This document shows, in pieces, positions 1 through 37,496 of a stretch of 37,496 nt of DNA. The notes below the pieces were generated by a model that saw only the letters and a list, made by a program, of their open reading frames with translations, made no database searches and was not told the origin of the DNA. Positions within the stretch are counted from its first letter, which is position 1. Each line of letters begins with the position of its first letter. A program made the position numbers and the translations under genes. Location of the stretch: assembly GCA_030834165.1 (NCBI GenBank), contig JAURFU010000017.1, positions 1 to 37,496 on the forward strand, read 5' to 3'. Source of the DNA: Verrucomicrobiota bacterium. GTDB lineage: Bacteria > Verrucomicrobiota > Verrucomicrobiia > Opitutales > UBA953.

Positions 1-161
1 AGCCGCGCATCGACATGCGCAGGATCGTGAAGATCGCGCGCGAGGCCGGCTACAACGGCTATCTTCCGATCGAATCCCTCCCCATGGGCCGGAAGGATTA
101 CGATACTCCGGGCGAACTGCGTCGCATGCTCAAGGAATTGCAGGCGGCGATTGCGGAGTGA
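1..161 (+). CDS. Sugar phosphate isomerase/epimerase family protein, C-terminal fragment
   Basis: Only the last 52 codons are in the window; the gene enters from the left edge in frame 3 and ends with TGA at 159-161. The visible tail has the sequence GYNGYLPIESL near residue 20 of the fragment. This resembles the final beta-strand of xylose-isomerase-like TIM barrels (AP endonuclease 2 family), where a glutamate near the C-terminus often contributes to the metal site. The tail ends in a helix rich in Leu, Lys and Glu. A second protein of the same broad family lies at 827-1678 on the other strand, so the locus may handle sugar or sugar-acid isomerisation. The family is a reasonable guess from a short fragment; the substrate cannot be told. 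Confidence 0.6.
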   Translation, partial: PRIDMRRIVKIAREAGYNGYLPIESLPMGRKDYDTPGELRRMLKELQAAIAE

Positions 162-170
162 GATTCTGTC

Positions 171-203
171 TCGAGGTAGGGGCAGCACCGCGTGCTGCCC
201 TAG
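171..203. repeat. REP element, left copy flanking the RAYT gene
   Basis: A 33-bp element with a GTAG tetranucleotide (176-179) just 5' of a GC-rich hairpin: GGCAGCAC (181-188), 3-nt loop, GTGCTGCC (192-199). It is the exact reverse complement of 709-741. The TAG stop codon of the RAYT gene (200-202, minus strand) lies inside it. GTAG or GGAG next to a hairpin is the known signature of REP sequences recognised by RAYT proteins. Confidence 0.85.
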
Positions 204-661
204 TCTGACTCTTGTCTCATCGGCCACTCTGCCACGTAAGGCCAGTCTTCGGGGCTGCCTGCGAATCCTGCCCTTACTGGATTTGAGCGGATATAGGCTT
301 TGATTTCCAGGAACTGTTCATAGCTCCGTATCCGATGGTCGAAGGCGTCGCGTTGCCAGTCCGTGGGCCAGGCGTAGCCGATGTCCCTTTTGAACGAGCC
401 GAGTGTCTGCTGTATCCGGGAGGAGTGGGGAATCATTACGATACCGTGAAGATGATCCGGCATCGCGAGCATCATGAGAGGCGTCCATTTGCCTCTCTCG
501 GCAAGATGATGGGTCGATGCGAGGATGGCGGACCAGGCGGAGGTATTGTCGAAGTGCCGGACTTTTCTTTGTCGATGGCAGACAGTTATGAAGAGGGGGT
601 CGCGTTCGTGCACCCAGAGAGGGCGTTGGTGGGGGAGGTATTCGCGGATGCGGAAATCCAT
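200..661 (-). CDS. REP-associated tyrosine transposase (RAYT, Y1 transposase family)
   Basis: This 153-residue protein matches single-domain RAYTs, relatives of IS200/IS605 TnpA that nick single-stranded REP DNA. The HUH-type metal site is visible as MPDHLHGIV near residues 68-76 (His-Leu-His in place of His-hydrophobic-His). The C-terminal helix has AYIRSNPVRAGF (about 122-133), a hallmark of the family; the catalytic Tyr is probably the one in this helix (AYIRSNP) or in RSYEQFLE just before it. Length is normal and the frame is intact. A perfect inverted pair of 33-bp REPs (171-203 and 709-741) brackets the gene, so gene plus flanks form a REPtron-like unit. Similar REPs elsewhere in the window are probably its substrates. 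Unlike an insertion sequence, RAYTs are usually single copy and domesticated. Confidence 0.92.
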   Translation of the reverse strand: MDFRIREYLPHQRPLWVHERDPLFITVCHRQRKVRHFDNTSAWSAILASTHHLAERGKWTPLMMLAMPDHLHGIVMIPHSSRIQQTLGSFKRDIGYAWPTDWQRDAFDHRIRSYEQFLEIKAYIRSNPVRAGFAGSPEDWPYVAEWPMRQESD

Positions 662-708
662 CCGGACAGGGTGGAACGATTAAATCACGGTTCGAAGCAG
701 GAGAGACC

Positions 709-741
709 CTAGGGCAGCACGCGGTGCTGCCCCTACCTCGA
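709..741. repeat. REP element, right copy flanking the RAYT gene
   Basis: Perfect 33-bp reverse complement of 171-203. The same palindromic core is followed by CTAC, which is GTAG on the minus strand. It lies upstream of the RAYT start at 661, so the two elements point toward each other across the gene. Confidence 0.85.
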
Positions 742-758
742 TGCATTTCTCCGCCCAC

Positions 759-787
759 AAAAAAGCCCCCGGTTTTCCGGGGGCTTT
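759..787 (-). terminator. Rho-independent terminator of the 827-1678 gene
   Basis: Perfect 11-bp stem (62-72 paired with 77-87 of the 700s block, i.e. 762-772 with 777-787) with a TTTT loop. Read on the minus strand it ends in a six-T run (759-764), so it terminates transcription from the isomerase-like gene whose stop is at 827. The stem is symmetric but the T-run favours minus-strand use. Confidence 0.85.
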
Positions 788-791
788 GGGA

Positions 792-816
792 GGACAGCAC
801 GTGGTGCTGTCCCTGC
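792..816. repeat. Diverged REP hairpin
   Basis: GGACAGCAC, 3-nt loop, GTGCTGTCC followed by CTGCC. It has the shape of the 171-203 element with compensating G-to-A and C-to-T changes in the stem, so the palindrome is preserved. It lies between the stop at 827 and the terminator at 759-787. Confidence 0.65.
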
Positions 817-826
817 CTGGCGAACC

Positions 827-1678
827 TTACTTCGCGCGGGCTTTGACGAAATCGATGTTATGCTTCACCTGCGGGACGCTGTTGTCCCAGTCGGCTTCGT
901 GCTCCACGGAGATGTGGCCGTCGAACTTCTGGCGCTTGAGTTCGGCGAGGCAGCCGTCGACGTCGACGACGCCCTTGCCGGCGACGACGACCGAGGCCTT
1001 GTGGCCGAAGTCGGACTTGTCCTTGAGGTGCACGCTGACGATGCGGCCTTCGAGGACCTTGATCGCCCAGACGGAGCTCAGGTTCGAAGTGGCCCAGTGG
1101 CCGATATCGGCGCAGGCGCCGATGCGGGCGTCGCGGCTCTCGACGACGCCGAGGATGTAGAGGGGGTCCCAGACCTTGTATTTCGTGTCGATCTTGCCGT
1201 CCTTGGTGAGACGGGTGCCGTGCTCATGGAAGGCGACCTTGATGTCGAACTCCTGGGCGGCGGATTCCCAGTGGGCGACCTGTTCGGTGGATTCGGTGCA
1301 GACGGCGTAGAGGCCCATCTTCTTGGCGAAGGACATGATGGCGTAGACCTCTTCCTTGTTCTTCGCGCCGATGACGCCGTAGTTCACGGCGCGGACGCCC
1401 TGGCGGTCCAGCTCGGCCTTGATCTCGGCCATGGTGGCTTCGGACATCGAGTGATGCGTCTTCTCCTTCGAGCCGGGCTTCACGGTCTGTCCGGGGAAGA
1501 GCTCGATGACGTTGCCGCCGGCCTCCTTGGTCTTGGCGATGGCCTCGAAGAAGGAGAACTGCTTGAAGGTGTAGGCTTGGGCCCCGACGAACCAACCGTT
1601 CTGGCGGTAGGATTCCGGGATCGGGTCGGCGCTGACGCAGGCGGCGGCGGCGAGGGCGAGGAGGGTGAGGAGACGCAT
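827..1678 (-). CDS. Exported sugar phosphate isomerase/epimerase-like TIM-barrel protein
   Basis: The protein has 283 residues when started at MRLLTLLALA, which gives a clean signal peptide (hydrophobic to about residue 18, probable cleavage after CVSA). The frame is open further upstream, but that extension has no export signal and falls in the divergent spacer. The body has the xylose-isomerase-like barrel pattern: QAYTFKQFSFFEAI early, VAFHEHGT (about 170), CADIGHW (about 211), IVSVHLKDKS (about 232) and a closing ISVEHEAD (about 262). These carry the Glu, His and Asp residues that bind metal in the AP endonuclease 2 superfamily. An exported isomerase of this kind is common in Verrucomicrobiota and Planctomycetota, usually near glycan-use genes. 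The exact reaction is unknown. It ends at a strong terminator (759-787) and diverges from yraN. Confidence 0.85.
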   Translation of the reverse strand: MRLLTLLALAAAACVSADPIPESYRQNGWFVGAQAYTFKQFSFFEAIAKTKEAGGNVIELFPGQTVKPGSKEKTHHSMSEATMAEIKAELDRQGVRAVNYGVIGAKNKEEVYAIMSFAKKMGLYAVCTESTEQVAHWESAAQEFDIKVAFHEHGTRLTKDGKIDTKYKVWDPLYILGVVESRDARIGACADIGHWATSNLSSVWAIKVLEGRIVSVHLKDKSDFGHKASVVVAGKGVVDVDGCLAELKRQKFDGHISVEHEADWDNSVPQVKHNIDFVKARAK

Positions 1679-1781
1679 GGGTGTGGGGTGTAAGGACAGA
1701 GAAAGGCACCTACGGTTCCATAGGTCAAGAACCCCTCCGTCCAAGGATGGCGGAAACGCCGCCTTTTAGGTCTCCTCGCGC

Positions 1782-2204
1782 ATGTTTTTAGCCGAACTGT
1801 GGGCCGCCGCCCGGGAGTGGTGGCGCGGACGGACCCCGCCCGCTGATTTCGGCGCCTGGGGTGAGCGTCGCGCCGAGGAGTACTATCGCCGGCAGGGCGG
1901 TCGCTGCCTCGCCGTCAACTGGCGTCACGGGCGCGACGAACTCGACCTCGTCGTCCTCGAAGGCGAGGTGCTCGTGTTCGTCGAAGTCAAGACCCGCCAC
2001 GCCGAAGAGGGCGGGGAAGGGTACTGGGCGGTGAATCGGAGGAAAAAGAGGGCTTTGCGGCGGGCCGCGGGCGCCTGGATCCGCCAGGTCGGGGGCGCGT
2101 GTCATACGCGCTTCGACGTCATGGAAGTTCTGGTTTGCAAGAAAGGCACCGTCCGCCTCCTTCAACACCGTGGCGAAGTCCTCTTCGGGCGTCGTCGCTT
2201 CTAG
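1782..2204 (+). CDS. yraN: YraN/UPF0102 family nuclease-like protein
   Basis: The 140-residue protein has the YraN fold signature. GERRAEEYYRRQGG (about 27-40) comes first, then NWRHGRDELDLVVLEGE and LVFVEVKTR. The Glu-Asp and Glu-Val-Lys residues match the Holliday-junction-resolvase-like (PD-(D/E)XK-type) active site. The usual N-R-x-x-x-G-E-I-D-L block appears here as N-W-R-H-G-R-D-E-L-D-L. The biological role is poorly known in all bacteria; DNA repair or processing is assumed. It is the first gene of a probable operon, with zwf starting 6 nt after its stop. No Shine-Dalgarno motif is visible before the ATG. Confidence 0.92.
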   Translation: MFLAELWAAAREWWRGRTPPADFGAWGERRAEEYYRRQGGRCLAVNWRHGRDELDLVVLEGEVLVFVEVKTRHAEEGGEGYWAVNRRKKRALRRAAGAWIRQVGGACHTRFDVMEVLVCKKGTVRLLQHRGEVLFGRRRF

Positions 2205-2210
2205 CCTCCG

Positions 2211-3755
2211 ATGTCCGACACCGACCGTCATCCGTTCCTTTCCGGCCTGAGCAAGCACCGTGGCGCCCAGCCCACGTGCGTGGTCATCTTCGGCGCCTCC
2301 GGCGACCTGGCCGCGCGCAAGCTCCTGCCGGCGCTCTACAACCTGGCCGTCGACAGCCTCCTCCCGGCCGACTTCCACCTGATCGGCTTCGGACGTAAGC
2401 CTGTGACCGACCCCGAGTTCCGTACCCAGGCCGCCGCCGACATCAGGAAGTTCTCCCGCCGCGAGTTCCGCCCCGACATCTGGCAGCGCGTCGAGGACAA
2501 CACCTCCTACCAGGCCGGTGGTTACGACGACCCTAAGGCCTACGCCGCCCTGAAGGAGCAGATCGCCGCCGCCGAGAAGCGCGCCGGCCGCCCCCTGCAG
2601 CTGGTCTTCTACGTCTCGACCCCGCCCACGGTCTTCGAGGCCATCCTTGAGAATCTCGGCCAGTCCGGCCTCGCCGGCCGCGGCATCGGCACCGAGCTCG
2701 AGAGCAAGGTCATCATCGAGAAGCCGTTCGGCAAGGACCTCGCTTCGGCCGTCCACCTCAACGCCGCCGCCGCCCGCAACTTCCGCGAGTCGCAGATCTT
2801 CCGTATCGACCATTACCTCGGCAAGGAGACCGTCCAGGACCTCCTCGTCCTGCGTTTCGCCAACCCGATCTTCGAGCCGCTCTGGAACCGTCGTCATGTC
2901 GACCACGTCCAGATCACCGTCGCCGAAGAACTCGGCGTCGGCACCCGCGGCGGTTACTACGACGGCAGCGGCGCCACGCGCGACATGCTGCAGAACCACA
3001 CGATGCAGCTCCTCGCGCTCGTCGCGATGGAACAGCCGCGCTCCCTCTCCGCCGAGCACATCCGCGACGAGAAGGTGAAGCTCCTCGAAGCCATCCAGCC
3101 CCTGCGCCTCGGCGTCGGCGGCGACGCCGTCCGCGCCCAATACTCCGAAGGCCTCTCCGGCGGCGAGAAGGTCCCCGGTTACCTCGGCGAGAAGGACATC
3201 CCGCAGGATTCGGCCACCGAGACCTTCTGCGCGCTCCGCTTCTCGGTCGAGAACAGCCGCTGGTCCGGCGTGCCGTTCTACATGCGCTCCGGCAAGCGCC
3301 TCGCCCGCCGCGTCTCCGAGATCGCCATCCAGTTCAAGCAGCCCGAGTCCGGCCTGTTCGCCGGCGACGCCCGTTACGACATCGCCCCGAACCGCCTCGT
3401 CATCCAGATCCAGCCCGACGAAGGCACGACGCTCGTCCTCAACTCCAAGGTGCCCGGCCTCGAGCCGCGCACGCAGCCGGTCCGCCTGAGCTTCCGCTAC
3501 GCCACCACCTACGGTTCCAACACGCCCGAAGCGTACGAGCGCCTGATCCTCGACGGCATCGTCGGCGACCGCACGCTCTTCATCCGCGGCGACGAGACCG
3601 AGGCTTCCTGGCGCCTGTTCACGCCGCTCCTCCGGAGCTGGCAGCAGCAGGGCCGCGAAGGCATGGAGACCTACGCCGCCGGTTCCTGGGGTCCCGCGGG
3701 CGGCGACGCCCTCCTGGCGGCGCACGGACACGCCTGGCGCAACGCCGGCCGCTGA
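2211..3755 (+). CDS. zwf: Glucose-6-phosphate 1-dehydrogenase
   Basis: The 514-residue enzyme oxidises glucose 6-phosphate to 6-phosphogluconolactone with NADP+ (or NAD+), opening the oxidative pentose phosphate pathway. The Rossmann motif VVIFGASGDLAARKLLPAL sits at about 24-42. The substrate lysine block EKPFGKDL and the catalytic RIDHYLGKE (about 198-206, catalytic His in it) are intact. Length is normal for the family. The protein that follows (3758) is an OpcA-like partner with a 2-nt gap, so the two are almost certainly co-transcribed and probably act together. Transketolase of the same pathway lies at the right edge of the window. The ATG has no Shine-Dalgarno motif (CTTCTAGCCTCCG before it). 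Confidence 0.98.
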   Translation: MSDTDRHPFLSGLSKHRGAQPTCVVIFGASGDLAARKLLPALYNLAVDSLLPADFHLIGFGRKPVTDPEFRTQAAADIRKFSRREFRPDIWQRVEDNTSYQAGGYDDPKAYAALKEQIAAAEKRAGRPLQLVFYVSTPPTVFEAILENLGQSGLAGRGIGTELESKVIIEKPFGKDLASAVHLNAAAARNFRESQIFRIDHYLGKETVQDLLVLRFANPIFEPLWNRRHVDHVQITVAEELGVGTRGGYYDGSGATRDMLQNHTMQLLALVAMEQPRSLSAEHIRDEKVKLLEAIQPLRLGVGGDAVRAQYSEGLSGGEKVPGYLGEKDIPQDSATETFCALRFSVENSRWSGVPFYMRSGKRLARRVSEIAIQFKQPESGLFAGDARYDIAPNRLVIQIQPDEGTTLVLNSKVPGLEPRTQPVRLSFRYATTYGSNTPEAYERLILDGIVGDRTLFIRGDETEASWRLFTPLLRSWQQQGREGMETYAAGSWGPAGGDALLAAHGHAWRNAGR

Positions 3756-3757
3756 TC

Positions 3758-4726
3758 ATGGCCCACCCGCTGATCGACGCGCTGCCGGGCTTCCCGGCCA
3801 AGATCTCCGCCGTCCTGCCGTCGCTCGACAAGGCGTGGGCCGACGAAGGCGAGGACGCCGCGCGCGCCTCGCAGATGAACCTCGTGCTGATGTTCGGCGC
3901 GGCCGTCGCGCCCGCCGACGCCCAGGCGCGTTTCGACGAAGCCATCCGCTTCGCCCAGCGTTATCCTTGCCGCCTCGTCGTCCTCGCCGCGCGTCCCGCC
4001 GCCGAGGCCGCCGCGCCGCTCGAGGCCAAGGTCAACGTCCTCTGCTTCTTCGATCCCTCCCGTCGCGGCAAGCGCTGCTGCGAGGCGCTCATGCTCGCCC
4101 ATGGCGCGCCGACGCCGGAACTCGAATCGCTGGTCTCGACCTGGCTCGAAGGCGACCTTCCGACCAACGTCTGGGCCCATGGCGTGACCGTCGACGAATT
4201 CAGGCCGTGGCTCGGCTGGACCGCCCGTTGCCGCCGCGTCGTCGCCGACCGCTCCCTCGCGGGCGATGCTTTCTTCCTGCAGGCCTTCCCTAAGCCGCAG
4301 GCCGTCCGCGACCTTTCCGTCGCGCGCTGCCTGCCCGTGCGTCAGGCGCTCGGCCAGTATCTCGCCGCCCATAAGCCGGCCGAACTCGTCCGCGGCCTCC
4401 GCTCCGTCACCGTCTCGCATCGCGCGGGCATGCGCGGCGAAGCTTACGGCATCCTTGAGTGGATGCGCTCGTGCCTCACGCATTGCGCCGGCCTGACCCG
4501 TGCGCACCTCGACGTCGCTTTCGCCCTTTCCGAGAAGCCTCCGGCGGGCGACTGCCTCGACGCCGAGTGGGTCTTCGCCGACGGCGCGTGCTTCTCCTGG
4601 GAACACTCCGAAGGCTGTTCGCACGCCACGATCGCTTTCACGCGCAGCCACGACGCCCGCAAGCTCTCGCAGCGCGTCGCCTTCATGGGCGCCCCCGAAG
4701 CATTGTCCGAAGCGGTGTTTTTCTGA
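3758..4726 (+). CDS. opcA: OpcA-like glucose-6-phosphate dehydrogenase assembly/allosteric protein
   Basis: The 322-residue protein lies 2 nt after zwf. It resembles the OpcA/GlxC family, which in cyanobacteria activates or assembles glucose-6-phosphate dehydrogenase and confers redox control. Visible family features are an N-terminal MNLVLMFG strand, FAQRYPCRLVVLAARP (about residue 65-80), a central LPTNVWAHG and the W-E-H-S pattern near the C-terminus. It has several cysteines (Cys71 region, LCFFDPSRRGKRCCEAL, CLTHCAG), which would suit redox regulation, but that role is inference. OpcA is best known from cyanobacteria and actinobacteria; its pairing with zwf here is the main support for the name. 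No signal peptide or membrane segment is present. Confidence 0.8.
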   Translation: MAHPLIDALPGFPAKISAVLPSLDKAWADEGEDAARASQMNLVLMFGAAVAPADAQARFDEAIRFAQRYPCRLVVLAARPAAEAAAPLEAKVNVLCFFDPSRRGKRCCEALMLAHGAPTPELESLVSTWLEGDLPTNVWAHGVTVDEFRPWLGWTARCRRVVADRSLAGDAFFLQAFPKPQAVRDLSVARCLPVRQALGQYLAAHKPAELVRGLRSVTVSHRAGMRGEAYGILEWMRSCLTHCAGLTRAHLDVAFALSEKPPAGDCLDAEWVFADGACFSWEHSEGCSHATIAFTRSHDARKLSQRVAFMGAPEALSEAVFF

Positions 4727-4749
4727 GCGCAAAGCGCGGTTGGAAAAGA

Positions 4750-4978
4750 CAAAGGGAGACCGGGAACCGGAAGTAATGCTGCGGTTCTGCTACTTCGGGT
4801 GACAGGTGACGGGCACGGGAACCGGAGGTTCAGGTATCGGCCCTTCAGGATTCGGCCGCCGGAACCAGGTGCCGATGGCCGATGGCTGAACTTGCTGACT
4901 CCCGAACGGCCGATGCGCTGATGGCCGTCACCTGTCACCCGAAAATGGCTCCCCAGCCAATTACCCGGTCTCCCTTTG
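4750..4978. repeat. Nested inverted repeats in the opcA-rdgB spacer
   Basis: Outer arms of 15 bp (CAAAGGGAGACCGGG, 4750-4764, with 4964-4978) and inner arms of 19 bp (4794-4812 with 4925-4943) are both perfect. Together they allow one large branched hairpin of about 229 nt. The interior repeats short words such as CCGGAACC, ATCGGC and GATGGC. No reading frame of note is present. The outer arm word recurs at 5828-5907. It lies between convergent genes opcA and rdgB, so it could act as a bidirectional terminator, or it may be a small non-autonomous element. Confidence 0.8.
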
Positions 4979-4994
4979 ATTTAAGTATTTAGTC

Positions 4995-5603
4995 TCAAGC
5001 TACCCCATTCTCCCGCAGCCAGGCGGACATGAGCTGGAAGGCTTTGGCGCGGTGGCTGATGGCGTCCTTCTTGGCGGGGCTGAGCTCGCCGAAGGTACGT
5101 TCCTCGTTCGCGGGCACGAAGAGCGAATCGTAACCGAACCCTTCGGTGCCGACCTCGGCTTCGAGGATCTTGCCCCAGCACTGGCCGACGAACTTGCCGA
5201 CTTCCTGGTTGGGCCCGAGGAGGATGAGATGGCATTCGAAACGCGCGCCGCGCTTGTGGGGCGGGGCCTTCTTCATCGCTTCGAGGAGCTTCGCGCGGTT
5301 CTGCGCGTCGGTCGCGCCGACGCCGGCGTAGACCGCGGAGTCGACCCCCGGGCCGCCCTGCAGCGCGTCGCAGCACAGGCCGCTGTCATCGGCGAGCACC
5401 CAGGCCTTGCGCGGCGCGATCGCGCGCAGGGCTTCGGCCTTCAGGCGGCAGTTGCCGTTGAAGGTGCCGGAGATTTCTTCGACATACGGCATGCCGCCGA
5501 GGTCCTTGGCCGAGCGCACGCGCACGTCGAGCCGCGCCTGGGCGAACATGCGGCCGAATTCCTCGGCCTTATGCGCATTACCCGTCGCCAGAAAGATTTC
5601 CAT
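4995..5603 (-). CDS. rdgB: XTP/dITP pyrophosphatase (Ham1/RdgB family)
   Basis: The 202-residue enzyme hydrolyses non-canonical purine nucleoside triphosphates (ITP, dITP, XTP) to monophosphates, keeping hypoxanthine and xanthine out of DNA and RNA. The start MEIFLATGNAHKAEEF matches the family N-terminus (substrate-binding TGN-x-x-K). The metal-binding DDSGL block (about 76-80), PGVDSAVYAG, GYDSLFVP and the C-terminal SHRAKAF are all present. The open frame continues 38 codons upstream, but that stretch translates the REP and 8-mer repeats and is rejected. It converges with opcA across the nested inverted repeat. Confidence 0.97.
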   Translation of the reverse strand: MEIFLATGNAHKAEEFGRMFAQARLDVRVRSAKDLGGMPYVEEISGTFNGNCRLKAEALRAIAPRKAWVLADDSGLCCDALQGGPGVDSAVYAGVGATDAQNRAKLLEAMKKAPPHKRGARFECHLILLGPNQEVGKFVGQCWGKILEAEVGTEGFGYDSLFVPANEERTFGELSPAKKDAISHRAKAFQLMSAWLRENGVA

Positions 5604-5645
5604 GCGGGGAATGTGAGTGGCAGGGGAGTGGAAGGCAAGGGATAG

Positions 5646-5672
5646 GGTGGGGGCAGCATCGCGTGCTGCCCA
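5646..5672. repeat. REP-like hairpin upstream of rdgB
   Basis: GGGCAGCA (5651-5658), 5-nt loop, TGCTGCCC, preceded by GGTGG rather than GTAGG. It has the same core as the REPs around the RAYT gene with a weakened tetranucleotide. It lies 43 nt upstream of the rdgB start and touches the 8-mer array that follows. Confidence 0.7.
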
Positions 5673-5673
5673 A

Positions 5674-5720
5674 GGTGCAAAAGTGCAAATCGGCCTGCGG
5701 CCTGTGCAAAGGTGCAAAAG
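5674..5720. repeat. GTGCAAAN 8-mer array with central hairpin, copy A
   Basis: Two GTGCAAAN units, a hairpin (GGCC-TGC-GGCC) and two more units, then TTAA. The same arrangement is seen at 13839 onward and, inverted, in 12164-12202. Only the 8-mers are conserved between copies; the hairpin stem differs in sequence. Confidence 0.75.
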
Positions 5721-5754
5721 TTAAAGTCATAGTTCCAAGTGACGGGTGGATTGG

Positions 5755-5805
5755 GTAGGGTTGAGCGGCCCGCTCAACCGCGGCTGCCCGGGCCGGTCAG
5801 CCCTG
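5755..5805. repeat. BIME: two opposed REP hairpins, copy 1
   Basis: GTAG at 5755-5758 precedes a hairpin with arms GGTTGAGC (5759-5766) and GCTCAACC (5772-5779). After GC comes a second hairpin with GGCTG and CAGCC arms, closed by CTGCC. The arrangement is the same composite found in reverse orientation at 14780-14833. The second hairpin is less perfect here. Confidence 0.7.
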
Positions 5806-5827
5806 CCTCTAGGCAAGGGCGTGGATT

Positions 5828-5907
5828 CAAAGGGAAACCGGAGACCGGATGATTGGCTGGGGGCATTAATATCCGCAGCATTCATTCCGGTTTCCGGTCT
5901 CCCTTTG
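5828..5907. repeat. CAAAGGGA/ACCGG inverted repeat, second copy
   Basis: 22-nt arms at 5828-5849 and 5886-5907 are inverted repeats with two differences. The arms consist of CAAAGGGA followed by RACCGGA-type words, the same vocabulary as the outer arms at 4750-4764 and 4964-4978. The 36-nt interior has no gene. Confidence 0.7.
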
Positions 5908-6046
5908 CTTTCACTATCTTTCCTACCCCCACCCCTACCCCTTCTCTATTGTTTCCGCCCCCATCCTCAGCCAAGGTGACTGTCCCTGACAGTCCTCGGC
6001 CTTCATCTGCCATCTGTCATCCGTCCTCTGCCATCTTCAGCCTCCC
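5908..6046 (+). other. Pyrimidine-rich spacer upstream of coaB
   Basis: No gene is supported here. The plus strand is strongly C/T-rich and carries short near-repeats (CATCTGCCATCTGTCATCC, then CCTCTGCCATC). The 5604-6046 spacer as a whole (443 nt) consists of a REP, an 8-mer array, a BIME, an inverted repeat and this tract. A promoter for coaB presumably lies within it, but no convincing -35/-10 pair was seen. Confidence 0.5.
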
Positions 6047-6703
6047 TTGTCCCTCCGCTGCCTCATCACTGCCGGTCCGACCCGCGAGTTCTTCGATCCG
6101 GTGCGCTTCATCAGCAACCCGTCGACGGGCAAGATGGGCTTCGCCTTGGCCGCCGCCGCGAAGGAGGCCGGTTGGTCGGTCGATCTCGTCGCCGGTCCGG
6201 TCTCCTTGCCTGAACCGGCGGGCGTGATGGTCTACCCGGTCGTCACCGCCGCCGAGATGCATCGCCAGGCGGATGCCCTGTTCGGTCCGTGCGACGTGCT
6301 CATCATGACGGCGGCCGTCAGCGACTGGCGTCCGAAGACGACCGAGCCTCAGAAATTGAAGAAGGACGGGCAGGGGATGACGGTCGAACTCGAGCCTGTG
6401 CCGGACATCGTCTCGGCCCTCGCCGAAGAGCGTCGCACCGACCAGTTCCTCGTCGGCTTCGCCGCCGAGACCGAGAACGTCGAAGCCCACGCCCTCGACA
6501 AGCTCGAGCGCAAGGGGCTCGACCTCATCGCCGCCAACTCCGTCGCCGGCCGCGACGGCGCCTTCGGTTCCGATGAGAACAAGCTCATCGTCCTCGGACG
6601 AAATGGTTTCCGCGAAGTCCTCGGCCCGGCCGCCAAGGCCGTGGTCGCCCGCCAGCTCATCGACGTGATCGCCCGCCTCGTCGCGGCGCGCGCTTCCGCC
6701 TGA
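6047..6703 (+). CDS. coaB: Phosphopantothenoylcysteine synthetase domain protein (CoaB-like, without CoaC)
   Basis: The 218-residue protein covers only the CoaB half of the usual CoaBC fusion. It joins 4'-phosphopantothenate to cysteine in coenzyme A synthesis. The N-terminus [31 protein letters not shown] is the conserved CoaB opening (Asn in the SNPSTGKMG block). AAVSDWRP (about 90), the K-L-K-K stretch and VGFAAET (about 143) are also typical; this last block and the following Asn-Ser region line the CTP and acyl-phosphate site. No ATG is available: the only reasonable start is TTG at 6047, since a stop lies in frame at 5987. The neighbouring histidine kinase begins 1 nt after its stop. 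The decarboxylase CoaC must be encoded elsewhere. Confidence 0.88.
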
Positions 6704-6704
6704 C

Positions 6705-7874
6705 ATGGCCCGTCGTCGCTTCAGCCCGCTTGACCGCGTCCTCGGCCGCATCGACGACCTCGACGCGCAGAACCTCGCGATCCTCGCGCGCCGCCTCGAA
6801 CGCGAGCGCGACCTCATGGAGACGGTGCTGGATACGCTCCGCGAGGGCGTGATCGTGCTCTCCCACGACGGCGCCATCGAATACGCCAACGCCTCCGCCG
6901 TGCGCCTGCTCGGAGTCAATCCCGACGACGTCGCGGGCGCCGAGCTGCGGCGCGTCTCGCCCGACATCGCCATGGCCCTCGAACTCCCCGAGACCGTCGG
7001 CGCCCTGACCCGCGAACTCGAGGTCCGCTATCCCGAGCCGCGCCTCCTGACCCTCCACCTCGCCCGCGTCGGCGAGCAGCAGGGCGCCGAGCGCAGCCGC
7101 CGCGTGGCCGTGCTCAGCGACGTCACCAAGGAGCGCGTCCAGACCGAGGACCGCGTCGAAAGCGAGCGCATCGACTCGATCGTCTCGCTCGCCGCCGGCG
7201 TCGCCCACGAGGTAGGCAATCCGCTCAACGCGATCGGCATCCACCTCCAGCTACTGCAGCGCGAGGCCGCCAAGCTCGGCGATTCGCCGGCCGCGGAGAA
7301 GGTCCGCAAGGCCGCCGAGGTCTGCCAGGGCGAGATCAAGCGACTCGACGGCATCGTGCGCGATTTCCTCGGGGCCGTCCGCCAGACGCCTCCGCACCTC
7401 ACCGACACCGATCTCGTCGCCGTCGTCGCCGAGGCCACCGGCCTCCTGCGCGAGCAGATGGAACAGCTCGGCGTCCGCGTCTCGCTCGACGTCCCCGGCG
7501 AGCTCCCGCTCATCCTCGGCGACCGCAACCAGATCAAGCAGGCGCTCTTCAACGTGATGAAGAACGCCCTCGAGGCCATGGACCGCGGCGGCGACATCCA
7601 CGTGAAGCTTTCGTCCGACGACGAGTGGGTCGTGCTTTCGATCCGCGACACCGGCGTGGGCATCCCGGCCGACAAACTCACCCGCGTCTTCGACGCCTAC
7701 TACACCACCAAGGCCTCCGGCGGTGGCATCGGCATGCTCATCCTCCTGCGCATCCTCCGCGCCCATGGCGGCACGGTGGACATCCAGAGCACCCCGGACG
7801 TCGGGACGACGGTCATCCTGCGTTTCCCCCTCAAGCACCGCCGGGTCCGCACGTTGGAAGCCCCGAAGTCTTGA
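6705..7874 (+). CDS. PAS-domain sensor histidine kinase, NtrB-like
   Basis: The 389-residue protein has a coiled N-terminus, a PAS-like domain (about 42-150, IVLSHDGAIEYANASAVRLLG), a dimerisation/phosphoacceptor domain and an ATPase domain. The H-box AAGVAHEVGNPLNAI places the phosphorylated His at 168. The N-box (QALFNVMKNALEAM), G1 (DTGVGIP), F-box (VFDAYYTTK) and G2 (GGGIGM) follow in order. There is no signal peptide or membrane span, so it senses a cytoplasmic signal. The architecture resembles NtrB-type kinases that feed sigma-54 activators. An rpoN gene is at 27429, but no response regulator is adjacent, so it is an orphan in this window. It is probably co-transcribed with coaB (1-nt gap). 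Confidence 0.93.
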   Translation: MARRRFSPLDRVLGRIDDLDAQNLAILARRLERERDLMETVLDTLREGVIVLSHDGAIEYANASAVRLLGVNPDDVAGAELRRVSPDIAMALELPETVGALTRELEVRYPEPRLLTLHLARVGEQQGAERSRRVAVLSDVTKERVQTEDRVESERIDSIVSLAAGVAHEVGNPLNAIGIHLQLLQREAAKLGDSPAAEKVRKAAEVCQGEIKRLDGIVRDFLGAVRQTPPHLTDTDLVAVVAEATGLLREQMEQLGVRVSLDVPGELPLILGDRNQIKQALFNVMKNALEAMDRGGDIHVKLSSDDEWVVLSIRDTGVGIPADKLTRVFDAYYTTKASGGGIGMLILLRILRAHGGTVDIQSTPDVGTTVILRFPLKHRRVRTLEAPKS

Positions 7875-7911
7875 AACTCCGCCCTTTTCCCGTTGTCTTA
7901 ACCTTATCCCC

Positions 7912-8559
7912 ATGAAGTCCCTCGCCCTCTGCCTGCTCGTCCTTCCCGCCTTCGTCCTGGCCCAGGACAAGGAGCTCCCGCTTGAGCTGCCTAAGTCGGT
8001 CGCCCTCGGCACCCCGCGTCCGGTGAAGATCAACAACCTCGAGCCCGTCTCTTCCGCCCCGCGCAAGCTCCCCAAGGTCCCGGCCGCCGCCGTGAACCTC
8101 GCCAAGGGTTGCAACGTCACCTCCTCCGCCCGTGAAGCCGCCGCCGGCGATTTCTCCTACGTGACCGACGGCGACAAGGGCGGCGAAGAAGGCTTCGAAG
8201 TCGAACTGCCCCGCGGACATCACTGGGTCCAGGTCGACCTCGGCAAGCCGGCCGAGATCAGCGCCATCGCCGTCTGGCACTTCCACCGCGAGCGCCGCGT
8301 CTACTTCAACGTCGTCGTCCAGATCTCCGACGACTCCTCCTTCAAGACCGGCGTGACCACCGTCTACAACAACGACTCCGAAGGCGAACTCGGCTTCGGC
8401 AAGGGCAAGGACTACTGCTACTACGAGTCCAACGAAGGCCGCGTGATCCCCGTCGCCGCGGTCAAGGGACGCTACGTCCGCTTCCACTCCAAGGGCAACT
8501 CCGCCGGACCCTCCAACGACTACATCGAGGCCGAAGTCTGGGGCGTCCCGGCCAAGTAA
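7912..8559 (+). CDS. Secreted protein with F5/8 type C (discoidin-like) domain
   Basis: The start MKSLALCLLVLPAFVLAQ gives a 215-residue protein with a clear signal peptide, cleaved after about residue 17. The frame is open upstream, but that part overlaps the kinase gene in another frame. After a proline-rich linker, residues from about 62 on look like a single discoidin beta-sandwich: NLAKGCNVTSSA, then VTDGDKGG, HHWVQVDLGKPAEISAIAVWHFH, a central VVQISDDSSF, and a closing GRYVRFHSKG with YIEAEVWG. Such domains bind carbohydrates or other surface ligands. There is no catalytic domain, so it is probably a binding protein on the cell surface or in the periplasm. It starts 37 nt after the kinase stop. 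Confidence 0.88.
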   Translation: MKSLALCLLVLPAFVLAQDKELPLELPKSVALGTPRPVKINNLEPVSSAPRKLPKVPAAAVNLAKGCNVTSSAREAAAGDFSYVTDGDKGGEEGFEVELPRGHHWVQVDLGKPAEISAIAVWHFHRERRVYFNVVVQISDDSSFKTGVTTVYNNDSEGELGFGKGKDYCYYESNEGRVIPVAAVKGRYVRFHSKGNSAGPSNDYIEAEVWGVPAK

Positions 8560-8606
8560 GGCCGGACTTTGCTTGAATCGGCCGGGCTTGCCCGCACCTT
8601 GAAGCC

Positions 8607-9479
8607 GTGAAGGTCATCCGAGCCAAGTCCGCGGGTTTCTGCTGGGGCGTCGAACGCGCCATCGATATCGCCCGCGAGTATGCGCAGAAGGGCCGCCACC
8701 CCGTCTACACCGACGGTCCGCTCATCCATAACCGCCAGATGATGGAGGTCCTCACCGCCGAGGGCATCCGCGAAGTCGGCGACTACCGCAGCGAAGCCAA
8801 GCTCGAGGTCTCGAAGTCGACCGACGCGGACGCCGTCATGGTCGTGCGCGCGCATGGCATCTCGCCCGAGCGCCGCGATTACCTGAAGTCGCTCGGGATG
8901 GAATTCCGCGACGCCACCTGTCCCGACGTCGGCATCATCGCCGGCAAGGTCCGTCTGCACGCGCGCAAGGGCTACGCCACCGTCATCTTCGGCGACCCCA
9001 AGCACCCCGAGGTCATCGGCCTGCTCGGCTACGCCGAAGGCCGCGGCCACGTCATCACCTCTCCCGCCCAGATCGCCGCGCTGCCCGACCTCGGCGCGCA
9101 GGTGTGCATGGTCTCGCAGTCGACCATGTTCACGGACGAGTTCGAGAAACTCGCCGCGATCCTGAAGTCCCGTTTCCCGGGCGCGCTCATCTTCGACACC
9201 ATCTGCGGCGCCACCAAGGACCGCCAGGCCGACATCCTCGAGCTGCAGAAGCAGGGCTGCCAGGCCATCGTCGTGATCGGCGGCCGTCACTCCGCCAACA
9301 CCGTCAAGCTCGCCAAGCTCGTCGAGATCCAAGGCCTGCCTTGTTTCCACGTCGAGACCGCCGACGAACTCGATTTCGCCGCCTTGGCCCGTTACGGTAC
9401 CGTCGGCGTGACCGCCGGGGCCTCGACGCCGGCCTTCCTGATCGACGAAGTCTGCGACCGCCTGGAAAAGGCCGCCTGA
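8607..9479 (+). CDS. ispH: 4-hydroxy-3-methylbut-2-enyl diphosphate reductase
   Basis: The 290-residue enzyme carries out the last step of the MEP pathway, reducing HMBPP to IPP and DMAPP through an iron-sulfur cluster. The three cluster cysteines are at about 12 (GFCWGV), 105 (DATCPDVG) and 200 (DTICGATKDRQ). VRAHGISP carries a conserved substrate His, and GGRHSANTVKL and ASTP near the C-terminus bind the diphosphate. The start is GTG; no better ATG exists upstream, and the N-terminus MKVIRAKSAGFCWGV aligns with the family. Three other MEP pathway genes are in the same window. No Shine-Dalgarno motif is seen. Confidence 0.97.
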   Translation: MKVIRAKSAGFCWGVERAIDIAREYAQKGRHPVYTDGPLIHNRQMMEVLTAEGIREVGDYRSEAKLEVSKSTDADAVMVVRAHGISPERRDYLKSLGMEFRDATCPDVGIIAGKVRLHARKGYATVIFGDPKHPEVIGLLGYAEGRGHVITSPAQIAALPDLGAQVCMVSQSTMFTDEFEKLAAILKSRFPGALIFDTICGATKDRQADILELQKQGCQAIVVIGGRHSANTVKLAKLVEIQGLPCFHVETADELDFAALARYGTVGVTAGASTPAFLIDEVCDRLEKAA

Positions 9480-9518
9480 AGCCCGTTTAGGGTGGGGAAG
9501 GGCGTTCCAATTCACGGC

Positions 9519-9524
9519 TATAAT
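9519..9524 (+). promoter_or_regulatory. Candidate -10 box upstream of lemA
   Basis: A perfect TATAAT lies 63 nt before the lemA ATG, in the 108-nt gap after ispH. No good TTGACA is seen at the expected spacing. The call rests on the -10 match in otherwise GC-rich DNA. Confidence 0.4.
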
Positions 9525-9587
9525 TATCCCGCAGCCTCTCCCTGACGACTTGCAGGTTGGGGCGGCTCGGGTAACTTAAGTCCCAAT

Positions 9588-10196
9588 ATGACTGTCGCCG
9601 CCATCCTTCTCGTCGTCCTCCTCTTCATCGTCGCCGTCCTTGTCGTCGCCGCGATCTGGGGCGTGGGCATCTACAACGGCCTCGTCGGCCTGCGTAACGC
9701 CTGCAAGAACGCCTTCGCCCAGGTCGACGTGCAGCTCAAGCGCCGCCACGACCTGATCCCGAACCTCGTCGAGACCGCCAAGGGCTACATGGCCCACGAG
9801 AGCGGCACCCTCACCGCCGTCATCGAAGCCCGCGCCAAGGCCACCCAGGCCAACGTCCGCTTCGCCGGCAACCCGAACGATCCGACCGCCATGCGCGACC
9901 TCAGCCAGGCCGAAGCCGGCCTGAGCGGCGCCCTCGGCCGCCTGATGGTCGTCGCCGAACAGTATCCCCAGCTCAAGGCCGACGCCACCATGCGCACGCT
10001 GATGGAGGAGCTCACCTCGACCGAGAACCGCATCGCCTTCTCCCGCCAGGCCTTCAACGACGCCGTCCTGTTCTACAACAACGGCCGCGAAGTCTTCCCG
10101 CAGGTCTTCATCGCGAACGCCTTCGGTTTCCAGCCCGCCGAGTTCTTCAAGATCGAAGACCCCGCCGAGAAGGCCGCCCCGAAGGTCTCGTTCTGA
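9588..10196 (+). CDS. lemA: LemA family membrane protein
   Basis: The 202-residue protein has one N-terminal membrane span (about residues 4-28, ILLVVLLFIVAVLVVAAIWGVGIY) followed by a helical extracytoplasmic domain. The family signature NGLVGLRNACKNAFAQVDVQLKRRHDLIPNLVETAKGY is present in order and intact (about 30-66). The later helices with AEAGLSGALGRL and FNDAVLFYNN also match. LemA proteins are of uncertain function but are often beside M48 peptidases or TPM-domain proteins, as here: the next gene begins 17 nt downstream. A candidate promoter precedes it. Confidence 0.95.
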   Translation: MTVAAILLVVLLFIVAVLVVAAIWGVGIYNGLVGLRNACKNAFAQVDVQLKRRHDLIPNLVETAKGYMAHESGTLTAVIEARAKATQANVRFAGNPNDPTAMRDLSQAEAGLSGALGRLMVVAEQYPQLKADATMRTLMEELTSTENRIAFSRQAFNDAVLFYNNGREVFPQVFIANAFGFQPAEFFKIEDPAEKAAPKVSF

Positions 10197-10213
10197 GCCG
10201 CTGATTTCGGCCC

Positions 10214-12073
10214 ATGGCCGGCACGATGAATTTCTTCCGGGCCCAGGACGAGGCCCGCGGACGCACGACCAAGCTGGTCGTGCTCCTCGTGCTGGCGGTC
10301 GTCGTGCTCGTCGGCTCGCTCTACGTCGCGGCCGTGCTGGCGCATCACAAGTTCAGCCGGGGGCGGGAGATCGATTGGTTCCAAGGAGACGTCTTCTTCT
10401 GGACCGCCGGCCTGGCCCTCGTCATCATCCTCGGCGGAAGTCTCCAGCGCATCGCCGAGCTTTCCAAGGGAGGCGGCGCGGTCGCGGTCCGTCTCGGCGG
10501 TCGGCTCGTCAACGGGACCACCCGGGACCTCGCCGAACGCCGCTACCTCAACGTCGTGCAGGAGATGGCGCTGGCCTCCGGCCTGCCGGTGCCGCTGTGC
10601 TTCGTCATCGACGGCGACGAGACCATCAACGCGTTCGCCGCAGGCAACACGCCGCAGGACGCCGCGGTGGGCGTGACCCGCGGCGCGTTGCGCAACCTCA
10701 GTCGTGACGAACTGCAGGGCGTCATCGCCCACGAGTTCAGCCACATCGGCAACGGCGACATGCGCCTCAACCTGCGCATCATCGGCACCGTCGCCGGCCT
10801 GACCGCCCTCGCGCAGTTCGGCTACATCCTCATCCGCGTCGGTTTCAATTCCGGCTCCTCCCGCAAGAACCACACATGGCCTCTCGCCGTCGCGGGCCTC
10901 GTGGTCGTCCTGGTCGGCCTCGGCGGCGTCTTCTTCGCGCGCGTCATCCAGGCCTCGGTCTCCCGTCAGCGCGAGTACCTCGCCGACGCTTCCGCCGTGC
11001 AGTTCACCCGTAATCCGCTCGGCCTCGCCTCGGCCCTCCGCAAGGTGGCCGGGCTGGCCGGCGCGCAGCGTGAGGCCTCGTCGGCCGAGCTGGAAGCCCA
11101 GCACATGTTCTTCGCGGGCCCGGCCGGTTTCCTGGAAGCGCTCTTCTCCTCGCACCCGCCGATCGCCGACCGTATCCGACGCATCGATCCGGCGTTCGAT
11201 GGCCACATCCCGGACGTCACCCCGGTGACCGTCGCCGATGACGAACCGGTCGCCGGGCTTAGCGGCCGCGCCGCCGCCGTCCCGCCTCCGCTGCCCGGTT
11301 CCCGTCCGCTGCCCACTGATCTCCAGATCCAGGATTCGGTCGGCTTCCGCGGCGCGATCCCGGGCGCCCTGCGCGAGGCGTCCGAAGACCCCGTGGGCGC
11401 GATGGCCGTCGTGCTCGGCCTCATCTTGCGGCGCGATCCCGCGCAGCGCGCCGCCCAGCTGGCGCAGGCTGAACTCCTCGCCGGCGGCGAAGTGATCCGC
11501 GAAGCCCGCCGGCTCGATTCTCTGCTGGGCGCCGTACCCGCCGGCTCCCGCGTGGCGTTGCTCGACCTCTCGATGCCGGCGCTCCGTCAGCTCTCGCCTT
11601 CGCAGGTCGCGGCGTTCCGCACCGCCTTGGAGCGCGCCGGTTACGAAGCCGAAGACGGGCTCATCGTCCTGCTCATCCAAGCCTCGATGCGCCGCTACCT
11701 TTCGACCGACAAGAATCCGCCCAGCCGCGCGGGCGACCTCGCCGCGGCCTCCGGCCTGGTGCTCTCCGCCGTCGTGCAGACCTCCGGGGAGGACGCTGCC
11801 GCGCAGGGCAGGGCTTACGCCCTCGGCGCCGGCGTCCTCGGCATGCCGGGTCTGCCCGCCTCCATGGTGCCGGCCGCGCAGGTCGATCTCGCCAAGGTCG
11901 ACGAAGCCCTCGCCGTCATCGCCGGACAGACCGTCCCGTCCCGTCGGAAGTTCGTCCGCGCCATCGGCACGGCCATGCTGCACGACGGACGCGCCGAGCC
12001 CGCCGAGGTCGAGATCGTCCGCGCCGTCGCCGATTCGCTCGGCATCAGTTTCGCGACGGGAATCAAAGCCTGA
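10214..12073 (+). CDS. M48 family membrane metallopeptidase with TerB-like C-terminus
   Basis: The 619-residue protein has two N-terminal membrane spans (about 19-40 and 56-76), an HtpX-like M48 catalytic domain and a long C-terminal extension. The zinc site HEFSH is at 173-177, with the third ligand Glu at about 254 in REYLADASAVQF. Two further hydrophobic segments (about 194-212 and 220-245) lie between them. Residues about 320-619 exceed ordinary HtpX. The last 45, with RKFVRAIGTAMLHDG and the acidic helix after it, resemble a TerB-like helical domain. It probably degrades or surveys membrane proteins together with LemA (17-nt gap). Substrate is unknown. A UUCG-like hairpin (12077-12089) follows 3 nt after the stop. 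Confidence 0.92.
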   Translation: MAGTMNFFRAQDEARGRTTKLVVLLVLAVVVLVGSLYVAAVLAHHKFSRGREIDWFQGDVFFWTAGLALVIILGGSLQRIAELSKGGGAVAVRLGGRLVNGTTRDLAERRYLNVVQEMALASGLPVPLCFVIDGDETINAFAAGNTPQDAAVGVTRGALRNLSRDELQGVIAHEFSHIGNGDMRLNLRIIGTVAGLTALAQFGYILIRVGFNSGSSRKNHTWPLAVAGLVVVLVGLGGVFFARVIQASVSRQREYLADASAVQFTRNPLGLASALRKVAGLAGAQREASSAELEAQHMFFAGPAGFLEALFSSHPPIADRIRRIDPAFDGHIPDVTPVTVADDEPVAGLSGRAAAVPPPLPGSRPLPTDLQIQDSVGFRGAIPGALREASEDPVGAMAVVLGLILRRDPAQRAAQLAQAELLAGGEVIREARRLDSLLGAVPAGSRVALLDLSMPALRQLSPSQVAAFRTALERAGYEAEDGLIVLLIQASMRRYLSTDKNPPSRAGDLAAASGLVLSAVVQTSGEDAAAQGRAYALGAGVLGMPGLPASMVPAAQVDLAKVDEALAVIAGQTVPSRRKFVRAIGTAMLHDGRAEPAEVEIVRAVADSLGISFATGIKA

Positions 12074-12076
12074 CCA

Positions 12077-12089
12077 GCGGCTTCGCCGC
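12077..12089 (+). terminator. Short hairpin directly after the M48 peptidase stop
   Basis: GCGGC-TTC-GCCGC begins 3 nt after the TGA. There is no T-run, so it may be an mRNA-stabilising hairpin or weak terminator rather than a true intrinsic terminator. Confidence 0.35.
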
Positions 12090-12202
12090 GTGCAAAAGTG
12101 CGAAGGTGCAAAAGTGCAAAAGTGAGGGTTAAGTAAGCCTTCGGGCAGGCATCACCTTTGCACGTTTGCACGGGGGCTTAAGCCCGGTTTGCACCTTTGC
12201 AC
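12090..12202. repeat. GTGCAAAN 8-mer array, copy B (two opposed blocks)
   Basis: The left block has four tandem 8-mers with period exactly 8 (12090-12124: GTGCAAAA, GTGCGAAG, GTGCAAAA, GTGCAAAA). After a 35-40 nt spacer, the right block (about 12153-12202) reads on the minus strand as two 8-mers, a hairpin (GGGCTTAAGCCC core), and two 8-mers. This is the same unit as at 5674 and 13839. The array fills the gap between the convergent M48 gene and gpmI. Confidence 0.8.
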
Positions 12203-12219
12203 GGACGGCTTTGCCGTCC
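12203..12219 (-). terminator. Hairpin abutting the gpmI stop codon
   Basis: GGACGGC-TTT-GCCGTCC is a perfect 7-bp stem 1 nt from the gpmI stop (12221-12223). Read on the minus strand it follows the stop directly but has no T-run. It may be a weak terminator or a 3'-end stabiliser. Confidence 0.4.
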
Positions 12220-12220
12220 T

Positions 12221-13771
12221 TTACGCGATCAGCGACTCGCCGGTCATCTCCGGCGGCTTCGGCAGGCCCATGAGGGCGAGCAGGGTCGGGGCGACGTCGG
12301 CCAGGCGGCCCGTGGGGCGGGTCTTGAGGCCCTTGCAGCCGGCGCCGTAGAGGACGACCTCGACGGGACTGAGCGTGTGACGCGTGTGGGCGCAGTTCTC
12401 TTCCGGCTCCCACATCTGGTCGGCGTTGCCGTGGTCGGCCGTGACGAGGGCCTTGCCGCCGACCTGGTCGATGGCGGCGAGGAGGACGCCGAGACCGCTG
12501 TCGACGGCTTCGCAGGCCTTGCAGACCGCGGCGAGGTCGCCGGTGTGGCCGACCATGTCCGGGTTGGCGTAGTTGACGACGATGAGTCCGTACTTGCCGG
12601 AAAGGATCGCGGCCTTGGCCATCTCGGTCACGTGCGCGGCCGACATCTCGGGCTTCTGGTTATAGGTCGAGACTTCCTTCGGGCTCTGGGCCATGCCGCG
12701 CTCTTCGCCGGCGAAGGCTTCTTCGCGGTAGTCATTGAAGAAGAAGGTCACGTGCGGGAACTTCTCGGTCTCGGCCGTGCGGTACTGTGGGATGCCCTGC
12801 TTGGCGACCCACTCGCCGAGGATGTTCACCATCTTGGCGGGCTTGTCGAAGATCACGTTGGGGCAGAGGCCCTTCTCGTAGTTCGTGAGGGTGGCGTAGA
12901 AGATCTTGAGCAGCTTCGCGCGCGGGAAGCCCTTGAACTCCGGATCGATGAAAGCGCGGGTGATCTCGCGCGGGCGGTCGCCGCGGAAGTTGAAGAAGAG
13001 CACCGAGTCGCCGTCCTGGATGAAGGCCGTCCCCTTGATGCGGGTGGCCGGGACGAACTCGTCGCCGACGGTGTTGGCGTCGGTCGGCTTGTCGTAATAG
13101 GCCTGCACCGCTTCGGCGGCCGAGGCGGCTTCGGGGGCCGGGGCGCCGGTGAGGGCGTCGTAGGCGGTCTTCACGCGCTCCCAGCGGTTGTCGCGGTCCA
13201 TGGCCCAGAAGCGGCCGGCGACGCTGGCGACCTTGCCGACGCCGATCTTCACGAGTTCGGCTTCGAGCTGCCTGAGGTAGCCGAGGCCCGAGGTGGGCGG
13301 GCTGTCGCGTCCGTCCATGAAGGCGTGGACGTAGACCTTGGTGAGGCCTTCTTCCTTCAGCAGGCGGAGGAGGGCGTAGAGGTGGGGCAGGGTGGAGTGG
13401 ACGCCGGCTTCGGAGCACAGGCCCATCAGGTGGACCGCGCCGCCGGTGGCCTTGACGTTTTCGACGAGGCCGCGGAAGGCCTTGATCTGGCGCATGCCCG
13501 CCGGGTCGGTGAGACCCTTGTCGATGCGGACGATCTCCTGGTCGACGATGCGGCCGGCGCCGATGTTCTGGTGGCCGACTTCGGAATTACCCATGATGCC
13601 GACCGGCAGGCCGACGTCGAGGCCGTGGGCCATGATCTCGGTGCGGGGCCAGTCCTTGGTCAGGCCACGCGAGACCGGGAGGTTCGCCAGCTTCACGGCG
13701 TTGAACTTGTCATGCTTGGGGTCGTGGTTTTCGCCCCAACCGTCGCGGATCACCAGAAGTACGGGTTTCAT
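12221..13771 (-). CDS. gpmI: 2,3-bisphosphoglycerate-independent phosphoglycerate mutase
   Basis: The 516-residue enzyme interconverts 3- and 2-phosphoglycerate in glycolysis using a phosphoserine intermediate and two metal ions. The N-terminal [11 protein letters not shown] holds the first metal Asp. The catalytic Ser is at 63 in [51 protein letters not shown] and the C-terminal [14 protein letters not shown] and [12 protein letters not shown] are all intact, so both metal sites look complete. Length is normal. It is flanked on both sides by GTGCAAAN arrays (12090-12202 and 13839-13943). The ATG is preceded by CCCTATCCACTT, with no Shine-Dalgarno motif. Confidence 0.98.
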
Positions 13772-13838
13772 AAGTGGATAGGGGCAAGAGATAGGGTGGA
13801 CTTACCCCTGCTGGCAAGAAGCAGGTGCGCCAGCGCAG

Positions 13839-13943
13839 GTGCAAACGTGCAAATCGGGGCAAAGCCCCTGTGCAAAAGTGCAAAAGTTAAGGCATCGGGA
13901 GCCGTCGTAACATTTGCACCTTTGCACGTTTGCACCTTTGCAC
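13839..13943. repeat. GTGCAAAN 8-mer array, copy C (two opposed blocks)
   Basis: The left block has two 8-mers, a GGGGC-AAA-GCCCC hairpin and two 8-mers followed by TTAA (13839-13889). The right block (13912-13943) has four 8-mers on the opposite strand. It lies in the divergent spacer between gpmI and the hydrolase gene, ending 12 nt before the hydrolase ATG. Read through, it yields the spurious peptide CTFAPLH. Confidence 0.8.
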
Positions 13944-13955
13944 ATAAATAACGCC

Positions 13956-14729
13956 ATGCCCCGCATCCTCTTCGCTCTGCTCGGATTGGCGTTTTGCGCC
14001 TTCGCTTCGGCCGCCACGGTCGAGAAACTGACCATCGACGGCAAGGCGGTGACGGTGAAGGTCCCGACCCAAGCCGCCCCGGGTAAGCCTTGGCTCTGGG
14101 TCGGTGAGTTCGGCGGCCACCTGAAGAAGCTCGAAGACGGCCTCGTCGAAAAGGGCTGGCACGTCGTGTATGTCGGCGTGAGCAACCAGTTCGGTTCCGC
14201 CCGCGCGATGGCGACCTGGGAAAAGGCCTACGAGGAATTCCACGGCAAGCGCGGCCTCTCCGCCAAGCCGGCGCTGCTCGGCATCTCCCGGGGCGGTCTT
14301 TACGTGAACGCCTGGGCGCGGCTGCACCCGGATCGCGTCAGCGTGCTCTATCTCGACAACGGCGTCTGCGACATCCGCTCCTGGCCGGGCGGCGTCGCCC
14401 TCACGCACCAGAGCAAGGGCAGCCCTAAGGATTGGGCGCTCTACAAGACCGAGTTCGGCTATGCGAATGACGACGAAGCCAAGGCCAAATCGTTGCAGGC
14501 CGCCGAGGGCCTCTTGTCCGTCTTCAAAGCCGGCGTGTTCCTGATTTCTTGTCACGGCACCGCCGACAAGACCGTCCCGTATGAGGACAACGCCGCGCAC
14601 GTCGTGAAGCTTTGGCAGGACAACGGCGGCCGCGTGAAGCTCTTCCCGAAGGAAGGCGGCGACCATCACCCGCACGGTTTGCCGGATTCGGCTCCGCTGA
14701 TCGAGGTGCTCGTGGCGGAGGCTAAATAA
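13956..14729 (+). CDS. Secreted alpha/beta hydrolase
   Basis: Started at MPRILFALLG, the protein has 257 residues with a signal peptide cleaved near residue 19 (AFASA|AT). An upstream in-frame ATG is rejected because it lies inside the 8-mer repeat. The hydrolase triad is visible: nucleophile Ser111 in GISRGG, acid Asp204 in CHGTADKTVPYE, and His237 or His238 in GGDHHPHG. The fold order fits an alpha/beta hydrolase of the prolyl-oligopeptidase or small esterase kind. An exported esterase acting on plant or algal polymers is plausible, but the substrate is not known. REP elements follow immediately after the stop. Confidence 0.88.
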   Translation: MPRILFALLGLAFCAFASAATVEKLTIDGKAVTVKVPTQAAPGKPWLWVGEFGGHLKKLEDGLVEKGWHVVYVGVSNQFGSARAMATWEKAYEEFHGKRGLSAKPALLGISRGGLYVNAWARLHPDRVSVLYLDNGVCDIRSWPGGVALTHQSKGSPKDWALYKTEFGYANDDEAKAKSLQAAEGLLSVFKAGVFLISCHGTADKTVPYEDNAAHVVKLWQDNGGRVKLFPKEGGDHHPHGLPDSAPLIEVLVAEAK

Positions 14730-14759
14730 AGGTAGGGGCAGCACCGCGTGCTGCCCTAG
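14730..14759. repeat. REP element identical to the RAYT-flanking copies
   Basis: Thirty nucleotides are identical to 174-203, including GTAG and the GGCAGCAC/GTGCTGCC stem. It starts at the last base of the hydrolase stop region (TAA ends at 14729). Exact identity 14.5 kb away from the RAYT gene indicates recent spread or strong maintenance. Confidence 0.85.
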
Positions 14760-14777
14760 GGCCGCCCCGTGGCGGCC
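14760..14777. repeat. Palindrome GGCCGCC/GGCGGCC
   Basis: An 18-nt palindrome with stem GGCCGCC-CCGT-GGCGGCC directly joins the REP at 14730-14759 to the BIME at 14780. It is part of a contiguous array of palindromes reaching 14908. Confidence 0.55.
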
Positions 14778-14779
14778 AG

Positions 14780-14833
14780 GTAGGGCTGACCACCCTTGGT
14801 CAGCCGCGGTTGAGCGAGGGCGCTCAACCCTAC
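14780..14833. repeat. BIME: two opposed REP hairpins, copy 2
   Basis: GTAG (14780-14783), hairpin GGCTGACC/GGTCAGCC, then GC, hairpin GGTTGAGC-n-GCTCAACC, then CTAC (14830-14833). Each hairpin carries GTAG at its outer end. The reverse complement closely matches 5755-5805, with loops differing. The remaining 14834-14881 holds no gene. Confidence 0.8.
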
Positions 14834-14881
14834 CCGACGCAACTAGGTCGTGACGCGGTCCCGCCCCTGCCCAGAAACAGC

Positions 14882-14908
14882 GGATGCGATGTCATCGCAT
14901 CCCTACCT
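14882..14908 (-). repeat. GTAG-tagged hairpin beside the ispG stop
   Basis: GGATGCGAT-GTC-ATCGCATCC followed by CTAC. On the minus strand it reads GAGGTAG then a perfect 9-bp stem. It lies 2 nt beyond the ispG stop (14911). The stem sequence differs completely from the other REPs, but the GTAG tag is kept. Confidence 0.7.
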
Positions 14909-14910
14909 CG

Positions 14911-16923
<2,013 letters not shown>

Positions 16924-16964
16924 GGGGTCAACTCAACCCCTTTGCCGACGGAGGTCAACGAGCG

Positions 16965-17996
16965 TCAGAAATCCCAGCGATGGGACGACGGGACCCACTG
17001 GTAGCCCTTGCGGCCGTTGGGGACGACCACGCCCAGGCCGGGCCAGGGGAGGTGGAAGCCGTAGGCGCGCTCCTTGGTGGCCGCGATCTCGGCGAAGACC
17101 TTCTTGCGGGTCGCGATGGCCACTTCCGGATGGTGGTCGAAGTCGATGAACCAGTTCGGGTCCTCGAGCATCAGCACGTGGTTATGGGCGAGGTCCGAGA
17201 TGTGGAGCAGGGAGTCGTTGCCCGACTTGATGCGGAAGATCGCGTGGCCGTCGGTGTGGCCCGGGGCGGCGAGGATCGTGATCGCGCCGTCGAGGATCTG
17301 GTCGCCGTCCTTGTGGATGACCAGGTTGGGCTGGAGCGTGTCGAACGAACCGCGGACGTTGCGGATCATGCCCTTGATGTCGTCGGTGCGGTGCGACTTG
17401 GAGAAGTCGGGCTCCTTGCCGCGCCAGAAGTCGACCTCCTCCTTGAGGACGTGGACGGCCGCGTTGGGGAAGAGGATCTTGCCGCCGCTGGCGAGGCCGC
17501 CGATGTGGTCGATGTGCGAGTGGCTGAGGAGGGCGTGGGTGACGTCCTTGAACTCGATGCCGATGCTGTCCATCGCGTCGGCGAGCCAGCCCCACGTGGC
17601 GTTCTTGTGAGGGCCGAAGCCGGCGTCGACGAGGATGACCTCCTTGTCCTTACGCAGGAGCAGGATGTTCACGTAGAGGGTCATGTCGTCCGGGCGCTCG
17701 CCGAGGGCCACGAGGGCCTTGGTCATCTCGGCGCGTTCGGCCGGCGGCCACATCTTCTTGGTCACGCCCTGCTTGAAGGTGCCGAAGCCGTCGCTGATGG
17801 ACCAGGCCTCGAACTTGCCGATGGCGAACTTGTAGATGTAAGGATTCGAGATGACCTTCTTCGGGATCGGGTTGCCCGCGGCGTCGGTCGCGGCCTGGGC
17901 GGCGGCGAGTCCGGCCGGGAGGCTGAGGGCGGCGAAGGCGGCGCCGAGGCTGCCGAGGAAGTTGCGGCGGGAGTTTTCGGGGAGGGGCTTTTCCAT
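16965..17996 (-). CDS. Tat-exported metallo-beta-lactamase-fold hydrolase
   Basis: Started at MEKPLPENSRRNFLG, the protein has 343 residues with a twin-arginine signal (SRRNFLGSLGAAFAALSLPAGLA, about 9-31), so it is exported folded. The frame is open for nine codons upstream without support. The metal motif HSHIDH is at 159-164, with further ligands His in APGHTDGH (about 252-259) and Asp in LLHISDLAHN (about 273). The overall form resembles the quorum-quenching lactonase and related MBL families, with ILVDAGFGPH before the metal site. Substrate is unknown. It lies between rseP and ispG on the same strand, with a four-copy 8-mer array (18018-18052) just upstream of its start. Confidence 0.9.
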   Translation of the reverse strand: MEKPLPENSRRNFLGSLGAAFAALSLPAGLAAAQAATDAAGNPIPKKVISNPYIYKFAIGKFEAWSISDGFGTFKQGVTKKMWPPAERAEMTKALVALGERPDDMTLYVNILLLRKDKEVILVDAGFGPHKNATWGWLADAMDSIGIEFKDVTHALLSHSHIDHIGGLASGGKILFPNAAVHVLKEEVDFWRGKEPDFSKSHRTDDIKGMIRNVRGSFDTLQPNLVIHKDGDQILDGAITILAAPGHTDGHAIFRIKSGNDSLLHISDLAHNHVLMLEDPNWFIDFDHHPEVAIATRKKVFAEIAATKERAYGFHLPWPGLGVVVPNGRKGYQWVPSSHRWDF

Positions 17997-18017
17997 GAGG
18001 GTATGCGGTGAGATAAG

Positions 18018-18052
18018 GTGCAAACGTGCAAAAGTGCAAACGTGTAAAAGTG
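18018..18052. repeat. GTGCAAAN 8-mer array, copy D
   Basis: Four tandem 8-mers with period 8 (GTGCAAAC, GTGCAAAA, GTGCAAAC, GTGTAAAA). Here there is no hairpin or opposed block. It begins 22 nt upstream of the Tat-hydrolase start, in the spacer behind rseP. Confidence 0.75.
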
Positions 18053-18059
18053 ACCCAAG

Positions 18060-18154
18060 GGGTAGGGGCGGGGGGCAGGTGAGGGCGAGGCTGATTACTG
18101 GCCCAACACCTAACCCTACCCCTGTCCCTATCCCTGCCGAGCCTCAGGCTCGGC
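18060..18154. repeat. Degenerate REP-like tract ending in a hairpin at the rseP stop
   Basis: GGGTAGGGGCGGGG at the left and CCTAACCCTACCCCTG at the right face each other across about 40 nt. The tract ends with a perfect palindrome GCCGAGCC-TCA-GGCTCGGC (18136-18154) that touches the rseP stop codon (18155-18157). No gene is seen. It is probably a decayed BIME plus a 3'-end hairpin. Confidence 0.55.
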
Positions 18155-19993
18155 TCACTTCTTCGCGCCGAAATCCTGCGGCTTGTAGACGTGGCGTTCC
18201 AGGAGCTGTTGCTTGAGCTGGAGCTCGCTGTCGCCGGAGCAGCGGCGGACGTCGTGCAGGATGATGTAGGCCATCAGGGAGAGCAGCAGGGCCATGAAGG
18301 TATATTGCAGGATGACGACCGCCTTGTTGCTCAGTATCCCCTTGGTGAAACGCTGGATCGTGGCGATGAGCATGTGGCCCCCGTCGAGGACCGGGATCGG
18401 CATGAGGTTGAGCACCGCGAGGTTCAGGTTGATCAGCACCGTGAACCAGAGCACCCGGCGGATGTCTTCCGACAGGTTGTAGTAGGTCTTCGTGATCGAG
18501 ATGACCGAGGCCAGCTGTTTGACCTGGATGTCCGAACCGCGGTCGAAGAGCCGGCCGAGGGTCGTGAAGGTCGACTTCACGATGCCGGCGCACGTCTCCC
18601 AGGGATTACGGTAGGCGAGCTCGGTGCGGGCGGCGTAACGGATCCCGACCTGGGCGTGCTGGACGGGCTGCTTGTCGACGGCTTGGGCCTTCCGGAGGGT
18701 CAGGTTGCCCGCCTCGCCGTTGGCCCGTTTCCAGTAAAGCGTCAGGTCGCGCGGCGTGCGTCCGACGGCCTCCACCAGCCCGGCGAGCGAACGGACGGAG
18801 ACGATCTGCTCCTTGCCGTCGACCTTGTCGACGATCGTGCCGATCCTCAGCGTCTCCGCCAGGGCGGGGTCGTCGGGCGAGACGCCCAGCACCATCAGCT
18901 GGTCGCGGACGGCCTCGGGATCCTTGGAGAGAAGGTCGCGGGTCGCGGGTACGAGGATGAGCGAGCGAAGCTTGGTCTCTCCGTAGGCGATGATGCTGAC
19001 CGGATTGACGGTGGTCGTGACCTGCGGGGTCACCACCGCCGTCGTGTTAACGCCGTCGGCCTGCTCGACGAGCAGCGTCCGCGGTTTCGCGCCGTCCCTG
19101 CGGAGGAGCTCGCGGAATTCGACCGTGTTGTTCAAAGGGACGCCGTCCATCGAGAGGATCCGGTCGCCGGCCTTGAGCCCGGCCTTCTCGGCCGGAGAGC
19201 CGGGCGTGACCGCTCCCACGATGACGGCGGTACGGGGCTGGATGCCGGCCATGCGGACGCGGTCCCCGGAGTGGGCGTTGATCTCGACGCGGGCGGGCTG
19301 CACCACGAATTCCAGGACCTCGCCGTGGCGTTCGACCTTGAAGGTCGCCGTAGGGTTGCCTTGCGAATCCCGGCGGTTGCCCAGCATCACCGCTTCGCTG
19401 ATCTGATTGAAGCTGCCCACTTCGACGTCGTCGACCGCCAGCACCTTGTCGCCCGAGCGCAGGCCGGCCTTGAAGGCCGGGCCGGGGATGGTGGCGCCGA
19501 GGCCGAGTTCCGCGAGGTGGTCGGAACTGGTGACGATCTGCGGGGGGACGTAGCCGATGACGGTGGAGGTGCTGCCGGCGGGCACGGGCATGCCCGTGAC
19601 CCAGAGCACGCAGGCGAGGACGAACGCGAAGATGACGTTGAAGACCGCGCCCATGACCGAGACGATCATCTTGTCGGCGTAGGAGATCTTCGGCAGCTGC
19701 TCGGCGTCCTCGCTGCTGGCGCCTTCGATGCCTTCCATGTCGGCGAGCTGCGGCAGGGCGACGTAGCCGCCGAGCGGGATGATCGAGACGCGGTAGTCGA
19801 CCCCGTCCTTGCCGGTCCAGCCGAAGAGGCGCGGGCCGAAGCCGATCGAGAAACGCTCGATCTTCAGGCCACGCCTGCGCGCGGCGAGGAAATGGCCGAG
19901 CTCGTGCACGAAGATCGATCCTCCGAAGAAGACGGCCACGAGGGCCAGGCCCCAGAGGGAGCCGAGGAGGTCGCCGAAAGAAAGGTTGTCCAT
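18155..19993 (-). CDS. rseP: Site-2 protease of the RseP family
   Basis: The 612-residue intramembrane zinc protease cleaves membrane-embedded regulators such as anti-sigma factors, and signal peptide remnants. The zinc motif HELGH is at 30-34 in the first membrane span. The third ligand is in NLMPIPVLDGGH (about 529-540) near the C-terminal spans. Between them lie at least two PDZ domains (around GATIPGPAFKAGLRSGDKVLAVDD and VGAVTPGSPAEKAGLKAGDRILSMDG). A further stretch of about 100 residues (VLGVSPDDPALAETLRIGTIV) may be a third, degenerate PDZ. It is about 150 residues longer than E. coli RseP (450). The gene starts 22 nt after dxr ends; dxr-rseP pairing is widespread in bacteria. Confidence 0.96.
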   Translation of the reverse strand: MDNLSFGDLLGSLWGLALVAVFFGGSIFVHELGHFLAARRRGLKIERFSIGFGPRLFGWTGKDGVDYRVSIIPLGGYVALPQLADMEGIEGASSEDAEQLPKISYADKMIVSVMGAVFNVIFAFVLACVLWVTGMPVPAGSTSTVIGYVPPQIVTSSDHLAELGLGATIPGPAFKAGLRSGDKVLAVDDVEVGSFNQISEAVMLGNRRDSQGNPTATFKVERHGEVLEFVVQPARVEINAHSGDRVRMAGIQPRTAVIVGAVTPGSPAEKAGLKAGDRILSMDGVPLNNTVEFRELLRRDGAKPRTLLVEQADGVNTTAVVTPQVTTTVNPVSIIAYGETKLRSLILVPATRDLLSKDPEAVRDQLMVLGVSPDDPALAETLRIGTIVDKVDGKEQIVSVRSLAGLVEAVGRTPRDLTLYWKRANGEAGNLTLRKAQAVDKQPVQHAQVGIRYAARTELAYRNPWETCAGIVKSTFTTLGRLFDRGSDIQVKQLASVISITKTYYNLSEDIRRVLWFTVLINLNLAVLNLMPIPVLDGGHMLIATIQRFTKGILSNKAVVILQYTFMALLLSLMAYIILHDVRRCSGDSELQLKQQLLERHVYKPQDFGAKK

Positions 19994-20015
19994 GAAAGGG
20001 GAGGGTGGGGTTATC

Positions 20016-21185
20016 TCACAGGCCGAGGCCCGGGGCGAGCCCGGACGCGATGAGACGCGACTCGGCGTCGGCGGCGAGGATCTCGTCCAAGGCGGCCGGC
20101 TCGCGGGCCGTAACGGCCGACAGGGTGCGACCGACGAGCTCGGCGATGCCGGTGAAGGGCAGCTTGCCGGCCATGAAGGCTTCCACGGCGACCTCGTTGG
20201 CCGCGTTGAAGACGGCCGGGGCCGTGCCGCCGGTGGCCGCCGCGGCTCGGGCCAGCCCGAGGCACGGATAGCGAGCGGGGTCGGGCGGGGTCATGCCCAG
20301 CGTCAGGGCCTGGGCGAGGTCGAGCCGGGGGGCGGGGCAGGGCAGGCGCTCCGGGAACAGCAGGCAGTCCTGGATCGGATAGGCCATCGAGGGCGGCGAG
20401 AGCAGCGCCTGGAGGCTGCCGTCGGCCAGCGTCACCAAGGAATGGATGATGCTCTGCGGGTGGATGACGACGTCGATGCGGTCGGCGGGGACGTCGAAGA
20501 GCCAGCCCGCTTCGATCACCTCGAGGCCTTTGTTGGCCATCGTCGCGGAATCGATGGTGACCTTCGGGCCCATGCTCCAGTTCGGATGCCGGAGCGCCTG
20601 GTCGGGCGTGACGTGACGGAGGTCGGCGAGCGGCGTGTCGCGGAAGGCGCCGCCGGAAGCGGTGAGGACGAGGCGCGCGATGTCGCCCTTGGGTTTGGCG
20701 CGCAGCAGCTGGTGGATCGCGTTGTGCTCGCTGTCGACGGGCAGCAGGCGCGCGCCGGAGACGCGGGCCGCTTCCGTGACGAACTTGCCGGCGAGCACAA
20801 GGAGTTCCTTGCTCGCGAGGGCGACGTCTTTCCTCGCCTTGAGCGCGGCGAGCGTCGGCGCGAGGCCGGCGGTGCCGACGACGGCGGAGACGACCACCGA
20901 GACTTCGGGCAGGCAGGCGACTTCGGTCAGGCCGGCGAGGCCTTCGAGGATGCGGGTGCCGGCGGGGAAGGCGCCCGAGGCGCGGGCTTCGGCGGCGGCG
21001 GCCGGGTCGGCCAGGGCGACGACCCCGACCCCGAATTCCTTGGCCGGGCCGACGAGTTCGCGCCAACGCGACCGGGCGGCCAGTCCGGCGATGCGCAGCC
21101 GGGACGGGTGGGCCCTCACGACGCTCAGGGTGGTCGTGCCGATGGAGCCGGTGGCTCCGAGGATGGCGATGGCCCGGACGTGCAT
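20016..21185 (-). CDS. dxr: 1-deoxy-D-xylulose 5-phosphate reductoisomerase
   Basis: The 389-residue enzyme makes MEP from DXP with NADPH, the committed step of the MEP pathway. The NADPH motif GATGSIGTTTL is at about 10-20. ALASKELLVLAG, LLPVDSEHNAIHQLL (metal-binding Asp and Glu), TASGGAF and HPNWSMGPKVTIDSATMANKGLE are all intact, as are IHPQSIIHSLV and the C-terminal FNAANEVAVEAF. I chose the ATG at 21185 (MHVRAIAILGATG) as closest to family starts; ATG at 21200 (five residues longer) is almost as good. The frame extends far upstream, but the extension overlaps queF and xerC on the other strand and is rejected. It heads the dxr-rseP pair. Confidence 0.96.
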   Translation of the reverse strand: MHVRAIAILGATGSIGTTTLSVVRAHPSRLRIAGLAARSRWRELVGPAKEFGVGVVALADPAAAAEARASGAFPAGTRILEGLAGLTEVACLPEVSVVVSAVVGTAGLAPTLAALKARKDVALASKELLVLAGKFVTEAARVSGARLLPVDSEHNAIHQLLRAKPKGDIARLVLTASGGAFRDTPLADLRHVTPDQALRHPNWSMGPKVTIDSATMANKGLEVIEAGWLFDVPADRIDVVIHPQSIIHSLVTLADGSLQALLSPPSMAYPIQDCLLFPERLPCPAPRLDLAQALTLGMTPPDPARYPCLGLARAAAATGGTAPAVFNAANEVAVEAFMAGKLPFTGIAELVGRTLSAVTAREPAALDEILAADAESRLIASGLAPGLGL

Positions 21186-21302
21186 GCGGCGTGGGTGCAT
21201 CGAGGCAACCCCGCCGGGCGATGGTGGCAAGCAGTTTGGGTTGCCCCCGGCTTTTCGCCGTTCGACGCTTGTCTCTTTCGTCGGGATAGGTTGCCTGTCC
21301 GC

Positions 21303-21716
21303 ATGGCCACTCAGCCTCAGGACCTCACCGGGCTCTCCCACCTCGGGAACACCCAGAACAAGCCCCAGCAGACGCTGGAGACCTTCCCGAACCGGAACGC
21401 GGGCCGGAACTACACGGTCGAACTCACGACGGAGGAGTTCACCTGCCTCTGCCCGGCGACCGGGCAGCCCGATTTCGCGAAGATCACGATCCGCTACGTG
21501 CCTGGTCCCCGCATCGTCGAGTCGAAGTCCCTCAAGCTTTACTACTGGAGCTACCGCCAGCAGGGCATGTTCCATGAGCACCTGACCAACAAGATCCTCG
21601 ACGACCTCGTCGCGGCCCTCGATCCGGTCTGGTGCCAGGTCACCGGCGCCTTCGGCGTCCGCGGCGGCATCGGCATCACGGTGCGCGCCGAGCACGGCAA
21701 GCAGCCGCAGCCGTGA
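21303..21716 (+). CDS. queF: NADPH-dependent 7-cyano-7-deazaguanine reductase
   Basis: The 137-residue enzyme reduces preQ0 to preQ1 in queuosine synthesis for tRNA wobble modification. It is the short single-domain QueF type. The active site is visible as EEFTCLCPATGQPDF: catalytic Cys at 50 and Asp at 57, both in the expected spacing. The QueF signature ESKSLKLYYWSYR follows at about 79-91, then FHEHLTNKIL. No preQ1 riboswitch fold was recognised in the 117 nt between dxr and this start. The next gene, xerC, overlaps its stop by 4 nt (GTGA), so the two are translationally coupled. Confidence 0.96.
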   Translation: MATQPQDLTGLSHLGNTQNKPQQTLETFPNRNAGRNYTVELTTEEFTCLCPATGQPDFAKITIRYVPGPRIVESKSLKLYYWSYRQQGMFHEHLTNKILDDLVAALDPVWCQVTGAFGVRGGIGITVRAEHGKQPQP

Positions 21717-22654
21717 AGCGTCGCCCCGTCCAGCCGGACGTCGGGGAACCGACGTATTGGCCGGGCTCAGCCCAGGTCTCCGACTTCCTGACGCGTCAGC
21801 TCGCGGGACGTCGGCTGGCCGCGCGTTCATGCCTGACCTACGGGCGTTCGCTCAAGGGCTTCGCGCGGTGGATGCAGTCCAACGGCGGCTGGGACGGCGA
21901 CTGGTCCAAGCTCAGCGCCCGCAACCTGCGCGACTTCGTGATCGAGCGCCAGGGCACGCATGACCGCCGTTCGGTGCACAACCAGGTCTCGGCCCTGCGC
22001 GCCTTCCTCGCCGACCTCCGCGAGCGCGGCGGCATCACCACGACGCCGGCCGCCGGCCTCGTGCTGCCCAAGCTGCCGAAATCATTGCCTAAGTTCCTGA
22101 CCGAGGCGCAGGCCGACGCGTTGCTGGACGCCGCGGAAGATTCCGGGAAAGACGACCCGCAGGAGGCCGCGCGCGACCTGGCCGTCCTCGAACTGCTCTA
22201 CGGCGGCGGCCTGCGCGTGTCCGAACTCTGCGGCCTCGACGGCGCCGACCTCGACCTCGGCTCCGGCCTCGTGCGCCTGATGGGCAAAGGCTCGAAGGAG
22301 CGCGTCGTGCCCGTCGGCGACGCCGCCGTGGCCGCCGTGAAGGCCTATCTCGCCCTGCGCGGCGCGCCGGCCCGCGGCGAAGCGCTGCTGCTCGCCGCCC
22401 GCGGCGGACGGCTCCATCCGCGCGCGGTGCAGCTGATGCTGAAGCGCAAGCTCGCGGCCGCCGGCCTGCCGGCGGACCTCACCCCGCACAAGCTGCGCCA
22501 CGCCTGCGCGACGCACCTGCTCTCCAACGGCGCCGACCTCCGTCTCGTCCAGGAGCAGCTCGGCCATTCGTCCCTTTCGACCACGCAGATCTACACGCAC
22601 CTCAGCGTCGCCAAGCTCCGCGAGGTCCATCGCAAGTCGCACCCGCGGGCCTGA
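21713..22654 (+). CDS. xerC: Tyrosine recombinase, XerC/XerD family
   Basis: With the GTG start at 21713, which overlaps the queF stop, the protein has 313 residues, standard for XerC/XerD. An earlier in-frame start is rejected because it would lie deep within queF. The N-terminal SAM-like DNA-binding domain (about 20-105) is followed by the catalytic domain. All six catalytic residues are present: Arg168 (GLRVSEL), Lys192 (GKGSKER), His259 and Arg262 (HKLRH), His285 (LGHSS) and Tyr294 (IYTH). The spacing fits chromosome-dimer resolution recombinases better than integrases. No phage or integron features lie nearby. Whether it is XerC or XerD proper cannot be told. Confidence 0.93.
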   Translation: MKRRPVQPDVGEPTYWPGSAQVSDFLTRQLAGRRLAARSCLTYGRSLKGFARWMQSNGGWDGDWSKLSARNLRDFVIERQGTHDRRSVHNQVSALRAFLADLRERGGITTTPAAGLVLPKLPKSLPKFLTEAQADALLDAAEDSGKDDPQEAARDLAVLELLYGGGLRVSELCGLDGADLDLGSGLVRLMGKGSKERVVPVGDAAVAAVKAYLALRGAPARGEALLLAARGGRLHPRAVQLMLKRKLAAAGLPADLTPHKLRHACATHLLSNGADLRLVQEQLGHSSLSTTQIYTHLSVAKLREVHRKSHPRA

Positions 22655-22702
22655 ACCGCTGATTCGCCTCGCCTCCGCGGGGCGGCCGGAACATCGTGCC
22701 GC

Positions 22703-23572
22703 GTGCTCGTCGAAGCCGCCCAAGCGAAGCTGAACCTCTCGCTGGCCATCACCGGCCGGAGGGCGGATGGCTTCCACGAACTCGTCAGCCTCGTGGCGCC
22801 GATCGCGCTCGCCGACACGCTCGCGCTCGACGTCGGCCGTCCGCTCGCCCTTACGTGCGACGACCCGGCGTTGCCGGTCGACGGCGCGAACCTCGTGCTC
22901 AAGGCCGCGGCCGCCTACGCGCGTCGCCGTCCGTCCGCGCCGACCGGGCATTTCCATCTCAGCAAGAAGGTGCCGCATGGCGCCGGACTCGGCGGGGGCA
23001 GCGCCGACGCCGCCGCGGCGCTGCGTCTGCTCGACCGCGCGTCGGGCGATCCGCTCGGTCCCGAGGCGCTCGAAGCGCTCGCGGCCGAAGTCGGTTCCGA
23101 CTGTCCTTTCTTCGTGCGCGGGCACGCCGCGGTCATGCGGGGCAGGGGAGAGCGCCTGACGGTCCTGCCGGACGCCGCCCGCGCCGCCTTGGCAGGCCGC
23201 CCGGTCGTCATCGCGAAGCCGCCTTTCGGCGTGCCCACCCCCGAGGCCTACGGCTTGCTCGCCAAGGCCGGCAAATATCGCCCGACGGCCCAAGCCGAAG
23301 CCGAAATCGCGGCTTGGATCGGAAGCCCCTCCGCCGATCCCGCCGGACTGGGTAACGACCTGGCCATTCCGGTCTTCGCCAAATATGTCGCCTTGCCGGC
23401 CGGACTGGCGTCGCTCCGCCGCGTCACCGGGGCGGTTTGGCATCTGACCGGCAGCGGCAGCGCCTGTTTCGCCTGGGTGAAGGACGGTTTCGACCAAGCC
23501 GGCTTGCGCGCGGACGTGCGTAGGGTCTGGGGGGCCGGGGCTTGGGTGACGGAGACCGTTATTTCGGCTTAG
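22703..23572 (+). CDS. ispE: 4-diphosphocytidyl-2-C-methyl-D-erythritol kinase
   Basis: The 289-residue GHMP kinase phosphorylates CDP-ME in the MEP pathway. The start is GTG, giving [27 protein letters not shown], which matches the family opening with its catalytic Lys and the DGFHE substrate loop. The ATP-binding glycine loop [17 protein letters not shown] is at about 92-108. [20 protein letters not shown] carries the catalytic Asp region, and [11 protein letters not shown] is the third GHMP motif. It lies 48 nt after xerC on the same strand. It is the fourth MEP gene in the window. Length is normal. Confidence 0.96.
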
Positions 23573-23625
23573 TTTCGGCTTTACTGTCGGCCACCGGGTC
23601 GCCAAGTTGCGATTCACTATCACCC

Positions 23626-23724
23626 ATGGGAAGCCTCAAGAAGAAGCGTCGTCTGAAGATGAACAAGCACAAGCGCCGCAAGCGCTCGAAGGAAAATCGC
23701 CATAAGAAGCGTCTCTGGGGCTGA
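23626..23724 (+). CDS. AURKAIP1/COX24-domain small basic protein (mS38-like)
   Basis: The 32-residue protein starts at ATG 23626 and is almost entirely Lys, Arg and His: [18 protein letters not shown], then [14 protein letters not shown]. This matches the short bacterial members of the AURKAIP1/COX24 family (Pfam DUF1713). Its mitochondrial relative mS38 is a ribosomal small-subunit protein, so a ribosomal or ribosome-associated role is likely. The frame is open upstream, but that extension would overlap ispE. A perfect intrinsic terminator follows 22 nt after the stop, and ribosomal protein bL33 is next, which supports a translation role. No Shine-Dalgarno motif (TTCACTATCACCC). Confidence 0.85.
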
Positions 23725-23746
23725 TTGACCCCACCTTCGGTCCGAT

Positions 23747-23779
23747 CCGGGCGGCTCAAAAGGCCGCCCGGCTCTTTTT
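23747..23779 (+). terminator. Rho-independent terminator after the mS38-like gene
   Basis: Perfect 9-bp stem CCGGGCGGC (23747-23755) with GCCGCCCGG (23763-23771), a 7-nt A-rich loop and then CTCTTTTT. It ends the small-protein transcript and separates it from rpmG. Confidence 0.9.
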
Positions 23780-23836
23780 CGGGCTTGCTCCGACCTGACC
23801 CGTTCCCAAACCTCGACCTTCCAACCGACTCAGACC

Positions 23837-24007
23837 ATGCCCCGCGAAATCGTCATCATCGAATGCACCGAAGCCCGTAAGGAGGGCAAGCGCCCTTCCC
23901 GTTACATGACCACCCGTAACAAGAAGCTTTCCCAGGAGAAGGTGGAGCTCAAGAAGTACAACCCCTCCATGCGCCGTCACACGCTGCATAAGGAGATCAA
24001 GGGCTAA
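23837..24007 (+). CDS. rpmG: Large ribosomal subunit protein bL33
   Basis: The 56-residue protein begins [17 protein letters not shown] and ends [13 protein letters not shown], with the typical ELKKYNP block before it. It is the zinc-free (C-minus) type: the four Cys of the zinc ribbon are absent, with Ala-Arg and Asn-Pro-Ser-Met in their places; only Cys10 remains. C-minus bL33 needs no zinc, so it is not expected to be zinc-sparing regulated if it is the sole copy. It has terminators on both sides (23747-23779 and 24028-24067), so it is a single-gene transcript with its own, unseen promoter in 23780-23836. Confidence 0.96.
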
Positions 24008-24027
24008 GCTTCCGATCCTCCCCAGCC

Positions 24028-24067
24028 AGAAGGGCCGGCCGCAGCGATGCGAGCCGGCCCTTCTGTT
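24028..24067. terminator. Bidirectional terminator between rpmG and the 24090 gene
   Basis: Perfect 12-bp stem AGAAGGGCCGGC (24028-24039) with GCCGGCCCTTCT (24053-24064), 13-nt loop, then GTTT on the plus strand. It sits between convergent genes and could serve both, although neither strand has a long T-run. Confidence 0.75.
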
Positions 24068-24089
24068 TGGCGGGGGAAGCGGGTCGGCG

Positions 24090-24311
24090 TCAGGCGGCCT
24101 TGCCGCCGCGGCGCAGCTGACGCCAGCGCGCTCGGTGGTGGCGGGTCCAGTCGAGCAGGGCGCGCTCGAAGCCGATGTCGCAGCCGGCCTTCTCGGATTC
24201 GATCCACTTGTGCCGCAGGATCTCCTCACGCTCCGCCAGGAACTCCGCGTAGAGCGAAGAACGCGCGGCCAGGTCGGCGGCGGGCTTCAGCTCGGACGGG
24301 TCTTCTCTCAT
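24090..24311 (-). CDS. Small conserved-looking protein of unknown function
   Basis: Started at MREDPSELKPAADL, the protein has 73 residues; an upstream in-frame ATG (13 codons earlier) looks less likely. It is soluble, helical and highly charged. The core reads EREEILRHKWIESE, then GCDIGFERALLDWTRHHRARW. This Lys/Arg-Trp...Ser-Glu...Asp-Ile-Gly...Ala-Leu-x-Asp-Trp pattern looks familiar from the tail of larger DUF4032-like proteins, but I cannot name a family. It starts 58 nt after the mrp stop on the same strand, so it may share the mrp transcript. Codon use is like its neighbours. Confidence 0.7.
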   Translation of the reverse strand: MREDPSELKPAADLAARSSLYAEFLAEREEILRHKWIESEKAGCDIGFERALLDWTRHHRARWRQLRRGGKAA

Positions 24312-24369
24312 GCTGGACTTTGTTTTGAGCGAAAAACACCCACGTGGCAAGCCGGAGGCTGGCCGCTTT

Positions 24370-25455
24370 TTACGACGCCTTTTGCAGGCCGTTGAGGACC
24401 GTCAGGCCGATCGAGCGGAAGACGCGGGCCGGATTGCCGTCCGGATGGCTGATCACCACGGGGATGCCGTGGTCTCCGCCCTGCCGGATGGCCGGGTCCA
24501 GGGGGACTTCGCCCAGCAGGATCGCATCCAGCGCCGTGGCGACCTTGAGGCCGCCGCCTTGGCCGAAAAGGTGCTGGCGGGAGCCATCGGCGCCCTCCAG
24601 GAAGCTCATGTTCTCGGCCACGCCGAGGATCGGGACGCCGACCTTGGCGAACATCGCGGCGCCGCGGAGGGCCACCGAGACCGCGGCGGTCTGGGGGGTG
24701 GTCACGATGATGGCGCCGCTCAGGGCCATCGACTGGGCGATCGAGAGCTGGGCGTCGCCCGTGCCGGGAGGGAGGTCGATCAGGAGCACGTCCAGTTCGC
24801 CCCAGCGCACGTTCGAGGCGAACTGGGAGATCGTCTTCATGATCATCGGGCCGCGCCAGACGACGGGGGCGTCGGCGTCGATGAGCAGGCCCATGGACAT
24901 CACCTTCACGCCGAAGTTCTCCAGCGGGATGAGGGTGTCGCCTTCCAGCATCGGCCGGGCGTTGACCCCGATCATCAGGGGGACCGACGGGCCGTAGATG
25001 TCGCAGTCCATCAGGCCGACCCGGCCGGGGCGGCCCCGCTCGGCGAGATCGCGGGCGAGGGCGCAGGCCAGGTTGACGGCGAAGGTGGACTTGCCGACCC
25101 CGCCCTTGCCGCTGGCGACGGCGATGATGTGCTTCACCCGGCCGACGCCGGCGTCGCCGGGCAGCTTGGCAGGGGTCGAAGGGGCCGCGGCCGCAGGGGC
25201 TCCTTTCGGGACGGTGACGGTAATGGCGATCTCGGGCCGGCGGGCGCCGAGGTCCGTCAGCACGGCCTCGATGTCGGCGTAGAGTTTCTTCGGGACTTCG
25301 GGATCGGCGCTGGTCACGGCCAGTCCGACGCTCACCTTGCCTTCGAGGGTCACCTCGATGCCCTTGACGAGGCCGAACGAGACGATGTCCCGGCTGTAGC
25401 CAGGATAACGGACCTGACCGAGGGCCTTCTGGACGGATTCCTTATCGAGCGGCAT
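24370..25455 (-). CDS. Mrp/ApbC family iron-sulfur cluster carrier ATPase, CxxC absent
   Basis: The 361-residue protein has an N-terminal MIP18/DUF59 domain (about 4-82), an Ala/Pro linker, and a deviant Walker A P-loop GKGGVGKST (116-124). DCDIYGPSVP, DLPPGTGD and TTPQTAAVSVALRGAAMF are the usual Mrp blocks. Mrp proteins bind a bridging [4Fe-4S] cluster at a dimer interface through a CxxC motif just after ENMS. Here that segment is ENMSFLEGADGSRQHLFG (about 281-298) with no cysteine at all. ATP binding should be intact, but the cluster cannot be held in the usual way. It may act as a regulator or carry another cargo. Confidence 0.93.
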   Translation of the reverse strand: MPLDKESVQKALGQVRYPGYSRDIVSFGLVKGIEVTLEGKVSVGLAVTSADPEVPKKLYADIEAVLTDLGARRPEIAITVTVPKGAPAAAAPSTPAKLPGDAGVGRVKHIIAVASGKGGVGKSTFAVNLACALARDLAERGRPGRVGLMDCDIYGPSVPLMIGVNARPMLEGDTLIPLENFGVKVMSMGLLIDADAPVVWRGPMIMKTISQFASNVRWGELDVLLIDLPPGTGDAQLSIAQSMALSGAIIVTTPQTAAVSVALRGAAMFAKVGVPILGVAENMSFLEGADGSRQHLFGQGGGLKVATALDAILLGEVPLDPAIRQGGDHGIPVVISHPDGNPARVFRSIGLTVLNGLQKAS

Positions 25456-25518
25456 CAGCGGGATTGAACTCCCCGCCCCACCTAGGTCAAACTGCTAACC
25501 TTCTAATCCCTTTAACCG

Positions 25519-26709
25519 ATGCGTCTCCTCGTCCTGCTCGCCGCCTGCCTCGCCGCCGTCACCGCTCCGCTCTTCGGCCAGAAGGTCGTGATCAAAGATG
25601 ACATCGCCGCGCTCGCCGCCAAAGGCGTCGTCGCCGTCGCCATCGTCTCCGACGACGCCACGCTCGGGAGCCTCGTGCAGTTCGCGCTCTCGGCGCACGG
25701 TGCGATCCAGGTCTCGCCGACATCCTCCGTCAGGCTCCGCATCGGCCGCACCGCGAACACCGCGGTCGTCGCCTGCGACAGCCCCGCCTACGCTTTCACG
25801 GCCAACGTCGAGGCCCGCGACGAGGATCAGCTGGCGCTGAAGGTCGCCGACGCCGCGGTGGTCGGGCTCGGCCGCCGCTGGCAGCTCAAGCCGCTCTACG
25901 CCGACACCAAGGTCACGTTCGTCTCGCGTTACACCGGCCACGCCGAGATCTACGTCACCAACCTCGCCCGTTCCAAGACGCTCCGTCTGACGAATTACCG
26001 CAACACCTCCTACGGTCCGCGCTGGTCGGCCGACGGCAGGCGCGTCTACTTCATCTCGTCCTTCCGTTCCAACTTCCCCGAGATCTTCTCGACCAACGGC
26101 GTCGGCGAGGCCGCCAAGGTCATCGTGAACGTGCGCGGCGCCCTCGGCGCGGCCAGCAGCGGGCCGGACGGACGCATCGCCTTCGCCTCCTCCAACAAGG
26201 AGACGATGGACATCTTCGTCGCGGGTCCGCAGGGACAGACGCCGACCCGCGTCATCAAGGCGCCGAACAAGCAGTGGGTGAACACCGATCCCGCCTGGTC
26301 GCCTGACGGCTCGCGTTTCGCGCTCACCGGCGGGCCCACCGGCCGCCCCGGCATCTACGTCGCGAACACCACCGGCGGCTCGCTCCAGCCCGTCGCGACC
26401 GGGTTCAGTTACAGCACCGAGCCGCGCTGGAACCCCGTCGTCCCCGACCAGCTCGTCTTCACCTACCAGTCCGGCGGCCTGCGGCTCGGTCTCATCGACC
26501 TCGGTGCCGGCAGCGTCCGTCCGATCGAGACCGCCAGCCCGGCCCCGCTCGCGCACGCCTCGTGGTGCGCCGACGGCCGCCACCTCGTGGCCGCCCAAGG
26601 CGAATGGCTGGCCGTCGTCGACAGCGTCACCGGCAAGGTCACGCGCCTCACGCCGGCGAACCTCGGCCGTTGTTCGGAGCCGGACTGCTGGACGCCGCGC
26701 GCGCGCTGA
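25519..26709 (+). CDS. TolB-like periplasmic beta-propeller protein
   Basis: The 396-residue protein has a signal peptide (MRLLVLLAACLAAVTAPLFGQ, cleaved near residue 20). An N-terminal TolB-like alpha/beta domain follows (about 22-125). Then come PD40/WD40-like propeller blades from about 130 on: KVTFVSRYTGHAEIYVTN, GPRWSADGRRVYFIS, DPAWSPDGSRFALTG and EPRWNPVVPDQLVFT. TolB works with Pal and TolA at the outer membrane, but no tol or pal gene is adjacent, so this could be a stand-alone relative. It diverges from mrp across 63 nt and converges with the 26716 gene, 6 nt away. Confidence 0.88.
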   Translation: MRLLVLLAACLAAVTAPLFGQKVVIKDDIAALAAKGVVAVAIVSDDATLGSLVQFALSAHGAIQVSPTSSVRLRIGRTANTAVVACDSPAYAFTANVEARDEDQLALKVADAAVVGLGRRWQLKPLYADTKVTFVSRYTGHAEIYVTNLARSKTLRLTNYRNTSYGPRWSADGRRVYFISSFRSNFPEIFSTNGVGEAAKVIVNVRGALGAASSGPDGRIAFASSNKETMDIFVAGPQGQTPTRVIKAPNKQWVNTDPAWSPDGSRFALTGGPTGRPGIYVANTTGGSLQPVATGFSYSTEPRWNPVVPDQLVFTYQSGGLRLGLIDLGAGSVRPIETASPAPLAHASWCADGRHLVAAQGEWLAVVDSVTGKVTRLTPANLGRCSEPDCWTPRAR

Positions 26710-26715
26710 GCCGGC

Positions 26716-27318
26716 TTACTTCCCCGCCGGCCGCGGCGAGAACCCTCGCTCCTGGCGTTCGCGCTCGAGCAGGTAGGCGCGGTCGCGCAGCACGCTGCGC
26801 AGGACGGCGTAGTTCGCCTTGGCGTCGCCGTCCTGCTTCTGCAGCAGCGCCGCGGAACGTTCGAGCCGCAGGCTCAGCGGATTGACGGTCGAACCCAGCC
26901 AGGCGCCGAGGGCGAGCGCGGCGACGAAGGCGAAGGCCTGGGCGGCCCGGTGGGCGATCCATTCCCGCCGGAGCTGCCGCTCGCGGCGGACGATCGCCGC
27001 CTCGGCCTGGGCCTGCGTGAAACGGTCGAGGGTGACCGCGTCGGCCAGTCCGTAGAAGAGGAGCCTCCGGCGCGTGGCGTCGTCGATGCGGTTCGCCGCG
27101 CTCTGCTGTTCGGCCGCGCTGGGCGGAGCCTTGGTCTTCCGGACCTTGAGTCCCGAGCCCGCCGGAAAGAAATCGCCCACCGTCCGCCAGCCGTCCTCGC
27201 CGACCAGGCGGCAGGGGTCTCCGGGCTTCAGCTCGCCCGAGGCGAGCAGGCCGGCGACCTCGTCTTCGTCAAGGGGGGCGGAGGCCTCCGCGCCTTTTCT
27301 GAGGTGGAAAGTTCGCAT
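26716..27318 (-). CDS. GYF-like domain protein with one membrane span
   Basis: Started at MRTFHLRKGAEASAPL, the protein has 200 residues. The first 52 look like a GYF_2 (DUF4339) domain, with PLDEDEVAGLLASGELKPGD and ending WRTVGDFFP. After a charged linker comes a helical segment, then one clear membrane span (about 145-161, AFAFVAALALGAWLG) and a C-terminal coiled region rich in Arg and Gln. GYF_2 domains commonly occur at the N-terminus of bacterial membrane proteins and probably bind partners. The role is unknown. The frame is open 25 codons upstream, without family support. It diverges from rpoN. Confidence 0.75.
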   Translation of the reverse strand: MRTFHLRKGAEASAPLDEDEVAGLLASGELKPGDPCRLVGEDGWRTVGDFFPAGSGLKVRKTKAPPSAAEQQSAANRIDDATRRRLLFYGLADAVTLDRFTQAQAEAAIVRRERQLRREWIAHRAAQAFAFVAALALGAWLGSTVNPLSLRLERSAALLQKQDGDAKANYAVLRSVLRDRAYLLERERQERGFSPRPAGK

Positions 27319-27428
27319 CTTGCCGGCGTGGGTCCGGGAGGAGATGTTGGCCGTCCCGGCGGGGGTGCGCAAGCCCTGCGATACCCTTTGCAAATCGGCT
27401 CAGACCTCTTTTTCATCCGTCCTGCTCG

Positions 27429-28877
27429 ATGGGCAACCAAGGCATCAATCAATCGCAGAAGCAGGTCCAGGGCCTCGTCCTCACGCCGCAGCTTCGCCAG
27501 TCGCTCCGCATCCTCCAGGTGCCTGCGGCCGAGCTCCTGCGGGAGATTTCCTCCGAGCTGGCGGCCAACCCGCTGCTCGAGGAGGTCGAACCGGTCTCCG
27601 GCGAGACCTTCGACGCGCCGCTGCCGGCCGACGAGCCCGAGGAGGACGGACCCCGCGAGCTCGAGCTGGGGGACGATGATTTCGACGCGCTCAAGCGCAT
27701 GAAGGAGGACTGGGACGAGAGCTACTACGAGGAGATCCGTTCCCAGGGCTACACGCAGGAAGACGAAGAGCGTCGTCGCCACATGCTGGAGTCGGCCACC
27801 GGCGAAGCCTCGCTGTCCGAGCACCTCGCCGACCAGGCCCGGACGGCCAGCGACGACCCCGCCGTGCAGGAGGCCCTGAAGCTCCTCATCGGCTCGCTCG
27901 ACGAACGCGGGTTCGTCGAAGAAGACCTCTCGACCCTCGCGCTGCGCTCCGGCCAGCCTTACGAAGCGGTCATGACGGCCCATACGCTGATGATGGCCTT
28001 CGATCCGCCCGGCATCGGCGCCCGCGACCTCCGCGAATGTTTCCTCGCCCAGCTGCGCCAGCGCGGCCGGGGTCTCTCCACCGCCGCCCGGCTGGTCGGC
28101 GACTGCTGGGAGCCCATGATAGGCCGCCGTCTCGAGGAGTGCGCGCGCATCCTCGACGTCGAGCTCGACGACATCCGCGAGGCCCTGGCCGAGCTCGCCA
28201 GGCTCGAGACCGTGCCCGCCCGCCGCTTCGCGCGCGACGACAACCGCGTCGTCACGCCGGACGCCACCGTCGAGATGGGCCCGGACGGCAGGTGGAAGGT
28301 CGCCATGGACGACCGCCACGTCCCGAAGCTCCGCCTCGCCCCGGCCTACAAGGACATGCTCGCGGGCCAGGCCCTCGGCGACAAGGAGCGCGCCTACATC
28401 CTCGAGCGCATGCGTCAGGGTAAGTTCCTGATCGGCGCCATCGAAGAACGCCAGCGCACCATCGAGAAGCTCGCGCACATCATCCTCGAGCGGCAGGCCG
28501 ATTTCTTCGAGCACGGCCCCTCGCGCCTGCGTCCGCTCACCATGACCGACGTCGCCAAGGAGATGGGCGTGCACGAGACCACCGTCGGCCGCGCCGCGGC
28601 CAACAAGTGGATGCTCACGCCGCACGGCCTCCGCGAGTTCCGCTGGTTCTTCACCTCCGGCGTCGCGACCGCCGACGGCGGCACCGTCGCCCAGGAAGGC
28701 GTGCAGGAGATGATCGCCGACATCCTCGCCCGCGAGAACCCCGCCGAGCCCCTGGCCGACGAGGCCATCACGACCGAACTCCGCAAGCGCGGCGTCCAGA
28801 TCGCGCGTCGCACCGTCGCGAAATACCGCGAGGCGCTGGGCCAGCCTTCGGCGCACATGCGCCGCAAGCGTCTCTGA
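27429..28877 (+). CDS. rpoN: RNA polymerase sigma-54 factor
   Basis: The 482-residue protein directs RNA polymerase to -24/-12 promoters and needs AAA+ activators. Region I is Gln/Leu-rich (QSQKQVQGLVLTPQLRQSLRILQV, about 8-31) and contacts activators. An acidic region II follows (about 50-105), then the core-binding domain (about 110-310), the helix-turn-helix (VAKEMGVHETTVGRA) and, near the C-terminus, the RpoN box ARRTVAKYRE, which reads the -24 element. The orphan NtrB-like kinase at 6705 could be part of a sigma-54 circuit, but no activator is in the window. It converges with the amidase gene at 0 nt: the two stop codons form TGATCA. Confidence 0.97.
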   Translation: MGNQGINQSQKQVQGLVLTPQLRQSLRILQVPAAELLREISSELAANPLLEEVEPVSGETFDAPLPADEPEEDGPRELELGDDDFDALKRMKEDWDESYYEEIRSQGYTQEDEERRRHMLESATGEASLSEHLADQARTASDDPAVQEALKLLIGSLDERGFVEEDLSTLALRSGQPYEAVMTAHTLMMAFDPPGIGARDLRECFLAQLRQRGRGLSTAARLVGDCWEPMIGRRLEECARILDVELDDIREALAELARLETVPARRFARDDNRVVTPDATVEMGPDGRWKVAMDDRHVPKLRLAPAYKDMLAGQALGDKERAYILERMRQGKFLIGAIEERQRTIEKLAHIILERQADFFEHGPSRLRPLTMTDVAKEMGVHETTVGRAAANKWMLTPHGLREFRWFFTSGVATADGGTVAQEGVQEMIADILARENPAEPLADEAITTELRKRGVQIARRTVAKYREALGQPSAHMRRKRL

Positions 28878-30155
28878 TCAGGCGAGCCGGCCGAGGACGG
28901 AGTCCCAGCCGAAGTTCGCCATGTCGGGGAAGATGAACTGCACCCCGGCGGTCAGTCCGTCCGGCAGGCGCGCCGGGGCGGCCACGACGGGCAGGCCCGC
29001 GAGCGAGGCCGGCGCGTTGAGCGCGAGCAGGCGCCGGCGGTGGGCGGCGTCCGAGGCGGCCTTGCCGACCGCGCTCCCGAAGGTCGCGGGCAGGGCGATG
29101 AAGTGGTGGCGGCGGAAGATCGTGCGGAAGGCGTCGGCCACGCGGGCGCGCGCGGCCTCGGCCGTGCGGAGTTCTTCGTAGGTGCGGCGGCGGCCGGCGT
29201 CGAGCCGCCCCCAGACCACCGGGTCGTATTCCTCGCGGCGGCGTTCGAGCCAGGCGGCGTGGACGCGCGCGGCGGCGTGGCCGCCGAGCACCGGATACGC
29301 TTCGGCCGCGTCGGCGCAGGCGATGCGCAGCAGCATCGCGGCGGCGACGTCCTCCTGCGCGCCGGCCTTCGTCGCGACGTCGCGCATGGCCGCGAGGTCG
29401 GGAGCGGGGATGCCGAGGCCGAGGTCGCCGGCCCAGAGGCCGGCGCCGGCGGGCGGCGCTTCGCCGAGGACCGCGGCGGAGACCTGCCGGAGGTCGGCGG
29501 CGGAGCGCGCGATCCAGCCTTGGGCGTCGTAGCCGGGCGAGAGGGGGAAGATGTCGCCGACGGGCGCGACGTCGGGCGAGAGGCGCAGGCCCCACACGCC
29601 GCAGTAGCCGCAAGGCACGCGGATCGAGCCGGCCGTGTCGGTCGCGAGCGCGAAGGGCGTCAGCCCGCGCGCGACGGCGAAGGCGGAGCCGGAGCTCGAG
29701 CCGCCGGCGAGCAGGCCGGGCTGCGTCGGGTGCGGGCAGTCGCCGAAGTGCGGGTTCTCGCCGCTCAGCCCGAACGCGAATTCATTGAGCTGCGTGCGGC
29801 CGCACTCGATCGCGCCGGCGTCGCTTTCGAACGCGGCGGGCAGCGAGGACGTGGCGCGCGGGGCGCCGATCTCCTGGGGCAGGAACGTCGAGCCCGCGAA
29901 CGTCGGTTCGTCCTGACGGAAATACAGGTCCTTGGTCAGGAAGGGCACGCCGCCCAAGGCCTCTTCGCGCAGAGGCCAGGCTTCCTCGAAGCGGCGCGTC
30001 AGCGTGCGCGCGTCGGGCAGGCCGCACAGGGCCGCCCGTTGTTCCGCCGGGCCGACCTCGGCCAGCTTGAGCAGGAACGCCTCGGCCGCCATGCGCGGAC
30101 CGCGCGTGAGCGTGAACTCGCGCCAGTCTTCGACGGACTGCGGCAGCAGGGTCAC
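28878..30155 (-). CDS. Amidase signature family enzyme
   Basis: The 425-residue protein uses a GTG start at 30155, overlapping the upstream nuclease stop by 4 nt (GTGA), so it is translationally coupled. The Ser-cisSer-Lys triad is visible: Lys in PFLTKDLYF (about 79), and the cis-Ser and nucleophile Ser in the GGSSSGSAFAVARGL and ATDTAGSIRVP blocks (about 150-180). The C-terminus ends with LPVVAAPARLPDGLTAGVQ, also typical. There is no glycine-rich GatA extension and no gatB or gatC nearby, so a free-standing amidase is more likely than GatA. Its substrate is unknown. The open frame is much longer upstream, but that part is antisense-like relative to the nuclease frame and rejected. Confidence 0.9.
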   Translation of the reverse strand: MTLLPQSVEDWREFTLTRGPRMAAEAFLLKLAEVGPAEQRAALCGLPDARTLTRRFEEAWPLREEALGGVPFLTKDLYFRQDEPTFAGSTFLPQEIGAPRATSSLPAAFESDAGAIECGRTQLNEFAFGLSGENPHFGDCPHPTQPGLLAGGSSSGSAFAVARGLTPFALATDTAGSIRVPCGYCGVWGLRLSPDVAPVGDIFPLSPGYDAQGWIARSAADLRQVSAAVLGEAPPAGAGLWAGDLGLGIPAPDLAAMRDVATKAGAQEDVAAAMLLRIACADAAEAYPVLGGHAAARVHAAWLERRREEYDPVVWGRLDAGRRRTYEELRTAEAARARVADAFRTIFRRHHFIALPATFGSAVGKAASDAAHRRRLLALNAPASLAGLPVVAAPARLPDGLTAGVQFIFPDMANFGWDSVLGRLA

Positions 30156-31510
30156 AGCTCGAGCGGGACGCCCGGTTCGGGGTCGTGGACGCGCGCGCCG
30201 GGCAGCGCGGCGGCGAGGGTCTCCTTCATCCACGCGCGGGCGGGCGGGTCGCCGTGGGTGAGGATGATGTCCTTGGGGGCGAGGTCCTTGGCGAAGTCGA
30301 CGAGCTCCTCGCGGTCGGCGTGGCCGCTCAGGTGGAAGCGTTCGACCTTGGCGCGCAGGACCGACGTGTGGTCGAGGGACTTGAACTTGAACTCGCCGCC
30401 GGGGCTCATGCCGATGAGTTCGCCGCCCGGGGTCTCCGGATCGCAGTAGCCGACGAAGAACACCGCGTTCTCCTCGTGGTCGAGGATGTTGGCGGCGACG
30501 CGCCAGGCCGGCGTCTTCTCGACGAGCATGCCGCTCGAGAGCAGGTAGATGCCGCGTTCGGGCATGTTCTTGCCGGGCTGCACGTACTTGCGCGAGAGGG
30601 GCAGGATGCCGAGGTCGCGCAGGACCTGGCGGCTGAACTTCACCTGCTTGGTCTTCTTGCTCGCCGCGTCGAGGTAGTCGCAGAGGTCGAGGCCGAGGCC
30701 GGAGCAGAAGATCGGCACGTCGGCGAGGTCGCCCGAATCGGCGGCGTCCTGGAGCAGCAGCAGGATCTCCTGCATGCGTCCGAAGGCGAAGGCCGGGAGG
30801 AGGACGGAGCCCCCTTCGTCGCAGACTTCGTTGATCGCCTTGATGAGGCGCTGCTCTTCCTTGCCACGGTCGAAGGACGGCACGGTGGTCGTCGCCCCGC
30901 GGGTGCATTCCATCACGAGGGTGTCGACCGGCGTGCGGGGGAAGTTGGCGCCGGCGACGGTGCGTTGGGCCTGGAAATGGACGTCTCCGGTGAAGAAATG
31001 CTTCTTCCTGCGGTGCTCGACGAGGCAGCCGACCGCGCCGGCCACGTGCCCGGCGAGGTGGAAGGTGAGGGCGACTTCTTCGCCGCCGCGGCCGATGACG
31101 CGCGGGTTGGCGAGGGGCACCGCCGCGAGGGCGTGCTCGACGCGTTCGACGTCGGTCTCGACGTAGAGCGGGTAGTCGGCGTTGCCGGTCTCCTCGCGCT
31201 GGCGTTTCATCACCTGGATCGAGTTGCTGAGCAGGCGGCGGACGAAGAGGGTCGTCGCGGCGGAGGCGTAGACGCGGGCCGACGGGTGCTGCTTGAGCAG
31301 CAGCGGGAGCGAGCCGAGGTGGTCGAGGTGGCAGTGCGTGAGGATCACGCCGTCGACGGACCCCTGGATCTTGTCGATCTGCGGGAGCGCCTTGCGTCCG
31401 TCGAGCTTGGGGTGGAGGCCGCAGTCGAACACCAGGCGCAGGCCGCCGAATTCGGCGAGCATGCAGTTGGCGCCGATTTCACGGCCGGAGTTGAGGTCGG
31501 TAAGTCGCAT
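30152..31510 (-). CDS. Beta-CASP metallo-beta-lactamase ribonuclease-like protein
   Basis: The 452-residue protein resembles bacterial relatives of CPSF73 and Ysh1. All hallmark motifs are present in order: THCHLDHLG (HxHxDH, about 58-66), LAGHVAGAVG (motif 3 His), FTGDVHF (motif 4 Asp), then beta-CASP motif A (MECTRG, Glu), motif B (HLSGHAD) and motif C (ILTHGDPP, His). FAFGRMQEILLLLQ between them is the family's central helix. It is expected to be a zinc-dependent endo- or 5'-exoribonuclease acting in RNA processing or decay. There is no signal peptide and no KH domain. It overlaps apaG (1 nt, TGATG) and the amidase (4 nt), so the three are one operon. Confidence 0.93.
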   Translation of the reverse strand: MRLTDLNSGREIGANCMLAEFGGLRLVFDCGLHPKLDGRKALPQIDKIQGSVDGVILTHCHLDHLGSLPLLLKQHPSARVYASAATTLFVRRLLSNSIQVMKRQREETGNADYPLYVETDVERVEHALAAVPLANPRVIGRGGEEVALTFHLAGHVAGAVGCLVEHRRKKHFFTGDVHFQAQRTVAGANFPRTPVDTLVMECTRGATTTVPSFDRGKEEQRLIKAINEVCDEGGSVLLPAFAFGRMQEILLLLQDAADSGDLADVPIFCSGLGLDLCDYLDAASKKTKQVKFSRQVLRDLGILPLSRKYVQPGKNMPERGIYLLSSGMLVEKTPAWRVAANILDHEENAVFFVGYCDPETPGGELIGMSPGGEFKFKSLDHTSVLRAKVERFHLSGHADREELVDFAKDLAPKDIILTHGDPPARAWMKETLAAALPGARVHDPEPGVPLEL

Positions 31511-31899
31511 CAGGAAGGGTCGGGGGGAGGCGTCATCGCGAAGACCGGGATGCGCGTGAAGACATGCTCGCCGGTCGCGGTCGTACCGTGGAAGGAGCCT
31601 TCGGCCGTCCGCGGGCCGCCGGCGAGGTGGTAGCTGTTGTAGGAGAACTGCTCGCCCGGGGGCAGGGTGGGGGTCTCGCCGACGATGCCGTCGCCTTCGA
31701 AGATCTCGATCTGGCCGTCCGGCGAGCGGATGATCCATTTCCGGCCCAGCAGCTTGACCGTCTCCTGGGAGAGGTTGCTGATGGTGAGGAAGTAGACGAA
31801 GGCGTGCGGGGTTTCCGGGGGGAAGTTCGCATCCCGGTGGTGGGACACCTTGTCGACGGTGACCCTGAGGCCTGGGAGTTCCTTTCCGGTGGGTTGCAC
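31510..31899 (-). CDS. apaG: ApaG domain protein
   Basis: The 129-residue protein is a single ApaG beta-sandwich. RVTVDKVSHHRDANFPPETPHAFVYFLTISNLS is the family start (about 12-44). LGRKWIIRSPDGQIEIFEGDGIVGETPTLPPGEQFSYNSY is followed by GSFHGTT and the closing FAMTPP. The protein is linked in older work to cobalt and magnesium resistance in enterobacteria; its molecular function is not clear. The start is GTG. It heads the apaG-nuclease-amidase operon and diverges from the fusion gene at 32016. No Shine-Dalgarno motif is seen upstream. Confidence 0.95.
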   Translation of the reverse strand: MQPTGKELPGLRVTVDKVSHHRDANFPPETPHAFVYFLTISNLSQETVKLLGRKWIIRSPDGQIEIFEGDGIVGETPTLPPGEQFSYNSYHLAGGPRTAEGSFHGTTATGEHVFTRIPVFAMTPPPDPS

Positions 31900-32015
31900 T
31901 TATGCCAAGACAAGAGGCCTTGGCCTCCTTACGGAAGCCATAAATAGGGTAATCGTCGGCCGAAACGGCCTTCCCGTCTTGCCCCGAGGGGCCGACGACG
32001 TTTGATAAGGGGCGG

Positions 32016-34571
32016 ATGTCTACCACAGCCGAGCGCAAGCGCAACTTCGGGCGCGTTCCGGGCAAGTGGATCGTCCTCGCGGCCTACGTCCTGCTGGTCC
32101 TCGTCTCCCGCTGGGTGACCTCCGCCGATCGTCAGCCCCAGGCCGAGCTGGCTCACAAGGTTGAGTTCCATCAGGTCAGCGCTGCGCAGGTCCGCGACGC
32201 CCTGCCGGTCGTGGTCATCCCCCGTCTGCCGGACGGCGGTCACGAGTGGGACCAGGCCGCCGTCGATCTCGTCAAGACGAACTCCGAGAAGGGGGTGGGC
32301 GACGTCTACGCCGTCCGCTGGCCGACCGCCTACCATCGTTCCCGCCCGACGATGAGCACCGAGCGGGTCGCCGCCGACCTGCTGCGGTCGCTGGAGCCGC
32401 GGATAGGCCGGGGTCGCTTCCATCTCGTGGGCGAGGGCATGGGCGGCATGGTCGCCCTTTCGGTCGCGACCAAGCATCCGGACCGGGTCGCTTCGCTCAC
32501 GCTGATCTCCGCGCCGGGCGCCCAGGAATACACGCTCCTCGGCAATGCCATCGCCAACAAGTTCGTCTACTTCTTCCATCACATCCCCTTCGTCCTGGTG
32601 GATGTCGCCACGCCGCACTTCGGCCTGGCCGACTGGATCCCCTACAACCGCGGCTACTCCGGGGTGTTCTTCGATAGCCATCTGTCCGAGACCAAGGCCG
32701 CTTTGCGCGCATGGGACGGGCCGGCCTTGCTCGTCCATGGTCGTGATGATTGGATCACGCCGATCGACGCCGCCCGCTATTCGGCCAAGCTCATGCCGCA
32801 GGCCCGGCTCTTCGAGGTCGAGGGCGGCCATGGCGCCGAAGCCCCCAAGGACGTGCTGAGTTTCATCGCCTCCGCCGACGCCGGGCAAGCGGCCAGGCGT
32901 CCGGCTCCCGTGCCGGCGACCGAGCCCTATCCGGAACTCGTGGCCTCGGGCGGCGTCCGCTTCTGGATCCTGATGCTGATCCTCATCCTCTGCACCTTCG
33001 TCGCGGAGGATCCGACCTGCCTGGCCGCCGGCCTGCTCGCCGCCGAGGGCATCATCGGCTTCTGGTGGGCCGCGCTGGCCTGCACCGTCGGCATCTTCAT
33101 CGGGGACATGGTCCTCTATTCTTTGGGTCGTTGGCTGGGACGCGGGGCGCTCCGCCGCGCGCCGCTCAAGTGGATCGTGAAGGAACATGAGATCGACCGT
33201 ATGGCCGGCTGGTTCGGTTCCCCGCGCGGCCTGCTCGTGATCGTCAGCTCGCGCTTCATCCCCGCCAGCCGCGTGCCGACGTTCGTCACCGCCGGCATCC
33301 TGCGCCTCGGCCTGCCGCGTCTTTCCCTGCTGCTCTTCACCGCCGCGCTCGTCTGGACGCCGGTGCTCATGCTGCTCGGCGGCACGCTGGGGCCGCCCTT
33401 CATGGAGCAGTTCCCGCGCTACAAGCAGTATGCGGCTTGGATCGTGCTGGGGCTCTTCGCCTTCATCTGGTTCTTCACCCACTGGGTCGTCCCGGCGATG
33501 ACCTGGCGCGGACGGCGCGAGATCGTCATGAAGGTCCGCGGCCTGATGCAGCCTTCGCTCTGGCCGGGCTGGATCCTCTACCTGCCGGTCCGCCTCGGCA
33601 TCGTGCTCCTGAGCCTCCGTCATCTCCGCCTCACGGCGTTCGCCTCCGCCAACCCGGCCCTCGGACGCGTCGGCGGCTTCATCGGCGACGCGAAGTCGCT
33701 CCTGCTCCGTCCGTTCCAGCGTGATTCGCGCTGCTGCCCGACCCTCGCGCTCTCGCTCGAAGACACGCAGGAAGAGCGGGTCAAGGAAGCCGCCGCCTTC
33801 GCGGCCTGCCACGGTTTCCCCGTCGTCTTCAAGCCCGAGGTCGCCGAGGACGGCGCGGGCCTGCGTTTCGTCCATACCCAGGAGCAGCTCGAACGCCTCG
33901 TGCGCGGCGCGCAGGAAGATTTCCTTCTCCAGAAGTTCATCCCGGGCTTCGAGTTCGAGGTCGTCTGGCGCCGCAACCCCGGCAAGGACGACGGCCGCGT
34001 CATGGCCTTGGTGCACAAGCACGACGTCACCGTGCGCGGCGACGGCGAGCAGACGCTCGAGGAGCTGATCTGGCTCGACGAAGTCGCGGTCTCCCGCGCC
34101 AGCCTCTTCCTCCGCTGCCACGCGCGCGACCTCAACCGCGTCATCCCCGCCGGCCAGAAGGTCACGCTCAACCTCACCGGCAGCTACGGCCACGGCGCCC
34201 GCTGCCGTCACCGCGCCGACCTGATCACCGTCGAGCTCGACGCGGCGGTGACCCAGTTCGCGAGGCGTTTCCCGGGCCTGCACTTCGCCCGTTTCGACCT
34301 CCGCGCGAACTCCATGGAGGACCTCAGGGCCGGACGCTTCATCGTCACCGAAATCGGCGGCTGCTGCCACGTCTCCAGTCTCCTCCGCGACGAGTCGCTC
34401 CGTTTCTCCCGTTCCTACGTCGCGGTCTGGGGCCAGCTCAAGGCCTGCCTCGACGCCGGCGCGTCCAACCTGCGTCAGAAAGTCCGCCCCGTGCCGGTCG
34501 AGGAGCTCATGGCCCGCTGGAGCCATGCCCGCGGCCGTCACGACGAATTCGCGGTCAGCGAGGAGCTCTGA
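32016..34571 (+). CDS. Three-part fusion: alpha/beta-hydrolase-like, DedA/VTT membrane and ATP-grasp-like domains
   Basis: The 851-residue protein has one N-terminal span (19-33), then a hydrolase-like domain (about 60-288), a DedA/VTT domain with several spans (about 315-495) and an ATP-grasp-like domain (about 585-815). In the hydrolase domain the nucleophile elbow reads GEGMGG (139-144): Gly141 stands where Ser should be, while the acid (Asp244 or 245) and His272 are kept. The DedA domain has the family loop SRFIPASRVPTFVTAG (412-427). The ATP-grasp part has FPVVFKP (Lys606), QKFIPGFEFEV (640-650) and ARFDLRA/VTEIGG (Asp761, Glu779), with Gly in place of the usual metal-site Asn. The role is unknown; the layout suggests lipid or envelope substrate handling. 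Open and intact throughout. Confidence 0.88.
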   Translation: MSTTAERKRNFGRVPGKWIVLAAYVLLVLVSRWVTSADRQPQAELAHKVEFHQVSAAQVRDALPVVVIPRLPDGGHEWDQAAVDLVKTNSEKGVGDVYAVRWPTAYHRSRPTMSTERVAADLLRSLEPRIGRGRFHLVGEGMGGMVALSVATKHPDRVASLTLISAPGAQEYTLLGNAIANKFVYFFHHIPFVLVDVATPHFGLADWIPYNRGYSGVFFDSHLSETKAALRAWDGPALLVHGRDDWITPIDAARYSAKLMPQARLFEVEGGHGAEAPKDVLSFIASADAGQAARRPAPVPATEPYPELVASGGVRFWILMLILILCTFVAEDPTCLAAGLLAAEGIIGFWWAALACTVGIFIGDMVLYSLGRWLGRGALRRAPLKWIVKEHEIDRMAGWFGSPRGLLVIVSSRFIPASRVPTFVTAGILRLGLPRLSLLLFTAALVWTPVLMLLGGTLGPPFMEQFPRYKQYAAWIVLGLFAFIWFFTHWVVPAMTWRGRREIVMKVRGLMQPSLWPGWILYLPVRLGIVLLSLRHLRLTAFASANPALGRVGGFIGDAKSLLLRPFQRDSRCCPTLALSLEDTQEERVKEAAAFAACHGFPVVFKPEVAEDGAGLRFVHTQEQLERLVRGAQEDFLLQKFIPGFEFEVVWRRNPGKDDGRVMALVHKHDVTVRGDGEQTLEELIWLDEVAVSRASLFLRCHARDLNRVIPAGQKVTLNLTGSYGHGARCRHRADLITVELDAAVTQFARRFPGLHFARFDLRANSMEDLRAGRFIVTEIGGCCHVSSLLRDESLRFSRSYVAVWGQLKACLDAGASNLRQKVRPVPVEELMARWSHARGRHDEFAVSEEL

Positions 34572-35168
34572 TCAGCCGCGCGCCGTGAAGGCGTGGCAGA
34601 GGGCCGCCGCCGCCGCGTCGGATTCGTCCAAGGCGAGTTCGGCCGGGAGGCCGAGCACCGAACGCACCATGCGGCCGACCTGTTCCTTCTTCGCCGAACC
34701 ATGGCCGGCCACCGCCAGCTTGATGCGGGTGGGCGCGTATTCGCCGACCTTCACGCCCAGGCGCGCGAGCACGCTGAGGGCGGCTCCGCGGGAAGCTCCC
34801 ATGGCCTGCGCGGTGCGGAAGTTCTGCACGTAGATGGTCTCTTCGATGGCCGCGTGCGTGACCGCGTGCGCGCGCGCGAGGGCCTCGACGGCGTCGGCGA
34901 TGCGGCCGAGGCATTCGTAGGGCGCGAGCTTCGGGCCGAGCCTCACCGTCTCGCTCGCGAGGAGGCGCATCGGTTCGGCGCGGGCGTCGACGACCGCGAG
35001 GCCGGTGCCGCGCAGGGAAGGGTCGATGCCGAGGATCACCGCCCGGCAGCCGCGCGTGGCGCTTGCCGCCGCGGCCGCGCGGGCGCGCGGAGGCTTGGCG
35101 CCGGTCGGGGTCGACGCGACGCCGCGGAGCTTGTCCGTCCAGAGCGAGCGCGAGGATCTGCGGGCCAT
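34572..35168 (-). CDS. ruvC: Holliday junction resolvase RuvC
   Basis: The 198-residue protein resolves four-way DNA junctions with RuvAB. The catalytic acids are present: Asp in LGIDPSLRGTG, Glu in AIEETIYVQN and the Asp pair in ALDESDAAAAALCHA. GHGSAKKEQVGRMV is also typical. Compared with ordinary RuvC (about 160-175 residues, starting a few residues before the first Asp), it has about 42 extra basic, Ala-rich N-terminal residues. The ATG at 35168 (MARRSSRSLWTDK) is the best visible start; no Met occurs nearer to the domain, though a GTG or TTG cannot be excluded. It converges with the fusion gene; the two stops form TGATCA. ruvA and ruvB are not in the window. Confidence 0.93.
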   Translation of the reverse strand: MARRSSRSLWTDKLRGVASTPTGAKPPRARAAAAASATRGCRAVILGIDPSLRGTGLAVVDARAEPMRLLASETVRLGPKLAPYECLGRIADAVEALARAHAVTHAAIEETIYVQNFRTAQAMGASRGAALSVLARLGVKVGEYAPTRIKLAVAGHGSAKKEQVGRMVRSVLGLPAELALDESDAAAAALCHAFTARG

Positions 35169-35258
35169 GGCCGGAGCATGGACGGGGTCATCCTGATTTC
35201 GACAGCAAAAGCGACGGCGGGGGATTGCCAAGGTCGGGGCGCGGCCTAGCGTGCCCGG

Positions 35259-36170
35259 ATGCGCACCACGCTGTTCCTCGCCGGCCTCGCCTGGGCTGCG
35301 GTCGCGTCATGCGCCGAGCCTGCCGTGCAGCGTCGCGAGGTGGCGGAAGGAGCCGCGCTGTCCTTGCGCGCCGTCGGCAAGCTGGACCCCAAGCTCGTGC
35401 CCGAATGTTCCGCGCTGTGGCCGAGCCGTCGTCAGCCGGGCGTCTTCTGGACCCTGTCCGACTCCGGAGCGAAGCCCGTGCTCGTCCCCGTGCGGGCGGA
35501 TGGTTCGAAGGTCTTCACCCCCAAGGGTTATGCCCAAGGCGTCACGCTCACCGGCGCGACGAACGTCGACTGGGAGGCCCTCACCGGCGACGACGACGGC
35601 AATCTGATCGTCGGCGACGTCGGCAACAACGTCTCCCGCCGCAAGGAGCTCGCCTTCTACGTCTGCCCCGAGCCTTCGCCGGAGGCCGAAGCCGTCCCGG
35701 CGCGCAAGGTCACCTTCGCCTGGCCCGATCAGACCGCCTTCCCCGACCCCGAGCTCGCGCACGACTGCGAGGCGATGTTCTTCCTGCGCGGGAAGCTGTA
35801 TCTGCTCACCAAGCATCGTCGCGACACGCTCACGGACCTCTGGCGGGCCGATATCCCGTCGACCGACGGGCGCGCGACGCTCACCAAGCTCGCCCGCTTC
35901 GACGTCGGCGGCATGGTGACCGACGCGTGCCTGTCGCCTGACCGTACGCGCCTGGCCGTCCTGACTTACCGCAACGTGTGGGTCTTCGACCTGCCGGCGG
36001 CGGGCGAGGATTTCTTCCGCGGACGTGCCCTGCACGCCACGCTTTCGCCGCCCGTGCTTTCCTTCCAGCTCGAAGGCTGCGCCTGGGCCGACCCGACGCA
36101 CCTGCTCCTCGGATCGGAACAGGGCGAGCTGTTCCGCGTCGCCTTGGCGGACCTGCGCGAGGCCAGGTAA
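35259..36170 (+). CDS. Probable lipoprotein with beta-propeller-like body
   Basis: The 303-residue protein begins MRTTLFLAGLAWAAVASCAEP, with a lipobox-like V-A-S-C placing the modified Cys at 18. The body has repeated strand-turn units and acidic motifs: TLSDSGAKPVLVPV, ATNVDWEALTGDDDGNLIVGDVGNN, AHDCEAMFF, KLYLLTKHR, CLSPDRTRLAVLTYRNVWVFD and GCAWADPTHLLLGSEQGELFRV. These resemble propeller blades of phytase-like or SdiA-regulated-like proteins with Asp-rich calcium-type loops. I cannot assign a function. It diverges from ruvC across 90 nt and converges with tkt; a 7-bp hairpin (36186-36216) without a T-run lies in the 67-nt gap. Confidence 0.75.
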   Translation: MRTTLFLAGLAWAAVASCAEPAVQRREVAEGAALSLRAVGKLDPKLVPECSALWPSRRQPGVFWTLSDSGAKPVLVPVRADGSKVFTPKGYAQGVTLTGATNVDWEALTGDDDGNLIVGDVGNNVSRRKELAFYVCPEPSPEAEAVPARKVTFAWPDQTAFPDPELAHDCEAMFFLRGKLYLLTKHRRDTLTDLWRADIPSTDGRATLTKLARFDVGGMVTDACLSPDRTRLAVLTYRNVWVFDLPAAGEDFFRGRALHATLSPPVLSFQLEGCAWADPTHLLLGSEQGELFRVALADLREAR

Positions 36171-36237
36171 GCCTCCGTAAAACAGGAAGACCAGCGGCCT
36201 GGCGGCGCCGGTCTTCGCGGTACGGTGGCTAGGACGC

Positions 36238-37496
36238 TCAGAGCGCCTTGGCGGCGGCGACGACGGCTTCCTTCGTGATGCCGAGTTCCTTCATGACCAC
36301 GTCGCCCGGGGCGGAGAGGCCGAAGGTGTCGGTGCCGATGGCCTTGCCGGCGGTGCCGACGTAGCGGCCCCACGAGAGGGTCACGCCCGCTTCGATGCTG
36401 ACGCGCTTGGCGCAGGAGGAGGGTAGGACTTCTTCCTGGTAGGCTTTCGGCTGGCGCGCGAAGATCTCCATGGAAGGCATCGAGACGACGCGGACGCCCG
36501 CGCCCAGTTCTTCGCCGGCCGCGAGGGCGAGCGAGAGTTCGCTGCCCGTGCCGATGATGATGTGGGTGAGGGGAGCGGTCTCCTTGCGGAGGACGTAGCC
36601 GCCCTTGAGCACGCCCTGGCGGCGCGTGGCGACCGGGACGGCGTCGAGCGACGGGACGTTCTGGCGGGAGAGGATGAGGGCGACCGGGCCGTCCTTGCGG
36701 GCGACGGCGTGGGCGAAGGCCGCGGCGGTCTCTTCGGCGTCGCCCGGGCGGACCACGTCGAGGTTCGGGATGCAGCGCAGGGCGCTGACGGTCTCGACCG
36801 GCTGGTGGGTCGGGCCGTCTTCGCCGACGCCGACGGAGTCGTGCGTGAAGATGTAGAAGGCCTGGAGCTTCGCGAGGGCCGCGACGCGGATCGACGGGCG
36901 GAGGTAGTCGGAGAACGTCAGGAACGTCGCGCCGGAACCCTTGAACACGCCGTGGTAGGCGATGCCGTTGAGGATGGCGCCCATCACGTGCTCACGGATG
37001 CCGAAGTAGAGGTTGCGGCCGGCCGGGGTCGCGACGTCGAAGTCGCCGACGTCCTTGATGTAGTTCTTGGTCGAACCATGGAGGTCGGCCGAACCGGAGA
37101 GCACGAGCGGCGAAGCCTTGGCGACGGCGTTGATGCAGTTCTCGCCGGAGACGCGGGTCGCGAGCGAGTTCTTGCCGAACTCCGGGATGGCGGCGAGGAG
37201 GGACTGGACGTCGCCGTGGTCGCCCTTCTGGGCCTTGGCGAGGATGGCGGCTTTCTCCGGGTTGGCCTTGGACCAAGCGGCGAAGGTCTGCTGCCAGGCG
37301 GCGTGCGCGGCGGCCTGCTGGACCTTGCGGGCGGCGAAGAAGGCGCGGGTCTCGGGGGAGACGAAGAACTTCTCTTCCGGGAGGCCGAGGGCCTTGCGGG
37401 AGGCGTCGACGAACTTCACGCCGGCTTCGCCGTGGCCCTTCGAGGTGCCCTGGACTTCGGCGATGCCCTTGCCGATGACGGTCTTGCAGATGATCA
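36238..37496 (-). CDS. tkt: Transketolase, C-terminal two thirds (cut by the window edge)
   Basis: The frame runs off the right edge; the first visible residues ([10 protein letters not shown], then a glycine/histidine-rich stretch ending [13 protein letters not shown]) are the end of the thiamine-diphosphate domain. About 419 residues are visible. The pyrimidine-binding domain has [35 protein letters not shown] (the catalytic Glu region) and [19 protein letters not shown] (His and the GEDGPTHQ block), all intact. The C-terminal domain follows with [14 protein letters not shown] and [11 protein letters not shown]. The enzyme moves two-carbon units between pentose phosphates. The internal ATG at 37419 is not the true start. 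It is expected to be about 660 residues in full. Confidence 0.96.

Follow-up and report, generated by a model that had tools for sequence, protein, structure and literature searches.

The window analysed here, a stretch of DNA of 37,496 nucleotides, contains a gene whose product joins an alpha/beta-hydrolase, a DedA/VTT membrane domain and an ATP-grasp domain, and this raises the question as to whether the three belong to one protein at all and, if they do, what such a protein does in the membrane. The reading frame (positions 32016..34571, + strand) begins with ATG, has no internal stop codons, and encodes 851 amino acids, with a transmembrane (TM) segment at the N terminus ahead of the three domains. 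Of its neighbours, apaG points away from it and ruvC points towards it, so that the gene is apparently transcribed alone, as its own transcription unit.

A single reading frame encodes all three domains

The first-pass annotation had described an uninterrupted frame with all three domains in one polypeptide, and Pfam searches, an AlphaFold2 model and matches to solved structures agree with that description. Pfam identifies Abhydrolase_1 (58.6 bits against a cut-off of 25.8; E 9.9e-16), VTT_dom (PF09335; residues 340-455; 56.4 bits against 33.9; E 5.5e-15) and the ATP-grasp family CPSase_L_D2 (residues 586-634; 22.9 bits against 19.8; E 6.8e-5), each of them above its cut-off. The AlphaFold2 model, built from 44 rows, has a mean pLDDT of 87.6 and a pTM of 0.70; a single-sequence model of the homologue L054 (mean pLDDT 38.4) was set aside. 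In structure alignments, residues 43-291 of the model match alpha/beta-hydrolases (4uhd, Z 23.4, rmsd 2.7, 220 residues aligned); VIA-align mainly covered this part of the model, and missing rows for the VTT and ATP-grasp parts carry no inference. Among the best 50 Foldseek matches listed, cyanophycin synthetase ranks second and eighth and D-Ala ligase 37th.

If an error of assembly or reading frame had run two or three neighbouring genes together, the architecture would be an artefact. We found no point in favour of this, and regard its probability as vanishingly small: one-frame matches spanning at least 660 of the 851 query residues are present in 33 of the 57 genomes (counting the window's own), three of them from other families of the order, and the gene occupies the same syntenic place in 37 of the 40 loci tested, which together rule out an assembly join. 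Matches of any extent (E <= 0.001) occur in 44 of the 57 genomes, and the hydrolase-VTT-ATP-grasp order recurs in single frames of other genomes and of other Verrucomicrobiota families. Comparisons with 10 close relatives give dN/dS values of 0.04-0.14 for the VTT domain, 0.06-0.40 for ATP-grasp and 0.16-0.34 for the hydrolase; the 851-residue frame is real and under purifying selection.

The module is arranged differently elsewhere. Azospirillum has a VTT-ATP-grasp double fusion, Salinivibrio a tandem of VTT and ATP-grasp genes, and Paracoccus three neighbouring genes, of which the VTT gene runs in the opposite direction. Plasmids of no more than 7 genera were found to carry the ATP-grasp family, and the Proteobacterial side is therefore thinly sampled; these plasmid frames were delimited by frame extension, a first motif-based ORF pick having missed most of them. 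No Pfam or NCBIfam model among the matches listed covers the whole three-domain architecture, and our literature search found no described family with this order, consistent with the earlier remark that no characterised protein of this kind was known. In the main text of one DedA paper (PMC7818093) the words 'fused' and 'fusion' do not occur.

The membrane domain retains conserved transporter-type residues

The DedA/VTT domain spans residues 313-500 (32952..33515, +), as delimited by Pfam, conservation and the structure model, and is separated from the hydrolase by a linker (residues 292-312; 32889..32951, +) recognised from the dN/dS comparison and the model. R413 and R419 (R413-x5-R419; 33252..33272, +) are conserved in 57 of 57 rows. 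Their spacing of 6 matches that of the paired important arginines reported for YqjA (R130/R136) and UptA (R112/R118) (PMC11474028, PMC7818093), and from this spacing we take them as the probable arginine pair of the second re-entrant loop. E331, D332 and D364 are likewise present in 57 of 57 rows and are candidates for the acidic residues that YqjA carries close to its first re-entrant loop (E39, D51), with no clear counterpart identified for D51. UptA, PetA and YqjA share with the protein studied here the VTT domain and an arginine pair of this spacing (PMC11474028, PMC7818093), and differ in that the VTT domain here is fused to two more domains.

UptA is the best NCBIfam match of the protein (E 1.4e-14), structural and profile searches alike include D-Ala ligases among their matches, and members on some plasmids carry the annotation D-alanine--D-alanine ligase; these observations would fit a polyprenyl-phosphate (UptA-like) flippase fused to a D-Ala-D-Ala-type cell-wall peptide ligase. 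We consider this improbable, as the VTT part scores 54.7 where the UptA equivalog cut-off is 250, the profile search places cyanophycin synthetases ahead of Ddl, and the recurrent neighbours are of a different kind, namely OlsB/OlsA/OlsF-type and TANGO2-like genes (see below). Undecaprenyl phosphate, which the annotation had mentioned as a DedA substrate, found no support among the neighbours, and with the weak UptA score as its sole backing was set aside as the prime substrate.

Two further hydrophobic segments bear on topology. The N-terminal helix (residues 16-34; 32061..32117, +; TM/charge scan and structure model) has a weak charge bias, with three Lys/Arg before and two after the scanned segment, so that a periplasmic side for the hydrolase is tentative. 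The bias is reversed in the homologue L055 (one before, two after), and the annotated Paracoccus hydrolase shows neither an N-terminal TM nor a signal peptide; these points, like the weak bias itself, count against the role proposed below, in which the hydrolase is periplasmic. Between the VTT and ATP-grasp domains lies a WPxW..Y.P.. segment (residues 515-545; 33558..33650, +; alignment and structure model) that is common to free-standing members and is modelled as short broken helices, and its position and these helices suggest a possible re-entrant hairpin.

Residues of both enzyme domains are replaced in the window's family

The annotation held that all three segments keep recognisable motifs, which is true only at the family level; the hydrolase catalytic Ser and the ATP-grasp E-x-N Asn are missing. 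In the hydrolase (residues 43-291; 32142..32888, +; Pfam and fold match) the nucleophile position, residue 141 (32436..32438, +), is Gly instead of Ser, a replacement seen in 40 of 40 rows of the window's family, which thus lack the nucleophile residue of G-x-Nu-x-G, and the oxyanion His-Gly is Pro-Arg in the window protein. Genus rows that were identical or shorter than 780 aa were dropped from this alignment, and the 40 hydrolase and 41 ATP-grasp family rows include homologues assigned to the family by similarity. One such row, L047, differs little from L129, which belongs to another genus.

The ATP-grasp domain (residues 546-851; 33651..34568, +; alignment and profile search) keeps K606, GDG 675-677, R759, D761 and E779. 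The sequence TEIGGCC (residues 778-784; 34347..34367, +) contains E779, with G781 in place of the E-x-N Asn. With domains spanning fewer than 281 profile positions dropped, all 41 family rows lack this Asn, which stands two residues after the metal-binding Glu (present in 37 of 37 others); all 41 also lack the loop Arg (kept in 34 of 37 others) and the Glu following E-x-N (kept in 37 of 37). Even the Glu of E-x-N itself is gone in three of the four sister-genus rows. Loss of catalysis is not proved thereby, because the Asn is non-essential in some ATP-grasp enzymes, PurK and PurT being without it.

In the profile search, cyanophycin synthetases match over positions 75-283, including GDG and E-I-N. 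They (7ta5, 7txv, 7wae) share the ATP-grasp profile and Foldseek matches, and differ in that the ATP-grasp domain here is membrane-fused and without the E-x-N Asn; the scores with the NCBIfam whole-enzyme CphA models are far below the cut-offs (29.2 against 877 and 22.9 against 850). CphA also has a Mur-ligase-like part, and Pfam found none in the window protein.

These replacements have two plausible explanations. The first is that the two enzyme domains of the window's family are non-canonical and probably non-catalytic. The second is that both remain enzymes with changed chemistry. The ATP-grasp domain would then use E779/D761 and new Cys/Ser/Arg residues to act on a different amine or carboxylate, and the hydrolase, with Gly as its nucleophile residue, would be a lyase, transferase or binding domain. 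In keeping with changed chemistry, dN/dS is far under 1, all 37 genus rows (among which the window is counted twice) retain K97, D255 and E274 of the alignment, and TE[VI]GGCCHVSS..RD is almost invariant in the 36 distinct rows (T, E, second G, SS, R and D in 36; each C in 34); on this alignment the TEIGGCC region is a new, lineage-specific and strongly conserved motif. However, the family-wide losses described above, extending to the E-x-N Glu in the sister genus, and a hydrolase dN/dS above that of VTT in all 10 pairs (short N terminus and linker set aside) make changed chemistry somewhat unlikely, and we proceed with non-catalytic domains.

Relatives are linked to aminolipid acyltransferases and TANGO2

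In a gene-neighbour comparison, as suggested with the annotation, ornithine-lipid-type acyltransferases (OlsF/OlsB/OlsA-type) and TANGO2-like genes recur near relatives' copies, and both kinds of neighbour lead us to link the module to aminolipids. Flanks were fetched for about 1 to 8.5 kb per side, and 'none nearby' is thus not uniform between loci; two broken copies (L133 and L134) were dropped from the tallies, as were three of the 10 plasmid loci fetched (L067, a near copy of L064; L069, hydrolase-only; and L070). OlsB/OlsF-type genes lie in the flanks of 9 of 15 hydrolase-lacking Verrucomicrobiota copies and none of 24 triple fusions (p 2e-5, ignoring phylogeny; the 24 include L057, whose hydrolase part was unrecognised by the reference search). 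The six remaining hydrolase-lacking loci and all 24 triple fusions, without an acyltransferase in the fetched flanks, argue against an aminolipid role. Genome-wide, PF13444 is found in 31 of 39 ATP-grasp-positive genomes and 171 of 348 others (p 3e-4, ignoring phylogeny), and in 48 of 61 genomes of the window's family. Also against this role, PF13444 was not found in the eight genomes searched of a sister genus (g22), in G312 or in the window's own genome (81% complete), all of which have the ATP-grasp domain. Where genome lists overlap, the counts were made by hand, and the ones involving TANGO2 were then checked.

In ornithine-lipid synthesis by OlsBA, OlsF and OlsH/OlsI, an alpha/beta-hydrolase fold can act in the pathway, as OlsI does (PMC12493201). 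The window hydrolase differs, scoring 24.7 against an NCBIfam OlsI cut-off of 385, and OlsH (GH3) is ruled out as the missing N-acyl ligase of the window's family, occurring in one of its 61 genomes.

Outside the window's family 39 loci were compared, and in 26 of them a TANGO2-like gene lies close by. Among triple fusions, such a gene is adjacent in 12 of 13 cases where the hydrolase triad is intact and in 1 of 12 where it is degenerate (p 3e-5, ignoring phylogeny; the window's row, L001, covers a 1.5-kb flank). Seeds of the TANGO2 profile include six of the 10 TANGO2-positive hydrolase-lacking loci (these six identified by Pfam) and two of the three TANGO2-positive plasmid loci, and the count with profile A3 (27 of 39 ATP-grasp-positive genomes, 8 of 348 others) is biased, since the profile was built from neighbours of the same module; PF05742, used independently, gives 20 of 39 and 6 of 348. 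TANGO2 was found in none of the 61 genomes of the window's family. All 20 aligned rows of adjacent TANGO2-like genes retain Met-Cys and NRDE, which include the three residues (Cys, Asn and Asp) suggested to be catalytic in the human protein. Human TANGO2 is linked to disease, and PMC12782551 gives its function as unknown. A bacterial TANGO2 homologue is reported there to bind heme (Han 2023, cited in PMC12782551), and the module could serve heme handling, a role that has been proposed for TANGO2 homologues of bacteria, with its lipid-gene neighbours incidental. We think this very improbable, given the linkage to acyltransferases and the human structure paper, in which heme binding is found to be nonspecific and TANGO2 is suggested to be a cysteine Ntn-hydrolase acting on derivatives of fatty acids.

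A proposed role in aminolipid transport

We suggest that the VTT/ATP-grasp proteins form a family outside the library models searched that works on amino-acid-containing membrane lipids, and that in the window's family the protein is a translocator with non-catalytic domains, a proposal on which our confidence is evenly poised. Substrate, transport direction, catalysis and topology would then be as follows. In the ancestral module, as in other Verrucomicrobiota families and Proteobacteria, OlsB/OlsA or OlsF would produce an acyloxyacyl aminolipid; the cytosolic ATP-grasp ligase, a cyanophycin-synthetase relative, would couple an amine to a carboxylate, either on a small molecule or on the head of the lipid; the lipid would cross the inner membrane by way of the VTT domain; and its trimming or recycling would fall to an alpha/beta-hydrolase in the periplasm, whether fused or separate, together with a TANGO2-like protein of Ntn type. 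Derivation from such a ligate-flip-hydrolyse cycle on an amino-acid lipid is our best reading of the window's family; because its VTT residues are kept, the hydrolase Ser and ATP-grasp Asn are replaced and TANGO2 is lost, its protein most likely acts as a lipid translocator whose two other domains are non-catalytic and serve in binding or gating. The annotated Paracoccus hydrolase, which aligns Arg at the His position, counts against this explanation. The neighbours support the one-protein envelope-lipid machine originally envisaged and make it more specific; an active three-enzyme machine is not supported for the window's copy, given the substituted residues.

A bolder version, which we regard as distinctly doubtful, is a lipid-amide cycle in one polypeptide, in which the inner ATP-grasp domain would build an aminolipid amide, for example with a dipeptide- or taurine-type head group, VTT would flip it, and the outer hydrolase and an inner TANGO2 Ntn-hydrolase would cut it back. 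TANGO2 in bacteria, and by extension in humans, would hydrolyse or transfer such fatty-acyl amides, and the window's family would be a translocator with two pseudo-enzyme sensors. No ligase is known to be assigned to such a head group.

The flippase of LpiA, a lysyl-PG synthase-flippase, has a fold different from that of VTT. LpiA and AcvB/VirJ share the logic of the ancestral module, with a cytosolic-side synthase, a flippase and a periplasmic amino-acid-removing hydrolase that are genetically linked (PMC13135905). They differ in using a lysyl-tRNA donor synthase rather than ATP-grasp and in being separate genes rather than one polypeptide (PMC13135905), and the likeness is an analogy of parts; the hydrolase of the window's family is altered, and its lipid substrate is our proposal.

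The module brings a DedA/VTT lipid transporter together with an enzyme of peptide-ligase type, ornithine-lipid-type synthesis and the human disease protein TANGO2, and the window's family provides a natural experiment, with both enzymes altered, transporter residues kept and TANGO2 lost. Bacterial gene runs offer a small genetic system for a direct search for the TANGO2 substrate; at L110, for example, OlsA-like, OlsB, VTT-ATP-grasp and TANGO2 genes lie together on one strand.

A single-frame fusion at a conserved locus

From its ATG, the gene at 32016-34571 (+) runs for 851 amino acids without a stop, the uninterrupted frame that the first-pass annotation had described. Pfam matches, all above curated cutoffs, bear out its proposed makeup, identifying alpha/beta-hydrolase and VTT domains followed by an ATP-grasp stretch. 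An AlphaFold2 model (44 homologues; mean pLDDT 87.6, pTM 0.70) suggests that the individual domains are well predicted and that their arrangement relative to one another is less secure. In structure, residues 43-291 resemble alpha/beta-hydrolases (4uhd: Z 23.4, rmsd 2.7, 220 aligned); the Foldseek matches listed include cyanophycin synthetase and D-Ala ligase, and the ATP-grasp profile finds cyanophycin synthetase 7ta5 as its best solved structure (E 7.6e-12), a chain labeled glutathione synthase in the profile search and cyanophycin synthetase 2 in the Foldseek rows. An antisense open frame of 870 aa at 31929-34541 (-) mirrors the gene, and is most likely a high-GC shadow rather than a gene.

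An assembly artifact as the origin of the fusion, such as a frameshift or false join, is ruled out by single-frame homologues and shared synteny. The protein has a match (E ≤ 0.001) in 44 of 57 related genomes, and 33 of the 57 carry an uninterrupted frame in which a single match covers at least 660 query residues. These comprise 30 of the 37 genus members, counting the window's own genome, and 3 of 20 genomes from the order's other families. At 37 of the 40 loci compared in the window's family, the gene has the same neighbors (metallo-beta-lactamase/ApaG and/or RuvC); the three remaining loci are all from a sister genus. The gene is oriented away from apaG and towards ruvC, with no obvious partner among the nine genes scanned around it. 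Each of the three domain families is already known, but the supposition that no protein with this domain order had been characterized held up: none was found in the literature searched (subscription papers and preprints excluded), and no Pfam or NCBIfam model among the matches listed covers the whole architecture.

Distribution and architectures

A profile from our ATP-grasp alignment has matches in 39 of 387 genomes across the phylum (E ≤ 1e-15), a few of them fragments. The fetched stretches hold 24 hydrolase-VTT-ATP-grasp triple fusions (counting L057, whose hydrolase part the references do not recognize), 12 VTT-ATP-grasp double fusions, two with a partial ATP-grasp, and three loci with a free-standing ATP-grasp (L058, L107, and L109). 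On plasmids, the ATP-grasp family occurs in 28 records from seven genera. ATP-grasp, alpha/beta-hydrolase, and VTT are three neighboring genes in Paracoccus denitrificans, with VTT on the opposite strand, and are arranged likewise in P. ferrooxidans; VTT and ATP-grasp are tandem genes in Salinivibrio and fused in Azospirillum B510. The occurrence of the parts as separate, tandem, and fused genes provides Rosetta-stone evidence that they work together. In Azospirillum thermophilum (L070:5255-6912), unlike B510, the annotation splits VTT and ATP-grasp into two genes that overlap and are read in different frames.

Several minor features were noted. A C-terminal YPx[ST][NDS] motif is present in the ATP-grasps of L058 and L061-L066 (Proteobacteria and one free-standing Verrucomicrobiota member) and absent from the aligned fused Verrucomicrobiota proteins. 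Module copies at L131, L132, L133, and L134 (genomes G423, G174, G128, and G275) are fragmented or partial; PF13444 was found in G174 and not in the other three. L026 and L037 carry this Opitutae-type gene in records titled Polynucleobacter meluiroseus and Akkermansia muciniphila, which are probably misnamed bins.

Aminolipid gene neighbors

The first-pass annotation suggested that the protein acts on a lipid-linked or amino-acid-bearing envelope molecule, and gene neighbors support a role with envelope lipids. An OlsB-, OlsF-, or Gls-like acyltransferase lies in the fetched flank of 9 of 15 Verrucomicrobiota loci lacking a fused hydrolase, versus none of the 24 triple fusions (Fisher P = 2.4e-5). 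At L058 an OlsF-like gene adjoins the free-standing ATP-grasp (370.8 bits, below the cutoff of 620), and at L110 genes for an OlsA-like acyltransferase, OlsB, VTT-ATP-grasp, and TANGO2 follow on one strand with gaps of at most 28 bases, or overlaps. Such neighbors also occur on plasmids of Vibrio (OlsF) and Variovorax (OlsB), and a search of five further plasmid loci found none. PF13444, the domain shared by the acyltransferases OlsB, OlsF, and GlsB, is present in 31 of 39 ATP-grasp-positive genomes versus 171 of 348 others (P = 3.1e-4, kinship ignored), or by genus in 24 of 26 versus 88 of 171 (P = 6.7e-5), indicating that most genomes with a triple fusion have a gene of this kind at another locus. 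It was not found in the window's own genome (81% complete), and close relatives have it; in the family search it was absent from all eight genomes of sister genus g22, though ATP-grasp is present.

On the Variovorax plasmid (L066:8054-8893), ATP-grasp is followed by the OlsB-like gene, and a downstream frame to 10098 resembles, on visual inspection alone, an LplT-like lysophospholipid transporter. At L107:12022-12876, a separate alpha/beta-hydrolase gene, with an N-terminus resembling a signal peptide by eye, lies near the free-standing ATP-grasp and an OlsF-like gene.

Association with TANGO2

PF05742 (TANGO2), a relative of a human disease protein, matches 6 of 10 scanned neighboring proteins; five touch the VTT-ATP-grasp gene and one sits 0.9 kb upstream. 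At L054:5206-6111, L110:9631-10506, L112:6662-7390, and others, a TANGO2-like gene lies directly upstream of the VTT/ATP-grasp gene, often touching or overlapping it. Loci were scored for a same-strand TANGO2-like gene within 2.3 kb, using a profile from eight such neighbors. Triple fusions that keep the catalytic triad have one in 12 of 13 cases, and Verrucomicrobiota loci lacking a hydrolase in 10 of 15; on plasmids the count is 3 of 7, and where the hydrolase is degenerate it is 1 of 12 (intact versus degenerate, P = 3.3e-5, kinship ignored). Loci outside the window's family total 26 of 39. The independent Pfam model matches 26 genomes among the 387, and 20 of those 26 also carry the ATP-grasp (P = 8e-18, kinship ignored). 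TANGO2 was found in none of 61 genomes of the window's family, whereas ATP-grasp is in 55.

Met-Cys-Thr and Asn-Arg-Asp-Glu are kept in all 20 aligned TANGO2-like proteins. From its crystal structure, human TANGO2 is proposed to be a cysteine Ntn-hydrolase (Cys2, Asn25, Asp27, Asn157) acting on fatty-acid derivatives (PMC13044924); a second paper describes its function as unknown and disputes the heme role, while citing a bacterial homologue that was reported to bind heme (PMC12782551). TANGO2 is absent from the literature matches listed on DedA, ornithine lipid, ATP-grasp, VTT domain, or olsF, and its link to the module is a bold reading.

Altered residues and a proposed activity

All 40 rows of the window's family have Gly at the nucleophile position of the hydrolase; among other families' triple fusions, 13 of 17 keep Ser, Asp, and His, the exceptions being L057 and L122-L124. 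The last three (family f41) have a separate loss of the triad with ATP-grasp intact, and TANGO2 elsewhere in the genome. In the ATP-grasp, every one of 37 rows outside the window's family retains the E-x-N Asn and a Glu that follows it, and all 41 rows inside lack both; a glycine-loop Arg is retained by 34 of the 37 outside and by none of the 41 inside. The metal Glu survives in all 37 genus rows and is missing from 3 of 4 rows from sister genera. The near invariance of the replacement motif, TE[VI]GGCCHVSS..RD, indicates that the site has come under a new constraint and is not simply decaying. Against 10 close homologues, dN/dS is 0.039-0.137 for the VTT part, 0.055-0.399 for ATP-grasp, and 0.157-0.343 for the hydrolase. 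VTT residues E331, D332, D364, R413, and R419 are kept in 57 of 57 rows; R413 and R419 lie as far apart as YqjA R130/R136 and UptA R112/R118, arginines of reported importance (PMC7818093, PMC11474028). The g22 proteins L127, L128, and L130 are longer (1056, 1021, and 924 aa, as open reading frames) and also lack the metal-binding Glu; PF13444 was not found in their genomes.

Lys/Arg residues before and after the first transmembrane segment number 3/2 in the window's protein; four relatives have 5/1, 4/0, 2/0, and 2/1, and one has 1/2. These counts, together with the ATP requirement of ATP-grasp, predict a topology with the hydrolase outside and the ligase inside the membrane. The ancestral module is proposed to make, flip, and trim an amino-acid lipid, a logic similar to that of the LpiA/AcvB lysyl-PG system, with synthesis inside, flipping, and hydrolysis outside (PMC13135905). 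Aminolipids with two-part head groups, serine-glycine and taurine-ornithine, are on record (PMC12493201) and would be attractive candidates. In the window's family, the protein may have been retained mainly as a translocator carrying two noncanonical domains.

Apparent domain shuffling

Within the window's family, trees of residues 110-490 and 515-848 conflict with strong support. Identity between the window and L012 proteins rises from 36% in the hydrolase through 61% in VTT to 85% in ATP-grasp, and the flanking genes of L034, which has a protein of the L012 type, are 71-93% identical to those of the window. Together these suggest that the hydrolase-VTT half was replaced in one lineage by recombination at the conserved syntenic locus, with a switch point near residue 500 (window versus L012, L022, and L034).
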